A stretch of DNA of 48,386 bases, taken from contig JAUIII010000006.1 in NCBI GenBank assembly GCA_030431855.1, positions 1-48,386 on the forward strand, given 5' to 3'. Under the pieces are notes generated by a model, which saw only the letters and a list, made by a program, of their open reading frames with translations, made no database searches and was not told the DNA's origin. Origin of the DNA: a bacterium (lineage in GTDB: Bacteria > Patescibacteriota > Saccharimonadia > Saccharimonadales > Saccharimonadaceae). Each line of letters opens with the position of its first letter. Within the stretch, counting starts at the first letter, position 1. A program made the position numbers and the translations under genes. Below are positions 1 to 48,386 of the stretch, in pieces.

Positions 1-8
1 TCAGAATT

Positions 9-542
9 ATGTTAAAGGAGCGGTTAGTACTAATTGGTACCCCAGGGGCTGGAAAATCTCTTGTGGGCAAGGCTGCAGCAGCTCGCATGGAAGTACCGTT
101 TCATGATACGGAATTACACATGAAGGGCGGAGGTGTAGATGTAGCGCAACTCTTCAGGGAAGATCCGGTGGAACTAGTTACACAAGAAGTGTTGGCGCTG
201 CAAGAATTGTTAGACGCAGAACCTGGCGTCATCGCTACGACTGGTGAAATTGTCCGTACCGAGCTAGGCAGAAATGCTCTTTCTGCAGCGCAGAGTTACA
301 GCCCAGTTGTGTTGTTGCAAATTCCATTTGAAGTTGCAAGAGCTCGCTTGCGAAACCGTGGCGATACGGATCGTCCGGCTCTGGTTAATGAGAAAGGCGC
401 ACTTCGAGTGTTTATATTAAGACAACCATGGTTTGAAGAAGCGTCAACGCACGAGGTAGATGCAGCACACCACCCTGTTGATGTGCTTGAAGATCTGGTA
501 AGAATCGCCCAAATGGCGGCACTGCTTAGGGTTGAAGAATAG
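9..542 (+). CDS. Shikimate kinase-like P-loop kinase, possibly not a true shikimate kinase
   Basis: Walker A GTPGAGKSLVGK near the N-terminus; shikimate/nucleotide kinase-like layout (LLQIPFEVARARLRNR...DRPAL) but degenerate substrate-site motifs. Confidence 0.6.
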   Translation: MLKERLVLIGTPGAGKSLVGKAAAARMEVPFHDTELHMKGGGVDVAQLFREDPVELVTQEVLALQELLDAEPGVIATTGEIVRTELGRNALSAAQSYSPVVLLQIPFEVARARLRNRGDTDRPALVNEKGALRVFILRQPWFEEASTHEVDAAHHPVDVLEDLVRIAQMAALLRVEE

Positions 543-1206
543 AATTTAGAGAATCAACCGCACGGTCCGCCACCTCGATAACAGGCTTTCGAGCTACGGT
601 TTCGGTGTATGCCACGAATTCATCTACCAACCCTACGCCACGCACAGCGTAGTCTGTCATGCCATCTCCAACCATGATTTTGTGTGTGTTTTTCGGTAGA
701 TTCAGCGCCTGAATAGCCTTGATCTTGCCGCCGTTGTGCGCAAGGGGATTCGCTGTGTCGTAGCCAGTGATTGTCTGGCCGCCAGAACTCCATGTAAACT
801 CATTTGCCAGTACATGCGAAGGGTCGATGCCGAAGTCTGCTACGACAGGCACGATAAAATCTTTGAATCCACCAGATACAATGTAGATTCGATCAGCGTT
901 TTGTTTGAAAAATGCTTTATTGGCTGTGAACGACGGACTGACAGAACTTTTCAGCAGCGAAACTAGTGCATCAAAATGCGCTTCGCTGGGTGAAATTTGT
1001 GCGAAGCGCTGTGCGAGTGATTCGTCGAACCCAATCAACCCAGCCATGCCATCTGCCGTAATCTCGGCGATAGCAGCCACGCGCTGGGCACGGTCTGGCG
1101 CATCAGCGAGCGCGATATTTGCCAGTTCATCCAACGCCTCGACAGTCACGAACGTGCTATCAAAATCAAACAAAAAAATAGTAGTATCGGGCGCCGAATT
1201 GTTCAT
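526..1206 (-). CDS. HAD-family phosphatase, SerB-like
   Basis: HAD motif I FDFDSTFVTVEALDELA; motif III/IV region KIMVGDGMTDYAVRGVG. Confidence 0.75.
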   Translation of the reverse strand: MNNSAPDTTIFLFDFDSTFVTVEALDELANIALADAPDRAQRVAAIAEITADGMAGLIGFDESLAQRFAQISPSEAHFDALVSLLKSSVSPSFTANKAFFKQNADRIYIVSGGFKDFIVPVVADFGIDPSHVLANEFTWSSGGQTITGYDTANPLAHNGGKIKAIQALNLPKNTHKIMVGDGMTDYAVRGVGLVDEFVAYTETVARKPVIEVADRAVDSLNSILQP

Positions 1207-1214
1207 CTATTCCC

Positions 1215-1232
1215 AGTATACACTGCTATACT
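1215..1232. promoter_or_regulatory. Divergent back-to-back -10 elements for the SerB-like (-) and VIT1 (+) genes
   Basis: Minus-strand TATACT (AGTATA 1215-1220) 8 nt before ATG at 1206; plus-strand TATACT 1227-1232 6 nt before ATG 1239. Confidence 0.6.
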
Positions 1233-1238
1233 GAAGGT

Positions 1239-1946
1239 ATGGAAAACGAGTACAATGTGCCATCTGACAACCTGAACAATGGCCTTTTAAACAAACTGCG
1301 TGCAGCTGTACTAGGTGCCAACGATGGTATTGTGAGCACCAGCAGCGTGGTAATGGGTGTGGCCGGAGCTACCAGTAACCACCAAGCGATTGTAACTGCT
1401 GGGCTGGCTGCGCTTGTGGCCGGTGCACTAAGCATGGCGGTGGGCGAGTATGTGAGCGTGAGTAGCCAGAGTGACGCAGAAAAAGCATTTATTGATGAAG
1501 AGAAAAATCAACTGGCAATGGATCCGGCGGGCGAACTAGATGAACTAAAGCGCGAATATATGAAGCATGGACTAAGCGAGAAGACAGCCAAACAAGTGGC
1601 GAAAGAACTGACCGACAAAAACCCACTGCGCGCGCATCTACGAATGCATTTTAATATTGACCCAGACGATATCAACAACCCCATGCATGCTGCTATCGCA
1701 TCACTCCTAGCATTTACCGTGGGTGGACTGGTGCCGTTTCTTGCCATCGTATTGGCGCCCGAGAGTTGGCGAATTCCTGCCACGGTAATAGCCGTATTTG
1801 TTGCGCTGGTGCTGACGGGCTACCTGAGTGCAACGGTAGGTGGAGCCTCGAGAATGCGTGCTGTCTTACGAGTAATCGCGGGCGGTTTAGCTGCAATGGC
1901 AGTGACCTACTACGTAGGCGTGCTATTTGGCACAACTATCGGCTAG
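1239..1946 (+). CDS. VIT1/CCC1-family Fe/Mn transporter-like membrane protein
   Basis: LRAAVLGANDGIVSTSSVVMGVAGA N-terminus, GALSMAVGEYVSVSSQSDAEKA, C-terminal hydrophobic helices. Confidence 0.85.
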   Translation: MENEYNVPSDNLNNGLLNKLRAAVLGANDGIVSTSSVVMGVAGATSNHQAIVTAGLAALVAGALSMAVGEYVSVSSQSDAEKAFIDEEKNQLAMDPAGELDELKREYMKHGLSEKTAKQVAKELTDKNPLRAHLRMHFNIDPDDINNPMHAAIASLLAFTVGGLVPFLAIVLAPESWRIPATVIAVFVALVLTGYLSATVGGASRMRAVLRVIAGGLAAMAVTYYVGVLFGTTIG

Positions 1947-1963
1947 GCATATACTGGTAGTAT

Positions 1964-2926
1964 ATGACGGCGCTAAAGGGAATTAACCTTGGCGGGTGGC
2001 TAGTGTTGGAGCGTTGGATAACGCCCGCGCTGTTTCAGGGTACCGCGGCGATGACCGAGCGTGGCTTAACCGCTGAAACAGGTGGTAAAACACGTATTCG
2101 AAAACATCACAAAACATTTATTGCTGAAAAAGACATCGCTTGGCTAGCCGATAATGATTTTGAACTGCTGCGCGTACCGATTGGCTACTGGATATTTGGC
2201 GATGAGCCGGACTTTGTCGGTTCGATTGAGCGCTTAGACTGGCTGATGAAAATGGCACATCGCTATAGCATGAAGGTGCTGATAGATTTGCATGGAGCCC
2301 CTGGCGCACAGAACAATAAGCAGCATAATGGCGGCATTGTACCCAAAGGCGAATGGCGAAAAGACAGACTGCAACAAGCAAAAACAATCGAGGTACTGAA
2401 AACGCTCGCAAAGCGCTACTACGACGAACCAGCACTGTGGGGTATTGAACTCATCAATGAGCCGACGCCCGGGAAAACCGGTATTCGATTAGCGTGGTTT
2501 TACCGCAAGGCGTATCGTGAGCTGACGAAAGTAGCCCGACCGGGGATGCATGTCGTGTACTCTGATGCCTACCGTCCGTGGTTGCTGCTGAATACGTTCG
2601 GCTGGTTTCGTCACCCTGACTTTCCGGTAGTAATGGATGTGCACATGTACTACGTGTTTGGCAAAGCAAACAAAAAACGAAGATTCGCTGAGCACGTGCG
2701 CCTGGCGCGAGCGAGCAAATGGGCAGTACGTTTTCTGGCACTGTTTCAGCCCGTGATGATAGGAGAATGGAGTGCTGCCCTACCCTATGGCGTGTCGGTA
2801 GAGCAATCGGCAGAATTCGCGAACACACAAATCAAAGCATACGAACCCAGCATTGCTTATTGCTACTGGACGTATACAACAGGGGGATCAGGCAGGTGGG
2901 ATTACCGCAAAACATTTAGCGGCTAG
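1964..2926 (+). CDS. GH5-family exo-beta-1,3-glucanase-like glycoside hydrolase
   Basis: KGINLGGWLVLERWITPALF (EXG/GH5_9-like), GIELINEP acid/base region, MIGEWSAAL nucleophile region. Confidence 0.85.
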   Translation: MTALKGINLGGWLVLERWITPALFQGTAAMTERGLTAETGGKTRIRKHHKTFIAEKDIAWLADNDFELLRVPIGYWIFGDEPDFVGSIERLDWLMKMAHRYSMKVLIDLHGAPGAQNNKQHNGGIVPKGEWRKDRLQQAKTIEVLKTLAKRYYDEPALWGIELINEPTPGKTGIRLAWFYRKAYRELTKVARPGMHVVYSDAYRPWLLLNTFGWFRHPDFPVVMDVHMYYVFGKANKKRRFAEHVRLARASKWAVRFLALFQPVMIGEWSAALPYGVSVEQSAEFANTQIKAYEPSIAYCYWTYTTGGSGRWDYRKTFSG

Positions 2927-2944
2927 TTTGTTACAATGGTAGCA

Positions 2945-4375
2945 ATGAGTGTTATCTTTAAGCGTACCAAAATTTTGGCGACGGTGGGGCCAGCTGTCGA
3001 CAGTTATGAAAAACTACAGGCCATGATGAAAGCGGGCGTGAATGGCTTTCGCTTGAATTTTAGCCATGAAAAACACGAGGCCGCCGACCAGCATATCGAG
3101 TGGATTCGCAAAGCAAGCGAAGAAGCTGGCAAGCCTGTGGCAATCTTGCAAGATTTGCAGGGGCCAAAGATTCGCCTAGGTAACCTGTCGGTAGATAAGC
3201 TAGAGGTAAAAACGGGCGACCAGTTGTTGCTTGACGCTGCACTAGAAGAGCACGCAGGCGATCTTACGATTCCAGTGCAGTACAACTTGGCCGAGAAGGT
3301 ACAGCCAGGTGAGCCCCTGTATATTTTCGATGGCAAAGTGCGAACCATCGTAGAAGAGGTGGTATCTGACACCGCAATTCGCGTGAAAGTGGAAAACGAT
3401 GGCGTGCTAATGAGCCGAAAAGGTATCAACCTGCCAGATACGAACTTTGAAGGCGATATTATCACCGAAAAAGATACAGCAGATATTGAATACGGGCTTG
3501 ATAAAGATATTGATTACGTGGCGCTGAGCTTCGTGCAGTCGGCTGATGATATTCATAGCTTGCGCCAAAGTTTGGTGGCAGGTGGTTCAACGGCGCATAT
3601 TATTGCGAAAATCGAAACCAAGGCGGCAATTCAGCCAGAAAACCTAGAAAAAATAGTGAAAGCCAGCGATGGCGTGATGGTAGCACGAGGTGATTTAGCG
3701 GTAGAGGCTGGCGCTGAAGTGGTGCCGGTTATTCAGCGACGCATTATCGCCCTGTGTCGAAAACACGGCAAACTGAGCATTGTTGCTACCCAAATGATGG
3801 CGAGTATGGTGAACAATCCCGAGCCAACCAGAGCAGAGGTAAATGACATTGCGAGCGCCGTGATACTAGGCGCCGACGCCGTGATGCTTTCAGATGAAAC
3901 AGCCATGGGCGATCACCCACTGTTTGCGATTGCTGCTATGAAGAAAGTAATTTTATACACGCAAGAAAATGCACCACCAGCGCCGATTCCAGATGTACTG
4001 ACAGAACAAGACACGCATCCACGCACGGCAATTAGCGCAGCCGCGGTAAAACTAGCCGAGCAGCTAAACGCAGTAGCGATTGTGGCGGAAACAAAATCTG
4101 GCGCAACCGCCGATGACATAGCGGCCTATCGACCAAACCTTCCGATTGTGAGCGTTTCAAGTGTAGCTCGTACGGCGCAGCAACTGGCGCTAGCCTATGC
4201 CAACAAAAGTTTTATCCGTCCCGATGGCGAAAAAGCAGGCCTTACGCTGGTGCGTGAACTTCGTGAAGATCAATTTTTTGATACAGACCAACCTATTACT
4301 GTCGTTATTGTAAGTGGTAAACAGCCAGGCCTGATTGGCGGAACTGATACAATACGCGTGCGCGTGCTAGAATAA
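2945..4375 (+). CDS. pyk: Pyruvate kinase
   Basis: FKRTKILATVGPAVDSYEKLQAMMKAGVNGFRLNFSH, GVMVARGDLAVE, AVMLSDETAMG; preferred start 2945 (ATGAGTGTT) because the ORF-track ATG at 2936 overlaps the -10 box TACAAT 2932-2937. Confidence 0.95.
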   Translation: MSVIFKRTKILATVGPAVDSYEKLQAMMKAGVNGFRLNFSHEKHEAADQHIEWIRKASEEAGKPVAILQDLQGPKIRLGNLSVDKLEVKTGDQLLLDAALEEHAGDLTIPVQYNLAEKVQPGEPLYIFDGKVRTIVEEVVSDTAIRVKVENDGVLMSRKGINLPDTNFEGDIITEKDTADIEYGLDKDIDYVALSFVQSADDIHSLRQSLVAGGSTAHIIAKIETKAAIQPENLEKIVKASDGVMVARGDLAVEAGAEVVPVIQRRIIALCRKHGKLSIVATQMMASMVNNPEPTRAEVNDIASAVILGADAVMLSDETAMGDHPLFAIAAMKKVILYTQENAPPAPIPDVLTEQDTHPRTAISAAAVKLAEQLNAVAIVAETKSGATADDIAAYRPNLPIVSVSSVARTAQQLALAYANKSFIRPDGEKAGLTLVRELREDQFFDTDQPITVVIVSGKQPGLIGGTDTIRVRVLE

Positions 4376-4382
4376 ACAGGAA

Positions 4383-5609
4383 ATGGGTGGGATGAAATTC
4401 TATAAACGAACAATCCGTGACGTGCCAATAGCAGGTAAAACTGTGCTAGTGCGCGTGGATTACAACGTACCACTGACCGATGACGGCAAAGTAGGTGATG
4501 ATTTTCGTATTCGGGCCAGCCTGCCAACTATTAAATACTTGTTAAAAGATGGCTGCAAGCTGGTGCTCATGGCGCACCTAGGTCGACCAGAAGGTATCGA
4601 CCCGAAATTTAGCCTCGAGCCAGCCGCGCAGCGACTAGCCGAAATATTGGGTGAACCAGTACGATTTGTCGATAAAACGACTGGTGAGAAGGTGCGAATG
4701 GCCATAAAACGTGCGCCAAAACGTAGCGTGACAGTGCTAGAGAACCTACGCTTTCACCCTGAAGAAGAAGCAAACGACGAGGCCTTTGCCGCGCAGCTAG
4801 CCAAAGACAGCGGAGCGCAGTACTTCGTGCAAGACGGCTTTGGTGTAGTACATCGTGACCATGCGTCCACCGCGGCAATTACCCTAAAACTGCCGAGTGT
4901 GTCGGGGCTACTGCTGGAAAAAGAATACACAACTATTGTCGGTGCAATGAAACACCCCGAACGGCCGCTAGTGGCAGTGATGGGTGGTGCGAAAGTTAGC
5001 GATAAAATCGCGGTAATAGACGAATTTGTGAAAGTGGCTGATAGAATTTTGATAGGCGGGGCCATGGCCAATACATTCCTCGCGTACAAAGGTGTAAAAG
5101 TCGGCGCAAGTAAGGTAGAAACCGATCAGGACGATACCTTGAAGAAGATTTATGCCGATGCCGAGAAAAAGGTGGGCAAAGAAAACGTTGATGAATTTCT
5201 AGTACTACCAATGGACGTTGCGGTCGGAAAGTTGCGCGACGACGTGGACCATCGCAAAAATGTGATGCTAGCAGATATCGGTACAGACGACATGTGCCTA
5301 GATGTCGGTGATGCAACTGCCAAAAAATTTGCCGACATTGTAGCGCACGCCAAAACAGTGGTATGGAATGGTACTTTAGGTTACGCCGAAGCACCGGCAT
5401 TTGCGAACGGATCAAACATGCTAGCCGAAGCCATGACTACTCACAGCCAAGAATCAATCGTTGGGGGTGGTGACACGGCGGACTTTGTATTGCATTGGGA
5501 CAAGAAAAACGGTGATAGCTTTGACCATGTCTCTACCGGTGGTGGCGCCAGCCTAGAACTCATGGCTGGGGAAAAACTCCCTGGCATTGAACACCTTCTC
5601 GATTACTAG
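4383..5609 (+). CDS. pgk: Phosphoglycerate kinase
   Basis: VLVRVDYNVPL, VLMAHLGRPEG, ENLRFHPEEEAND, VSTGGGASLELMAG; start could be 4383 or 4392. Confidence 0.97.
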   Translation: MGGMKFYKRTIRDVPIAGKTVLVRVDYNVPLTDDGKVGDDFRIRASLPTIKYLLKDGCKLVLMAHLGRPEGIDPKFSLEPAAQRLAEILGEPVRFVDKTTGEKVRMAIKRAPKRSVTVLENLRFHPEEEANDEAFAAQLAKDSGAQYFVQDGFGVVHRDHASTAAITLKLPSVSGLLLEKEYTTIVGAMKHPERPLVAVMGGAKVSDKIAVIDEFVKVADRILIGGAMANTFLAYKGVKVGASKVETDQDDTLKKIYADAEKKVGKENVDEFLVLPMDVAVGKLRDDVDHRKNVMLADIGTDDMCLDVGDATAKKFADIVAHAKTVVWNGTLGYAEAPAFANGSNMLAEAMTTHSQESIVGGGDTADFVLHWDKKNGDSFDHVSTGGGASLELMAGEKLPGIEHLLDY

Positions 5610-6259
5610 TTGCTATCGTCAGCGTCAGCAATAACGACTGCCGTTAACTCATAATCACGGACGTGAGTACGGCGCACTTCAACTCTGATGTTTGGAATCA
5701 GACCCATATCAATGTAGGGCTGAACCATCTCCCGATATATCCCGGCGATTTTCTCTGTGTCATCTTTCATGGGGTCACCGGTAATTGGTGTTTCAGGTGA
5801 TTTTGTACGAACGACGACATGGAACTCTAGTGGCAGGCCTAGATTAATTCGAATTTCGTCGGGACTCAACCCGCCTTCAATCAAATCGAAGGAAAGTCGA
5901 TAACAGAAGCCTTGTACTAGTCTGGCGACGAGCACCGCGTAGTCCTCGCCATGTTCTTCTACTTCTTTATCAAATTGCGCCTTGAGAACAGTGAGCCGTT
6001 CAGTGTAATCATCTGGTAGGTCGTAAGCGTCGCCGCCTCCTGTCAGGACCAGTGGACCCAAGTCTGCTCGTTGTGTGACTTCACCGGATTCAAGCATGAA
6101 CCTCACTAACCCTGCGTCTTTACTGGCAGCATGCGCCGCATCACGAGCTACCGCCCTGTACGCAGTGCGTGCCTCGTCAGCCACTCGAGCGGCTTCGGTA
6201 TACGTAGCCTGTGTTAGTAGGTGCTGCTGCTGCGCTTCTCTAAGTTCGTTTGAATCCAT
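5606..6259 (-). CDS. Hypothetical protein, 217 aa
   Basis: Intact ORF with coding-like composition, stop interlocked with pgk stop; no family recognised. Confidence 0.7.
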   Translation of the reverse strand: MDSNELREAQQQHLLTQATYTEAARVADEARTAYRAVARDAAHAASKDAGLVRFMLESGEVTQRADLGPLVLTGGGDAYDLPDDYTERLTVLKAQFDKEVEEHGEDYAVLVARLVQGFCYRLSFDLIEGGLSPDEIRINLGLPLEFHVVVRTKSPETPITGDPMKDDTEKIAGIYREMVQPYIDMGLIPNIRVEVRRTHVRDYELTAVVIADADDSN

Positions 6260-6410
6260 CTATCACTTCTTTCGTTATATCTTATAGGTACGATACACCC
6301 GAGTATGGGACGATACAAGCATAAGCAAGTATTCAATAGTATTTCGAGCGTTGTGCAAATCTCTGACAACTGATACACTAAAGACAATAAAAGCGTAAGC
6401 AGTAACTAGG

Positions 6411-7187
6411 GTGTCGGATAAAAAACTGATTGTTGGCAACTGGAAGATGAACCTCACGATGCATGAGGCGAGTTTGTATGTTCACACACTTGACAAAGAA
6501 CTGACCGCCCACCGCAACGTAGAAGTCGTCATTGCACCAGGCATGCTGGCGTTACCTACGCTTTCGTTGCAGATAGATCACAAGAAACTAAAACTGGCGG
6601 CGCAAAATTTTTACTGGCGAGACGAAGGCGCATTTACTGGAGAAGTGTCTGCTCATCAATTGCGCGGACTCGTGAAGTACGCGATTGTTGGCCACTCTGA
6701 GCGCCGACACGTGTTTCATGAAACCGATAAAGACATTCGTGCCAAGATGCAGGCTGCAGTACGCCACGGCATTACCCCAATTTTGTGCGTGGGCGAAACC
6801 GCGCACGAGCGCAGCGAGAACGAAACTGACGCTGTGCTGCACGATCAGCTCATCGGCGGGCTTGCTAATCTGACCTCTGAGGAGGTAGAAGATATTGTGG
6901 TCGCCTACGAACCCGTATGGGCAATTGGCACAGGTGACAATGCTGCGCCACACGACGTAGAAGCAGCAATTGCATCGATACGCCGGCAAATCGAACATTT
7001 GTATGGCAAGAAAGCTAGTGAGCTCCGCGTTATCTATGGCGGTAGTGTGTCGGGCGCATCAGCTAGTAGCTACTTGCGTACACCGGGTGTCGATGGCCTT
7101 CTGCCAGGCGGCGCTAGCCTAAAATTAGACGAATTTAAAACAATTATCGAAGCCGCATACAGAGCAGGGAAAGGTACAAAGGCATGA
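6411..7187 (+). CDS. tpiA: Triosephosphate isomerase
   Basis: IVGNWKMN, AIVGHSERRHVF, VVAYEPVWAIGTG, VIYGGSVSG; GTG start. Confidence 0.97.
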   Translation: MSDKKLIVGNWKMNLTMHEASLYVHTLDKELTAHRNVEVVIAPGMLALPTLSLQIDHKKLKLAAQNFYWRDEGAFTGEVSAHQLRGLVKYAIVGHSERRHVFHETDKDIRAKMQAAVRHGITPILCVGETAHERSENETDAVLHDQLIGGLANLTSEEVEDIVVAYEPVWAIGTGDNAAPHDVEAAIASIRRQIEHLYGKKASELRVIYGGSVSGASASSYLRTPGVDGLLPGGASLKLDEFKTIIEAAYRAGKGTKA

Positions 7188-8227
7188 AAGACATAGACTT
7201 CGACGAACTAGATAAAGCGGTTAATTCATTGATGAACGCTTCTGCAAACGACACAAACGCGGCGGCACCGACTACCGATAACGTCAGCGAACAAACGGCA
7301 CCCGAACCTGTACCGCAAAAAGATCCACCCGCCAGCGCGCCTGCCACTGTGCCTGAAGAAAAGGGTGAGTCAGTAGCAGTTCAGTCGACGGCTGCCCCTG
7401 CGCCTAAGCCTGCTACTCCAGCAAAGCGGCGTGGCGGAAGGTTTATGGATGTGATGCCTTCAGGTGCGTCAGCTCGACCAGTATCGACACGAGCTTCACG
7501 CGAAGGGGTATCACTTGCTCCGCTGGGCGCCACGAACCAAGCTTCAGCAGCGCCAGACACAACGCAGCAAGTGGAAGAGACTCCAGTAGTAGAACCAGAA
7601 ACACCCCCATCACAGACTGATGAATCACCTACTATGCCAGATCCAATTGACATGATGGACGATGCGAAAGACGAGACGAACAACGACGCCACACCTGTTG
7701 ACGTAAGCGAAGCAACTCCAGTCGAGGACGAGTCTGACACAGCTTCAAAGGAAGGTAGTATTGCCGACGAGGGTGGTTCGCCGTTTCTTGCTGATACGAA
7801 GGTAGAAAAACGACCCCTTGGTGGAGACAATGCGCCACTAGAAGAAAATCCTGTAGATGAGGGTAAGGGTGATGCAGACGAACCCGGGGCTGATGAACCG
7901 CCAGCACAACCAGCGCCGGCTGAATACAATGCTGATGTTGTAGCTGTTGAAGCGGGCGAACCGAAAGAATTTGCGAAAACGGTTCACGAAGCCAAGGTTG
8001 AAGCCGCAGAAAGTGCCACCGTGTCGGGTGCAATTAACCAACAGTACAAGGAAGAGGCGAGCACTGGCGATGAAAGCCATGCAGCTATTTATGACACGCA
8101 AGATTACCCAAATACTGCAAAACCAGCAAAGAAAAAATCTGGCTGGCTGTGGGTGCTATGGATTTTCATCCTTCTGTCGCTTGGCGCCGGTGGAGCAGTG
8201 ATTCTGTACTTTATGAATATTATCTAA
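7184..8227 (+). CDS. Acidic low-complexity protein with a single C-terminal transmembrane helix
   Basis: ATGA overlap with tpiA; ~300 aa rich in A/P/E/D/T/S, then KKKSGWLWVLWIFILLSLGAGGAVILYFMNII. Confidence 0.8.
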   Translation: MKDIDFDELDKAVNSLMNASANDTNAAAPTTDNVSEQTAPEPVPQKDPPASAPATVPEEKGESVAVQSTAAPAPKPATPAKRRGGRFMDVMPSGASARPVSTRASREGVSLAPLGATNQASAAPDTTQQVEETPVVEPETPPSQTDESPTMPDPIDMMDDAKDETNNDATPVDVSEATPVEDESDTASKEGSIADEGGSPFLADTKVEKRPLGGDNAPLEENPVDEGKGDADEPGADEPPAQPAPAEYNADVVAVEAGEPKEFAKTVHEAKVEAAESATVSGAINQQYKEEASTGDESHAAIYDTQDYPNTAKPAKKKSGWLWVLWIFILLSLGAGGAVILYFMNII

Positions 8228-8254
8228 CGCCAATCTCGTCTATACTAGGAAGTA

Positions 8255-10384
8255 ATGAATATTCTAGAGGGACTTAACGATGCCCAAAAACAGGCAGTGC
8301 AGGCCGCTGATGGTCCGTTGCTTATTTTGGCGGGCGCGGGAAGTGGTAAAACGAAAACGCTGACACATCGAATTGCCTATCTTCTAGCTGAAAAGGGTGT
8401 GTGGCCAAATCAAATTTTGGCAGTAACATTTACAAACAAAGCCGCCGCTGAAATGCGTCAACGTCTATGGCAATTAACTGCTGCTGGAATGCAAACAGCT
8501 CACGCAGAACACGCTACCCCTCCTAGAAATTTTATGCCATGGATGGGTACGTTTCACGGAATCTGTGTGCGGCTTCTGCGCATGGACGGTGAGGTAATTG
8601 GTATATCAAAAAACTTTGTTATCTACGACGAAGATGATCGTCAAGGATTGATAAAGCAAGCCATGAAAACACTTGGTATTGGCGATAGTTCCATCAAACC
8701 GCGTGCTGTCAGCAGCATTATATCGGGTGCGAAAAACCAGATGATTGGCCCAGATGAATTCGCGCGTACGGCCAACTATCCGTTTCAAAAAAATGTCGCT
8801 AAGATTTATGTGGAATATGAGAAGCAAAGAAAATCAGCAAAAGCGCTTGATTTTGATGACTTGCTATTAGAAACGGTTCGCTTGTTTAAAGAGGCGCCAG
8901 CAGTGCGCGAAAAATGGCAGCAGCAATTTCACTATATCTTGATAGACGAGTATCAGGACACCAACGCCGCGCAGTATACAATCGTGAAAGGCTTGGTTAA
9001 CAAGCAGAAAAATATTTGTGTCGTTGGTGACGACTGGCAATCGATTTATAGTTGGCGCGGGGCTGATTTCACAAATATCTTGAATTTTGAGCGCGATTTC
9101 TCTGGTGCGCTGGTAATAAAACTCGAGCAAAACTATCGTAGTACAGGTGCGATTTTATCGGCTGCGCAAAACGTTATAGCGAAGAATAAAGAACGAACCG
9201 ACAAAAAGCTCTGGACGGCGGAGGGCGAAGGCGCTCCTGTGCAGATTCATCAGTTTTATGATGAGGTAGAGGAAGCGTCTAGCATAGCCGCACGAATCAA
9301 CGCGAGTACGGCAGTGGGGGTGCGAAAACCAGATGATTTTGCAGTACTGTATCGTACTAACGCGCAAAGCTATGCGCTCGAACGTGCCTTGTTGCAAGCA
9401 CACCTACCCTATCATATCGTCGGAGGTGTTCGATTCTATGACCGAAAAGAAATTAAAGACATACTAGCGTATCTTCGGCTCATCTACCAACCAAATGACA
9501 GAGTGAGTTTTAGTCGAATTGCGAACGTTCCAGCTCGAGGCATAGGCCCTACGAGTGTTGAACGGTTTACGCTGTGGCAAGCAGCAAGCAACCTTGAAAT
9601 CTTAGAAGCGCTCATGCGAGTTGATGAAGCCGATGGCTTAACGCCACGCGCTAAAAATTCGCTGCGTCATTTGGGTACGCTGCTGAACTCGGTGCGACAG
9701 CTCGCTATCGATGGGGCTGAACCGAGTGTCGTAATAGATGAAATAGTCAGAAAAACTGGATATCTAGCCTATCTGCGAGACGGATCTCCGCAAGCCGAAG
9801 ACAGGGAAGAAAACATTAGCTCGCTGATATCAGACGCAAAACCATTTGCTTCATTAGAAGATTTTCTGGCAGAAGCAGCGCTGATGTCGAGCGTTGATGA
9901 GTCTGCTAAAGAGGCGAGCGTAACGTTAATGACACTACACGCGGCCAAAGGTCTTGAATTTCCGGTTGTATTCATAGCTGGGCTAGAGGAAGGAATATTT
10001 CCGCATGCACGAGTTCATGAAGCTGGCCCTAGCGAACTCGAAGAAGAGCGTCGCCTGTGCTACGTTGGAATGACTCGCGCTCGCGAAGAACTACATCTTA
10101 CCTACGCGGCCAGTCGTTTGCAATTCGGGCAACGCGGCTACAACATGCCATCACGCTTTCTCGAAGATATGGGTATAGAGGTCGTGCAAAGTGGAGCGTC
10201 CGTGAAAGCGCACACCGAGAACGACTATTTTCAAGATATGTTTCAAGTGGGCGAAACAGTACAATCGGCCCAATTTGGTCAGGGTGAGATTATTGATGTG
10301 GATGGCCTTGCGGTGACTGTTCGATTTAGTAGCGGGCAAACCAAAAAGCTTAATGTTGAATACGCGCATCTACGCCGTGTGTAG
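8255..10384 (+). CDS. uvrD: UvrD/PcrA-type superfamily 1 DNA helicase
   Basis: ILAGAGSGKTKTLTHRIAYLL, TFTNKAAAEMRQR, ILIDEYQDTN, LMTLHAAKGLEFPVVFIAGLEEGIFPH, YVGMTRAREEL. Confidence 0.95.
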   Translation: MNILEGLNDAQKQAVQAADGPLLILAGAGSGKTKTLTHRIAYLLAEKGVWPNQILAVTFTNKAAAEMRQRLWQLTAAGMQTAHAEHATPPRNFMPWMGTFHGICVRLLRMDGEVIGISKNFVIYDEDDRQGLIKQAMKTLGIGDSSIKPRAVSSIISGAKNQMIGPDEFARTANYPFQKNVAKIYVEYEKQRKSAKALDFDDLLLETVRLFKEAPAVREKWQQQFHYILIDEYQDTNAAQYTIVKGLVNKQKNICVVGDDWQSIYSWRGADFTNILNFERDFSGALVIKLEQNYRSTGAILSAAQNVIAKNKERTDKKLWTAEGEGAPVQIHQFYDEVEEASSIAARINASTAVGVRKPDDFAVLYRTNAQSYALERALLQAHLPYHIVGGVRFYDRKEIKDILAYLRLIYQPNDRVSFSRIANVPARGIGPTSVERFTLWQAASNLEILEALMRVDEADGLTPRAKNSLRHLGTLLNSVRQLAIDGAEPSVVIDEIVRKTGYLAYLRDGSPQAEDREENISSLISDAKPFASLEDFLAEAALMSSVDESAKEASVTLMTLHAAKGLEFPVVFIAGLEEGIFPHARVHEAGPSELEEERRLCYVGMTRAREELHLTYAASRLQFGQRGYNMPSRFLEDMGIEVVQSGASVKAHTENDYFQDMFQVGETVQSAQFGQGEIIDVDGLAVTVRFSSGQTKKLNVEYAHLRRV

Positions 10385-10421
10385 CCTGGCCAAATAGCGC
10401 AGCTTTGCTATAATAGTAGGA

Positions 10422-11621
10422 GTGCATGTGCTAAATGCGCATGACCACTTCTGTATGAGAATCGAGTCACAAAAATTTTCAATTTTTAACCTGTTAGTCG
10501 CCGCTGTCATAGTCATTGTCAGTGCAGTGATTATTGCTGTTATGCCACGTGCTCAGGCAGCTCCTGCTAGTGGCGAGCGTCTCATTACTATCCACGACAA
10601 CGGGGAGGAAACCGGTCTTATTACACGGGCAACGACGCTACGCGATGTTTTCAAACAGGCAAACATTGTACTTGATAAAAACGACGTTGTTGAACCTGGT
10701 TTAGACGAGCAACTGGTAGGTAATAACTACCAGGTAAATGTGTATCGCGCTCGTCCAGTCGTGATTGTCGACGGCATGACTAAACAGCTTGTGATGACCG
10801 CATACCAGACGCCAAAACAGATTGCGAAGCAAGCAGGTATTCACTTGCATGATGAAGATACGGCGATTCTGCAGCTAACAGATAACTTGCTGGCTGATGG
10901 CGCTAGTGAGCGTATGACAATTGACCGCGCGACGAAAGTACGCTTGGTGCTATATGGTGAAGCTGAAACCGCTTACACGCAAGCGTCAACCGTGGCTGAT
11001 TTCCTAACAGAAAAATCGATTAGCCTTGAGGCAAAAGATAAGCTTTCAGCAAGTAAACAATCTGCGATTAAAGCTGGCATGAAGATCGAGGTTTGGCGTG
11101 AAGGCAAACAAGTAGTTACCCGAGAAGAAACAATCAAGCCACCCGTGCGTCAGATTCAAGATGCAGACAGGGAAGTGGGATACCGTAAGGTGAAAACGGC
11201 CGGTACATCTGGCAAGAAGCTTGTAACCTACCAGGTATACGTGAAAAATGGTGAAGAGGTACGAAAAAAAGCGATTAAAACAGTCGTCCTAAAAAAAGCT
11301 GTCGAGCAAGTTGTGGTGGTTGGTACAAAAACGAAATCAGTCGCAGTGAGCGGAAGCTGTAGTGATTGGATGGCAGCTGCGGGAATCAAAGATACAGCCA
11401 ATGCTACTTATCTGATCAATGCAGAAAGTGGATGTAACCCGAACGCAGTAAATGCTTCATCTGGCGCCTGTGGAGTAGGACAAGCACTTCCATGTTCTAA
11501 GACAGGTTGTGCCATGGGTGACGGTGCTTGCCAGACTAAATGGATGAACAGTTACGTCCTGGGGCGCTATGGAAGCTGGGCAGCTGCTGCGGATCATCAC
11601 AGAACATATGGTTGGTACTAA
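10422..11621 (+). CDS. RpfB/YabE-like secreted protein: DUF348-like repeats, G5 domain, C-terminal lysozyme-like domain
   Basis: N-terminal TM/signal; ITIHDNGEETGLITRATTLRDVFKQANI (DUF348-like), KPPVRQIQDADREVGYRKVKTAGTSGKKLVTYQVYVKNGEEV (G5), INAESGCNPNAVNASSGACGVGQALPCSK...HHRTYGWY. Confidence 0.8.
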   Translation: MHVLNAHDHFCMRIESQKFSIFNLLVAAVIVIVSAVIIAVMPRAQAAPASGERLITIHDNGEETGLITRATTLRDVFKQANIVLDKNDVVEPGLDEQLVGNNYQVNVYRARPVVIVDGMTKQLVMTAYQTPKQIAKQAGIHLHDEDTAILQLTDNLLADGASERMTIDRATKVRLVLYGEAETAYTQASTVADFLTEKSISLEAKDKLSASKQSAIKAGMKIEVWREGKQVVTREETIKPPVRQIQDADREVGYRKVKTAGTSGKKLVTYQVYVKNGEEVRKKAIKTVVLKKAVEQVVVVGTKTKSVAVSGSCSDWMAAAGIKDTANATYLINAESGCNPNAVNASSGACGVGQALPCSKTGCAMGDGACQTKWMNSYVLGRYGSWAAAADHHRTYGWY

Positions 11622-12396
11622 AAAAGAACTTGGACAGCATTGGTTGAAGGATCGCCTCATTCTAGAGGCGATTGCTGACCAGGCGGATATTTCAGATACC
11701 GATACCGTTCTTGAAATAGGGCCAGGACTCGGCACACTAACGAGTGTATTGCTCGACCGTGCTGAGCGCGTAACCGCCGTAGAGTTTGATGCTGAACTTG
11801 CTCGCAAGCTGCCGGGCCAATTCCCGGGTAAATCATTAACTGTACATAATGCAGACATTCTCTCTTTTGATCTTTCTACACTACCGCTAAACTATAAAGT
11901 CGTTGCCAACGTCCCCTATTACATCACCAGTAAAATCGTGCAGCTACTATCAGAAACCGGTAACCCACCGAGCCTTTCTGTCCTCCTAGTGCAAAAAGAA
12001 GTCGCCGAGCGTCTTGCTGCCTCGCCAGGTGACATGAGCGTGCTTTCTGTGGCTGCTCAGGTATTTCACGAAATAAAACTAGGGCCACTAGTGCCGGCTG
12101 AATACTTTACCCCTCCGCCAAAAGTTGATAGTCAAGTGGTTATTTTGACGCGACGCTCAGAGCCACTTGTCCCCGAACATCAACAAAAAGCATTCTTTCG
12201 TCTAGTGAAGGCAGGATTTGCTGAGCGCCGCAAGAAATTACGGAGCTCTCTGGCAGCAGGCATGCACTTGCCAAAGCAGCAGATTGACGCGCTGCTGCGC
12301 GCTGCCGATATTGACCCAGAAGCACGAGCGCAAGAGCTCTCTATCGCTGATTGGCTACGTGTGCTAGAGCAGCAGTTACCTCAGGTGCAGCACTAG
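11608..12396 (+). CDS. rsmA: 16S rRNA A1518/A1519 dimethyltransferase RsmA/KsgA
   Basis: KKELGQHWLKD, VLEIGPGLGTLT, VVANVPYYITSKIV; start placed at ATG 11608 (MVGTKKELGQHW), overlapping the upstream gene. Confidence 0.95.
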   Translation: MVGTKKELGQHWLKDRLILEAIADQADISDTDTVLEIGPGLGTLTSVLLDRAERVTAVEFDAELARKLPGQFPGKSLTVHNADILSFDLSTLPLNYKVVANVPYYITSKIVQLLSETGNPPSLSVLLVQKEVAERLAASPGDMSVLSVAAQVFHEIKLGPLVPAEYFTPPPKVDSQVVILTRRSEPLVPEHQQKAFFRLVKAGFAERRKKLRSSLAAGMHLPKQQIDALLRAADIDPEARAQELSIADWLRVLEQQLPQVQH

Positions 12397-12429
12397 ACGT
12401 AGTCGCTTACTTGTGATTTAATATCAATA

Positions 12430-13896
12430 ATGATTTCCGAACACGATAGCGCTCCTGTAAGCGAATTTGCTCATTTAGCTGCATCTGTACGTGCAAGATT
12501 AGAAAAACGTGCTACTGCGATTGAAGGCACGGCACTTGCTAGTTTTATTGCTGCCGTAGACACGCTTGTGTCCCTGCCTCCTCATGAAGAGAAAGATATC
12601 GCCGAGTTCGTTCATCGCTTGGTGCACGATAAGCTTCGAAGCGCACTGCTTGGTAGCGCGACCACATATACATCGACAATTCTGCGCGCACTACCGGATG
12701 GACACATGACAACCGACACGGCTTTGATAGCCTCCGAGGTGCATCCGACCGAACCCCCGCTCGCATATGAAGCATTTATACGCGAAGGTGGCGAAAGTGC
12801 GGCATACGAAACCTTACGTGCCCAGGCGAAATCGGCTATGTTGAAGGCCGTCGAAGAAGCGCACGAAGTACCAGAAATTGGTGAATTGCCGGGGGTTAAA
12901 CCATCGCGTATCGCATCTCATATAGCCGACGAACTAGCAACACTAACGGCAGATATCGAACAACTGTGTAGTGATATTGAAGAGGCATTCGTGCATAACG
13001 GTGCAATGCGTCGATGGGTGCGTCGTAGGCAAAAAGGTCAGCCAGAGTTGCCAGAGTGGTCGTATGACAAACGAGACAAGATAGCGCTCAACAAGCAAAT
13101 GAAATCTGTCATTGGACGCATTAACTCGCTTCTTGCAGACCCTCTGACGCACCATGGCACAAACGTTGTAAGCGCAGTTGCCGATCAGCACGTTGATTCA
13201 TATCTTGCAGGTAATACCGAGAAGCTAGATACCGAGCTGTCGATTATATTGGATGATTTTGCTGCGAACTTGCAAGATGCACTGTCGAAGGTTGAGCCAG
13301 CTATTGAGAAGCACGCCACGCCAATCGCCGCAGTTGAAGAACCAGAGCCCCTTCAGCAACATCGAGAGATAGCCGAACAGCGAGAAGAAGTATTTACGCT
13401 GACCAATAGAACGGCACACCTGCCGTGGCTTGAGGATGAGACTCGCCCAATTGGCCAATACACCAACCCTTATGGACAATCAGTGTATTACATTGACGGA
13501 CGAAGTGATGCAGCCTGGCAAATTGAACAGAAACATCTGCGTAATGTGCAAGATATTTTTTTCGATCGCTGGGTAATGGCGATACGCTCTCACGCGGGGG
13601 AAGTCGCGCCGAATGCGTACCGTACTGTTCGAAAAGGAGAGGGCTTCGCTGCTGGCTACGATGCAATATCTGAGATTCGCTACAACGACAACCGACAGGC
13701 GAACGCTGCCCGAGTTTACTTTACACAGATGCCACTTTCTGACCTACAAGAAGATGTGACGGTAGGCAGCGAGGTAGATGGCAAAGTGATTGTACTACTT
13801 GGCAGATGCACGAAAGACACCCAAATTGATATGCTATCGCTACTGACAACACGGACGGCGCGGCAACTACGCGAGTTCGGAGCGGGTAGCCGATAA
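12430..13896 (+). CDS. Hypothetical protein, 488 aa
   Basis: Long intact ORF; no family recognised. Confidence 0.8.
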   Translation: MISEHDSAPVSEFAHLAASVRARLEKRATAIEGTALASFIAAVDTLVSLPPHEEKDIAEFVHRLVHDKLRSALLGSATTYTSTILRALPDGHMTTDTALIASEVHPTEPPLAYEAFIREGGESAAYETLRAQAKSAMLKAVEEAHEVPEIGELPGVKPSRIASHIADELATLTADIEQLCSDIEEAFVHNGAMRRWVRRRQKGQPELPEWSYDKRDKIALNKQMKSVIGRINSLLADPLTHHGTNVVSAVADQHVDSYLAGNTEKLDTELSIILDDFAANLQDALSKVEPAIEKHATPIAAVEEPEPLQQHREIAEQREEVFTLTNRTAHLPWLEDETRPIGQYTNPYGQSVYYIDGRSDAAWQIEQKHLRNVQDIFFDRWVMAIRSHAGEVAPNAYRTVRKGEGFAAGYDAISEIRYNDNRQANAARVYFTQMPLSDLQEDVTVGSEVDGKVIVLLGRCTKDTQIDMLSLLTTRTARQLREFGAGSR

Positions 13897-13933
13897 TACT
13901 AGCTCGCCTGAGCCAGCGCGGTACAATACTAGT

Positions 13934-14659
13934 ATGATTGCACACGATCAACCTACTTGCTTTCCAGATACTGTGGTTGCTGCAGTTTCGTCTCGCCAAG
14001 ATGGCACTGTATTAGACAGGACGCTACGTAACCGTCACGACCCAGCAATTGTGGAAAATCGTCGAAGTATTTGTAGCCAGGCGGATATCGTATACGAGCA
14101 CTGTGTGTATCAAATCATTACCTATAATGAAGACGATACATTTGACTGTATCGGCGAGGTTGACCGACCAGACACAGAAGGAGTACATGCGGACGTGCTA
14201 TATACAGAAACGCCGGGGGTTGGATTATTTTTGCCAATTGCTGATTGTGTTGGAACAGTGATGTATGACACGCGTCGCAATGCTATCGCGCTTGCCCACA
14301 TAGGTCGCCACGCTTCAATTGCAAAAACCATGCAAAAGACAGTTGAGTTTTTCAAGCAAAAGGGCAGTGTACCGAGCGACCTCACTATTTGGATGGCACC
14401 CAGCGTAGGCAAAGCGAACTACGTGTTAGAGCACTTTGACCACATGGCAGACGAAGACTGGAAACATTACGCTAGCAAAGAGTCCGACGGTGTACATCTG
14501 GACCTGACGGGGTACACTGCAGCCTTGGCCGAAAAAGCAGGTGTACCAAACGCTAACATTCACGTTTCTCCAGTAAATACAGCAACTGACAGCAACTACT
14601 TTTCTCATTCACAGGGTGATGTGAGCGGCCGCTTTGCTGTAGTCGCCCAAATTCGCTAA
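13934..14659 (+). CDS. Divergent YfiH/YlmD (PgeF, laccase-domain) family protein
   Basis: GLFLPIADCVGTVMYDTRRNAIALAHIGRHAS resembles ADCxPxLxxDP...AHAGWRG; C-terminal DSNYFSHSQGDVSGRFAVVAQIR. Confidence 0.75.
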   Translation: MIAHDQPTCFPDTVVAAVSSRQDGTVLDRTLRNRHDPAIVENRRSICSQADIVYEHCVYQIITYNEDDTFDCIGEVDRPDTEGVHADVLYTETPGVGLFLPIADCVGTVMYDTRRNAIALAHIGRHASIAKTMQKTVEFFKQKGSVPSDLTIWMAPSVGKANYVLEHFDHMADEDWKHYASKESDGVHLDLTGYTAALAEKAGVPNANIHVSPVNTATDSNYFSHSQGDVSGRFAVVAQIR

Positions 14660-14678
14660 CTTTGCTACACTAGTGACA

Positions 14679-16169
14679 ATGGGAAAAAATCTCTATATTA
14701 CTACTGCTATTCCGTACGTCAATGGCACGCCGCACATTGGCAATGCGCTCGACTACCTACTAGCCGATATTTGGACGCGGTATCAAAAGCAAAATGGTCG
14801 TGACGTTCGGTTCCAGGTAGGTACGGATGAACATGGTAATAAAATTGCCGCCAAAGCAGCTGAAGCCGGCGTTGATCCACAAACGTATACCGATCAACAA
14901 TACGTGAGCTTCGAAAATTTAATGAAAAAAGTGGGAGCTAGCTACACTGATTTCATTCGCACTACTGAGGGGCACCACAAAGGCGCAGTGCAGTACATCT
15001 GGCAGCAGCTACAGCCGCACATCTACAAACACACGTATCAAGGCTGGTACTGTGTTGGGCACGAGGCATTTTTCACTGATAAAGAAGTGGAAGAATCAGG
15101 CGGAATATGCCCCGACCACCAAACTCAGTACGAGCAGGTAGCCGAAGAAAATTATTTCCTAAAAACAAGCGAATTTACCGAAAAAATTCGTGACGCGATT
15201 GAATCGAACAAGATGAGGATCGTGCCAGAATATCGAAAGAAAGAGTTTCTTGAACTCATTAAAGATGGCCTAAAGGACGTATCAATCTCACGCCCAAAAA
15301 AGAGCCTGAGCTGGGGCGTGGGGGTGCCGGGAGACGACAGTCAGGTGATGTATGTGTGGCTCGACGCACTGTCGAACTACATCACTGTACTAGGGTACCC
15401 AGACAAGCCAGAGTGGCAAGACTATTGGCCAGCCGATGTACAGGTAGTAGGCAAAGATATCTTGCGGTTTCACGCAGGTATTTGGCCAGCTATGCTCCTT
15501 GGTATTGGGCTTAGTTTGCCAAAAACACTACTTGTGCATGGGCATATTTCAAGTGGCGGTAGTAAAATGAGTAAAACCGTCGGCAATGTTGTTGATCCAA
15601 ACGAGATTATTGATAACTATGGTGTCGATGCATTTCGGTATTATTTTGCGCGCCATATTCCTACGCAAGATGATGGTGATTTTACGTGGGAAAAATTTGA
15701 AACAGCCTACAATACCGAGCTTGCCAATGACCTAGGCAACCTTGTCAGTCGAGTCGCGAACATGTTGAGTCGCTACCAAGCTGGCGTTATTGGCGATGCT
15801 CCTCAGGGTGAACACGACATGCAAAATTATCGCCAGGCCATGGATAACCTAAAATTCAACGAAGCCCTCGATGAAGTTTGGAGCATGGTACGCGCCGTGA
15901 ACCAATACATTGAACAAGTAAAGCCGTGGGAAATCGCCAAAGCGAAGGACAAAGACCCCGACGCCGATGGGCACCTAAGTGAAGTATTGGCGCATTGCGT
16001 GGGTAATCTTCTGCAAATCGCAGACCTGCTAGTTCCCTTCTTGCCTACAACGGCACAATACATCCACAAGACATTTGAAACAGGCGTTGTGGTACCTCCG
16101 CAAGGCGTCATGTTCCCAAAGAAGTACTTGCATAGCACCGATCCTCACGCAAAAAAACATGAAGGCTAG
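14679..16169 (+). CDS. metG: Methionyl-tRNA synthetase
   Basis: TTAIPYVNGTPHIGNALDYLLADI, KMSKTVGNVVDPNEI; start at 14679 preferred over 14673 given -10 TACACT 14666-14671. Confidence 0.96.
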   Translation: MGKNLYITTAIPYVNGTPHIGNALDYLLADIWTRYQKQNGRDVRFQVGTDEHGNKIAAKAAEAGVDPQTYTDQQYVSFENLMKKVGASYTDFIRTTEGHHKGAVQYIWQQLQPHIYKHTYQGWYCVGHEAFFTDKEVEESGGICPDHQTQYEQVAEENYFLKTSEFTEKIRDAIESNKMRIVPEYRKKEFLELIKDGLKDVSISRPKKSLSWGVGVPGDDSQVMYVWLDALSNYITVLGYPDKPEWQDYWPADVQVVGKDILRFHAGIWPAMLLGIGLSLPKTLLVHGHISSGGSKMSKTVGNVVDPNEIIDNYGVDAFRYYFARHIPTQDDGDFTWEKFETAYNTELANDLGNLVSRVANMLSRYQAGVIGDAPQGEHDMQNYRQAMDNLKFNEALDEVWSMVRAVNQYIEQVKPWEIAKAKDKDPDADGHLSEVLAHCVGNLLQIADLLVPFLPTTAQYIHKTFETGVVVPPQGVMFPKKYLHSTDPHAKKHEG

Positions 16170-16170
16170 C

Positions 16171-16926
16171 ATGATTGTTGATACACACTGTCACATTCAC
16201 GAGGCAGAATTTTATGATGACAACGTGCGACAAGAAATATATGAGCGAGCGATTGCTGCCGATGTGCGCATGATATGTGTCGGAACCAGTGAAACAACGT
16301 CGCGTGAGGCTGTTGAGTTCGCGTCAAATCACACACACACGTGGGCAACAGTTGGCGTACATCCACACGATACCAGGCAAGGTATCAGCTATATCGAGCA
16401 AATACTGAATGATAATCACGAAAAGGTTGTAGGTGTAGGCGAAATAGGCCTTGACTACTACTATATGAATTCGCCCAAACAGGTGCAGATAGCTGCACTT
16501 GAACAACAATTGCAATGGGCCCTCGACCATAATATGCCTGTTTCGTTTCACGTCCGAGATGCATTTGAAGATTTTTGGCCGATTTTCAATAATTTCCAGA
16601 ATGTAAGAGGAGTACTACACAGCTTTACCGATAACATGTCAAACCTGGAACGTGGCCTCGAGAACGGTCTCTATATTGGCGTCAATGGCATATCAACCTT
16701 TGCGAAAGACGAGAAACAACAGCAAATGTATGATGCTGTCCCTTTAGAGCATATGCTTTTTGAAACCGATGCACCATTCTTGACACCTTTGCCACACCGT
16801 GGTAAAGTAAATGAGCCAGCGTTTGTACGACTGGTTGCAGAGTATCACGCCAAACGACGCAATATCTCAAGCAATCAGATTACAGAGGTTACCTCTGCGA
16901 ACGCCTTGACGCTGTTTGGCATATAA
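16171..16926 (+). CDS. tatD: TatD-family metal-dependent DNase
   Basis: MIVDTHCHIHEAEF, VGVGEIGLDYYY, LFETDAPFLTPLPHRGKVNEP; ORF-track start 16075 is upstream of the likely ATG at 16171. Confidence 0.93.
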   Translation: MIVDTHCHIHEAEFYDDNVRQEIYERAIAADVRMICVGTSETTSREAVEFASNHTHTWATVGVHPHDTRQGISYIEQILNDNHEKVVGVGEIGLDYYYMNSPKQVQIAALEQQLQWALDHNMPVSFHVRDAFEDFWPIFNNFQNVRGVLHSFTDNMSNLERGLENGLYIGVNGISTFAKDEKQQQMYDAVPLEHMLFETDAPFLTPLPHRGKVNEPAFVRLVAEYHAKRRNISSNQITEVTSANALTLFGI

Positions 16927-16985
16927 CAAGCGTTATCTAAATAAAAACACCGCGATAACTACAAGAGAGGTAGGAGATTTATTAC

Positions 16986-17345
16986 ATGCCACAAGATACC
17001 CCTAAAGAACAGATGAATACACCGTTGGAACACGGTGCTGATATTCGTTTGCAGCAGGGGAATCCAAACTTGCTATCGATTGAAGTGGTGCGAGCACTTC
17101 AGCTTGTACGAGATGCTTACAAAACCGAGAAAGAAAAGCCACGCGAACAGGTATGGATAGAGTATTTGCTACTGGTTGGCCCAAACCTAAATCTGCTGCG
17201 GCAGCAAGCCCAAGGCAACGAGCAGCTATCAGAGACTCCAGGCAACATCGTGTCTCTTGAAAAAAAGAGGGAACAAAGTGTACAGGCGTTTGATCCGAAT
17301 CAGTTTATTCTGCCAGATGAAGCGGAAATGGGAAGGCCAGCATAA
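16986..17345 (+). CDS. Hypothetical protein, 119 aa
   Basis: ORF preceded by GAGAGGTAGGAG; coupled by TAATG overlap to the next ORF. Confidence 0.7.
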   Translation: MPQDTPKEQMNTPLEHGADIRLQQGNPNLLSIEVVRALQLVRDAYKTEKEKPREQVWIEYLLLVGPNLNLLRQQAQGNEQLSETPGNIVSLEKKREQSVQAFDPNQFILPDEAEMGRPA

Positions 17346-17779
17346 TGAACAAGTTTTTCCGTAGTACACTCAGCCTGCTCACTGGCTACGACGATCCATC
17401 GGCATTTCTAAAGATGCCAAAGAAAATGATTCCGCTACGTGCACTGACAGAGCGACAACTCATACAAATGGAAAGTGAAATTGGCAAAACGCTATTCGGG
17501 CCAATACCAAAGGGACACCGCCGCGAATTCTTCAATCTCGATGAGAAAACATGGATCTGGCACGAAGAGTATACTGATGCAAATAAACAGCAACGAAGTA
17601 TCACGACCAAGTATGAGGTGCAGCCGAACGGCGTGCTGAAAGTACAAGACGGTGCTCGCTATAGCTACCTCGAGGGTGAAGAGCTAGAAAACTTTGGTCT
17701 AGCTGTGCAGATTTACTACGAACGAGTCGCACGTGAGATATATCAACGCGACCCACAAACAGGGTATAAACTCAGCTAA
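17345..17779 (+). CDS. Hypothetical protein, 144 aa
   Basis: TAATG stop/start overlap with upstream ORF; no family recognised. Confidence 0.7.
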   Translation: MNKFFRSTLSLLTGYDDPSAFLKMPKKMIPLRALTERQLIQMESEIGKTLFGPIPKGHRREFFNLDEKTWIWHEEYTDANKQQRSITTKYEVQPNGVLKVQDGARYSYLEGEELENFGLAVQIYYERVAREIYQRDPQTGYKLS

Positions 17780-17809
17780 CCCTCTGTTTGTTGCGGTATA
17801 ATTGAACGT

Positions 17810-18967
17810 ATGTCCCTAACGCAAATCTATCTTGACCATGCCGCGGCGACCCCGATGGACGAACGCGTGATTCACGCGATGCGCCCTTTTTTTGATGATG
17901 TATTTTTCAATCCGTCTAGTCCCTATGCGCCAGCGGTCGCCGTGCGTCGCGAATACGAACAAGCCAAATCAAGATTGGCGGCGACATTTGGTGCCAAAGC
18001 CGACGAGCTGGTGATGACGGCAGGGGCGACAGAATCGATCAATCTCGCATTTCATGGCGTCAATGGTCACGTTGTAACCAGCGCAATCGAGCATCATGCC
18101 GTACTGGCTGCAGCGGAGCAATGTGAGCATACCTTAGTAGCGCCAACAGACAAGGGAATTGTGAGCGCGGATACTGTTGCTGCAGCCCTTCGTCCAGATA
18201 CAGAACTGGTGAGTATACAGCTTGCGAACAACGAGATTGGTACTATCCAGCCACTACGCGATATTGCTATGGTAATCGAGAATGAGCGTCATCGCAGGGC
18301 AGACGCGGGTGAGACAACTCCCCTGCTCTTTCACAGCGATGCATCGCAGGGCTTTGGGCAGCTCGACGTGAGCGTTGCCCGTCTTGGTATTGATATGCTG
18401 ACCTTGAATAGTGGCAAAATGTATGGTCCAAAACAAGTTGGTTTGCTGTGGCTTAAAGCTGGTACGCACAGAGACCCGCTTATTGTAGGCGGGGGTCAAG
18501 AGCGAGGTCTGCGTAGTGGTACAGAGAATGTGGCCGGTGTGATTGGTTTTGCAAAGGCCGCTGAGCTCGCACACAAACATCACAAAGCAGAAGCCAAGCG
18601 GCTTGCTAAGCTACGCGATACAATGCAACAGCGTTTGCAGCATGCGTTCCCCGATATGGTGGTAAGTGGCCATACAAAAAAACGCCTGGCTGGTTCATTG
18701 CATATCGCGTTCCCTGGCCTTGATGGCGAACGACTGGTGTTTCGACTAGAGGCAAAGGGCGTGCTACTGGCAACCGGGAGTGCGTGTGCCGCGAACAAAG
18801 GTTCACGCTCGCACGTACTTGAAGCAATTGGTCTTGCGCCAGACGTCGCAGATGGTAGTTTGCGGATCACTATGGGTAAGCTGACAGATAGCGCCGACAT
18901 CGAGTCGGCGACAAACCTGATTATCGAAGAAGTAATGGCCGAATTCGAAAGGATTGGGCGTGCTTAG
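17810..18967 (+). CDS. iscS: Cysteine desulfurase (NifS/IscS class V aminotransferase)
   Basis: IYLDHAAATPMDERV, SAIEHHAVL, HSDASQGFGQL, NSGKMYGPKQVGLLWL, LLATGSACAANKGSRSHVL. Confidence 0.93.
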   Translation: MSLTQIYLDHAAATPMDERVIHAMRPFFDDVFFNPSSPYAPAVAVRREYEQAKSRLAATFGAKADELVMTAGATESINLAFHGVNGHVVTSAIEHHAVLAAAEQCEHTLVAPTDKGIVSADTVAAALRPDTELVSIQLANNEIGTIQPLRDIAMVIENERHRRADAGETTPLLFHSDASQGFGQLDVSVARLGIDMLTLNSGKMYGPKQVGLLWLKAGTHRDPLIVGGGQERGLRSGTENVAGVIGFAKAAELAHKHHKAEAKRLAKLRDTMQQRLQHAFPDMVVSGHTKKRLAGSLHIAFPGLDGERLVFRLEAKGVLLATGSACAANKGSRSHVLEAIGLAPDVADGSLRITMGKLTDSADIESATNLIIEEVMAEFERIGRA

Positions 18968-19565
18968 GCTGCTTCTATTAGCCGTGGTACTTGCTGGTGC
19001 GGGCATCGCAATGCTTGGCAGCTACCTAGCCATTGACGATTTGTCTCTCTGCGATAATCTGCCTACTTATAATGGTGAATGTCGCAAAGCGGATGCAATC
19101 GTCGCTATTAGTGGCGGTAACACTCCTGAACGAGCGCTTGAGGCGATTGAACTGTTCAAGCTTGGCTGGGGTGACAAGCTCATCTTCTCGGGTGCAGCCA
19201 AGGATACGTCGGGGCCAAGCAACGCAGAAGTAATGAAGCGACAGGCCATTGACGCTGGCGTTGACCCCAAAGATATATTGATAGAAACCTTTTCACAAAC
19301 AACCAAGCAAAACGCCACTAAAACCAGCAATGTGTTTGAGCGATACGGAATTACAGATGTTATTTTAGTCACCTCTCCCTATCACCAGCGCCGCGCGAGT
19401 TTGGAATTCGAGACAGCGACAGATAATAGTGTGATACTGCGTAATCATCCCACAACTCACGACGAAGATTGGTCGAACTGGTGGTGGCTCACGCCGCGTG
19501 GCTGGTGGTTGGCTGGTGGCGAAGTGGTAAAAATAATCGCATTTTACGCTGGACAAAGCCAGTAA
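18954..19565 (+). CDS. DUF218/YdcF-SanA-like membrane-anchored protein
   Basis: N-terminal hydrophobic helix, DAIVAISGGNTPERALEAIELFK, ETFSQTTKQNATKTSNVF, VILVTSPYHQRRASLEF. Confidence 0.85.
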   Translation: MGVLRLLLLAVVLAGAGIAMLGSYLAIDDLSLCDNLPTYNGECRKADAIVAISGGNTPERALEAIELFKLGWGDKLIFSGAAKDTSGPSNAEVMKRQAIDAGVDPKDILIETFSQTTKQNATKTSNVFERYGITDVILVTSPYHQRRASLEFETATDNSVILRNHPTTHDEDWSNWWWLTPRGWWLAGGEVVKIIAFYAGQSQ

Positions 19566-20596
19566 TGACAAAAGTATTCGTTGGCATGAGCGGTGGTGTT
19601 GACTCTAGTCTTACCGCTGCGTTGTTGGTAGAGCAAGGCTACGACGTGACAGGTGTCTACATGAAAAACTGGACGCAGGACCTACCAGGTATGCGCTGCC
19701 CATGGGCGGATGACTTGGCTGATGCAAAGCGTGTGGCCGTACAGCTCGGCATCGATTTTCGAGTGTTTGATTTTGAGACCGAGTATCGAGATAAGGTAGT
19801 TGGCTACATGATTGAAGAGTACAAACAGGGCCGTACCCCCAACCCAGACATCATGTGCAACCAAGAGGTAAAATTTAAATTATTCCTCGAGACGGCGCTT
19901 GAACAAGGCGCGGATATGATTGCGACTGGTCACTACGCAAAGGTCCAAGACGGCCAATTGCTGCGTGCAGAAGATGAAAACAAAGATCAAACATACTTTT
20001 TATACAGAGTTGAAGGGGCTGCGCTTGAAAAAACACTCTTCCCTTTGGGTGAATATACGAAACCCATGGTGCGCACAATGGCCGAAGAACGCGGCCTGTA
20101 CACTGCAGGCAAAAAAGACAGTCAAGGTATTTGTTTCGTGGGTCAGATAGGAATACGTGAGTTTCTGCAGCAATATATCGAAACACAACCTGGCGATATT
20201 ATTGATACTGCGTCGGGACAAAGTTTAGGGCGTCATGACGGAGCGATTTTCTACACGCTTGGTCAACGGCATGGCCTTGATATAGGCGGGGGGCTGCCCT
20301 ATTACGTAGTAGGCAAAGATATGTCAAAAAATGAAGTGTATGTTTCGACCAATCTCGACGACGAAAACTTGTGGAAACATGAAATCACACTACAAAATCT
20401 TCACTGGATACACAATGCACCTCGTGATGGCGACGAACTGCAGGTCCGCATTCGCCATCGAGCTGCGCTTGTTGCATGTACGTACTCAAAGGGCAGCCTG
20501 CGGCTTGCTGAGCCACAGCGTGCTGTTACGCCGGGGCAATCGGCAGTACTATATCAGGGCAAATTGTGCATCGGCGGGGGGATTGTAGTACAATAA
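19565..20596 (+). CDS. mnmA: tRNA-specific 2-thiouridylase MnmA
   Basis: VFVGMSGGVDSSLTAALLVEQGYDVTGVYMKNW, TPNPDIMCNQEVKF, ATGHYAK, DSQGICFVG; start at 19565 (TAATG overlap), downstream of the ORF-track start. Confidence 0.96.
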   Translation: MTKVFVGMSGGVDSSLTAALLVEQGYDVTGVYMKNWTQDLPGMRCPWADDLADAKRVAVQLGIDFRVFDFETEYRDKVVGYMIEEYKQGRTPNPDIMCNQEVKFKLFLETALEQGADMIATGHYAKVQDGQLLRAEDENKDQTYFLYRVEGAALEKTLFPLGEYTKPMVRTMAEERGLYTAGKKDSQGICFVGQIGIREFLQQYIETQPGDIIDTASGQSLGRHDGAIFYTLGQRHGLDIGGGLPYYVVGKDMSKNEVYVSTNLDDENLWKHEITLQNLHWIHNAPRDGDELQVRIRHRAALVACTYSKGSLRLAEPQRAVTPGQSAVLYQGKLCIGGGIVVQ

Positions 20597-20620
20597 ACCT
20601 AACAAGCATAAGGAGGACGA

Positions 20621-21088
20621 ATGGGACTACTTGATAACGTAAAAAACATGTTTGGAGGTAAGAAGGACATGCAAGACCAACCCAACCCAAGCCAACCAAC
20701 GCCAACCCCAGACCCAGCTGTTCCAGTAGACAGTCCAGCAATGGACGCAATGCCTACTGAAGGCTCGGTAGCACCTGCGGCAGATCCAGCAATGGACGCG
20801 AGCACCGATGCTGCTCCAGTAGACATGGCTGCTCCAGCTGAGCCAGCTGCCCCAGCAATTCCAACGGATCCAATGGCACCTGCTGCTCCAGCTATGCCAG
20901 AAGAGCCAGCTGCATCTGCCGTAGAACCGGTAGCTCCAGCTGAGCCAGCTATGCCGGTAGATGCATCAGTTGCACCAGCTCCAGCTGAGCCAGCTATGCC
21001 GGCGCCAGCTGCACCAATGCCAGAAGCGCCAGCTCCTGAAGCTCCTGCAACTGAAGAGCAGCAGCCACCAGTACCACCAGCTCAATAA
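20621..21088 (+). CDS. Ala/Pro-rich low-complexity protein with a short conserved-looking N-terminus
   Basis: Strong SD AAGGAGGACGA; MGLLDNVKNMFGGKKDM then ~135 aa dominated by A, P, E, M, V, D. Confidence 0.8.
   Translation: MGLLDNVKNMFGGKKDMQDQPNPSQPTPTPDPAVPVDSPAMDAMPTEGSVAPAADPAMDASTDAAPVDMAAPAEPAAPAIPTDPMAPAAPAMPEEPAASAVEPVAPAEPAMPVDASVAPAPAEPAMPAPAAPMPEAPAPEAPATEEQQPPVPPAQ
20932..21002 (+). repeat. 26-nt exact direct repeat within the Ala/Pro-rich gene
   Basis: AGCTCCAGCTGAGCCAGCTATGCCGG at 20932-20957 and 20977-21002, offset 45 nt (in frame). Confidence 0.9.
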
Positions 21089-21108
21089 AATTTATTTGGT
21101 ACATACAT

Positions 21109-21145
21109 ACAGAGGCTACTCAATCACAGTGGCCTCTGTTATAAT
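21109..21145 (+). promoter_or_regulatory. alaS promoter with overlapping inverted repeat
   Basis: ACAGAGGC 21109-21116 / GCCTCTGT 21132-21139, TATAAT 21140-21145, ATG at 21153. Confidence 0.5.
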
Positions 21146-21152
21146 GTGGGTA

Positions 21153-23063
21153 ATGAACGCTCAAGAAATTCGCAATGCATATTTAACGTACTTTAAAGAT
21201 CGTGGTCACGCAGTAGTAAAACGTGCGCCACTAGTACTTCACGACGATCCCACCACGCTGTTTACTGGCAGTGGTATGCAGCCTATTATCCCGTACCTTC
21301 TCGGCGAGCCACATCCAGAAGGCAATCGAATTGTTGACAGTCAAACCTGCCTGCGTGCAATGGATATAGAAGAAATTGGCGACAACCGCCACACGACCTT
21401 CTTCGAAATGCTAGGTAACTGGTCTCTCGGCGATTATTTCAAACAAGACCAGCTGACCTGGATGTACGAATTTTTACTAGACGTTGTAGAACTAGATATA
21501 AATAAAATCTACGCAACATGTTTTATCGGAGATGACCGATTTAACATTCCAAAAGACAATGAAAGCGCCGATCTACTAAAGAAAATCTTTAAGGATCGCG
21601 GCGTGGATGCTGAAACTGCAGACATTGGTTCTGACGAAGATGGATACAAGCGCGGAATTAAAGAAGGCGAGCGAATATTCTTCTACGATGGCTACAATAA
21701 CTGGTGGTGGCGTGGTAAGGGTGTTGCAGAAATGGTCGTTGGAGAACCAGGGGGTCCATCTAGTGAAATGTTTTATCGTTTTGACGAATCTGAACATACA
21801 GCGGCCGAAAAAGAGAAATATGGTGAAAACTGTCACCCTGCATGTGATTGTGGTCGATTTATGGAAATAGGAAACAATGTTTTCATGGAATATGTTCGTC
21901 GTGAAAGTGGTTTTGAAAAACTGCCAAAACAAAATGTTGACCATGGTGCTGGCCTGGAACGCATCGCCGCGGCCAAACTAGACGACCCAGATGTATTTAA
22001 AATCAGCCTGATGTGGCCAATCATTGAAAAGCTGGAAAAGCTAAGCAAAAAAAGCTACGACAGTCATACCAATGCCATGCGAGTCATCGCCGACCATCTG
22101 CGTGCTGCTACGTTCCTTGCGGTGGATGGCTGTGTACCAAGCAATAAAGAACAAGGCTATGTGATGCGACGTCTGCTGCGCCGCGCAATTCGTTTCGCGT
22201 TCGAACTGGGTATCGAGCAGAACTTTTTACAAGAAGTAGTGCCAGTCATTGCCGACATGTACCACGATGATTTCCCAGAAGTTGCCGAAAAGCGCGAGGA
22301 AGTGATTGCAGTGTTAGTGAAGGAAGAAAAAGTATTCCGTCAAACCTTGCGAAAAGGATTGAAAGAGCTTTCGAAATTCGACGGTCAAACAATTACTGGT
22401 GAGGTGTTATTTACGCTGTACGATACCTACGGCTTCCCTGTTGAGCTTTCTACCGAAGAAGTATTCAAGCAGGACATGGAGCTTTCTGAAAATTGGCGTG
22501 AAGAATTCGATGCAAAAATGGCCGAACAGCGGCAGCGCTCGCAAACCGCAGCCAAAGGCACGTTCAAAGGCGGCCTAGGCGGGCAAACCATGCAGCACAA
22601 AAAATACCATACAGCCACTCACCTGATGTACCAGGCTCTGCGTGATGTATTAGGCGACCACGTGGTGCAGCGGGGCAGCAACATTACCGAAGAGCGCCTA
22701 CGTTTCGACTTTTCACACCCAGAAAAGGTAACTCGCGAGCAGCTTGATCAAGTAGAAGAAATTGTAAACCGCGAAATTGCCAAAGATTTGCAAATTAGCT
22801 TCAAAGAATACCCTACTCAAGAGGCAACAGGACCACTAGGTGCTCTCGGCCAGTTCGGCGACCGCTACGGCGACACTGTGAAGGTGTACAGCATGAAAGA
22901 CAAGGAATCACCCGCAGACGAGCGACCATTTAGCTTCGAAATTTGTGGCGGGCCACATGTCGATCACACCTTGCAGCTATTTGAGGATGGCAAGAAATTC
23001 AAGATTACGAAAGAAGAAGCCTCAAGCGCCGGAATTCGACGTATCAAGGCTGTTCTACAGTAA
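21153..23063 (+). CDS. alaS: Alanyl-tRNA synthetase, short form lacking the C-terminal (C-Ala) region
   Basis: IRNAYLTYFKDRGHAVV, FFEMLGNWSLGDYFKQ, KYHTATHLMYQALRDVLGDHVVQRGSNITEERLRFDFSH, EICGGPHVDHTLQL; ends at GIRRIKAVLQ (636 aa); start placed at 21153, not 20961. Confidence 0.95.
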   Translation: MNAQEIRNAYLTYFKDRGHAVVKRAPLVLHDDPTTLFTGSGMQPIIPYLLGEPHPEGNRIVDSQTCLRAMDIEEIGDNRHTTFFEMLGNWSLGDYFKQDQLTWMYEFLLDVVELDINKIYATCFIGDDRFNIPKDNESADLLKKIFKDRGVDAETADIGSDEDGYKRGIKEGERIFFYDGYNNWWWRGKGVAEMVVGEPGGPSSEMFYRFDESEHTAAEKEKYGENCHPACDCGRFMEIGNNVFMEYVRRESGFEKLPKQNVDHGAGLERIAAAKLDDPDVFKISLMWPIIEKLEKLSKKSYDSHTNAMRVIADHLRAATFLAVDGCVPSNKEQGYVMRRLLRRAIRFAFELGIEQNFLQEVVPVIADMYHDDFPEVAEKREEVIAVLVKEEKVFRQTLRKGLKELSKFDGQTITGEVLFTLYDTYGFPVELSTEEVFKQDMELSENWREEFDAKMAEQRQRSQTAAKGTFKGGLGGQTMQHKKYHTATHLMYQALRDVLGDHVVQRGSNITEERLRFDFSHPEKVTREQLDQVEEIVNREIAKDLQISFKEYPTQEATGPLGALGQFGDRYGDTVKVYSMKDKESPADERPFSFEICGGPHVDHTLQLFEDGKKFKITKEEASSAGIRRIKAVLQ

Positions 23064-23064
23064 A

Positions 23065-23580
23065 CTAGAGCTTTGCGCTAATGCGACCATCGCCGCCGGT
23101 TGGTTCGAATTCGGGCTGTAAGCCGGCACGGCTCGTCATGCGCACATCGGCAACCAGCGCTGTTGGTTGAGCAGTTGCACGAATCTCGGTGTCGCCACGG
23201 TCTGAAGCTGTCGACACAATTGCACTAATAAGTTTTTGACCAACCTTACGCCGGCGGGCCTCGGGTGCTACCGCGACTCCTTCTACATAGGTTACCCTTG
23301 CCCCGGTGTCCGAATCACGAAGTTGATGAAAAACACCGAGGCCAATTGGACGTGCATCATCAAATGCGGCGACGCACTCACTTGAGGCTAAGTCATCATA
23401 TAATTCCATCAACTGGTCATAGCTCAGGTCGGGTAGCATACGAGAATCAACGTCATCTTGCTGCGAAAGTGCATATACGCGCAACATTTCCACCAGGTCG
23501 GCTGGCATTTCTTCCAGCGATGTCCAAGTATCAGCGGGCAGTTCAAACGGTTTAATGGTCGGATCTGATGGCGTTTCCAT
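23065..23580 (-). CDS. GNAT-family acetyltransferase-like protein
   Basis: VTYVEGVAVAPEARRRKVGQKLISAIVSTASDRG acetyl-CoA binding segment. Confidence 0.8.
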   Translation of the reverse strand: METPSDPTIKPFELPADTWTSLEEMPADLVEMLRVYALSQQDDVDSRMLPDLSYDQLMELYDDLASSECVAAFDDARPIGLGVFHQLRDSDTGARVTYVEGVAVAPEARRRKVGQKLISAIVSTASDRGDTEIRATAQPTALVADVRMTSRAGLQPEFEPTGGDGRISAKL

Positions 23581-23660
23581 ATTACAATTATAGCATAAAC
23601 ATAAACATTTTGCAAGTATCTTTGCACCTCTAGATAAACAGTAGTATAATGGTACTACTT

Positions 23661-24935
23661 ATGGTTCTAAATAAATTACGCAACATGCACCGTGCTCGAG
23701 CAGAGGCCGAAGACAAGCAGCACATAGTGGCACTTGATATTGGTACCGAGTTTGTGAAGGCGTTGATAGCCAAGATTGAAGACGACAAAATGAAGATTGT
23801 TGGCGTGGGTAGGGCACGTCAAAATGTGAGCGATATGCATTCTGGCGCCATTGCCGACATTGCAGGTGTAGTGCAAAATTGCGAATCCGCGCTTGCCGAA
23901 GCAGAGGATCAAGCCGGTCTGCAAGCCAAGCGAGCAGTGATCGGTATAGCAGGGGAGCTGGTAATTGGGGTTACCAACACGATTCGTTACCGTCGACCCC
24001 AGCCAGATCGTCCACTAGATATTGCAGAAATGGAATTTATCATTGAAAAGGTGCAAGAGCGCGCGCAGGGGAAAGCTCAGAAACAAATCGCGCTTGAAAC
24101 TGGCAATGAAGAGGTAGAGGTAAAGCTCGTCAACTCGGCGTTGGTTAGTATCCACATCGACGGCTACAAGGTGTCGAACCCGATAGGATTTCAAGGTAAA
24201 GATGTAGCGGTGCAAATTTATACGGCATTTGCTCCGATGGTGCACATAGGCGCACTCGAGCGCGTGGCCGACGAGCTGGCCCTTGAGCTACTAGCAGTCG
24301 CGGCCGAACCATTCGCGGTAAGTCGCAGCGTGCTAGGCAATGATGCGAGCAGTAACTTCACGGCTATCCTAGCAGATGTTGGTGGCGGTACTACTGACAT
24401 CGCTGTGGTAAACGACGGCGGTGTAGAAGGAACAAAAATGTTCGGCATCGGTGGACGCAGCTTTACTCGTACGATTGCCAGCGAACTGAGTCTTAGCTAC
24501 GAAGAGGCGGAAAAACTAAAGCTGAATATCGACAATGAACAGATAAAAACCAGCGTAAAGAAACAGGCGGAAGGTGCCATAGATAAAACGCTTGATGTGT
24601 GGTTGTCTGGCGTAGAGCTTGCGCTGAGTGAGTTTGACTCTGTTGATCACTTACCAAACAAACTACTGCTGTGTGGTGGTGGTGCCAGTTTGGTAAAACT
24701 TACCGAAGCGTTGAATACCGAAAACTGGTATAAAAACTTGCCATTTACCAAGCGCCCAACCGTGCAGCTGATATCGCCAGACGCTGTGCTGGGTATCGAA
24801 GATTCCACCGCGAAAGCCAATGACCACACCTTCATCACTGCTATGGGTTTGCTACGGGTGGGCTATGATACAATCGTAGGAAGTGACGACAGCGGCTCGG
24901 TAAAGGAAAAACTAAACCGTATTTTACGGATTTAA
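23661..24935 (+). CDS. Actin-like ATPase, FtsA/PilM-like
   Basis: HIVALDIGTEFVKALIAKI, ILADVGGGTTDIAVVNDGGVEGTKMFGIGGRSFTRTIASEL, LLLCGGGASLVKLTEAL. Confidence 0.85.
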   Translation: MVLNKLRNMHRARAEAEDKQHIVALDIGTEFVKALIAKIEDDKMKIVGVGRARQNVSDMHSGAIADIAGVVQNCESALAEAEDQAGLQAKRAVIGIAGELVIGVTNTIRYRRPQPDRPLDIAEMEFIIEKVQERAQGKAQKQIALETGNEEVEVKLVNSALVSIHIDGYKVSNPIGFQGKDVAVQIYTAFAPMVHIGALERVADELALELLAVAAEPFAVSRSVLGNDASSNFTAILADVGGGTTDIAVVNDGGVEGTKMFGIGGRSFTRTIASELSLSYEEAEKLKLNIDNEQIKTSVKKQAEGAIDKTLDVWLSGVELALSEFDSVDHLPNKLLLCGGGASLVKLTEALNTENWYKNLPFTKRPTVQLISPDAVLGIEDSTAKANDHTFITAMGLLRVGYDTIVGSDDSGSVKEKLNRILRI

Positions 24936-24939
24936 AACG

Positions 24940-26583
24940 ATGAATAAAGACGTTATTTACATCGATGTCGACGATGATATCACCGGTATCATTAGCAAGA
25001 TAAAAGCTTCTGAAGAGAAGATTATTGCGTTGGTGCCACCAAAGAGGACTGGGGTACTGCAAAGTGCCGTAAATTTACGTTTGCTTGCTCGGGCCGCTAA
25101 AAACAGCGACAAACGAGTCGTGTTGATTACCAGCAATTCATCTCTTGTAGGGTTGGCGGCCGCTGCCACCATACCTGTAGCGAAAAATCTACAAAGCAAA
25201 CCAGAGCTCGCAGAAGCAACCAGTCTTGATAGTGACGAGGGCGACGATGTAATAGACGGCAATGATGTGCCCATTGGTGAGCATGCAAAAATGGCCGCCC
25301 CGGCAGTAGGTGCCGCAGCTCTTAGTGAAGCAGCCGACACCATGGATGATATTCCAGCAACTCCACCGCGCTCTCCTCGAACGTCAACAACATCCGGGAA
25401 GAAATCACGAGCGAAAGTGCCAAACTTCAATAGTTTTCGGAAGAAGCTATTCCTTGGTATTGCTGGTGGTGTCGCGCTTCTCGTGTTTCTTGTGTGGGCA
25501 ATCTTTATTGCGCCACATGCCACGATAGTGATTGCAGCAAAAACCACCAGCGCCTCAGTAAATACACAAGTGATATTTGGCGATAGCGTAAAGACAGACA
25601 TCGAAAAAGGCACGCTGGCAGCTGTATTAGTAACGCAACCTGAAGATGTATCGCAAGATTTTGACGCAACCGGCACAAAAAACGTGGGCAAAAAGGCAAC
25701 CGGCACGGTAAAGCTTTCTAACCAGTCACTCAGCGGTACAGACGTAGCAGCGGGAACGAAACTGACAACAAGCGGGGGACTTGCGTTTATAACAGATGAG
25801 GATGTAACGATACCAGCAAGTACGATTGGGCCAGGCTGTTTCCCGGTCGCATGCCCCGGCAGTACGAATGTGGGAGTAACGGCTGCTGAAGCTGGTGCGA
25901 AATACAACGCCGCCAGCGGTGACTTATCTGGCGCACCAAATAGCGCCGAGGCATCATTAACAAGCCCTACCTCGGGTGGTACAGACAAAAAAGTAAAGGT
26001 AGTTACCGAGGCAGATGTTCAAAAGGCGAAACAAGCATTGGTTGATCAAAGTACCGACGACATCAAATCAGAGCTAAAGGATAAGTTCGACGACGACGCT
26101 CTGGTGGTAGAAGAAACGTTTGGCGCTGACTATAAAGACGTGACCTCGTCGCCCGCTGTGGGCCAAGAGGCAGAAGGCGGTACGGCGACGCTTGGCGGTA
26201 AAGTTACCTACAAAATGTACGGCATTGCCCACGATGAGCTCGATGATTTCCTGAAAGCAACACTCACGGAAGAACTTGATAGCCCCAGCGAACAGCGTAT
26301 TTACGAAACAGGAGCTGACGATGCGCAACTACAGGATGTCGTGAAGAAAAAAATTGGCGGTGAAGGAACCCTCATCGCGACTGGTCAAATTGGGCCAAAA
26401 ATTAGCGATAGTGATGTGAAAAATCGAGCAAAAGGCAAGAAATTTGGCGACATACAGGCTGATTTGCAGTCAATCCAGGGTGTCGACTCTGTAGACGTGA
26501 AATTCTTTCCTTTCTGGATAAACACTGTTCCAGATGATACAAAACGAATCACCGTAGAATTTAAGTTGGATGAGTCAAACTAA
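24940..26583 (+). CDS. Large single-pass membrane protein, 'baseplate J-like' type
   Basis: N-terminal alpha/beta domain (VIYIDVDDDITGIISKIKAS...VVLITSNSSLVGLAAAA), internal TM LFLGIAGGVALLVFLVWAIFIAP, extracellular segment with KNVGKKATGTVKLSNQSLSGTDVAAGTKLTT. Confidence 0.65.
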   Translation: MNKDVIYIDVDDDITGIISKIKASEEKIIALVPPKRTGVLQSAVNLRLLARAAKNSDKRVVLITSNSSLVGLAAAATIPVAKNLQSKPELAEATSLDSDEGDDVIDGNDVPIGEHAKMAAPAVGAAALSEAADTMDDIPATPPRSPRTSTTSGKKSRAKVPNFNSFRKKLFLGIAGGVALLVFLVWAIFIAPHATIVIAAKTTSASVNTQVIFGDSVKTDIEKGTLAAVLVTQPEDVSQDFDATGTKNVGKKATGTVKLSNQSLSGTDVAAGTKLTTSGGLAFITDEDVTIPASTIGPGCFPVACPGSTNVGVTAAEAGAKYNAASGDLSGAPNSAEASLTSPTSGGTDKKVKVVTEADVQKAKQALVDQSTDDIKSELKDKFDDDALVVEETFGADYKDVTSSPAVGQEAEGGTATLGGKVTYKMYGIAHDELDDFLKATLTEELDSPSEQRIYETGADDAQLQDVVKKKIGGEGTLIATGQIGPKISDSDVKNRAKGKKFGDIQADLQSIQGVDSVDVKFFPFWINTVPDDTKRITVEFKLDESN

Positions 26584-26971
26584 AGCATTGCTTGGCCTTG
26601 ATATAGGAAGCGTACGAATCGGTGTTGCTATGGCAGACACCACAATGAGAATAGCAGTTCCGCAGGGCGCGGTTCCTGTAGATGGCAGCGAGATAACAGC
26701 AATACACGATATGATAAAAGCCAATGACATCGACACGGTTGTTGTGGGCTATCCGCGCAACCAATCTGGTGACACTACTCAGCAGACAAGCTATGTAGAG
26801 CAAGTCGCCGAACGTATTTCTGCCCCACATGTGGTATTTCAAGATGAATCACTTACAAGCGTGCTTGCAGAAGGCCGGCTAAAGGCGCGGGGCAAGCCAT
26901 ATAGTAAAGAAGATATCGACGCCGAAGCAGCAGTGCTGATATTGACCGACTATCTGGAGCTTCACCCATGA
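26570..26971 (+). CDS. ruvX: RuvX/YqgF Holliday junction resolvase-like / pre-16S rRNA nuclease
   Basis: LLGLDIGSVRIGVAMADTTMRIAVP, VVGYPRNQSGDTTQQTSYVEQVAERI, FQDESLTSVLAE, DIDAEAAVLILTDYL. Confidence 0.93.
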   Translation: MSQTKALLGLDIGSVRIGVAMADTTMRIAVPQGAVPVDGSEITAIHDMIKANDIDTVVVGYPRNQSGDTTQQTSYVEQVAERISAPHVVFQDESLTSVLAEGRLKARGKPYSKEDIDAEAAVLILTDYLELHP

Positions 26972-28131
26972 ATGACATACGACCATCGAAATCCCAGCGT
27001 CCAATAGCTGAACGACCAAGCGAACAGCGGCCCGAGGCTGAGCCTACACAGCCAACTGGCGACATACCGCTGCCAGACATTTCTCAGGTCGATTCAGTCG
27101 AGCTACCAAAGAATACGCGTAAACGGTGGCTTGTAGCGGCCGTCTCTGTAATCGTAGGGATAAGCCTACTGGTGGTAGGATTGGTCTCTTGGTATAACCT
27201 ACAGCTGCGTCCGGTTGAGCCGGGCAGTAATCAATTGATAGCTGTAACGGTTCCGTCGGGTAGCACCGGGGGAGAGCTTGCTGAACTACTAAAAGAGAAT
27301 AATCTAATTCGCAGTACACTAGCTTTTGAGTGGTACCTACGTATGACAGGAGCGACAGCCAAGCTGCAGGCTGGCCCCTATAAATTGAGCCAAGGTTCAA
27401 GTGTCCCTACGATAGTCGAAACAATTACCTCTGGCAAAACCGAAACATTTACGATTACGTTCCTGCCAGGAGGCACACTCGAGGATCACACGAAGGTGCT
27501 TCAGCAAGCTGGTTTTAGTGACGCAGATATTAGTGCTGCTCTGAGCAAACAATATGATAATCCTGTGTTCGTATCCAAGCCCGCATCGGCAGGTTTAGAG
27601 GGCTATATTTACGGCGAGACGTATCAATTCCCAAGCGATGCCACGGTCGAAGCAATACTTGAACGTACATTTGTACAGCTGCAGCAAGTTGTAGAGCAGA
27701 ATAATCTCGTCGCTGGCTATAAGAAACAGGGCCTGACACTGTACGAGGGCATCACGCTCGCTTCAATTATTCAGCGCGAAGTAAACACCGTCGATGATAT
27801 GGCTCAGGTTGCCCAAGTGTTCTTGCTGCGGCTAAAGAAAGACATGCCGCTAGGGTCTGACGTGACGTATCAGTATATTGCTGATAAAACAGGTCAAGCA
27901 CGCGATCCGAACCTTGATTCTCCATATAACACCAGACGATACGGTGGGTTGCCGCCTGGGCCTATTGCGTCGCCTGGAGAAAGTGCTCTGCTATCAGTCG
28001 CTAGCCCCGCCAAGGGGAGTTACCTCTATTTCCTGAGCGGCGACGACGATAAAACATATTTTGCAAAAACCAATGCCGAACATGAGGCAAATATAGAGAA
28101 ACATTGCCAGAAAAAGTGTCAAATACTATAA
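26968..28131 (+). CDS. mltG: Endolytic murein transglycosylase MltG
   Basis: N-terminal TM, VPSGSTGGELAELLKENNLIRS, EGYIYGETYQFP, LASIIQREVNTVDDMAQVAQVFLLRLKKDMPLGSDVTYQY, NTRRYGGLPPGPIASPGE. Confidence 0.93.
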   Translation: MNDIRPSKSQRPIAERPSEQRPEAEPTQPTGDIPLPDISQVDSVELPKNTRKRWLVAAVSVIVGISLLVVGLVSWYNLQLRPVEPGSNQLIAVTVPSGSTGGELAELLKENNLIRSTLAFEWYLRMTGATAKLQAGPYKLSQGSSVPTIVETITSGKTETFTITFLPGGTLEDHTKVLQQAGFSDADISAALSKQYDNPVFVSKPASAGLEGYIYGETYQFPSDATVEAILERTFVQLQQVVEQNNLVAGYKKQGLTLYEGITLASIIQREVNTVDDMAQVAQVFLLRLKKDMPLGSDVTYQYIADKTGQARDPNLDSPYNTRRYGGLPPGPIASPGESALLSVASPAKGSYLYFLSGDDDKTYFAKTNAEHEANIEKHCQKKCQIL

Positions 28132-28142
28132 CAAAAAATATA

Positions 28143-28171
28143 TTGACACAAATTGCAAGCATTGCTACAAT
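28143..28171 (+). promoter_or_regulatory. Sigma70-like promoter for the LysM-CHAP transcription unit
   Basis: TTGACA 28143-28148, 17-nt spacer, TACAAT 28166-28171. Confidence 0.75.
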
Positions 28172-28177
28172 TAAATA

Positions 28178-28410
28178 AGCACATTTCGTGGTTTGTCAGC
28201 GAGTCTGGGGTAGACGCCTCACATGCGAGAGACGACGCGAATTCACTGAAATGGGCCTACCCGAACTGTCGCACGGGCACCGATAAGGAACTATATAGAA
28301 GCAATATCAACTAATACATAGGTCGACATGTGTGCTCTGTTCCACTGCGAGAAGAAAGACAAAGTACGGTAGACGCCCCCTTGAGCAATTGAGGCGGCAG
28401 GAGAACGAAC
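28178..28410 (+). ncRNA. Candidate structured 5' leader RNA or riboswitch of unassigned class
   Basis: ~230-nt non-coding leader after a strong promoter; GGGTAG/CTACCC pairing, 10-nt direct repeat GGTAGACGCC at 28209-28218 and 28368-28377, SD-proximal hairpin 28375-28398. Confidence 0.45.
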
Positions 28411-29592
28411 ATTCGTAACGACATTGCACCGAGCACGGCTCATGCACAAAATGCTGCCCTACGGCAACAAGTCATTCCGAAACAAAAACGTGCATCAAAG
28501 AAGCTGAACCTATCAGCGTTCAAGCTAGCTGCCTACGCTGGAGCTTTTTCTCTCCTCATCGCAGTAGTTGCTTTGGGCTACGAATCACCACAGAGCACAG
28601 GTGCTCAGCAGGTGAGTTCACTAACGCCAGCTGCCGCTGATGCTACGTATACAGAAAATGTTGCTCCTTCCGTCGATGACGTCATTGCTACTGGTTTAGC
28701 CGCTGATTTGGCTGAGAGAGCTAATTTACCGATTGCTGCAAATGCTGCGAGCATGTCGGTTTCTTTGACTGTTAAAAACGAATTAGCGCAAACCGATACG
28801 ACTGAGGTTTCAAAACCACAGATTATCAAGCCAACCAATACGAATCGATCAATTATTACCTATACCACCAAACGCGGCGATACTATTCCAAAACTCGCAT
28901 CCCAGTTTAATATCTCGGCAGATACTATTCGTTGGGCAAATGGTTTAGCGGACACCGATGTGGTAGAAGCTGGACGCAAACTAAAAATCTTGCCAGTGAG
29001 TGGTATTTTGCATACAGTAAAGAGTGGAGAAACTGCTTCCTCTATTGCTAACAACTACAGCTCAAACGCAAAACGAATCATTGCAGTAAACGACCTAGAG
29101 CTGAGTGGCGTAAAAACTGGCGCGCGTATTATCGTTCCAGATGGAGTAAAAGTGGAGCGCCTCACAACGCCAGCTGGCACCCCTGGGAACCAAGTGAACA
29201 CTGGTGGAGGTGATCTTGGTGGTGGCGTTATCGACGCAGGTCTACGTGGCGCGTCAGTAGGCAACCGCTATGCAGCGGGAAACTGTACGTGGTATGCGTA
29301 CGAGCGTCGTGCGCAACTCGGCAAGCCCGTTGGTAGTTTCTGGGGTAACGCAAATACATGGGCAATCAACGCGCGCGCTTCTGGCTACGCAGTAAACAAT
29401 CGACCAAGCGCAGGCGCTGTGTTAGTCGATCAAGCAGGGTACTTTGGTCACGTTGGTGTGGTAGAACGTGTGAAGGGTAACGGCGACATTGTGATTAGCG
29501 AAATGAACAACTATGCGTATGGTGGCTACAATATCGTTAACCAACGAACAATCTCAGCTGGTCAAGCAGCTAACTATCTGTACATACACTAA
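28411..29592 (+). CDS. Membrane-anchored LysM-CHAP peptidoglycan hydrolase, probable ATT start
   Basis: Two LysM-like segments (ITYTTKRGDTIPKLASQFNISADTIRWANGL; LHTVKSGETASSIANNYSSNAKRIIAVNDL) and CHAP GNCTWYAYERRAQLGKPVGSFWGNANTW...GHVGVVERV; in-frame N-terminal extension with a TM helix back to ATT 28411 preceded by AGGAG. Confidence 0.8.
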   Translation: MRNDIAPSTAHAQNAALRQQVIPKQKRASKKLNLSAFKLAAYAGAFSLLIAVVALGYESPQSTGAQQVSSLTPAAADATYTENVAPSVDDVIATGLAADLAERANLPIAANAASMSVSLTVKNELAQTDTTEVSKPQIIKPTNTNRSIITYTTKRGDTIPKLASQFNISADTIRWANGLADTDVVEAGRKLKILPVSGILHTVKSGETASSIANNYSSNAKRIIAVNDLELSGVKTGARIIVPDGVKVERLTTPAGTPGNQVNTGGGDLGGGVIDAGLRGASVGNRYAAGNCTWYAYERRAQLGKPVGSFWGNANTWAINARASGYAVNNRPSAGAVLVDQAGYFGHVGVVERVKGNGDIVISEMNNYAYGGYNIVNQRTISAGQAANYLYIH

Positions 29593-29632
29593 TACTACCC
29601 CTGTTAATTTGTTGCAAAATTTGCTATAGTAG

Positions 29633-30937
<1,305 letters not shown>

Positions 30938-30945
30938 TCAAAAAC

Positions 30946-30974
30946 TTGCGGATATGTGAAAAACAGCGTATACT
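30946..30974 (+). promoter_or_regulatory. Promoter-like element at the left end of the micro-ORF cassette
   Basis: TTGCGG 30946-30951, 17-nt spacer, TATACT 30969-30974. Confidence 0.5.
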
Positions 30975-31045
30975 TTCGACATACTTTGAGGTAGAGTTAT
31001 GTTTTATAGCTCCTGATAAGTTCTTTGACAAGGTAGTACCAATAA

Positions 31046-31099
31046 CGTGAGGTGTTGCGACAAGGCTATGTAAACGTAGCTTTCTCGCAACACCCCACG
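31046..31099 (+). other. Long imperfect inverted repeat / RNA hairpin A
   Basis: CGTGAGGTGTTGCGA / TCGCAACACCCCACG (one mismatch), inner AAGGCTA/TAGCTTT (one GU). Confidence 0.8.
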
Positions 31100-31133
31100 C
31101 CAACCTACGGAAAATCGGAGAGGAGTGATCTGG

Positions 31134-31226
31134 ATGCCGCACATCCAGAAGGCCTGCCGCGGCAGCACCACCGTGCTGACCGACCTGCAGCTCGTGGCCG
31201 ACGCCGACGCCGGCAAGACCATCTGA
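31134..31226 (+). CDS. Micro-ORF 1 (30 aa): MPHIQKACRGSTTVLTDLQLVADADAGKTI
   Basis: SD GAGAGGAG before ATG 31134; all internal codons end in G or C, unlike neighbouring genes. Confidence 0.45.
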   Translation: MPHIQKACRGSTTVLTDLQLVADADAGKTI

Positions 31227-31254
31227 CCCCCGGTGCGAACTGAGAGGAGCTCCC

Positions 31255-31278
31255 GTGCTCAAGCTGAAGCCCCGTTAA
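31255..31278 (+). CDS. Micro-ORF 2 (7 aa): (M)LKLKPR
   Basis: SD GAGAGGAG before GTG 31255; very short, tentative. Confidence 0.2.
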   Translation: MLKLKPR

Positions 31279-31344
31279 GGGGCGCCGGGCAAGATGTCCC
31301 AAAGGCAAAGGCCACCCCGGCACAACCGTGTTCATTTTCGTGGC

Positions 31345-31389
31345 GGTCCCATGGGGTGACGCAGTTCGTTCTGCGTCACCCCATGGACC
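31345..31389 (+). terminator. Strong hairpin B (probable terminator or processing structure)
   Basis: CATGGGGTGACGCAG / CTGCGTCACCCCATG perfect 15-bp stem, TTCGTT loop, flanking GGTC/GACC with a 1-nt bulge. Confidence 0.65.
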
Positions 31390-31420
31390 GAGGTGCTACC
31401 TCGTCACGATTTGTCATCTC

Positions 31421-31452
31421 AACCACCCCGAGCGAGGGGTGGTTATTGTTTT
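31421..31452 (+). terminator. Rho-independent terminator C
   Basis: AACCACCCC / GGGGTGGTT 9-bp perfect stem with GAGCGA loop, followed by ATTGTTTT. Confidence 0.75.
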
Positions 31453-31505
31453 ATGTGCGACTATGCTATAACTATGAATATACAGCGACGAAAGGAGATG
31501 GCGTC

Positions 31506-31586
31506 ATCAGCGACAAGCTGCGCGATTTCATCGACAGACTGCGGCGCAAGCTGCGGAAACACGCTCCGCAGGTCGGAGTCGCCTAG
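31506..31586 (+). CDS. Micro-ORF 3 (about 26 aa): basic amphipathic peptide SDKLRDFIDRLRRKLRKHAPQVGVA, non-canonical start
   Basis: AAAGGAG at 31491-31497; ATC 31506 at 8-nt spacing or GTC 31503 at 5-nt spacing; codon style changes here. Confidence 0.35.
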   Translation: MSDKLRDFIDRLRRKLRKHAPQVGVA

Positions 31587-31588
31587 CG

Positions 31589-31629
31589 CGCTGGTGGATG
31601 CTGGTCGGTCACCCCAGCATCCACCAGCG
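31589..31629 (+). terminator. Perfect hairpin D (possible terminator)
   Basis: CGCTGGTGGATGCTGG / CCAGCATCCACCAGCG perfect 16-bp stem, 9-nt loop; a T-tract occurs ~15 nt downstream. Confidence 0.6.
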
Positions 31630-31683
31630 TCGGCGCGTCGCTGTATTTTTCATGCCTCGACGCATTTGCTATGATTGATACTA

Positions 31684-33108
31684 ATGAGTCAAACGTTTTT
31701 CTTTTACGACCTTGAAACGAGTGGTATTTCTGGCCGTGACGATAGGATCATGCAGTTTGCTGGGCAGCGAACCGACATGGATTTACAGCCGATAGGCGAT
31801 CCATTCAACGTACTTGTTGCGCTTAACGATGATACGCTGCCGAGCCCTGACGCCATCATGATAACAGGTATTACGCCGCAAAGTACACAGGCTGATGGGT
31901 TGACCGAAGCTCAGTTCGCAAAGCTGCTGATGGAGGAAGTATTTACACCAGATACGATTACAGTTGGGTTTAATAACGTTCGTTTTGATGATGAATTCAT
32001 CAGACATCTGTTGTGGCGCAATTTCCATGACCCCTACGAGTGGGCGTGGAGCGAAGGACGTAGCAGGTGGGATATGCTGGATGTTGTGCGTATGACTAGA
32101 GCCTTACGGCCCGACGGCATCGAGTGGCCAGTTGATAGCGAGGGCAAGGCTACAAATCGGCTTGAACTACTGTCACAGGCAAATGGTTTAGAGCACGCCA
32201 ACGCACACGATGCACTGAGTGATGTTGAGGCGCTCATAGGCGTTGCTCGGCTTGTAAAAACAACGCAACCAAAATTGTTTGAGCATTTATTGAATATGCG
32301 CGACAAAAAGCGTGTACAGAAGCTAGTCAACCTCGACGACAAGCAACCGTTTGTTTACACAAGTGGAAGATTTGACGGCGACTTTCATAAAACTACCGTT
32401 GCTTTTCCGCTTACTGCTGCGCCAAACGGCAATGTTGTCGTGTATGATTTGCGGCATGATCCAAGTGGTTTCGTGAATCTTTCATCTGATGAACTAGCCA
32501 AAAAAGTATTCGCTACGTGGGAAGAGCGAAAAGCTGACGGCTTTGTAAAATTACCCACAAAGATATTGCAGTACAATCGCTGTCCCGCAGTGGCGCCATT
32601 GGGGGTTCTGTCGCAGGATGATGGCTGGCAACGAATTGGACTTGATCTAGAAGCGGTAGAGAATCACAAAAAAATACTCGTTGCATATCCAGCTTTTGCA
32701 GAAAAATTGCGTGGTATCTACGAGAAAACGAGAGAATACAAGCCCAGCAGTAACCCCGAAGCACAGCTGTACGATGGATTTTTGGCAGACCGTGATAAGT
32801 TGCGGGTCGAGTCGGTACGTAATGCTGATGAAAACCAACTCGCAGACTTGCAGCCAGACTTCAGCGATGAGCGCCTTCCTAGTCTCCTGTTGCACTATAA
32901 AGCTCGGAGTTTTCCACGGAGCCTTTCAGAGAGTGAGATAACAGACTGGGAGCAGTGGCGTGCAAGCAGACTGACATCGCAGTTGTCTGGCTTTGCGAAA
33001 GCGTTGCAGAGACTTGCCGTCACGCATCAGACGAATGACGAAAAGCAATTCATTTTGCAAGAGTTACAACTCTGGGCGGAGTCGATTCTGCCTGGTGATG
33101 AAGTCTAG
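31684..33108 (+). CDS. sbcB: Exodeoxyribonuclease I-like (SbcB) DEDD exonuclease
   Basis: TFFFYDLETSGISGRDDRIMQFAGQRTDMDLQPIG, VGFNNVRFDDEFIRHLLWRNF, HDALSDVEALIGVARLV; start 31684 rather than 31675. Confidence 0.88.
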   Translation: MSQTFFFYDLETSGISGRDDRIMQFAGQRTDMDLQPIGDPFNVLVALNDDTLPSPDAIMITGITPQSTQADGLTEAQFAKLLMEEVFTPDTITVGFNNVRFDDEFIRHLLWRNFHDPYEWAWSEGRSRWDMLDVVRMTRALRPDGIEWPVDSEGKATNRLELLSQANGLEHANAHDALSDVEALIGVARLVKTTQPKLFEHLLNMRDKKRVQKLVNLDDKQPFVYTSGRFDGDFHKTTVAFPLTAAPNGNVVVYDLRHDPSGFVNLSSDELAKKVFATWEERKADGFVKLPTKILQYNRCPAVAPLGVLSQDDGWQRIGLDLEAVENHKKILVAYPAFAEKLRGIYEKTREYKPSSNPEAQLYDGFLADRDKLRVESVRNADENQLADLQPDFSDERLPSLLLHYKARSFPRSLSESEITDWEQWRASRLTSQLSGFAKALQRLAVTHQTNDEKQFILQELQLWAESILPGDEV

Positions 33109-33380
33109 GCTTGGCGGAAACGTCGCTTTGGCAAGCGGTCTTTCAGTTGAGAATAGCTTGTTCGCAGCAATGATTTGTGACGAACTTCGAGCGCGTAAAG
33201 AAGTACCAAGGCACTGCATAGTGCGTAGAACAAACCCATGCTTGCAGGGCTCAAGCTGATGTTGGTGCCAGGTATTTGCCCAACAACGATAAATAGGAGT
33301 AGGCTTGTAAAGACTCCACTGGTTTGAGCGATGATAAAACTTGAGCCAAGCAGGCTAGCGATGATGATATTTTTCCGCAT
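33105..33380 (-). CDS. Small membrane protein, 91 aa, unknown function
   Basis: Start placed at ATG 33380 (MRKNIIIASLLGSSFIIAQTSG...); two or three hydrophobic segments, basic C-terminus. Confidence 0.6.
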   Translation of the reverse strand: MRKNIIIASLLGSSFIIAQTSGVFTSLLLFIVVGQIPGTNISLSPASMGLFYALCSALVLLYALEVRHKSLLRTSYSQLKDRLPKRRFRQA

Positions 33381-33476
33381 AGTGTCTCCACACAACAAAT
33401 TATTTAAATAATAATGTAGCACATCAGTCAATATTATGCAATCACAAGCGTTTTGACGCAAACCCGTACGCCACAA

Positions 33477-33518
33477 TTCGTGACGCTCTGTGCCATGAGT
33501 CACGAAAAATGTTATAAT
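33477..33518 (+). promoter_or_regulatory. uvrA promoter with inverted repeat
   Basis: TTCGTGAC 33477-33484 / GTCACGAA 33499-33506, TATAAT 33513-33518, ATG 33527. Confidence 0.45.
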
Positions 33519-33526
33519 AGGATGCT

Positions 33527-36340
33527 ATGTCAGACGTAATAAAAGTGGTAGGTGCGCGCGAGCACAATCTGAAAAACATCTCGGTTGAAATACCGAGGGA
33601 TAAGCTCGTGGTGATAACGGGTCTAAGCGGTTCGGGTAAATCTTCCCTAGCATTTGACACCATTTACGCCGAGGGTCAGCGGCGCTACGTCGAAAGCCTT
33701 TCTAGCTATGCACGCCAATTTTTGGGTCTTATGGAAAAGCCCGATGTTGATCAAATTGACGGCCTTAGCCCAGCGATTTCAATCGATCAAAAGTCAACCA
33801 GTCGCAACCCGCGCAGTACAGTCGCTACGGTAACGGAAATATACGATTATTTGCGACTATTGTTTGCTCGTATAGGTGTGCCACACTGCCCTGTTTGCAA
33901 CAAGCCCGTTTCGAGGCGTACGCCGCAAGCGATTATTGATGAGATTATGAAATTGCCTCTAGGCAAACGAGTCATGATACTGGCTTCAGTAGTAAACGAC
34001 AAAAAAGGCGAGTTCGCACACATCCCCGAGCAGTACACGCGCCAAGGATTCGCAAGAGCTCGAGTGGACGGTGTCGTGTATGCGCTCGACGAGTTTCCTG
34101 AGCTTGATAAAAAATACAAACACACCATCGAGATTGTCGTCGATCGCATCGTCATTAACCCCGACCAGTTAAGTCGTATTACGCAATCGACCGAACAAGC
34201 GCTCGACATCGCAAGCGGTGTCGTGGAAGTGCTAGATGTTGATGAAAACAGTCTACACACGTATTCGCAGCGCTATGCGTGCGTTGATCACCCAGGCGAA
34301 GATATTCCAGAGCTAGAGCCGCGACTTTTTAGTTTTAACGCGCCACACGGCGCCTGCCCAGTATGTACTGGTCTTGGGAGTCGACTTGAAGTCGACCCAG
34401 ATTTGGTGTTTAACCCAAATCTTACAATTTCAGAGGGAGCAATCCGTCCTTACAACCGAGTTAATTCTGATGCCTGGTATATGAAGCGACTCAGCGAGGT
34501 AGCAAGCGCGCATGGGTTTAGCTTGCAAGTACCAGTCAAGGAACTCTCTGCAAGCGCACTTGATAAAGTGTTGTATGGCACAGGAAACCAGAAGTACCGT
34601 GTGAGTTTAAGTGATGGACGCTACTACGACTCTACATACGAAGGAGTTATTCCGAATCTCGAGCGCCGCCACAAAGAAACGGATAGTGATTTTATGCGCA
34701 AAGATATCGAACGCTTTATGCGTGAACGAAAATGTCATGCGTGTCATGGCTCACGTTTAAAGCCTGTCGTCTTGGCGGTAACCGTTCACGGCATGAATAT
34801 TATGGATATTACAAATCTTGGCGTAGATAAAGCGCTTGATTTATTCACGAAAGAGCTGAAGTTCACCGAACAGGAGCTGTTCATTGCCAATCAAATTGTC
34901 AAAGAGATTTCCTCGCGACTTGGCTTCATGAACAACGTCGGGCTTAATTATCTAGAGTTATCGCGAGCGGCGAATACACTATCAGGAGGTGAGGCGCAGC
35001 GCATCCGCTTGGCAACGCAGATCGGTAGTGGATTACAAGGTGTGTTATACGTACTCGACGAGCCGTCTATTGGCTTGCACCAGCGCGACAACGATCGGTT
35101 AATCGCGACACTCAAGCACCTAAGGGACCTCGGCAATACTGTACTGGTAGTTGAGCATGACGAAGACACCATCCGTGCTAGCGATTATCTTATCGACATT
35201 GGTCCACATGCCGGCGTACACGGTGGTGAAATTGTTGCCAAAGGCACGCCCAAAGAAGTTGCGGCGCACCCGAGTAGTCTGACTGGAAAGTATCTATCAG
35301 GTAAAGAATCCATCGCTGTACCAAAAAAGCGCCGTGCTGTCGAAAAAGACAGAAAGCTTATTATTCGCGGAGCCGCCGAGAATAACCTGAAAGATATTGA
35401 TGTTGAATTCCCACTGGGCGTACTAACTGTAGTAAGTGGTGTGAGCGGCAGCGGCAAGTCGACACTCGTCAATGATATTCTTGCGAAAGAATTATCAGCC
35501 CGCTTGCATCGTGCGCAAACTGTACCAGGCAAGCACGAAAATATCGAAGGCACTAATCAACTCGATAAAGCGATTGTTATTGATCAATCAGCAATCGGAC
35601 GTACTCCACGCTCGAACCCTGCCACCTACACAGGTGTCTTCACGCCTATTCGTGAACTATTCGCCAGCACGCCTGAAGCCAACATCCGCGGCTACAAAGC
35701 AGGTCGCTTTAGCTTCAATGTCAAAGGTGGTCGCTGCGAAAACTGTCAGGGGGATGGCGTGATAAAAATTGAAATGCATTTCCTGCCCGATGTGTATGTG
35801 ACGTGCGATGAGTGCAAAGGCAAGCGATACAACCGCGAAGCATTAGAGATAAAGTACAAAGAAAAAACAATTTCAGATGTACTAGAAATGACAGTAGAAC
35901 AAGCAGCAGAATTTTTCGCCAATGTGCCGAGTATCGCTCGCAAGCTAAACACGCTTGTCGACGTCGGCCTCGGCTACATCACACTTGGGCAACCAGCAAC
36001 AACGTTTTCTGGTGGAGAAGCGCAGCGCATCAAACTTTCAAGCGAGCTTTCGCGCAGGTCAACAGGCAAGACGCTGTACATACTAGACGAGCCAACCACA
36101 GGCCTACACAGCGCCGATGTAAAAAAGCTCCTTGGTATTTTGCAGCAGTTGGTTGAAGGCGGCAATACAATGATTATTATAGAGCACAATTTAGACGTGA
36201 TAAAAACCGCCGATCATATTATCGACATGGGTCCAGAAGGCGGCCTGGGCGGTGGGCAAGTGGTTGCCGATGGTACGCCAGAAGAAGTCGCCAAAGTAAA
36301 AAATTCGTTTACAGGGCAATATCTAAAAACTGTACTTTAA
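33527..36340 (+). CDS. uvrA: Excinuclease ABC subunit A
   Basis: [63 protein letters not shown] signatures [16 protein letters not shown] and [15 protein letters not shown]. Confidence 0.98.
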
Positions 36341-37005
36341 CGTTTTTCTTTGCCGAAAATAATCTTAACTTCACGAATTGTACCATCCCACAAGGCTTTG
36401 CGGCGTTCAGGTTCTTTTAGTGCATGGTAGAGAATAGGCGAAATCGACAGGAATATAATGATGAGTGCTGCGATTTCAACGTTTACCCCTAAATCGTGTA
36501 GAACCTTTCCTGCGTAGTAGCCAAGGTAAGTAAAAAGATATGTCCACGTAAAGGTGCCCAAGATACTGACTGGCAAGAATTGTCGATAGGTCATTTTGCT
36601 TACACCTGCAACGATAGGTACGAAGGTGCGAACGAACGGCACGTAACAGGCCAGCGTGATTGCAAGCGAACCGTACTTATCATAAAACTGCTCAGTTCGT
36701 TCAAGATTTTCTTTTCGAAATAGCCTAGTGTTTGGTCTGTCGAATAATTTACGACCAACTTTTTTTCCGAACAAGTAGCCTGTGCTTTGGCCAAGAGCAG
36801 CAGAGATGAAAAGCAAAAAAGCAAACACATGTACATTGATAGGAATGGGGCCGGGCAATAAGCCTTGTTGAAACAAAAAGCCAGCAGTGAACAGTAGGCT
36901 ATCACCGGGAAATAAGAAGCCAAACAGTAAACCGGATTCTGCGTACACCACAAACAATATGGCAAAGACGCCAAGACCTGTGATGAAATTCAGCAAAGCT
37001 TCCAC
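36337..37005 (-). CDS. DedA-family membrane protein
   Basis: [68 protein letters not shown] start. Confidence 0.93.
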
Positions 37006-37102
37006 TGCTTTAATTATAGCAAATATAGCAATGATACCCGCTTTGTGGTATAATAATCAGACAATATAAACTCCGTAAAAGTATCCTTAAAGGAGGAGAG
37101 AG

Positions 37103-37840
37103 ATGGGAGATAAAGTAAATCTCAAATTAGATGAGCGCGAGCTCCAAGGCAAAAAGGTTGCCAAATTACGTAAAGAAGGTCTTGTACCAGCTGTTGTGTA
37201 TGGCCCTGGCATCGATCCTATTAGCGTACAAGTCGAAGACGGCGTGCTAACAAAAGCATATAAGAAAGCGGGTACACATGCTCCAGTGCATCTGACAATC
37301 GGCACGAAAAAGAAAATCGCCATGATCAAAGATGTCGACCGCGACCCTGTAAAAGGCACCATTCGTCATGTGTCGTTCCATGCAGTGAAAGCCAGCGATC
37401 CTGTGGTTGCCGAAGTGCCAGTACGCTTAGTAGGTGAAGGTGAGTCTGAAGCTGAAAGAGCCGGTCTGATTATCCTACAAAACCTCGAGAAGATTGAAGT
37501 GAAGGCTCTACCGATGGATCTGCCCGAAGCAGTTGAAGTCTCAATTCTTAGCTTGAAAGAAGCTGGAGATAAGGTAACACTGGCTGAAGCTACATTACCT
37601 GAAGGCGTTGAATTCATTGAGCACGACAGCCACCACGGCGATGACGACGAAGAAGAAAAAGTTCACGTGACTGACACTATGGTTGCAAGCGCATGGGAAC
37701 CAAGCGCACTCGCTGCAGCCAATGATGCAGCAGCCGGTGACGCGACTGATGAGTCTGAAGTTGAGTCAGAAAACGGTGAAGCGCCAGCTGATGGCGAAGC
37801 AGCTGACGGTGAAGAAAAAGCAGAAGAAAAAAGCGAATAA
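37103..37840 (+). CDS. rplY: 50S ribosomal protein L25/general stress protein Ctc with acidic C-terminal tail
   Basis: LKLDERELQGKKVAKLRKEGLVPAVVYGPGIDPISVQVE, RDPVKGTIRHVSFHAV; SD AAAGGAGG; C-terminus rich in D/E/A. Confidence 0.93.
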   Translation: MGDKVNLKLDERELQGKKVAKLRKEGLVPAVVYGPGIDPISVQVEDGVLTKAYKKAGTHAPVHLTIGTKKKIAMIKDVDRDPVKGTIRHVSFHAVKASDPVVAEVPVRLVGEGESEAERAGLIILQNLEKIEVKALPMDLPEAVEVSILSLKEAGDKVTLAEATLPEGVEFIEHDSHHGDDDEEEKVHVTDTMVASAWEPSALAAANDAAAGDATDESEVESENGEAPADGEAADGEEKAEEKSE

Positions 37841-37855
37841 CCACGCTATCGCTGC

Positions 37856-37888
37856 AAAAAAACACCCGCGTTTGGCGGGTGTTTTTTA
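37856..37888. terminator. Bidirectional intrinsic terminator between rplY and the minus-strand membrane protein gene
   Basis: AAAAAACACCCGC ... GCGGGTGTTTTTT with flanking A and T tracts. Confidence 0.9.
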
Positions 37889-38680
37889 AACGTTTTTTAC
37901 TTGTTCGTAATCCTTGCTTGTTGCAAGTATCACCAATACAACGAGTATGAAGCCGATTGCCGCGAGGAACTGATCTTGGTAGAAATTGATCGGCATGATT
38001 GCGATAATGGTTGCAAGGCCCAGAGTGCGAATTGTATTTGCAGCGCTAAGGTACTGTCTTGTCACAATGAATACCCAAGCAATCAGTATGACAATAAAGT
38101 AAAAGACATACGGTAGCTGAAGTTTCTGTGGGATAGCATCGCCGTTGCCAGACAAAATGAGAAGCACGCCTGCGCCTACACCGAAAGTTTGCAGTGCTAA
38201 CCAAAAGTATACGTAGAATGTCGAGTAAAATCTGGTTGGCCATTCTGCCGGTGGCAGTAGTGGCTTATGTTCTCGACGAGATATGATCGCGCGTAGTATG
38301 GCCCAGACGACGATGAAAGTGATGATAATCAGCGAAGCGGTAGGTTTAAAAAAATAATCATTATCAACCGTTATGAACTTGCCCAGCTCGTCGATAAACA
38401 GACCGAAGCCAATTCCGCCTACCAGCATGGCGAATTTTTTATTTGGTTTTAGCGAAATAGCCAGGTATAGAAACGCGATAGTGAGCGCCAATCCTCCCCA
38501 CAACATATGAGCAATGTGTAGGACGTCGCCACCAATCTGCGGGTAACCGGTCAGCGCCAGGTACGCTCGTGTCACAAACACAGTGCCAATACCAAACACG
38601 ACAAAAATATCCAAAAGCGGTAGTGCGCTTGTGCTTGGGCCAAAGAACCATTTCAAGCCTTTGTCTACGTGTCGACGCAT
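37886..38680 (-). CDS. Multi-pass membrane protein of unknown function
   Basis: ~264 aa with several hydrophobic helices, motifs HIAHMLWGG and GFGLFIDELGKF. Confidence 0.8.
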   Translation of the reverse strand: MRRHVDKGLKWFFGPSTSALPLLDIFVVFGIGTVFVTRAYLALTGYPQIGGDVLHIAHMLWGGLALTIAFLYLAISLKPNKKFAMLVGGIGFGLFIDELGKFITVDNDYFFKPTASLIIITFIVVWAILRAIISRREHKPLLPPAEWPTRFYSTFYVYFWLALQTFGVGAGVLLILSGNGDAIPQKLQLPYVFYFIVILIAWVFIVTRQYLSAANTIRTLGLATIIAIMPINFYQDQFLAAIGFILVVLVILATSKDYEQVKNV

Positions 38681-38707
38681 AGTACTTGTCAGTATACACT
38701 ACGTGCG

Positions 38708-40489
38708 CTAATCTTCGATAAACCCACCACTTTGGTGTTGCCAGAGCTTGGCGTATATGCCATCTTTCTTTAGAAGTGTTTCATGATGTCCGTCTTCCAT
38801 GATCTGGCCGTTATCAAGCACAATAATCCTATCGAGCTTGGCGATGGTACTCAGGCGGTGTGCAATCACGATGTTGGTTCTACCTCTCATAAGTTTGCTG
38901 AGAGCTTTTTGTATATATGCCTCACTCTCACTATCGAGTGCACTCGTCGCTTCGTCGAGTAGTAGAATCGGTGCATCTTTTAAAATCGCACGTGCGATGG
39001 CAATGCGTTGACGCTGACCACCGGAAAGCTTCACCCCACGTTCGCCAACGATCGTATCCAGACCTGCGGGAAGTTTAGTGATAAATTCCATTGCGTATGC
39101 CTGTTCGGCAGCATGTTCAATTTCCTCATCGGTCGCATCTTCTTTGCCGTAGGCGATATTTTCACGCAATGTTCTGTGAAACAGATACGGGTCCTGGGGT
39201 ACATAGGAGATGTGACTCCGTAAACTATCTTGCGTAACGTGAGCAATATTTTGGCCATCGATAGTTATTTCGCCGTGCTGTATGTCCATATAGCGTAAGA
39301 TTAGCTGCGTCAATGTTGACTTTCCGCCGCCGCTGCGACCAACGAGTCCGATACTCTGCGAGGCGGGAATGTCGAGATTAAAGTCGTGAAAAATCGTTTG
39401 ATCTTTTGCATCAGCGTAGGCAAAGTTTACGTGTTTAAACTGAACATCGGCCTTATTAATGTGTAGACTATCCGCATCAGGTGCATCAACTATCTCGACA
39501 CTCCTCGATAGAATGTCGGTAATTTTAGATGCATCGAGGAATGCTTGCTCAGTCGTCCGCACAACGCCGTTTATAGCAAAAAGACTGCCTGTTACTCGGC
39601 CTAAATATGTTACGATAAACACCAGTCCCGCGATTGTCAGCAGGTTATCCGAGAGTAACCAGCCACACATGAACAAGACAGCGATTTGGAACGCAATTAA
39701 AACGCCAAGACGTAGCTCTGCACCATTTTCTAAGATGTAAATTTCTTGTTTTGCAATCGCTTCAATTTGTCGACGTTGTTCAATGACGCTTTGTATCTCA
39801 GTATCCTTTCGACCAAACATTCGTACTAGGGTTTGATTGCCGATGATATCGCCAAACGTGCCCATAAGTTTTGATTGTAGTTCTTTGCGTTGATTGCGCA
39901 AGGGACTACGTCGATTGTATGAGCGCAGTGCAAGTCCAACGACGACAATAGTGAGGGTTGCTAGCATCGGGAGCATAATAGGTGCAACAAATGCGACGAC
40001 GATGAGACTCGCTATGAAGTTGACGAAGATACTGCTTGCCTGCAGGAAGAAGGTATCTAGCAAGCTCAAGTATGATCGACTAAATGTATTAACATCCCCG
40101 GCGAGAGCACCGACCTTGCTGTTTGCGAAAAACGTATGACTTTGCGATAAGAGCCCACGCATCGCGTATTCACTGAGTTTAGTTGTCATTGCCTCTTCAT
40201 GATTGAACATTGCAGTGAAGCCTATGCGTGCCGCTAGGAGTGATCCAACCCCTGTCAGCACCATCCCCACAATCAACCATGTCTGATGTGCGGTATTAAA
40301 ATTATGTTCCAAAAGTGATTGGACATAGAGACTAATAAGCAGCGGTAAAATAACAAGATAAAGGAGATGCTGCAGAGGAATAAAAATACTTGCGATAATG
40401 AGTCGCTTTTTTTCATCACCCAGCACTTTACGAAAAATCTCGAGCGTCTTGCGTGTTACATCACGATCTGTTCTGCTGTATAGTTTCAT
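38708..40489 (-). CDS. ABC exporter (fused TM-ATPase)
   Basis: Walker A GLVGRSGGGKSTLTQLILRYM, signature LSGGQRQRIAIARAILKDAPILLLDEATSALD; start placed at ATG 40489, overlapping the upstream stop by ATGA. Confidence 0.94.
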   Translation of the reverse strand: MKLYSRTDRDVTRKTLEIFRKVLGDEKKRLIIASIFIPLQHLLYLVILPLLISLYVQSLLEHNFNTAHQTWLIVGMVLTGVGSLLAARIGFTAMFNHEEAMTTKLSEYAMRGLLSQSHTFFANSKVGALAGDVNTFSRSYLSLLDTFFLQASSIFVNFIASLIVVAFVAPIMLPMLATLTIVVVGLALRSYNRRSPLRNQRKELQSKLMGTFGDIIGNQTLVRMFGRKDTEIQSVIEQRRQIEAIAKQEIYILENGAELRLGVLIAFQIAVLFMCGWLLSDNLLTIAGLVFIVTYLGRVTGSLFAINGVVRTTEQAFLDASKITDILSRSVEIVDAPDADSLHINKADVQFKHVNFAYADAKDQTIFHDFNLDIPASQSIGLVGRSGGGKSTLTQLILRYMDIQHGEITIDGQNIAHVTQDSLRSHISYVPQDPYLFHRTLRENIAYGKEDATDEEIEHAAEQAYAMEFITKLPAGLDTIVGERGVKLSGGQRQRIAIARAILKDAPILLLDEATSALDSESEAYIQKALSKLMRGRTNIVIAHRLSTIAKLDRIIVLDNGQIMEDGHHETLLKKDGIYAKLWQHQSGGFIED

Positions 40490-42240
40490 TCTTCGATAAA
40501 CCCACCACTTTGGTGGCTCCATAGTTTCGAGTAGATGCCTTTTTTGGCAAGGAGTTCGGCGTGGGTGCCATCTTCGGCAATAGTACCATTGTCTAGTACG
40601 ATGATGCGGTCTAACTTAGCAATCGTGCTGAGTCGGTGCGCAATGACAATGGACGTACGATTTTTCATGAGATCACCGAGACTATCCTGGATGAGTTTTT
40701 CGCTTTCCGAATCCAATGCGCTCGTCGCTTCATCGAGCACCAAGATAGGCGCATCTTTTAAAATTGCCCGTGCAATAGCAATTCGCTGACGTTGTCCTCC
40801 TGAAAGTTTTACGCCGCGCTCGCCGACAAGCGTATCAAAGCCGTGAGCTAAATTGTCGATAAACTCCGTGGCGTGAGCAAGATCTGCCGCGTGACGAATT
40901 TCGGTGCTTGTCGCTGTCGGTTTGCCGTATGCGATGTTTTCACTCAGGCTACGGTGAAACAGCAGAGGTTCTTGCGATACATACGAAATTGCCTCATGTA
41001 GGCTTTCCTGGGTTACCTCCGCAATGTCTTGACCATCAATAGTAATCGCACCATCATCAATATCAGAGAATCGAAGGAGAATACGCGTAAGGGTCGTTTT
41101 CCCCGAACCGCTATGGCCCACAATACCCACTCTTTGGCCACTAGGTATAGCTAAGTTGAAGTCATTAAATACATGTTCACCCTCGCCGTTGTCGTGCGTA
41201 AACGAAACATGAGCGAACTCAACACGACCCTGCGAGGCAGCTAATTTTTTGGTACTGCGATCAACGATGTCTCGCTCTTTGTATAAGATTTCCGTCATTT
41301 CATGAGCGTCACCCATCAGCTTATTGTAATTGCGAGTGATGTTGTTCATGTTCCACAGTTGGCGGTTGATATTGAGAGCATAGGTGAAAACGAGGTAGAT
41401 AACGCCGATACTCACGACACCTTGTTCACTGCTAAAAACAGCGAACACAAAGGCGCCTACGGCAGCCAACGCGTATAGCAAGCTGAATACTGAAGTGGTA
41501 GATATAACGCCCCACTTTAAGCGCGTTGACGCTTGGTGCCACGCAGCCGCTGTCTCTCGAGAGCGTCGGTCTTCATCATGTTCTTTGCCAAAGGCCTTCA
41601 CAGTTGAAACGTTCGTCACCACATCGGCGAGAAAGCCATTCATCTTGTTGCCCATAGAAGCCTCATGCAGGTTGCGATCTGCCACCAGGCGCGAACCAAA
41701 AAACACTGTCACAGCGAAGACCAAAGCGTACCCTATCAAAAACAAGGCATACGGCCATTGGCCGAGAATGAGCAGTACCACGACTGCTCCGACAACCGTC
41801 GATAGCATAGGAATGATATCCCAGATAATCATGTCCCAAAATCGTTCGAAGGCACCGACCAGTTTTGTGCTTTGGCTAACGAGCGCGCCGCCAAATCGAT
41901 TGGCGTGAAACGACATACTCTCGCCTGCAAGTGTGTTGAGTATTTTTACGTACAAATCGCGTTGTCCACTAATCTCAAACGACCATGTAAAATACAGTGC
42001 GATGCGCCAGAGCACCACCTCGCCGATAATAATCGTTGCCGCGTAGCTAGCTACTAATGGCCAGCTTGTCTCCCAGCTAACAGACCCCTTTTGTAGCATA
42101 TTTATAAACTCAGACAGGATGTATGGTGCGAAGATTGCATTCACAATCACGGCCACAACAGGAGTAAATAGCGCCATAAAGCGCTGGAACTTGTAGCGCT
42201 TGGTAAAATGCCAAAATAATCGCAATGTCTTTCTTTGCAA
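40486..42240 (-). CDS. ABC exporter (fused TM-ATPase), paralogue of the downstream gene
   Basis: GIVGHSGSGKTTLTRILLRFS, LSGGQRQRIAIARAILKDAPILVLDEATSALD; TTG start preceded by AAAAAGGAG. Confidence 0.94.
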   Translation of the reverse strand: MQRKTLRLFWHFTKRYKFQRFMALFTPVVAVIVNAIFAPYILSEFINMLQKGSVSWETSWPLVASYAATIIIGEVVLWRIALYFTWSFEISGQRDLYVKILNTLAGESMSFHANRFGGALVSQSTKLVGAFERFWDMIIWDIIPMLSTVVGAVVVLLILGQWPYALFLIGYALVFAVTVFFGSRLVADRNLHEASMGNKMNGFLADVVTNVSTVKAFGKEHDEDRRSRETAAAWHQASTRLKWGVISTTSVFSLLYALAAVGAFVFAVFSSEQGVVSIGVIYLVFTYALNINRQLWNMNNITRNYNKLMGDAHEMTEILYKERDIVDRSTKKLAASQGRVEFAHVSFTHDNGEGEHVFNDFNLAIPSGQRVGIVGHSGSGKTTLTRILLRFSDIDDGAITIDGQDIAEVTQESLHEAISYVSQEPLLFHRSLSENIAYGKPTATSTEIRHAADLAHATEFIDNLAHGFDTLVGERGVKLSGGQRQRIAIARAILKDAPILVLDEATSALDSESEKLIQDSLGDLMKNRTSIVIAHRLSTIAKLDRIIVLDNGTIAEDGTHAELLAKKGIYSKLWSHQSGGFIEE

Positions 42241-42266
42241 GACGAATACTCCTTTTTAGTATGTAT

Positions 42267-42347
42267 CTATTGTATATGATTTTTATCGCTAGTGGTTTGG
42301 CTCGTCCAAACGTGTGCGAGTAGAGGAACGCGTATGAGGTCGTTCAT
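42267..42347 (-). CDS. Candidate leader peptide ahead of the ABC exporter pair: MNDLIRVPLLAHVWTSQTTSDKNHIQ
   Basis: 26-aa ORF on minus strand, minus-strand TATACT (42357-42362) 9 nt upstream of its ATG; contains hairpin GTTTGG/CCAAAC. Confidence 0.3.
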   Translation of the reverse strand: MNDLIRVPLLAHVWTSQTTSDKNHIQ

Positions 42348-42449
42348 AGTATTACTAGTATAACACGAGTATATCTTTTTATTATATCAAATTTTGTATA
42401 AAAAGTCAAGTTCTGCTATAATTACCCCTGAAAAAGAGGCACAAAACGT

Positions 42450-43361
42450 ATGCAAAAAATTCTACTGTATTACAAATTCACTCCAATTTCTGACCCAGAA
42501 GCCGTAAAGCTATGGCAAAAGACACTGTGTGATGGGTTGAATTTGCGTGGTCGAATTTTGGTAAGTCGCCATGGCCTAAACGGTACCGTTGGCGGCGACG
42601 TGGACGATTTGAAGAAATACATAAAGGCGACAAAGCAATACCCTGGGTTCAAAGATACGGTGTTCAAGTGGAGCGATGGTGGCCGTGAAGATTTTCCGCG
42701 TATGAGCGTAAAGGCACGTCGTGAATTGGTTGGCTTTAAAAACTCCGACGATGAATTTGATGTCGATGAAAATGGTGTGATAGGCGGCGGCCCTCACCTA
42801 AAGCCAGAGCAAGTGCATGAACTCGTAGAAAAATATGGCGACGACGTAGTGTTTTTCGATGGCCGCAATGAGCACGAGGCAAAGATAGGCAAATTTAAAA
42901 ATGCCGTCGTACCAAACACCAATACCAGTCGCGATTTTATCGCCGAACTGGAAAGTGACAAATACGACGATATAAAGGACAAAAAAATTATTAGCTACTG
43001 TACCGGCGGTATCCGCTGCGAGGTAATTTCTGCCATGATGAAAAAGCGCGGCTTTAAAGAGGTCTACCAGATAGATGGAGGCATCGTGAAATACGGTGAG
43101 AAATACGGCGATGATGGCTTGTGGGAGGGCAGTCTGCGCGTATTCGACAATCGTATGACTATGAACTTCTCTGACCATACTGAAACCATTGGCGAATGTA
43201 CGCACTGCGCGGGGAAAACCAGTAATTTTGAAAACTGTGCACATACCGAATGCAACGACCTAGTGCTGATATGTGAAGCCTGCAAAGAAAATCCTGAGCT
43301 GTTATTCCACACTGCTGACTGTAAAGATAAGGAACTTGCAAAACAGAAGGTAGCTGCCTGA
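42450..43361 (+). CDS. trhO: Rhodanese-like tRNA uridine hydroxylase TrhO (YceA family)
   Basis: ILLYYKFTPISDPEAVKLWQKTLCDGLNLRGRILVSRHGLNGTVGG, KKIISYCTGGIRCEVISAMMKKRGFKEVYQIDGGIVKYGE, C-terminal Cys-rich tail. Confidence 0.92.
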   Translation: MQKILLYYKFTPISDPEAVKLWQKTLCDGLNLRGRILVSRHGLNGTVGGDVDDLKKYIKATKQYPGFKDTVFKWSDGGREDFPRMSVKARRELVGFKNSDDEFDVDENGVIGGGPHLKPEQVHELVEKYGDDVVFFDGRNEHEAKIGKFKNAVVPNTNTSRDFIAELESDKYDDIKDKKIISYCTGGIRCEVISAMMKKRGFKEVYQIDGGIVKYGEKYGDDGLWEGSLRVFDNRMTMNFSDHTETIGECTHCAGKTSNFENCAHTECNDLVLICEACKENPELLFHTADCKDKELAKQKVAA

Positions 43362-43942
43362 TGCCCCACATTCATACAGAGCCAGACCAGCATGATATGA
43401 CTGTGAGCGCCTATGTACTGCGGCAAGAAAACGACGAATGGAAATGCTTGGTGCACATGCACAACAAAATCGACATGCTAATGCAAATCGGTGGTCACTT
43501 AGAACTAAATGAAACACCATGGCAAGCAATGGTCCACGAAATTGAAGAAGAGGCGGGGTATACGCTTTCCGACCTAGAACTTTTACAGCCTACAAAAGAC
43601 GCTCCTCATATCACAGATGCTGTTGTACACCCTGTTCCATTTCTGATGAACACACATGATGTAGGGAATCTGCATTACCATTCTGACCTATGCTTTGGAT
43701 TTATTGAAACGCACGAACCGTCGGGCAAACAAGCCGAGGGTGAATCGACCGATCTTCGCTGGCACACGCTTGCTGAATTACGACAGCTAGTTGCAGACGG
43801 AACCGCCTTGGAGGACACAGTAGACATTTACGAGGCTCTGCTAAGTCGATTGTCAGTTCTCGCACGTGTATCGCCCGAACTCTACAAATTGACCAAGCCA
43901 GTGCGGGGCCCCACGTATAAACGTGGCGCTGCAGGAGCTTAG
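43361..43942 (+). CDS. NUDIX hydrolase
   Basis: GGHLELNETPWQAMVHEIEEEAGYTL Nudix box. Confidence 0.9.
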   Translation: MPHIHTEPDQHDMTVSAYVLRQENDEWKCLVHMHNKIDMLMQIGGHLELNETPWQAMVHEIEEEAGYTLSDLELLQPTKDAPHITDAVVHPVPFLMNTHDVGNLHYHSDLCFGFIETHEPSGKQAEGESTDLRWHTLAELRQLVADGTALEDTVDIYEALLSRLSVLARVSPELYKLTKPVRGPTYKRGAAGA

Positions 43943-44169
43943 TGCTCGTGCGGGTGGGTGACTACGTAGGATGGAAGTGGGGCTATGGAGTCGCTCAGGG
44001 AAAAATAGTGGCGATTAAGCATGAGAAAACGCAAATTGAATCAAAGGGTAAATTGATCACTCGCAATGGTACACCGGATGACCCGGCCGTAATTATCGAA
44101 CAAACCAATGGCACGAAGGTACTAAAGCTGTCGCGCGAGCTACAGGTGCTCAGTGAATCGAAAGACTAA
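43942..44169 (+). CDS. DUF2945 (HVA1/Tudor-like) small protein
   Basis: VGDYVGWKWGYGVAQGKIVAI...ITRNGTPDDPAVIIEQTNGTKVLKLSREL. Confidence 0.75.
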   Translation: MLVRVGDYVGWKWGYGVAQGKIVAIKHEKTQIESKGKLITRNGTPDDPAVIIEQTNGTKVLKLSRELQVLSESKD

Positions 44170-44543
44170 CTGGTTGTCTCGAGACCGTATTTCGCTAGGT
44201 TTCCGTAGGCACCAATATCTGTAATATTATAGTAGCCCGCTTCTTTTAAAATCTGTGCAGCTTGACTGGATCGGTTACCGCTTCGACAGTACACAGCTAT
44301 CGGTGCATCTCGTTCAACATCAGGTGTTGCACCTGCTTGAATGTCACTTAGTGGCAGTAGTATGGCGTCCTTGGCGTGTCCGGCGTTGTACTCCTCTTGC
44401 GTTCGTACGTCATATATCGTCGTTCCATCGGCTAAAACTAGTGTATTCGTAGTCGTGCTCGACCCCGAACCTTGGTTTTGTGATACGTATACCGCGCCAA
44501 GTAAGCCAGCGATAACGACGAATGCTAGTAGTGCAAATTTCAT
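44166..44543 (-). CDS. Membrane-anchored or exported rhodanese-like protein
   Basis: Start placed at ATG 44543 (MKFALLAFVVIAGLLGAVYVSQNQ) after SD GGAGG; YDVRTQEEYNAGHAKDAILLPL, VYCRSGNRSSQAAQILKEAGY. Confidence 0.88.
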   Translation of the reverse strand: MKFALLAFVVIAGLLGAVYVSQNQGSGSSTTTNTLVLADGTTIYDVRTQEEYNAGHAKDAILLPLSDIQAGATPDVERDAPIAVYCRSGNRSSQAAQILKEAGYYNITDIGAYGNLAKYGLETTS

Positions 44544-44582
44544 GTTTCCTCCATCTCTTATAGAAAAATTGTAGCATGGTTG

Positions 44583-44615
44583 TATTATTATTGTAAATAA
44601 TTTACAATAATAATA
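44583..44615. promoter_or_regulatory. 33-bp perfect palindrome, candidate Fur-family operator
   Basis: TATTATTATTGTAAA-TAA-TTTACAATAATAATA; contains TACAAT -10 at 44603-44608; ATG of the Fur-like gene at 44615. Confidence 0.8.
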
Positions 44616-45016
44616 TGAAATTAGCAGACCGACGTACAACAAAATATGTTACAGAGGTGAAGAGGGTTGTCTTTTTGCGAGGACACGCAACAAACGCCGA
44701 GATATTAGACGAATTGCGTGTGACATATCCGAAGCTGAGTGCGACGACTGTGCATAGAGTGTCGCAACGTTTGTATGAAGACGGTGAACTAGGCCGTGGG
44801 CCGAAATCACTTGATGGTTCTGTACGTTATGACGCAAACGTAGATCGACACGATCATTTTATGTGCACAATGTGCGGACAGGTGCGCGATGTTTCTATCC
44901 CGCAAGCCTGCCTTTCTATTATCAAGTGTAATGTAGAAGATTGTTCGATAAGTGGGCCGCTGACAGTAAGCGGCGTATGCAATAGCTGTAAAAAGATGTG
45001 GAGGGAAGAAGAATGA
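44615..45016 (+). CDS. Fur/PerR-family metalloregulator
   Basis: Winged-helix region HATNAEILDELRVTYPKLSATTVHRVSQRLYEDG, DRHDHFMCTMCGQV and CNSCKK Cys4 zinc site. Confidence 0.9.
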   Translation: MKLADRRTTKYVTEVKRVVFLRGHATNAEILDELRVTYPKLSATTVHRVSQRLYEDGELGRGPKSLDGSVRYDANVDRHDHFMCTMCGQVRDVSIPQACLSIIKCNVEDCSISGPLTVSGVCNSCKKMWREEE

Positions 45017-45624
45017 CGACGATAAAAGGAATCAGTATTGTGGTAGGTGTTGTTGCTGCCATAGCAGTTGCAGCAGTTGCCGGCTACATGCTAGGCGACA
45101 ATGCACTAGTAAAGGAAGAGAGCACGACTAGTACGGCGATAATGGACGAGGATCAGCCACTGCTTTCGAAAGAGCCCGATACGGGCTCGGCCACAACAAA
45201 TAGCACCGAGACACAACTGCTCTATCTTATCGAGGAAGAAAAGCTGGCGCATGATGTATATACCGTGTTATACGACAAATATGGTGCACGCGTGTTTGGT
45301 AACATTTTGCAAAGTGAAAACACTCACCAAGAACGTGTGCTGAGCTTGTTGGAGCAGCGTAACATTGCCGACCCGAGAAAAGATGCAGTAGGTAAATTTA
45401 CCGACCCAGACTTACAGAAACTATACGATGACTTAATCGCAAAAGGCATGAAGAGTGAAAAAGATGCCTATGAAGTAGGTGTGACGATAGAGGAAGTAGA
45501 TATTGCAGACATTACGAAGCAACTAGAGACCGCGAGCGATGTTGATGTTATTCAGACACTCGAAGATTTGCGTCGTGGCAGTGAAAACCACCTACGGGCG
45601 TTTAATCGACAATTAAATAGGTAA
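45013..45624 (+). CDS. Membrane-anchored DUF2202 (ferritin-like) protein
   Basis: N-terminal TM; LLYLIEEEKLAHDVYTVLYDKYGARVFGNILQSENTHQERVLSLLE; ATGA overlap with the Fur gene (start 45013). Confidence 0.87.
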   Translation: MTTIKGISIVVGVVAAIAVAAVAGYMLGDNALVKEESTTSTAIMDEDQPLLSKEPDTGSATTNSTETQLLYLIEEEKLAHDVYTVLYDKYGARVFGNILQSENTHQERVLSLLEQRNIADPRKDAVGKFTDPDLQKLYDDLIAKGMKSEKDAYEVGVTIEEVDIADITKQLETASDVDVIQTLEDLRRGSENHLRAFNRQLNR

Positions 45625-45633
45625 GGAGAAAAT

Positions 45634-45975
45634 ATGGCACTACTAAACACGTTGACCAAAAAAGAGTTTGAAGAAAAGGTACTGCAAAGTGACAAGCTAG
45701 TGCTGGTAGATTTCTGGGCAGCATGGTGTATGCCATGCAGGGCAATGGCACCGGCACTAGAGAGCGTGGCGAAGAAAATGGATAAAGATGTTGACATCGT
45801 GAAAGTAAACATCGAGGAGTCGCCAGAAAACCAGCAGCTTGCCGTGCAATATGGTGTGCAAGGTATTCCCAATATGCAACTGTTCAAGGGCGGCAAGGTA
45901 GTAGAAGAGCTAGTGGGGATGCGACCAGCTGGTGTGCTAGAGCAAGAAATATCTGCGGCTCTTGCAGCAAACTAA
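45634..45975 (+). CDS. Thioredoxin with CMPC active site
   Basis: LVLVDFWAAWCMPCRAMAPALESVAKK, VQGIPNMQLFKGGKVVEELVG; SD AAGGAG. Confidence 0.95.
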   Translation: MALLNTLTKKEFEEKVLQSDKLVLVDFWAAWCMPCRAMAPALESVAKKMDKDVDIVKVNIEESPENQQLAVQYGVQGIPNMQLFKGGKVVEELVGMRPAGVLEQEISAALAAN

Positions 45976-46433
45976 TCTTTGACCGTCTCTGCCCCCACCA
46001 TGCCAGCCGATTGGGACGCCTTTATCAGAACTTCTCGTACGACGTCTAGGTTTAAATCTTCAAGTTTCTTGAATCGGATACAACTTTTGCCGGTACTTAC
46101 TTTGCCAAGCTTGTCGCTGTAGATTTCTGCCAGATATTCGTCGCCATCGACCGCACACACATAGAGGCTGACGTAATTCTTTTGATTGGCGAGTGCCACG
46201 ATCGGCCAGCTTTTCGCTTGCTTTGTGCGCTTATCAAAATATTTAAACTCGCCGTAGCCGAGCATATTGTAAGCAAAGTAGGGCGTAAACGAAGGCACCG
46301 CTTTTTGAATAAAATCGTGCATGAAATCGATAGTTTTTTTTCTATCGTCTGGCACTCCAGCAAGATACGAATCCACGCTATCTGCGGTATTTTTTGCGAA
46401 CATATTCATACGCAGGCTACATCCAAACACCAA
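45972..46433 (-). CDS. DUF1801-family protein
   Basis: YLAGVPDDRKKTIDFMHDFIQKAVPSFTPYFAYNMLGYGEFKYFD...KNYVSLYV; true start may be 46409. Confidence 0.75.
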   Translation of the reverse strand: MVFGCSLRMNMFAKNTADSVDSYLAGVPDDRKKTIDFMHDFIQKAVPSFTPYFAYNMLGYGEFKYFDKRTKQAKSWPIVALANQKNYVSLYVCAVDGDEYLAEIYSDKLGKVSTGKSCIRFKKLEDLNLDVVREVLIKASQSAGMVGAETVKD

Positions 46434-46848
46434 GAATGACGGTCATCACAGCTATGGATACCATGTCGTGGCCAGCATCAATTACGCTCAGGCTGTCGGG
46501 TTTACGCGCGAAGCCATTGTGTATAAAATGTGCGCCTCCACGAAGTACAAGCCCTAACAACAATCCAAACCACAAACTATCCATAAATCCGCTGATTCCA
46601 AGGCTAGTAAGCAGAGAGGCGATTAAAAGTGCTGTAACCAGCGAAGTAAGCAGCATGACGCCAAAAGTTTTGGGCATTCCTGTGGGATCGTTCATGTCTG
46701 ATTCCTTTAGGCCTACCATCTTCGCCCATGATTTGCCAAAACCGATTTTGAAATCGTACCATACATAGCCAACAGGCATTGTAGATAGAACCGCTACCAA
46801 GATAGCCCACCAATTAAGTTGATTAATGTTTGCAAGTAATGCTTCCAT
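46417..46848 (-). CDS. DUF1761-family membrane protein
   Basis: NWWAILVAVLSTMPVGYVWYDFKIGFGKSWAKMVGL and following hydrophobic helices. Confidence 0.8.
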   Translation of the reverse strand: MEALLANINQLNWWAILVAVLSTMPVGYVWYDFKIGFGKSWAKMVGLKESDMNDPTGMPKTFGVMLLTSLVTALLIASLLTSLGISGFMDSLWFGLLLGLVLRGGAHFIHNGFARKPDSLSVIDAGHDMVSIAVMTVILGVWM

Positions 46849-46934
46849 AGCTCACTCCTCCATTAATTGTTGTATGTAGTATACATCTTTTACTTAGCCA
46901 GAGTATACTAAGTCTTATAAACAGGAGGTCAGCT

Positions 46935-47198
46935 ATGGATACTTCAAAATCACTCGATGGCATGTGCGAAAGCTGCTTGATGCCCTTTAAAAAGGACCCA
47001 TTGGGTGCTGGTAGAGAACATGAAAAATATTGCAGCTACTGCTATAGCGATGGGCGTTTGGTATATGAAGGCGACGACGTGAAAGAGTTCAAGCGTGGCA
47101 TGGTAGATGCCATTGTGGCGCGTGGCGAAAGCAAAACCAAGGCAAAGTTCTATGCATTTATGGCAGGGTTTGCGCCTCGCTGGAAGCAAAAGAAATGA
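46935..47198 (+). CDS. Zinc-ribbon domain protein
   Basis: MCESCLMPFKKDPLGAGREHEKYCSYCYSDGRL (C-x2-C ... C-x2-C). Confidence 0.8.
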   Translation: MDTSKSLDGMCESCLMPFKKDPLGAGREHEKYCSYCYSDGRLVYEGDDVKEFKRGMVDAIVARGESKTKAKFYAFMAGFAPRWKQKK

Positions 47199-47533
47199 CT
47201 GTCGACGAATATCTGCAGCAATTTTCTGGTGAGATTAGGGCTCGACTCGATACCATGCGGGAAGTAATTACGACGCAAGCACCAAATGCCGAAGAGTCAC
47301 TAAGCTACGGGCTGGTCGGCTACAAACTGAGTAATAAACCGCTGGTATATTTTGGCGGATTCAAAGAACACGTGGGTTTTTACGCCACGCCGAATGGTCA
47401 CGAAGCTTTCAAGGAAAAGTTTGCCAGGTATAAACAGGGCAAAGGCTCTGTGCAGTTTCCACTGAGCGAACCATTACCGGTAGAATTAATCAAAGATGTG
47501 GTGAAATACCGCATAGCGCAACTAACTACATAA
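47195..47533 (+). CDS. DUF1801-family protein
   Basis: TVDEYLQQFSGEIRARLDTMREVITTQAPNAEESLSYGLVGYKLSNKPLVYFGGFKEHVGFYATPNGHEAFK. Confidence 0.88.
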   Translation: MTVDEYLQQFSGEIRARLDTMREVITTQAPNAEESLSYGLVGYKLSNKPLVYFGGFKEHVGFYATPNGHEAFKEKFARYKQGKGSVQFPLSEPLPVELIKDVVKYRIAQLTT

Positions 47534-47543
47534 AGGGGGAAAT

Positions 47544-47963
47544 ATGGATATCAATGTAAACCTATGGGCGGTACTAGCAGCAACTGTGGTGATGTTTGCG
47601 ATCGGCGCATTTTGGTATATGGTGCCGTTCGGAAAAATTTGGGGTAAAATTCATGGGTTCGACAAGCTCAGCAAATCTGAGCAAGATAAGATGCAAAAAG
47701 CCATGGGCCCATGGTACGGCGTTCAGCTTGCTGTCACGGTAATCTCGGCGTTTGTCTTGGCGCACTTTATAAGTGCTATGCCAGAAGTCGAATACTGGAA
47801 GATCGCATTCTTTGTGTGGCTCGGGTTTGTACTACCAACGACCGCGAGCAACATGATATTTGGCGGTGCTCCAGAAGGCTATGTGTGGCATAAAATTGCA
47901 ATTACCAGCGGTGAGTCTTTGGTCCACCTGCTAGCGGCGGCGTGGGTAATCTCTCTGTTCTGA
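47544..47963 (+). CDS. DUF1761-family membrane protein
   Basis: NLWAVLAATVVMFAIGAFWYMVPFGKIWGKIHGFDKLSKSEQDKMQKAMGPWYGVQLA. Confidence 0.82.
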   Translation: MDINVNLWAVLAATVVMFAIGAFWYMVPFGKIWGKIHGFDKLSKSEQDKMQKAMGPWYGVQLAVTVISAFVLAHFISAMPEVEYWKIAFFVWLGFVLPTTASNMIFGGAPEGYVWHKIAITSGESLVHLLAAAWVISLF

Positions 47964-48386
47964 TGCGGTATGTTTGCTTGATAAGGGGTATCAACGTAGG
48001 CGGCAACAACAAAGTTGCCATGCCCCAGCTGAAAGCGTGTTTTGAGCAGGCGGGCTTTCGTAGCGTCTCAACCTACATCAATAGCGGCAACGTGCTATTC
48101 GATAGCGACGAAGCCGACGTTGTCGAGCTGATAGACCGCTGCGAACAAGCAATTGAAAACAAGTTCGGTTTTTCGGTAGTATGTATGGTTCTATCAGCAG
48201 TCGATTATGTAGATGCGCTAGAGCACGCGCCCGCGTGGTGGGATGAGAACAAAAGTGACAAAAACAATGCAATATTTGTGATACCTCCGGCAACTCCTGC
48301 AGATATCGATACGGCAATTGGGGGTTCCAAGCCGGAGTACGAAAAAATAGCCGTACACGGACAGGTGGTATTCTGGACAGCGCCAC
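47963..48386 (+). CDS. DUF1697-family protein, truncated by the window edge
   Basis: Open frame from ATG 47963 (TGATG overlap): MRYVCLIRGINVGGNNKVAMPQLKACFEQAGFRSVSTYINSGNVLFDS...; not in the ORF track because no stop lies in the window. Confidence 0.88.
   Translation, partial: MRYVCLIRGINVGGNNKVAMPQLKACFEQAGFRSVSTYINSGNVLFDSDEADVVELIDRCEQAIENKFGFSVVCMVLSAVDYVDALEHAPAWWDENKSDKNNAIFVIPPATPADIDTAIGGSKPEYEKIAVHGQVVFWTAP

Follow-up and report, generated by a model that had tools for sequence, protein, structure and literature searches.

What is encoded between obgE and the exonuclease I gene (exoI) of a Saccharibacteria genome, and in which cell would its small reading frames be read? The stretch of DNA analysed here, referred to as the window, comprises 48,386 nucleotides and is contig C18 of an 830-kb genome, G000.

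Two structured transcription units in the obgE-exoI gap

In the window, obgE ends at 30937, the exonuclease I gene starts with an ATG at 31684, and the gap is filled by the region 30941-31683. We found that this region consists of two tandem structured transcription units, unit A (30946-31452) and unit B (31477-31653). Unit A is arranged in the order promoter, 5' closing arm, hairpin P2, ORF1, mini-ORF2, hairpin P3, 3' closing arm and terminator. The features of both units are the following:

30946-30974, + strand: sigma-70-type promoter of unit A, TTGCGG (30946-30951)-17-TATACT (30969-30974), from sequence
30982-31452, + strand: predicted structured transcript of unit A (fold z = -9.4; 0 of 100 shuffles equally stable)
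31026-31040, + strand: 5' arm of the closing helix P1 (TGACAAGGTAGTACC), paired with 31392-31406 in the minimum free energy (MFE) structure; found at the same relative position in relatives and backed by a partner-swap control
31046-31099, + strand: hairpin P2, directly 3' of the P1 5' arm (inverted repeat I1, 31046-31071/31074-31099; MFE)
31118-31226, + strand: ORF1 with its Shine-Dalgarno (SD) sequence (GAGAGGAG, 31118-31125), ATG at 31134 and TGA at 31224-31226; peptide MPHIQKACRGSTTVLTDLQLVADADAGKTI
31242-31283, + strand: mini-ORF2 with its SD, from GTG at 31255 to TAA at 31278; seven codons, MLKLKPR
31349-31386, + strand: hairpin P3, a perfect 16-bp stem (31349-31364/31371-31386), just 5' of the P1 3' arm (MFE)
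31392-31406, + strand: 3' arm of P1 (GGTGCTACCTCGTCA; MFE), with a compensatory G-C to A-U change relative to the related locus L009
31421-31452, + strand: intrinsic terminator of unit A (inverted repeat 31421-31444)
31477-31653, + strand: unit B, a second, smaller structured unit, with closing helix 31477-31490/31636-31649 (inverted repeat I5) followed by TATTTTT
31506-31586, + strand: GC-ending frame of unit B (ISDKLRDFIDRLRRKLRKHAPQVGVA), with an SD upstream and without a canonical start codon; doubtful as an ORF
31589-31629, + strand: hairpin of unit B, a perfect 16-bp stem (31589-31604/31614-31629; fold)

Several of these elements had been recognised in the initial annotation, which reported the promoter-like TTGCGG-17-TATACT, seen here at 30946-30974, together with strong inverted repeats and an intrinsic terminator, which are real and lie at 31046-31099, 31349-31386, 31589-31629 and 31421-31444. 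The two closing helices and the division into two units were absent from it. Its reading of the region as a structured RNA with one or more microproteins agrees with the folds, since none of the shuffles was as stable as unit A or unit B (31478-31653; z = -6.9). As for the SD-led peptides it proposed, ORF1 (31134-31226, 30 codons) and mini-ORF2 stand, whereas a third micro-ORF, in unit B, is doubtful because no ATG, GTG or TTG lies in frame near its SD.

The helix P1 brackets ORF1 together with its SD and leaves the SD unoccluded in the MFE structure of the window, and the same holds for another cassette, C14. The stop codon of mini-ORF2 sits in the loop of the hairpin GCCCC-GTTAA-GGGGC. Mini-ORFs of this kind, SD-led, a few codons long and with the stop codon at a hairpin foot or within its loop, were present in 11 of 38 loci, compared with a mean of 0.4 and a maximum of 3 in 100 shuffles, and many of them read like M-K-R(CGA)-H-x-TAG. 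It is tempting to speculate that a mini-ORF ending at the foot of a hairpin may serve to retain ribosomes on the RNA or to let them go.

Elsewhere in the window, an RF03005 lysM-TM7 RNA, a known cis-regulatory motif of the Saccharibacteria group, lies at 28255-28403, 5' of a LysM gene, and is also found upstream in most related loci; an RF02918 MDR-NUDIX motif lies at 42286-42350 on the minus strand. The window contains no tRNA or tmRNA that we could find. ARAGORN found no tmRNA gene in about 99% of G000 (all loci), yet smpB is present; a divergent tmRNA may escape ARAGORN.

Conservation of the architecture among relatives

The obgE-exoI gap of other Saccharibacteria takes one of two forms: short and empty (about 20-120 nt), or filled, mostly with about 430-1000 nt in the same layout. 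Within the genus the gap is filled in 8 of 14 genomes and lacks the cassette in the remaining 6. The filled gaps keep their architecture with almost no sequence identity between related Saccharibacteria: promoters at this site are often near-perfect TTGACA-17-TATAAT, with scores up to 12/12, a strong hairpin occupies the place of P2, and the folds of L009 (z = -10.7) and L014 (z = -8.4) extend the strong structure to three species together with the window. Because many independent genomes show this architecture at the same place, flanked by obgE and exoI, mis-assembly or contamination is ruled out as the source of the region.

The closing helix was examined by comparing, for each locus, the pairing of its 5' part with its own 3' part and with the 3' parts of other species. 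This partner swap was adopted because tandem units confounded a helix test on fixed 5' and 3' windows. The own helix was better than all swapped controls in 14 of 24 cassettes (Wilcoxon p = 2e-5). The window and L009, which share the leader CATACTTTGAGGTAGAG, differ in P1 by a compensatory change (GGTAG/CTACC to GATAG/CTATC), and another such change was found in the closing helix of cassette C9 between genomes G000 and G154 (AGATTGC/GCAATCT to AGGTTGC/GCAACCT). An automatic cassette finder, which required a perfect helix, a promoter and a terminator, picked up few genuine cassettes along with several chance hits.

The initial annotation had allowed for a full match to a known non-coding RNA family. 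No Rfam family fits the region: none of the 4227 covariance models matched at gathering score in 30941-31683 or at the same site of 15 related loci, and a permissive-filter search of the region gave matches at chance level only. BLASTN of the region found nothing beyond the locus it came from and short matches to the leader within the genus, with phage matches at chance level.

Could the paired ends point to a self-directed toxin? In mRNAs of the hok and aapA types, the two ends characteristically pair over a long range around small ORFs. A type I toxin-antitoxin-style mRNA, in which a 5'-3' interaction silences a small protein acting on its own cell until the RNA is processed, would share with the cassettes this pairing of the two ends. 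The cassette helix brackets SD and ORF without covering the SD, in the window and in C14 alike, and in place of short hydrophobic toxins we find ORF1 peptides that are mostly polar, other G000 cassettes encoding 84-281 aa, and a total span from 14 to several hundred residues with many polar or secreted-looking products. Such an mRNA would also leave the codon and stop usage described below unexplained, and we regard this reading as quite improbable.

The contents of the gap vary. In L028, L033 and L034, ORF1 is replaced by secreted-looking, cysteine-containing proteins of 106-146 aa, so that the slot looks exchangeable. In L024 (5296-6988) the gap holds a gene for a leucine-rich surface protein with ordinary codon usage and no RNA cassette.

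Codon and stop usage of the cassette ORFs

Every degenerate third position in ORF1 of the window is G or C (GC1/2/3 = 0.66/0.48/1.00), compared with a mean GC3 of 0.463 (sd 0.073) in the genes of G000 itself, and 18 bits favour actinobacterial over own codon usage. The GC-ending codons which the initial annotation noted in its first and third micro-ORFs are confirmed. Taken together, 18 ORFs at the obgE-exoI site (812 codons) have GC1/2/3 of 0.54/0.58/0.88. The bias reflects codon choice and not composition, since the ORF of L029 combines low GC1 and GC2 with full GC3 (0.31/0.25/1.00). Codon frequencies of the ORFs at this site correlate at r = 0.92 with the Rhodococcus plasmid pRHL1 and at 0.29 with the own genome, the actinobacterial reference being 32 ORFs from 50 kb of this one plasmid. 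The resemblance to high-GC Actinobacteria proposed from the window alone is supported, with r of 0.92-0.94 against 0.29-0.33 over the ORF sets compared here. Optimisation for the cell's own ribosomes is an unlikely cause of the GC-ending codons, because its translation-related genes and groEL (GC3 0.44-0.46) show no preference for them.

Stop codons follow the same pattern, and they played no part in choosing the ORFs. TGA ends 15 of 17 ORFs at the obgE-exoI site, compared with a fraction of 0.117 in own genes (p = 1e-12), and 28 of 33 in the pooled set, compared with 12%. In a scan of 80 obgE loci (689 kb), conducted outside ordinary genes, all ten GC3 outliers lay in the obgE-exoI gap and all ten ended in TGA (compared with 10.9%); the positional enrichment is partly built in because ordinary genes were masked, L014, L015 and L016 are related, and the L036 hit runs antisense to the true ORF1. 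Between L015 and L016, ORF1 differs by whole-codon indels at 79% protein identity, with obgE 98% identical.

Are the ORFs then a by-product of RNA structure? That the region is a purely structural non-coding RNA, whose GC-rich stems create ORFs by chance, would be in keeping with its strong folding and with the absence of ORF1 in the cultured strain TM7i and several other loci. Stems would not account for a GC3 of 0.88 next to GC1 and GC2 values of 0.54 and 0.58, nor for triplet indels, the bias towards TGA and protein-level conservation in the cassette families. We consider this alternative, already disfavoured, to be highly improbable.

About 15 other GC3 outliers were found in G000 outside the obgE-exoI site (84-281 aa, plus one of 54), mostly in monocistronic units with a promoter, an SD and a GC-rich terminal hairpin. 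Including ORF1, 13 of 16 end in TGA, a stop used by a fraction of 0.117 of own genes (p = 3e-10). The codon usage of this set correlates at r = 0.94 with pRHL1 and 0.33 with the own genome, a match that is partly circular for ORFs picked by GC3. Only about 6 of the 16 have an evident closing helix within 120 nt, perfect helices of 16, 13 and 12 bp included. A second genome, G200, has 26 outliers, with TGA in 20 (0.155 in its own genes). The outlier proteins include secreted or lipoprotein-like and small basic types. Locus L163 of G200 (about 733-739 kb) contains tandem host-codon units, encoding a surface-anchored-looking protein of 763 aa and further secreted-looking ones. At G200:715204-716679 lies a gene for a membrane protein that by eye resembles purine permeases (GC3 0.91, TGA, no obvious promoter); either ordinary gene acquisition or a role directed at the host could account for it. 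Some G200 outliers, such as this one and a Nudix-like one (also by eye), may simply be acquired genes.

The tested cassette ORFs had no match in Pfam, NCBIfam or PHROGs, and those searched had no homologue in plasmids, phages or viral contigs. A by-eye assignment of the C24 protein as a sortase was withdrawn, as the Pfam model places the two sortases of G000 elsewhere. The predicted structure of the C14 family was of moderate quality (pTM 0.66) and matched nothing in the PDB, and that of C9 was poor.

Orthologues of these ORFs between G000 and a further genome, G154, are 76% (C9), 79% (C14) and 66% (C4) identical, and their GC3 stays at 0.85-0.94. Across the C4 family GC3 is 0.88, 0.94, 0.78 and 0.78 at identities down to 34%, and in the C14 family, whose proteins have many invariant residues in common, it is 0.86, 0.85 and 0.79 at 35%. 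No amelioration over time is visible in this range. The region had been suggested to be recently acquired; this found no support, as the cassette site is common across much of the family and orthologues at 34-35% identity retain the bias. At four-fold sites the G000 and G154 cassette ORFs diverge by 0.12-0.36, compared with 0.34-0.72 for neighbouring or ordinary genes, which reflects either strong synonymous constraint or exchange of cassettes between species.

Old host-derived genes are the main rival explanation for this usage. The ORFs would come from Actinobacteria, their phages or other mobile elements, stand behind Saccharibacteria promoters in structured cassettes and be translated by the epibiont itself, with the foreign codons a relic or renewed by repeated capture. 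Codons and stops that match an actinobacterial replicon are what such an origin would leave, and a four-fold divergence at or below that of the neighbours is what more recent exchange would give; cultivated Saccharibacteria are also naturally competent (PMC10633639). This account has to explain the orphan status of the proteins among the families, plasmids, phages and viral contigs searched, the fixed sites and the absent amelioration. Orthologous cassettes agree in promoter, leader and position, with C9 adjoining smpB in both genomes, and capture would be an odd way to obtain an orphan of 30 codons that has an SD of its own and sits at a single fixed site. We consider this account rather unlikely.

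Messenger RNAs for the host?

The cassettes are monocistronic, with a sigma-70-type promoter and an intrinsic terminator, and many have an end-pairing helix whose two arms are each followed inwards by a stable hairpin. The SD-led ORF between the arms uses high-GC actinobacterial codons and TGA, and this is kept across species. The transcription signals are those of the epibiont and the translation signals those of high-GC Actinobacteria. Most cultivated Saccharibacteria grow on Actinobacteria (PMC10633639). The usage of codons and stops suggests, short of proof, that these are parasite mRNAs read by the host, and host-type usage is what an exported mRNA would be expected to carry.

Judged from sequence, the region could well belong to a class of "host-dialect" structured mRNAs, made by the epibiont and optimised for translation in its actinobacterial host, although we hold this only tentatively. 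With slightly more reserve, Saccharibacteria may make a whole repertoire of end-protected mRNAs translated by actinobacterial ribosomes, which would amount to an mRNA-effector system between bacteria. The cassette RNAs would be transcribed in the epibiont, their closing helix and hairpins would protect both ends, and after delivery to the host cell they would be translated into small orphan proteins acting on the host; host-directed peptides from the region itself are possible. An RNA made in the epibiont, read in the host and paired at its ends for protection is the simplest single account. A candidate route of delivery would be the type IV secretion system (T4SS), which is essential but atypical in a cultivated relative, with no recognisable relaxase or coupling protein (PMC10633639), and whose role in Saccharibacteria has been called completely unknown (PMC11665869). 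The clearest counter-evidence to the exported-mRNA account comes from TM7i, whose complete genome has one such RNA, no GC-rich ORF in it and no GC3 outlier above 0.8, so that the coding form would be lineage-specific or lost there.

The cassettes might alternatively pass to the host as DNA and be both transcribed and translated there. Promoters of the TTGACA/TATAAT type could work in Actinobacteria, which counts for DNA delivery; the conserved long-range pairing, a feature of RNA, counts against it. The T4SS resembles Gram-positive conjugative systems, yet the one studied is without recognisable relaxase and coupling protein (both points from PMC10633639), and we consider delivery as DNA improbable.

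If the codon dialect marks where an RNA is read, an uncultured parasite's set of effectors would be legible from its genome sequence alone, and translatable mRNA trafficking between bacterial cells would be indicated; our literature search found nothing on such cassettes or such trafficking. Even under the rival explanations, third-position GC, TGA stops and end pairing together pick orphan host-interaction candidates genome-wide, which is relevant since the means by which Saccharibacteria take over their hosts are unknown.

How do the cassettes compare with known systems? With type I toxin-antitoxin mRNAs (hok, aapA1) they share a stable structured mRNA, ends paired around small ORFs, and a strong promoter and terminator; they differ in the free SD and in diverse ORFs with host-like codons and TGA. 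With large ornate RNAs (OLE, GOLLD, ROOL, raiA) they share a length of several hundred nucleotides, extensive structure and, at the obgE-exoI site, a single locus per genome; they differ in having no Rfam match, hardly conserved sequence and translated-looking ORFs inside. Horizontally acquired foreign-codon genes also stand out from their genome in GC3 and stop usage, but the cassette bias is kept between distant orthologues, the proteins are orphans and the structured cassette is stereotyped. Finally, the cassettes resemble T4SS effectors, whether protein or T-DNA, in that a host-dependent bacterium encodes orphan proteins which evolve fast and are presumed to act on the host, and in that a cultivated relative has a T4SS and depends on it (PMC10633639). 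The difference is that in the cassettes it is the coding sequence that is adapted to host translation, an adaptation for which a protein effector would have no use.
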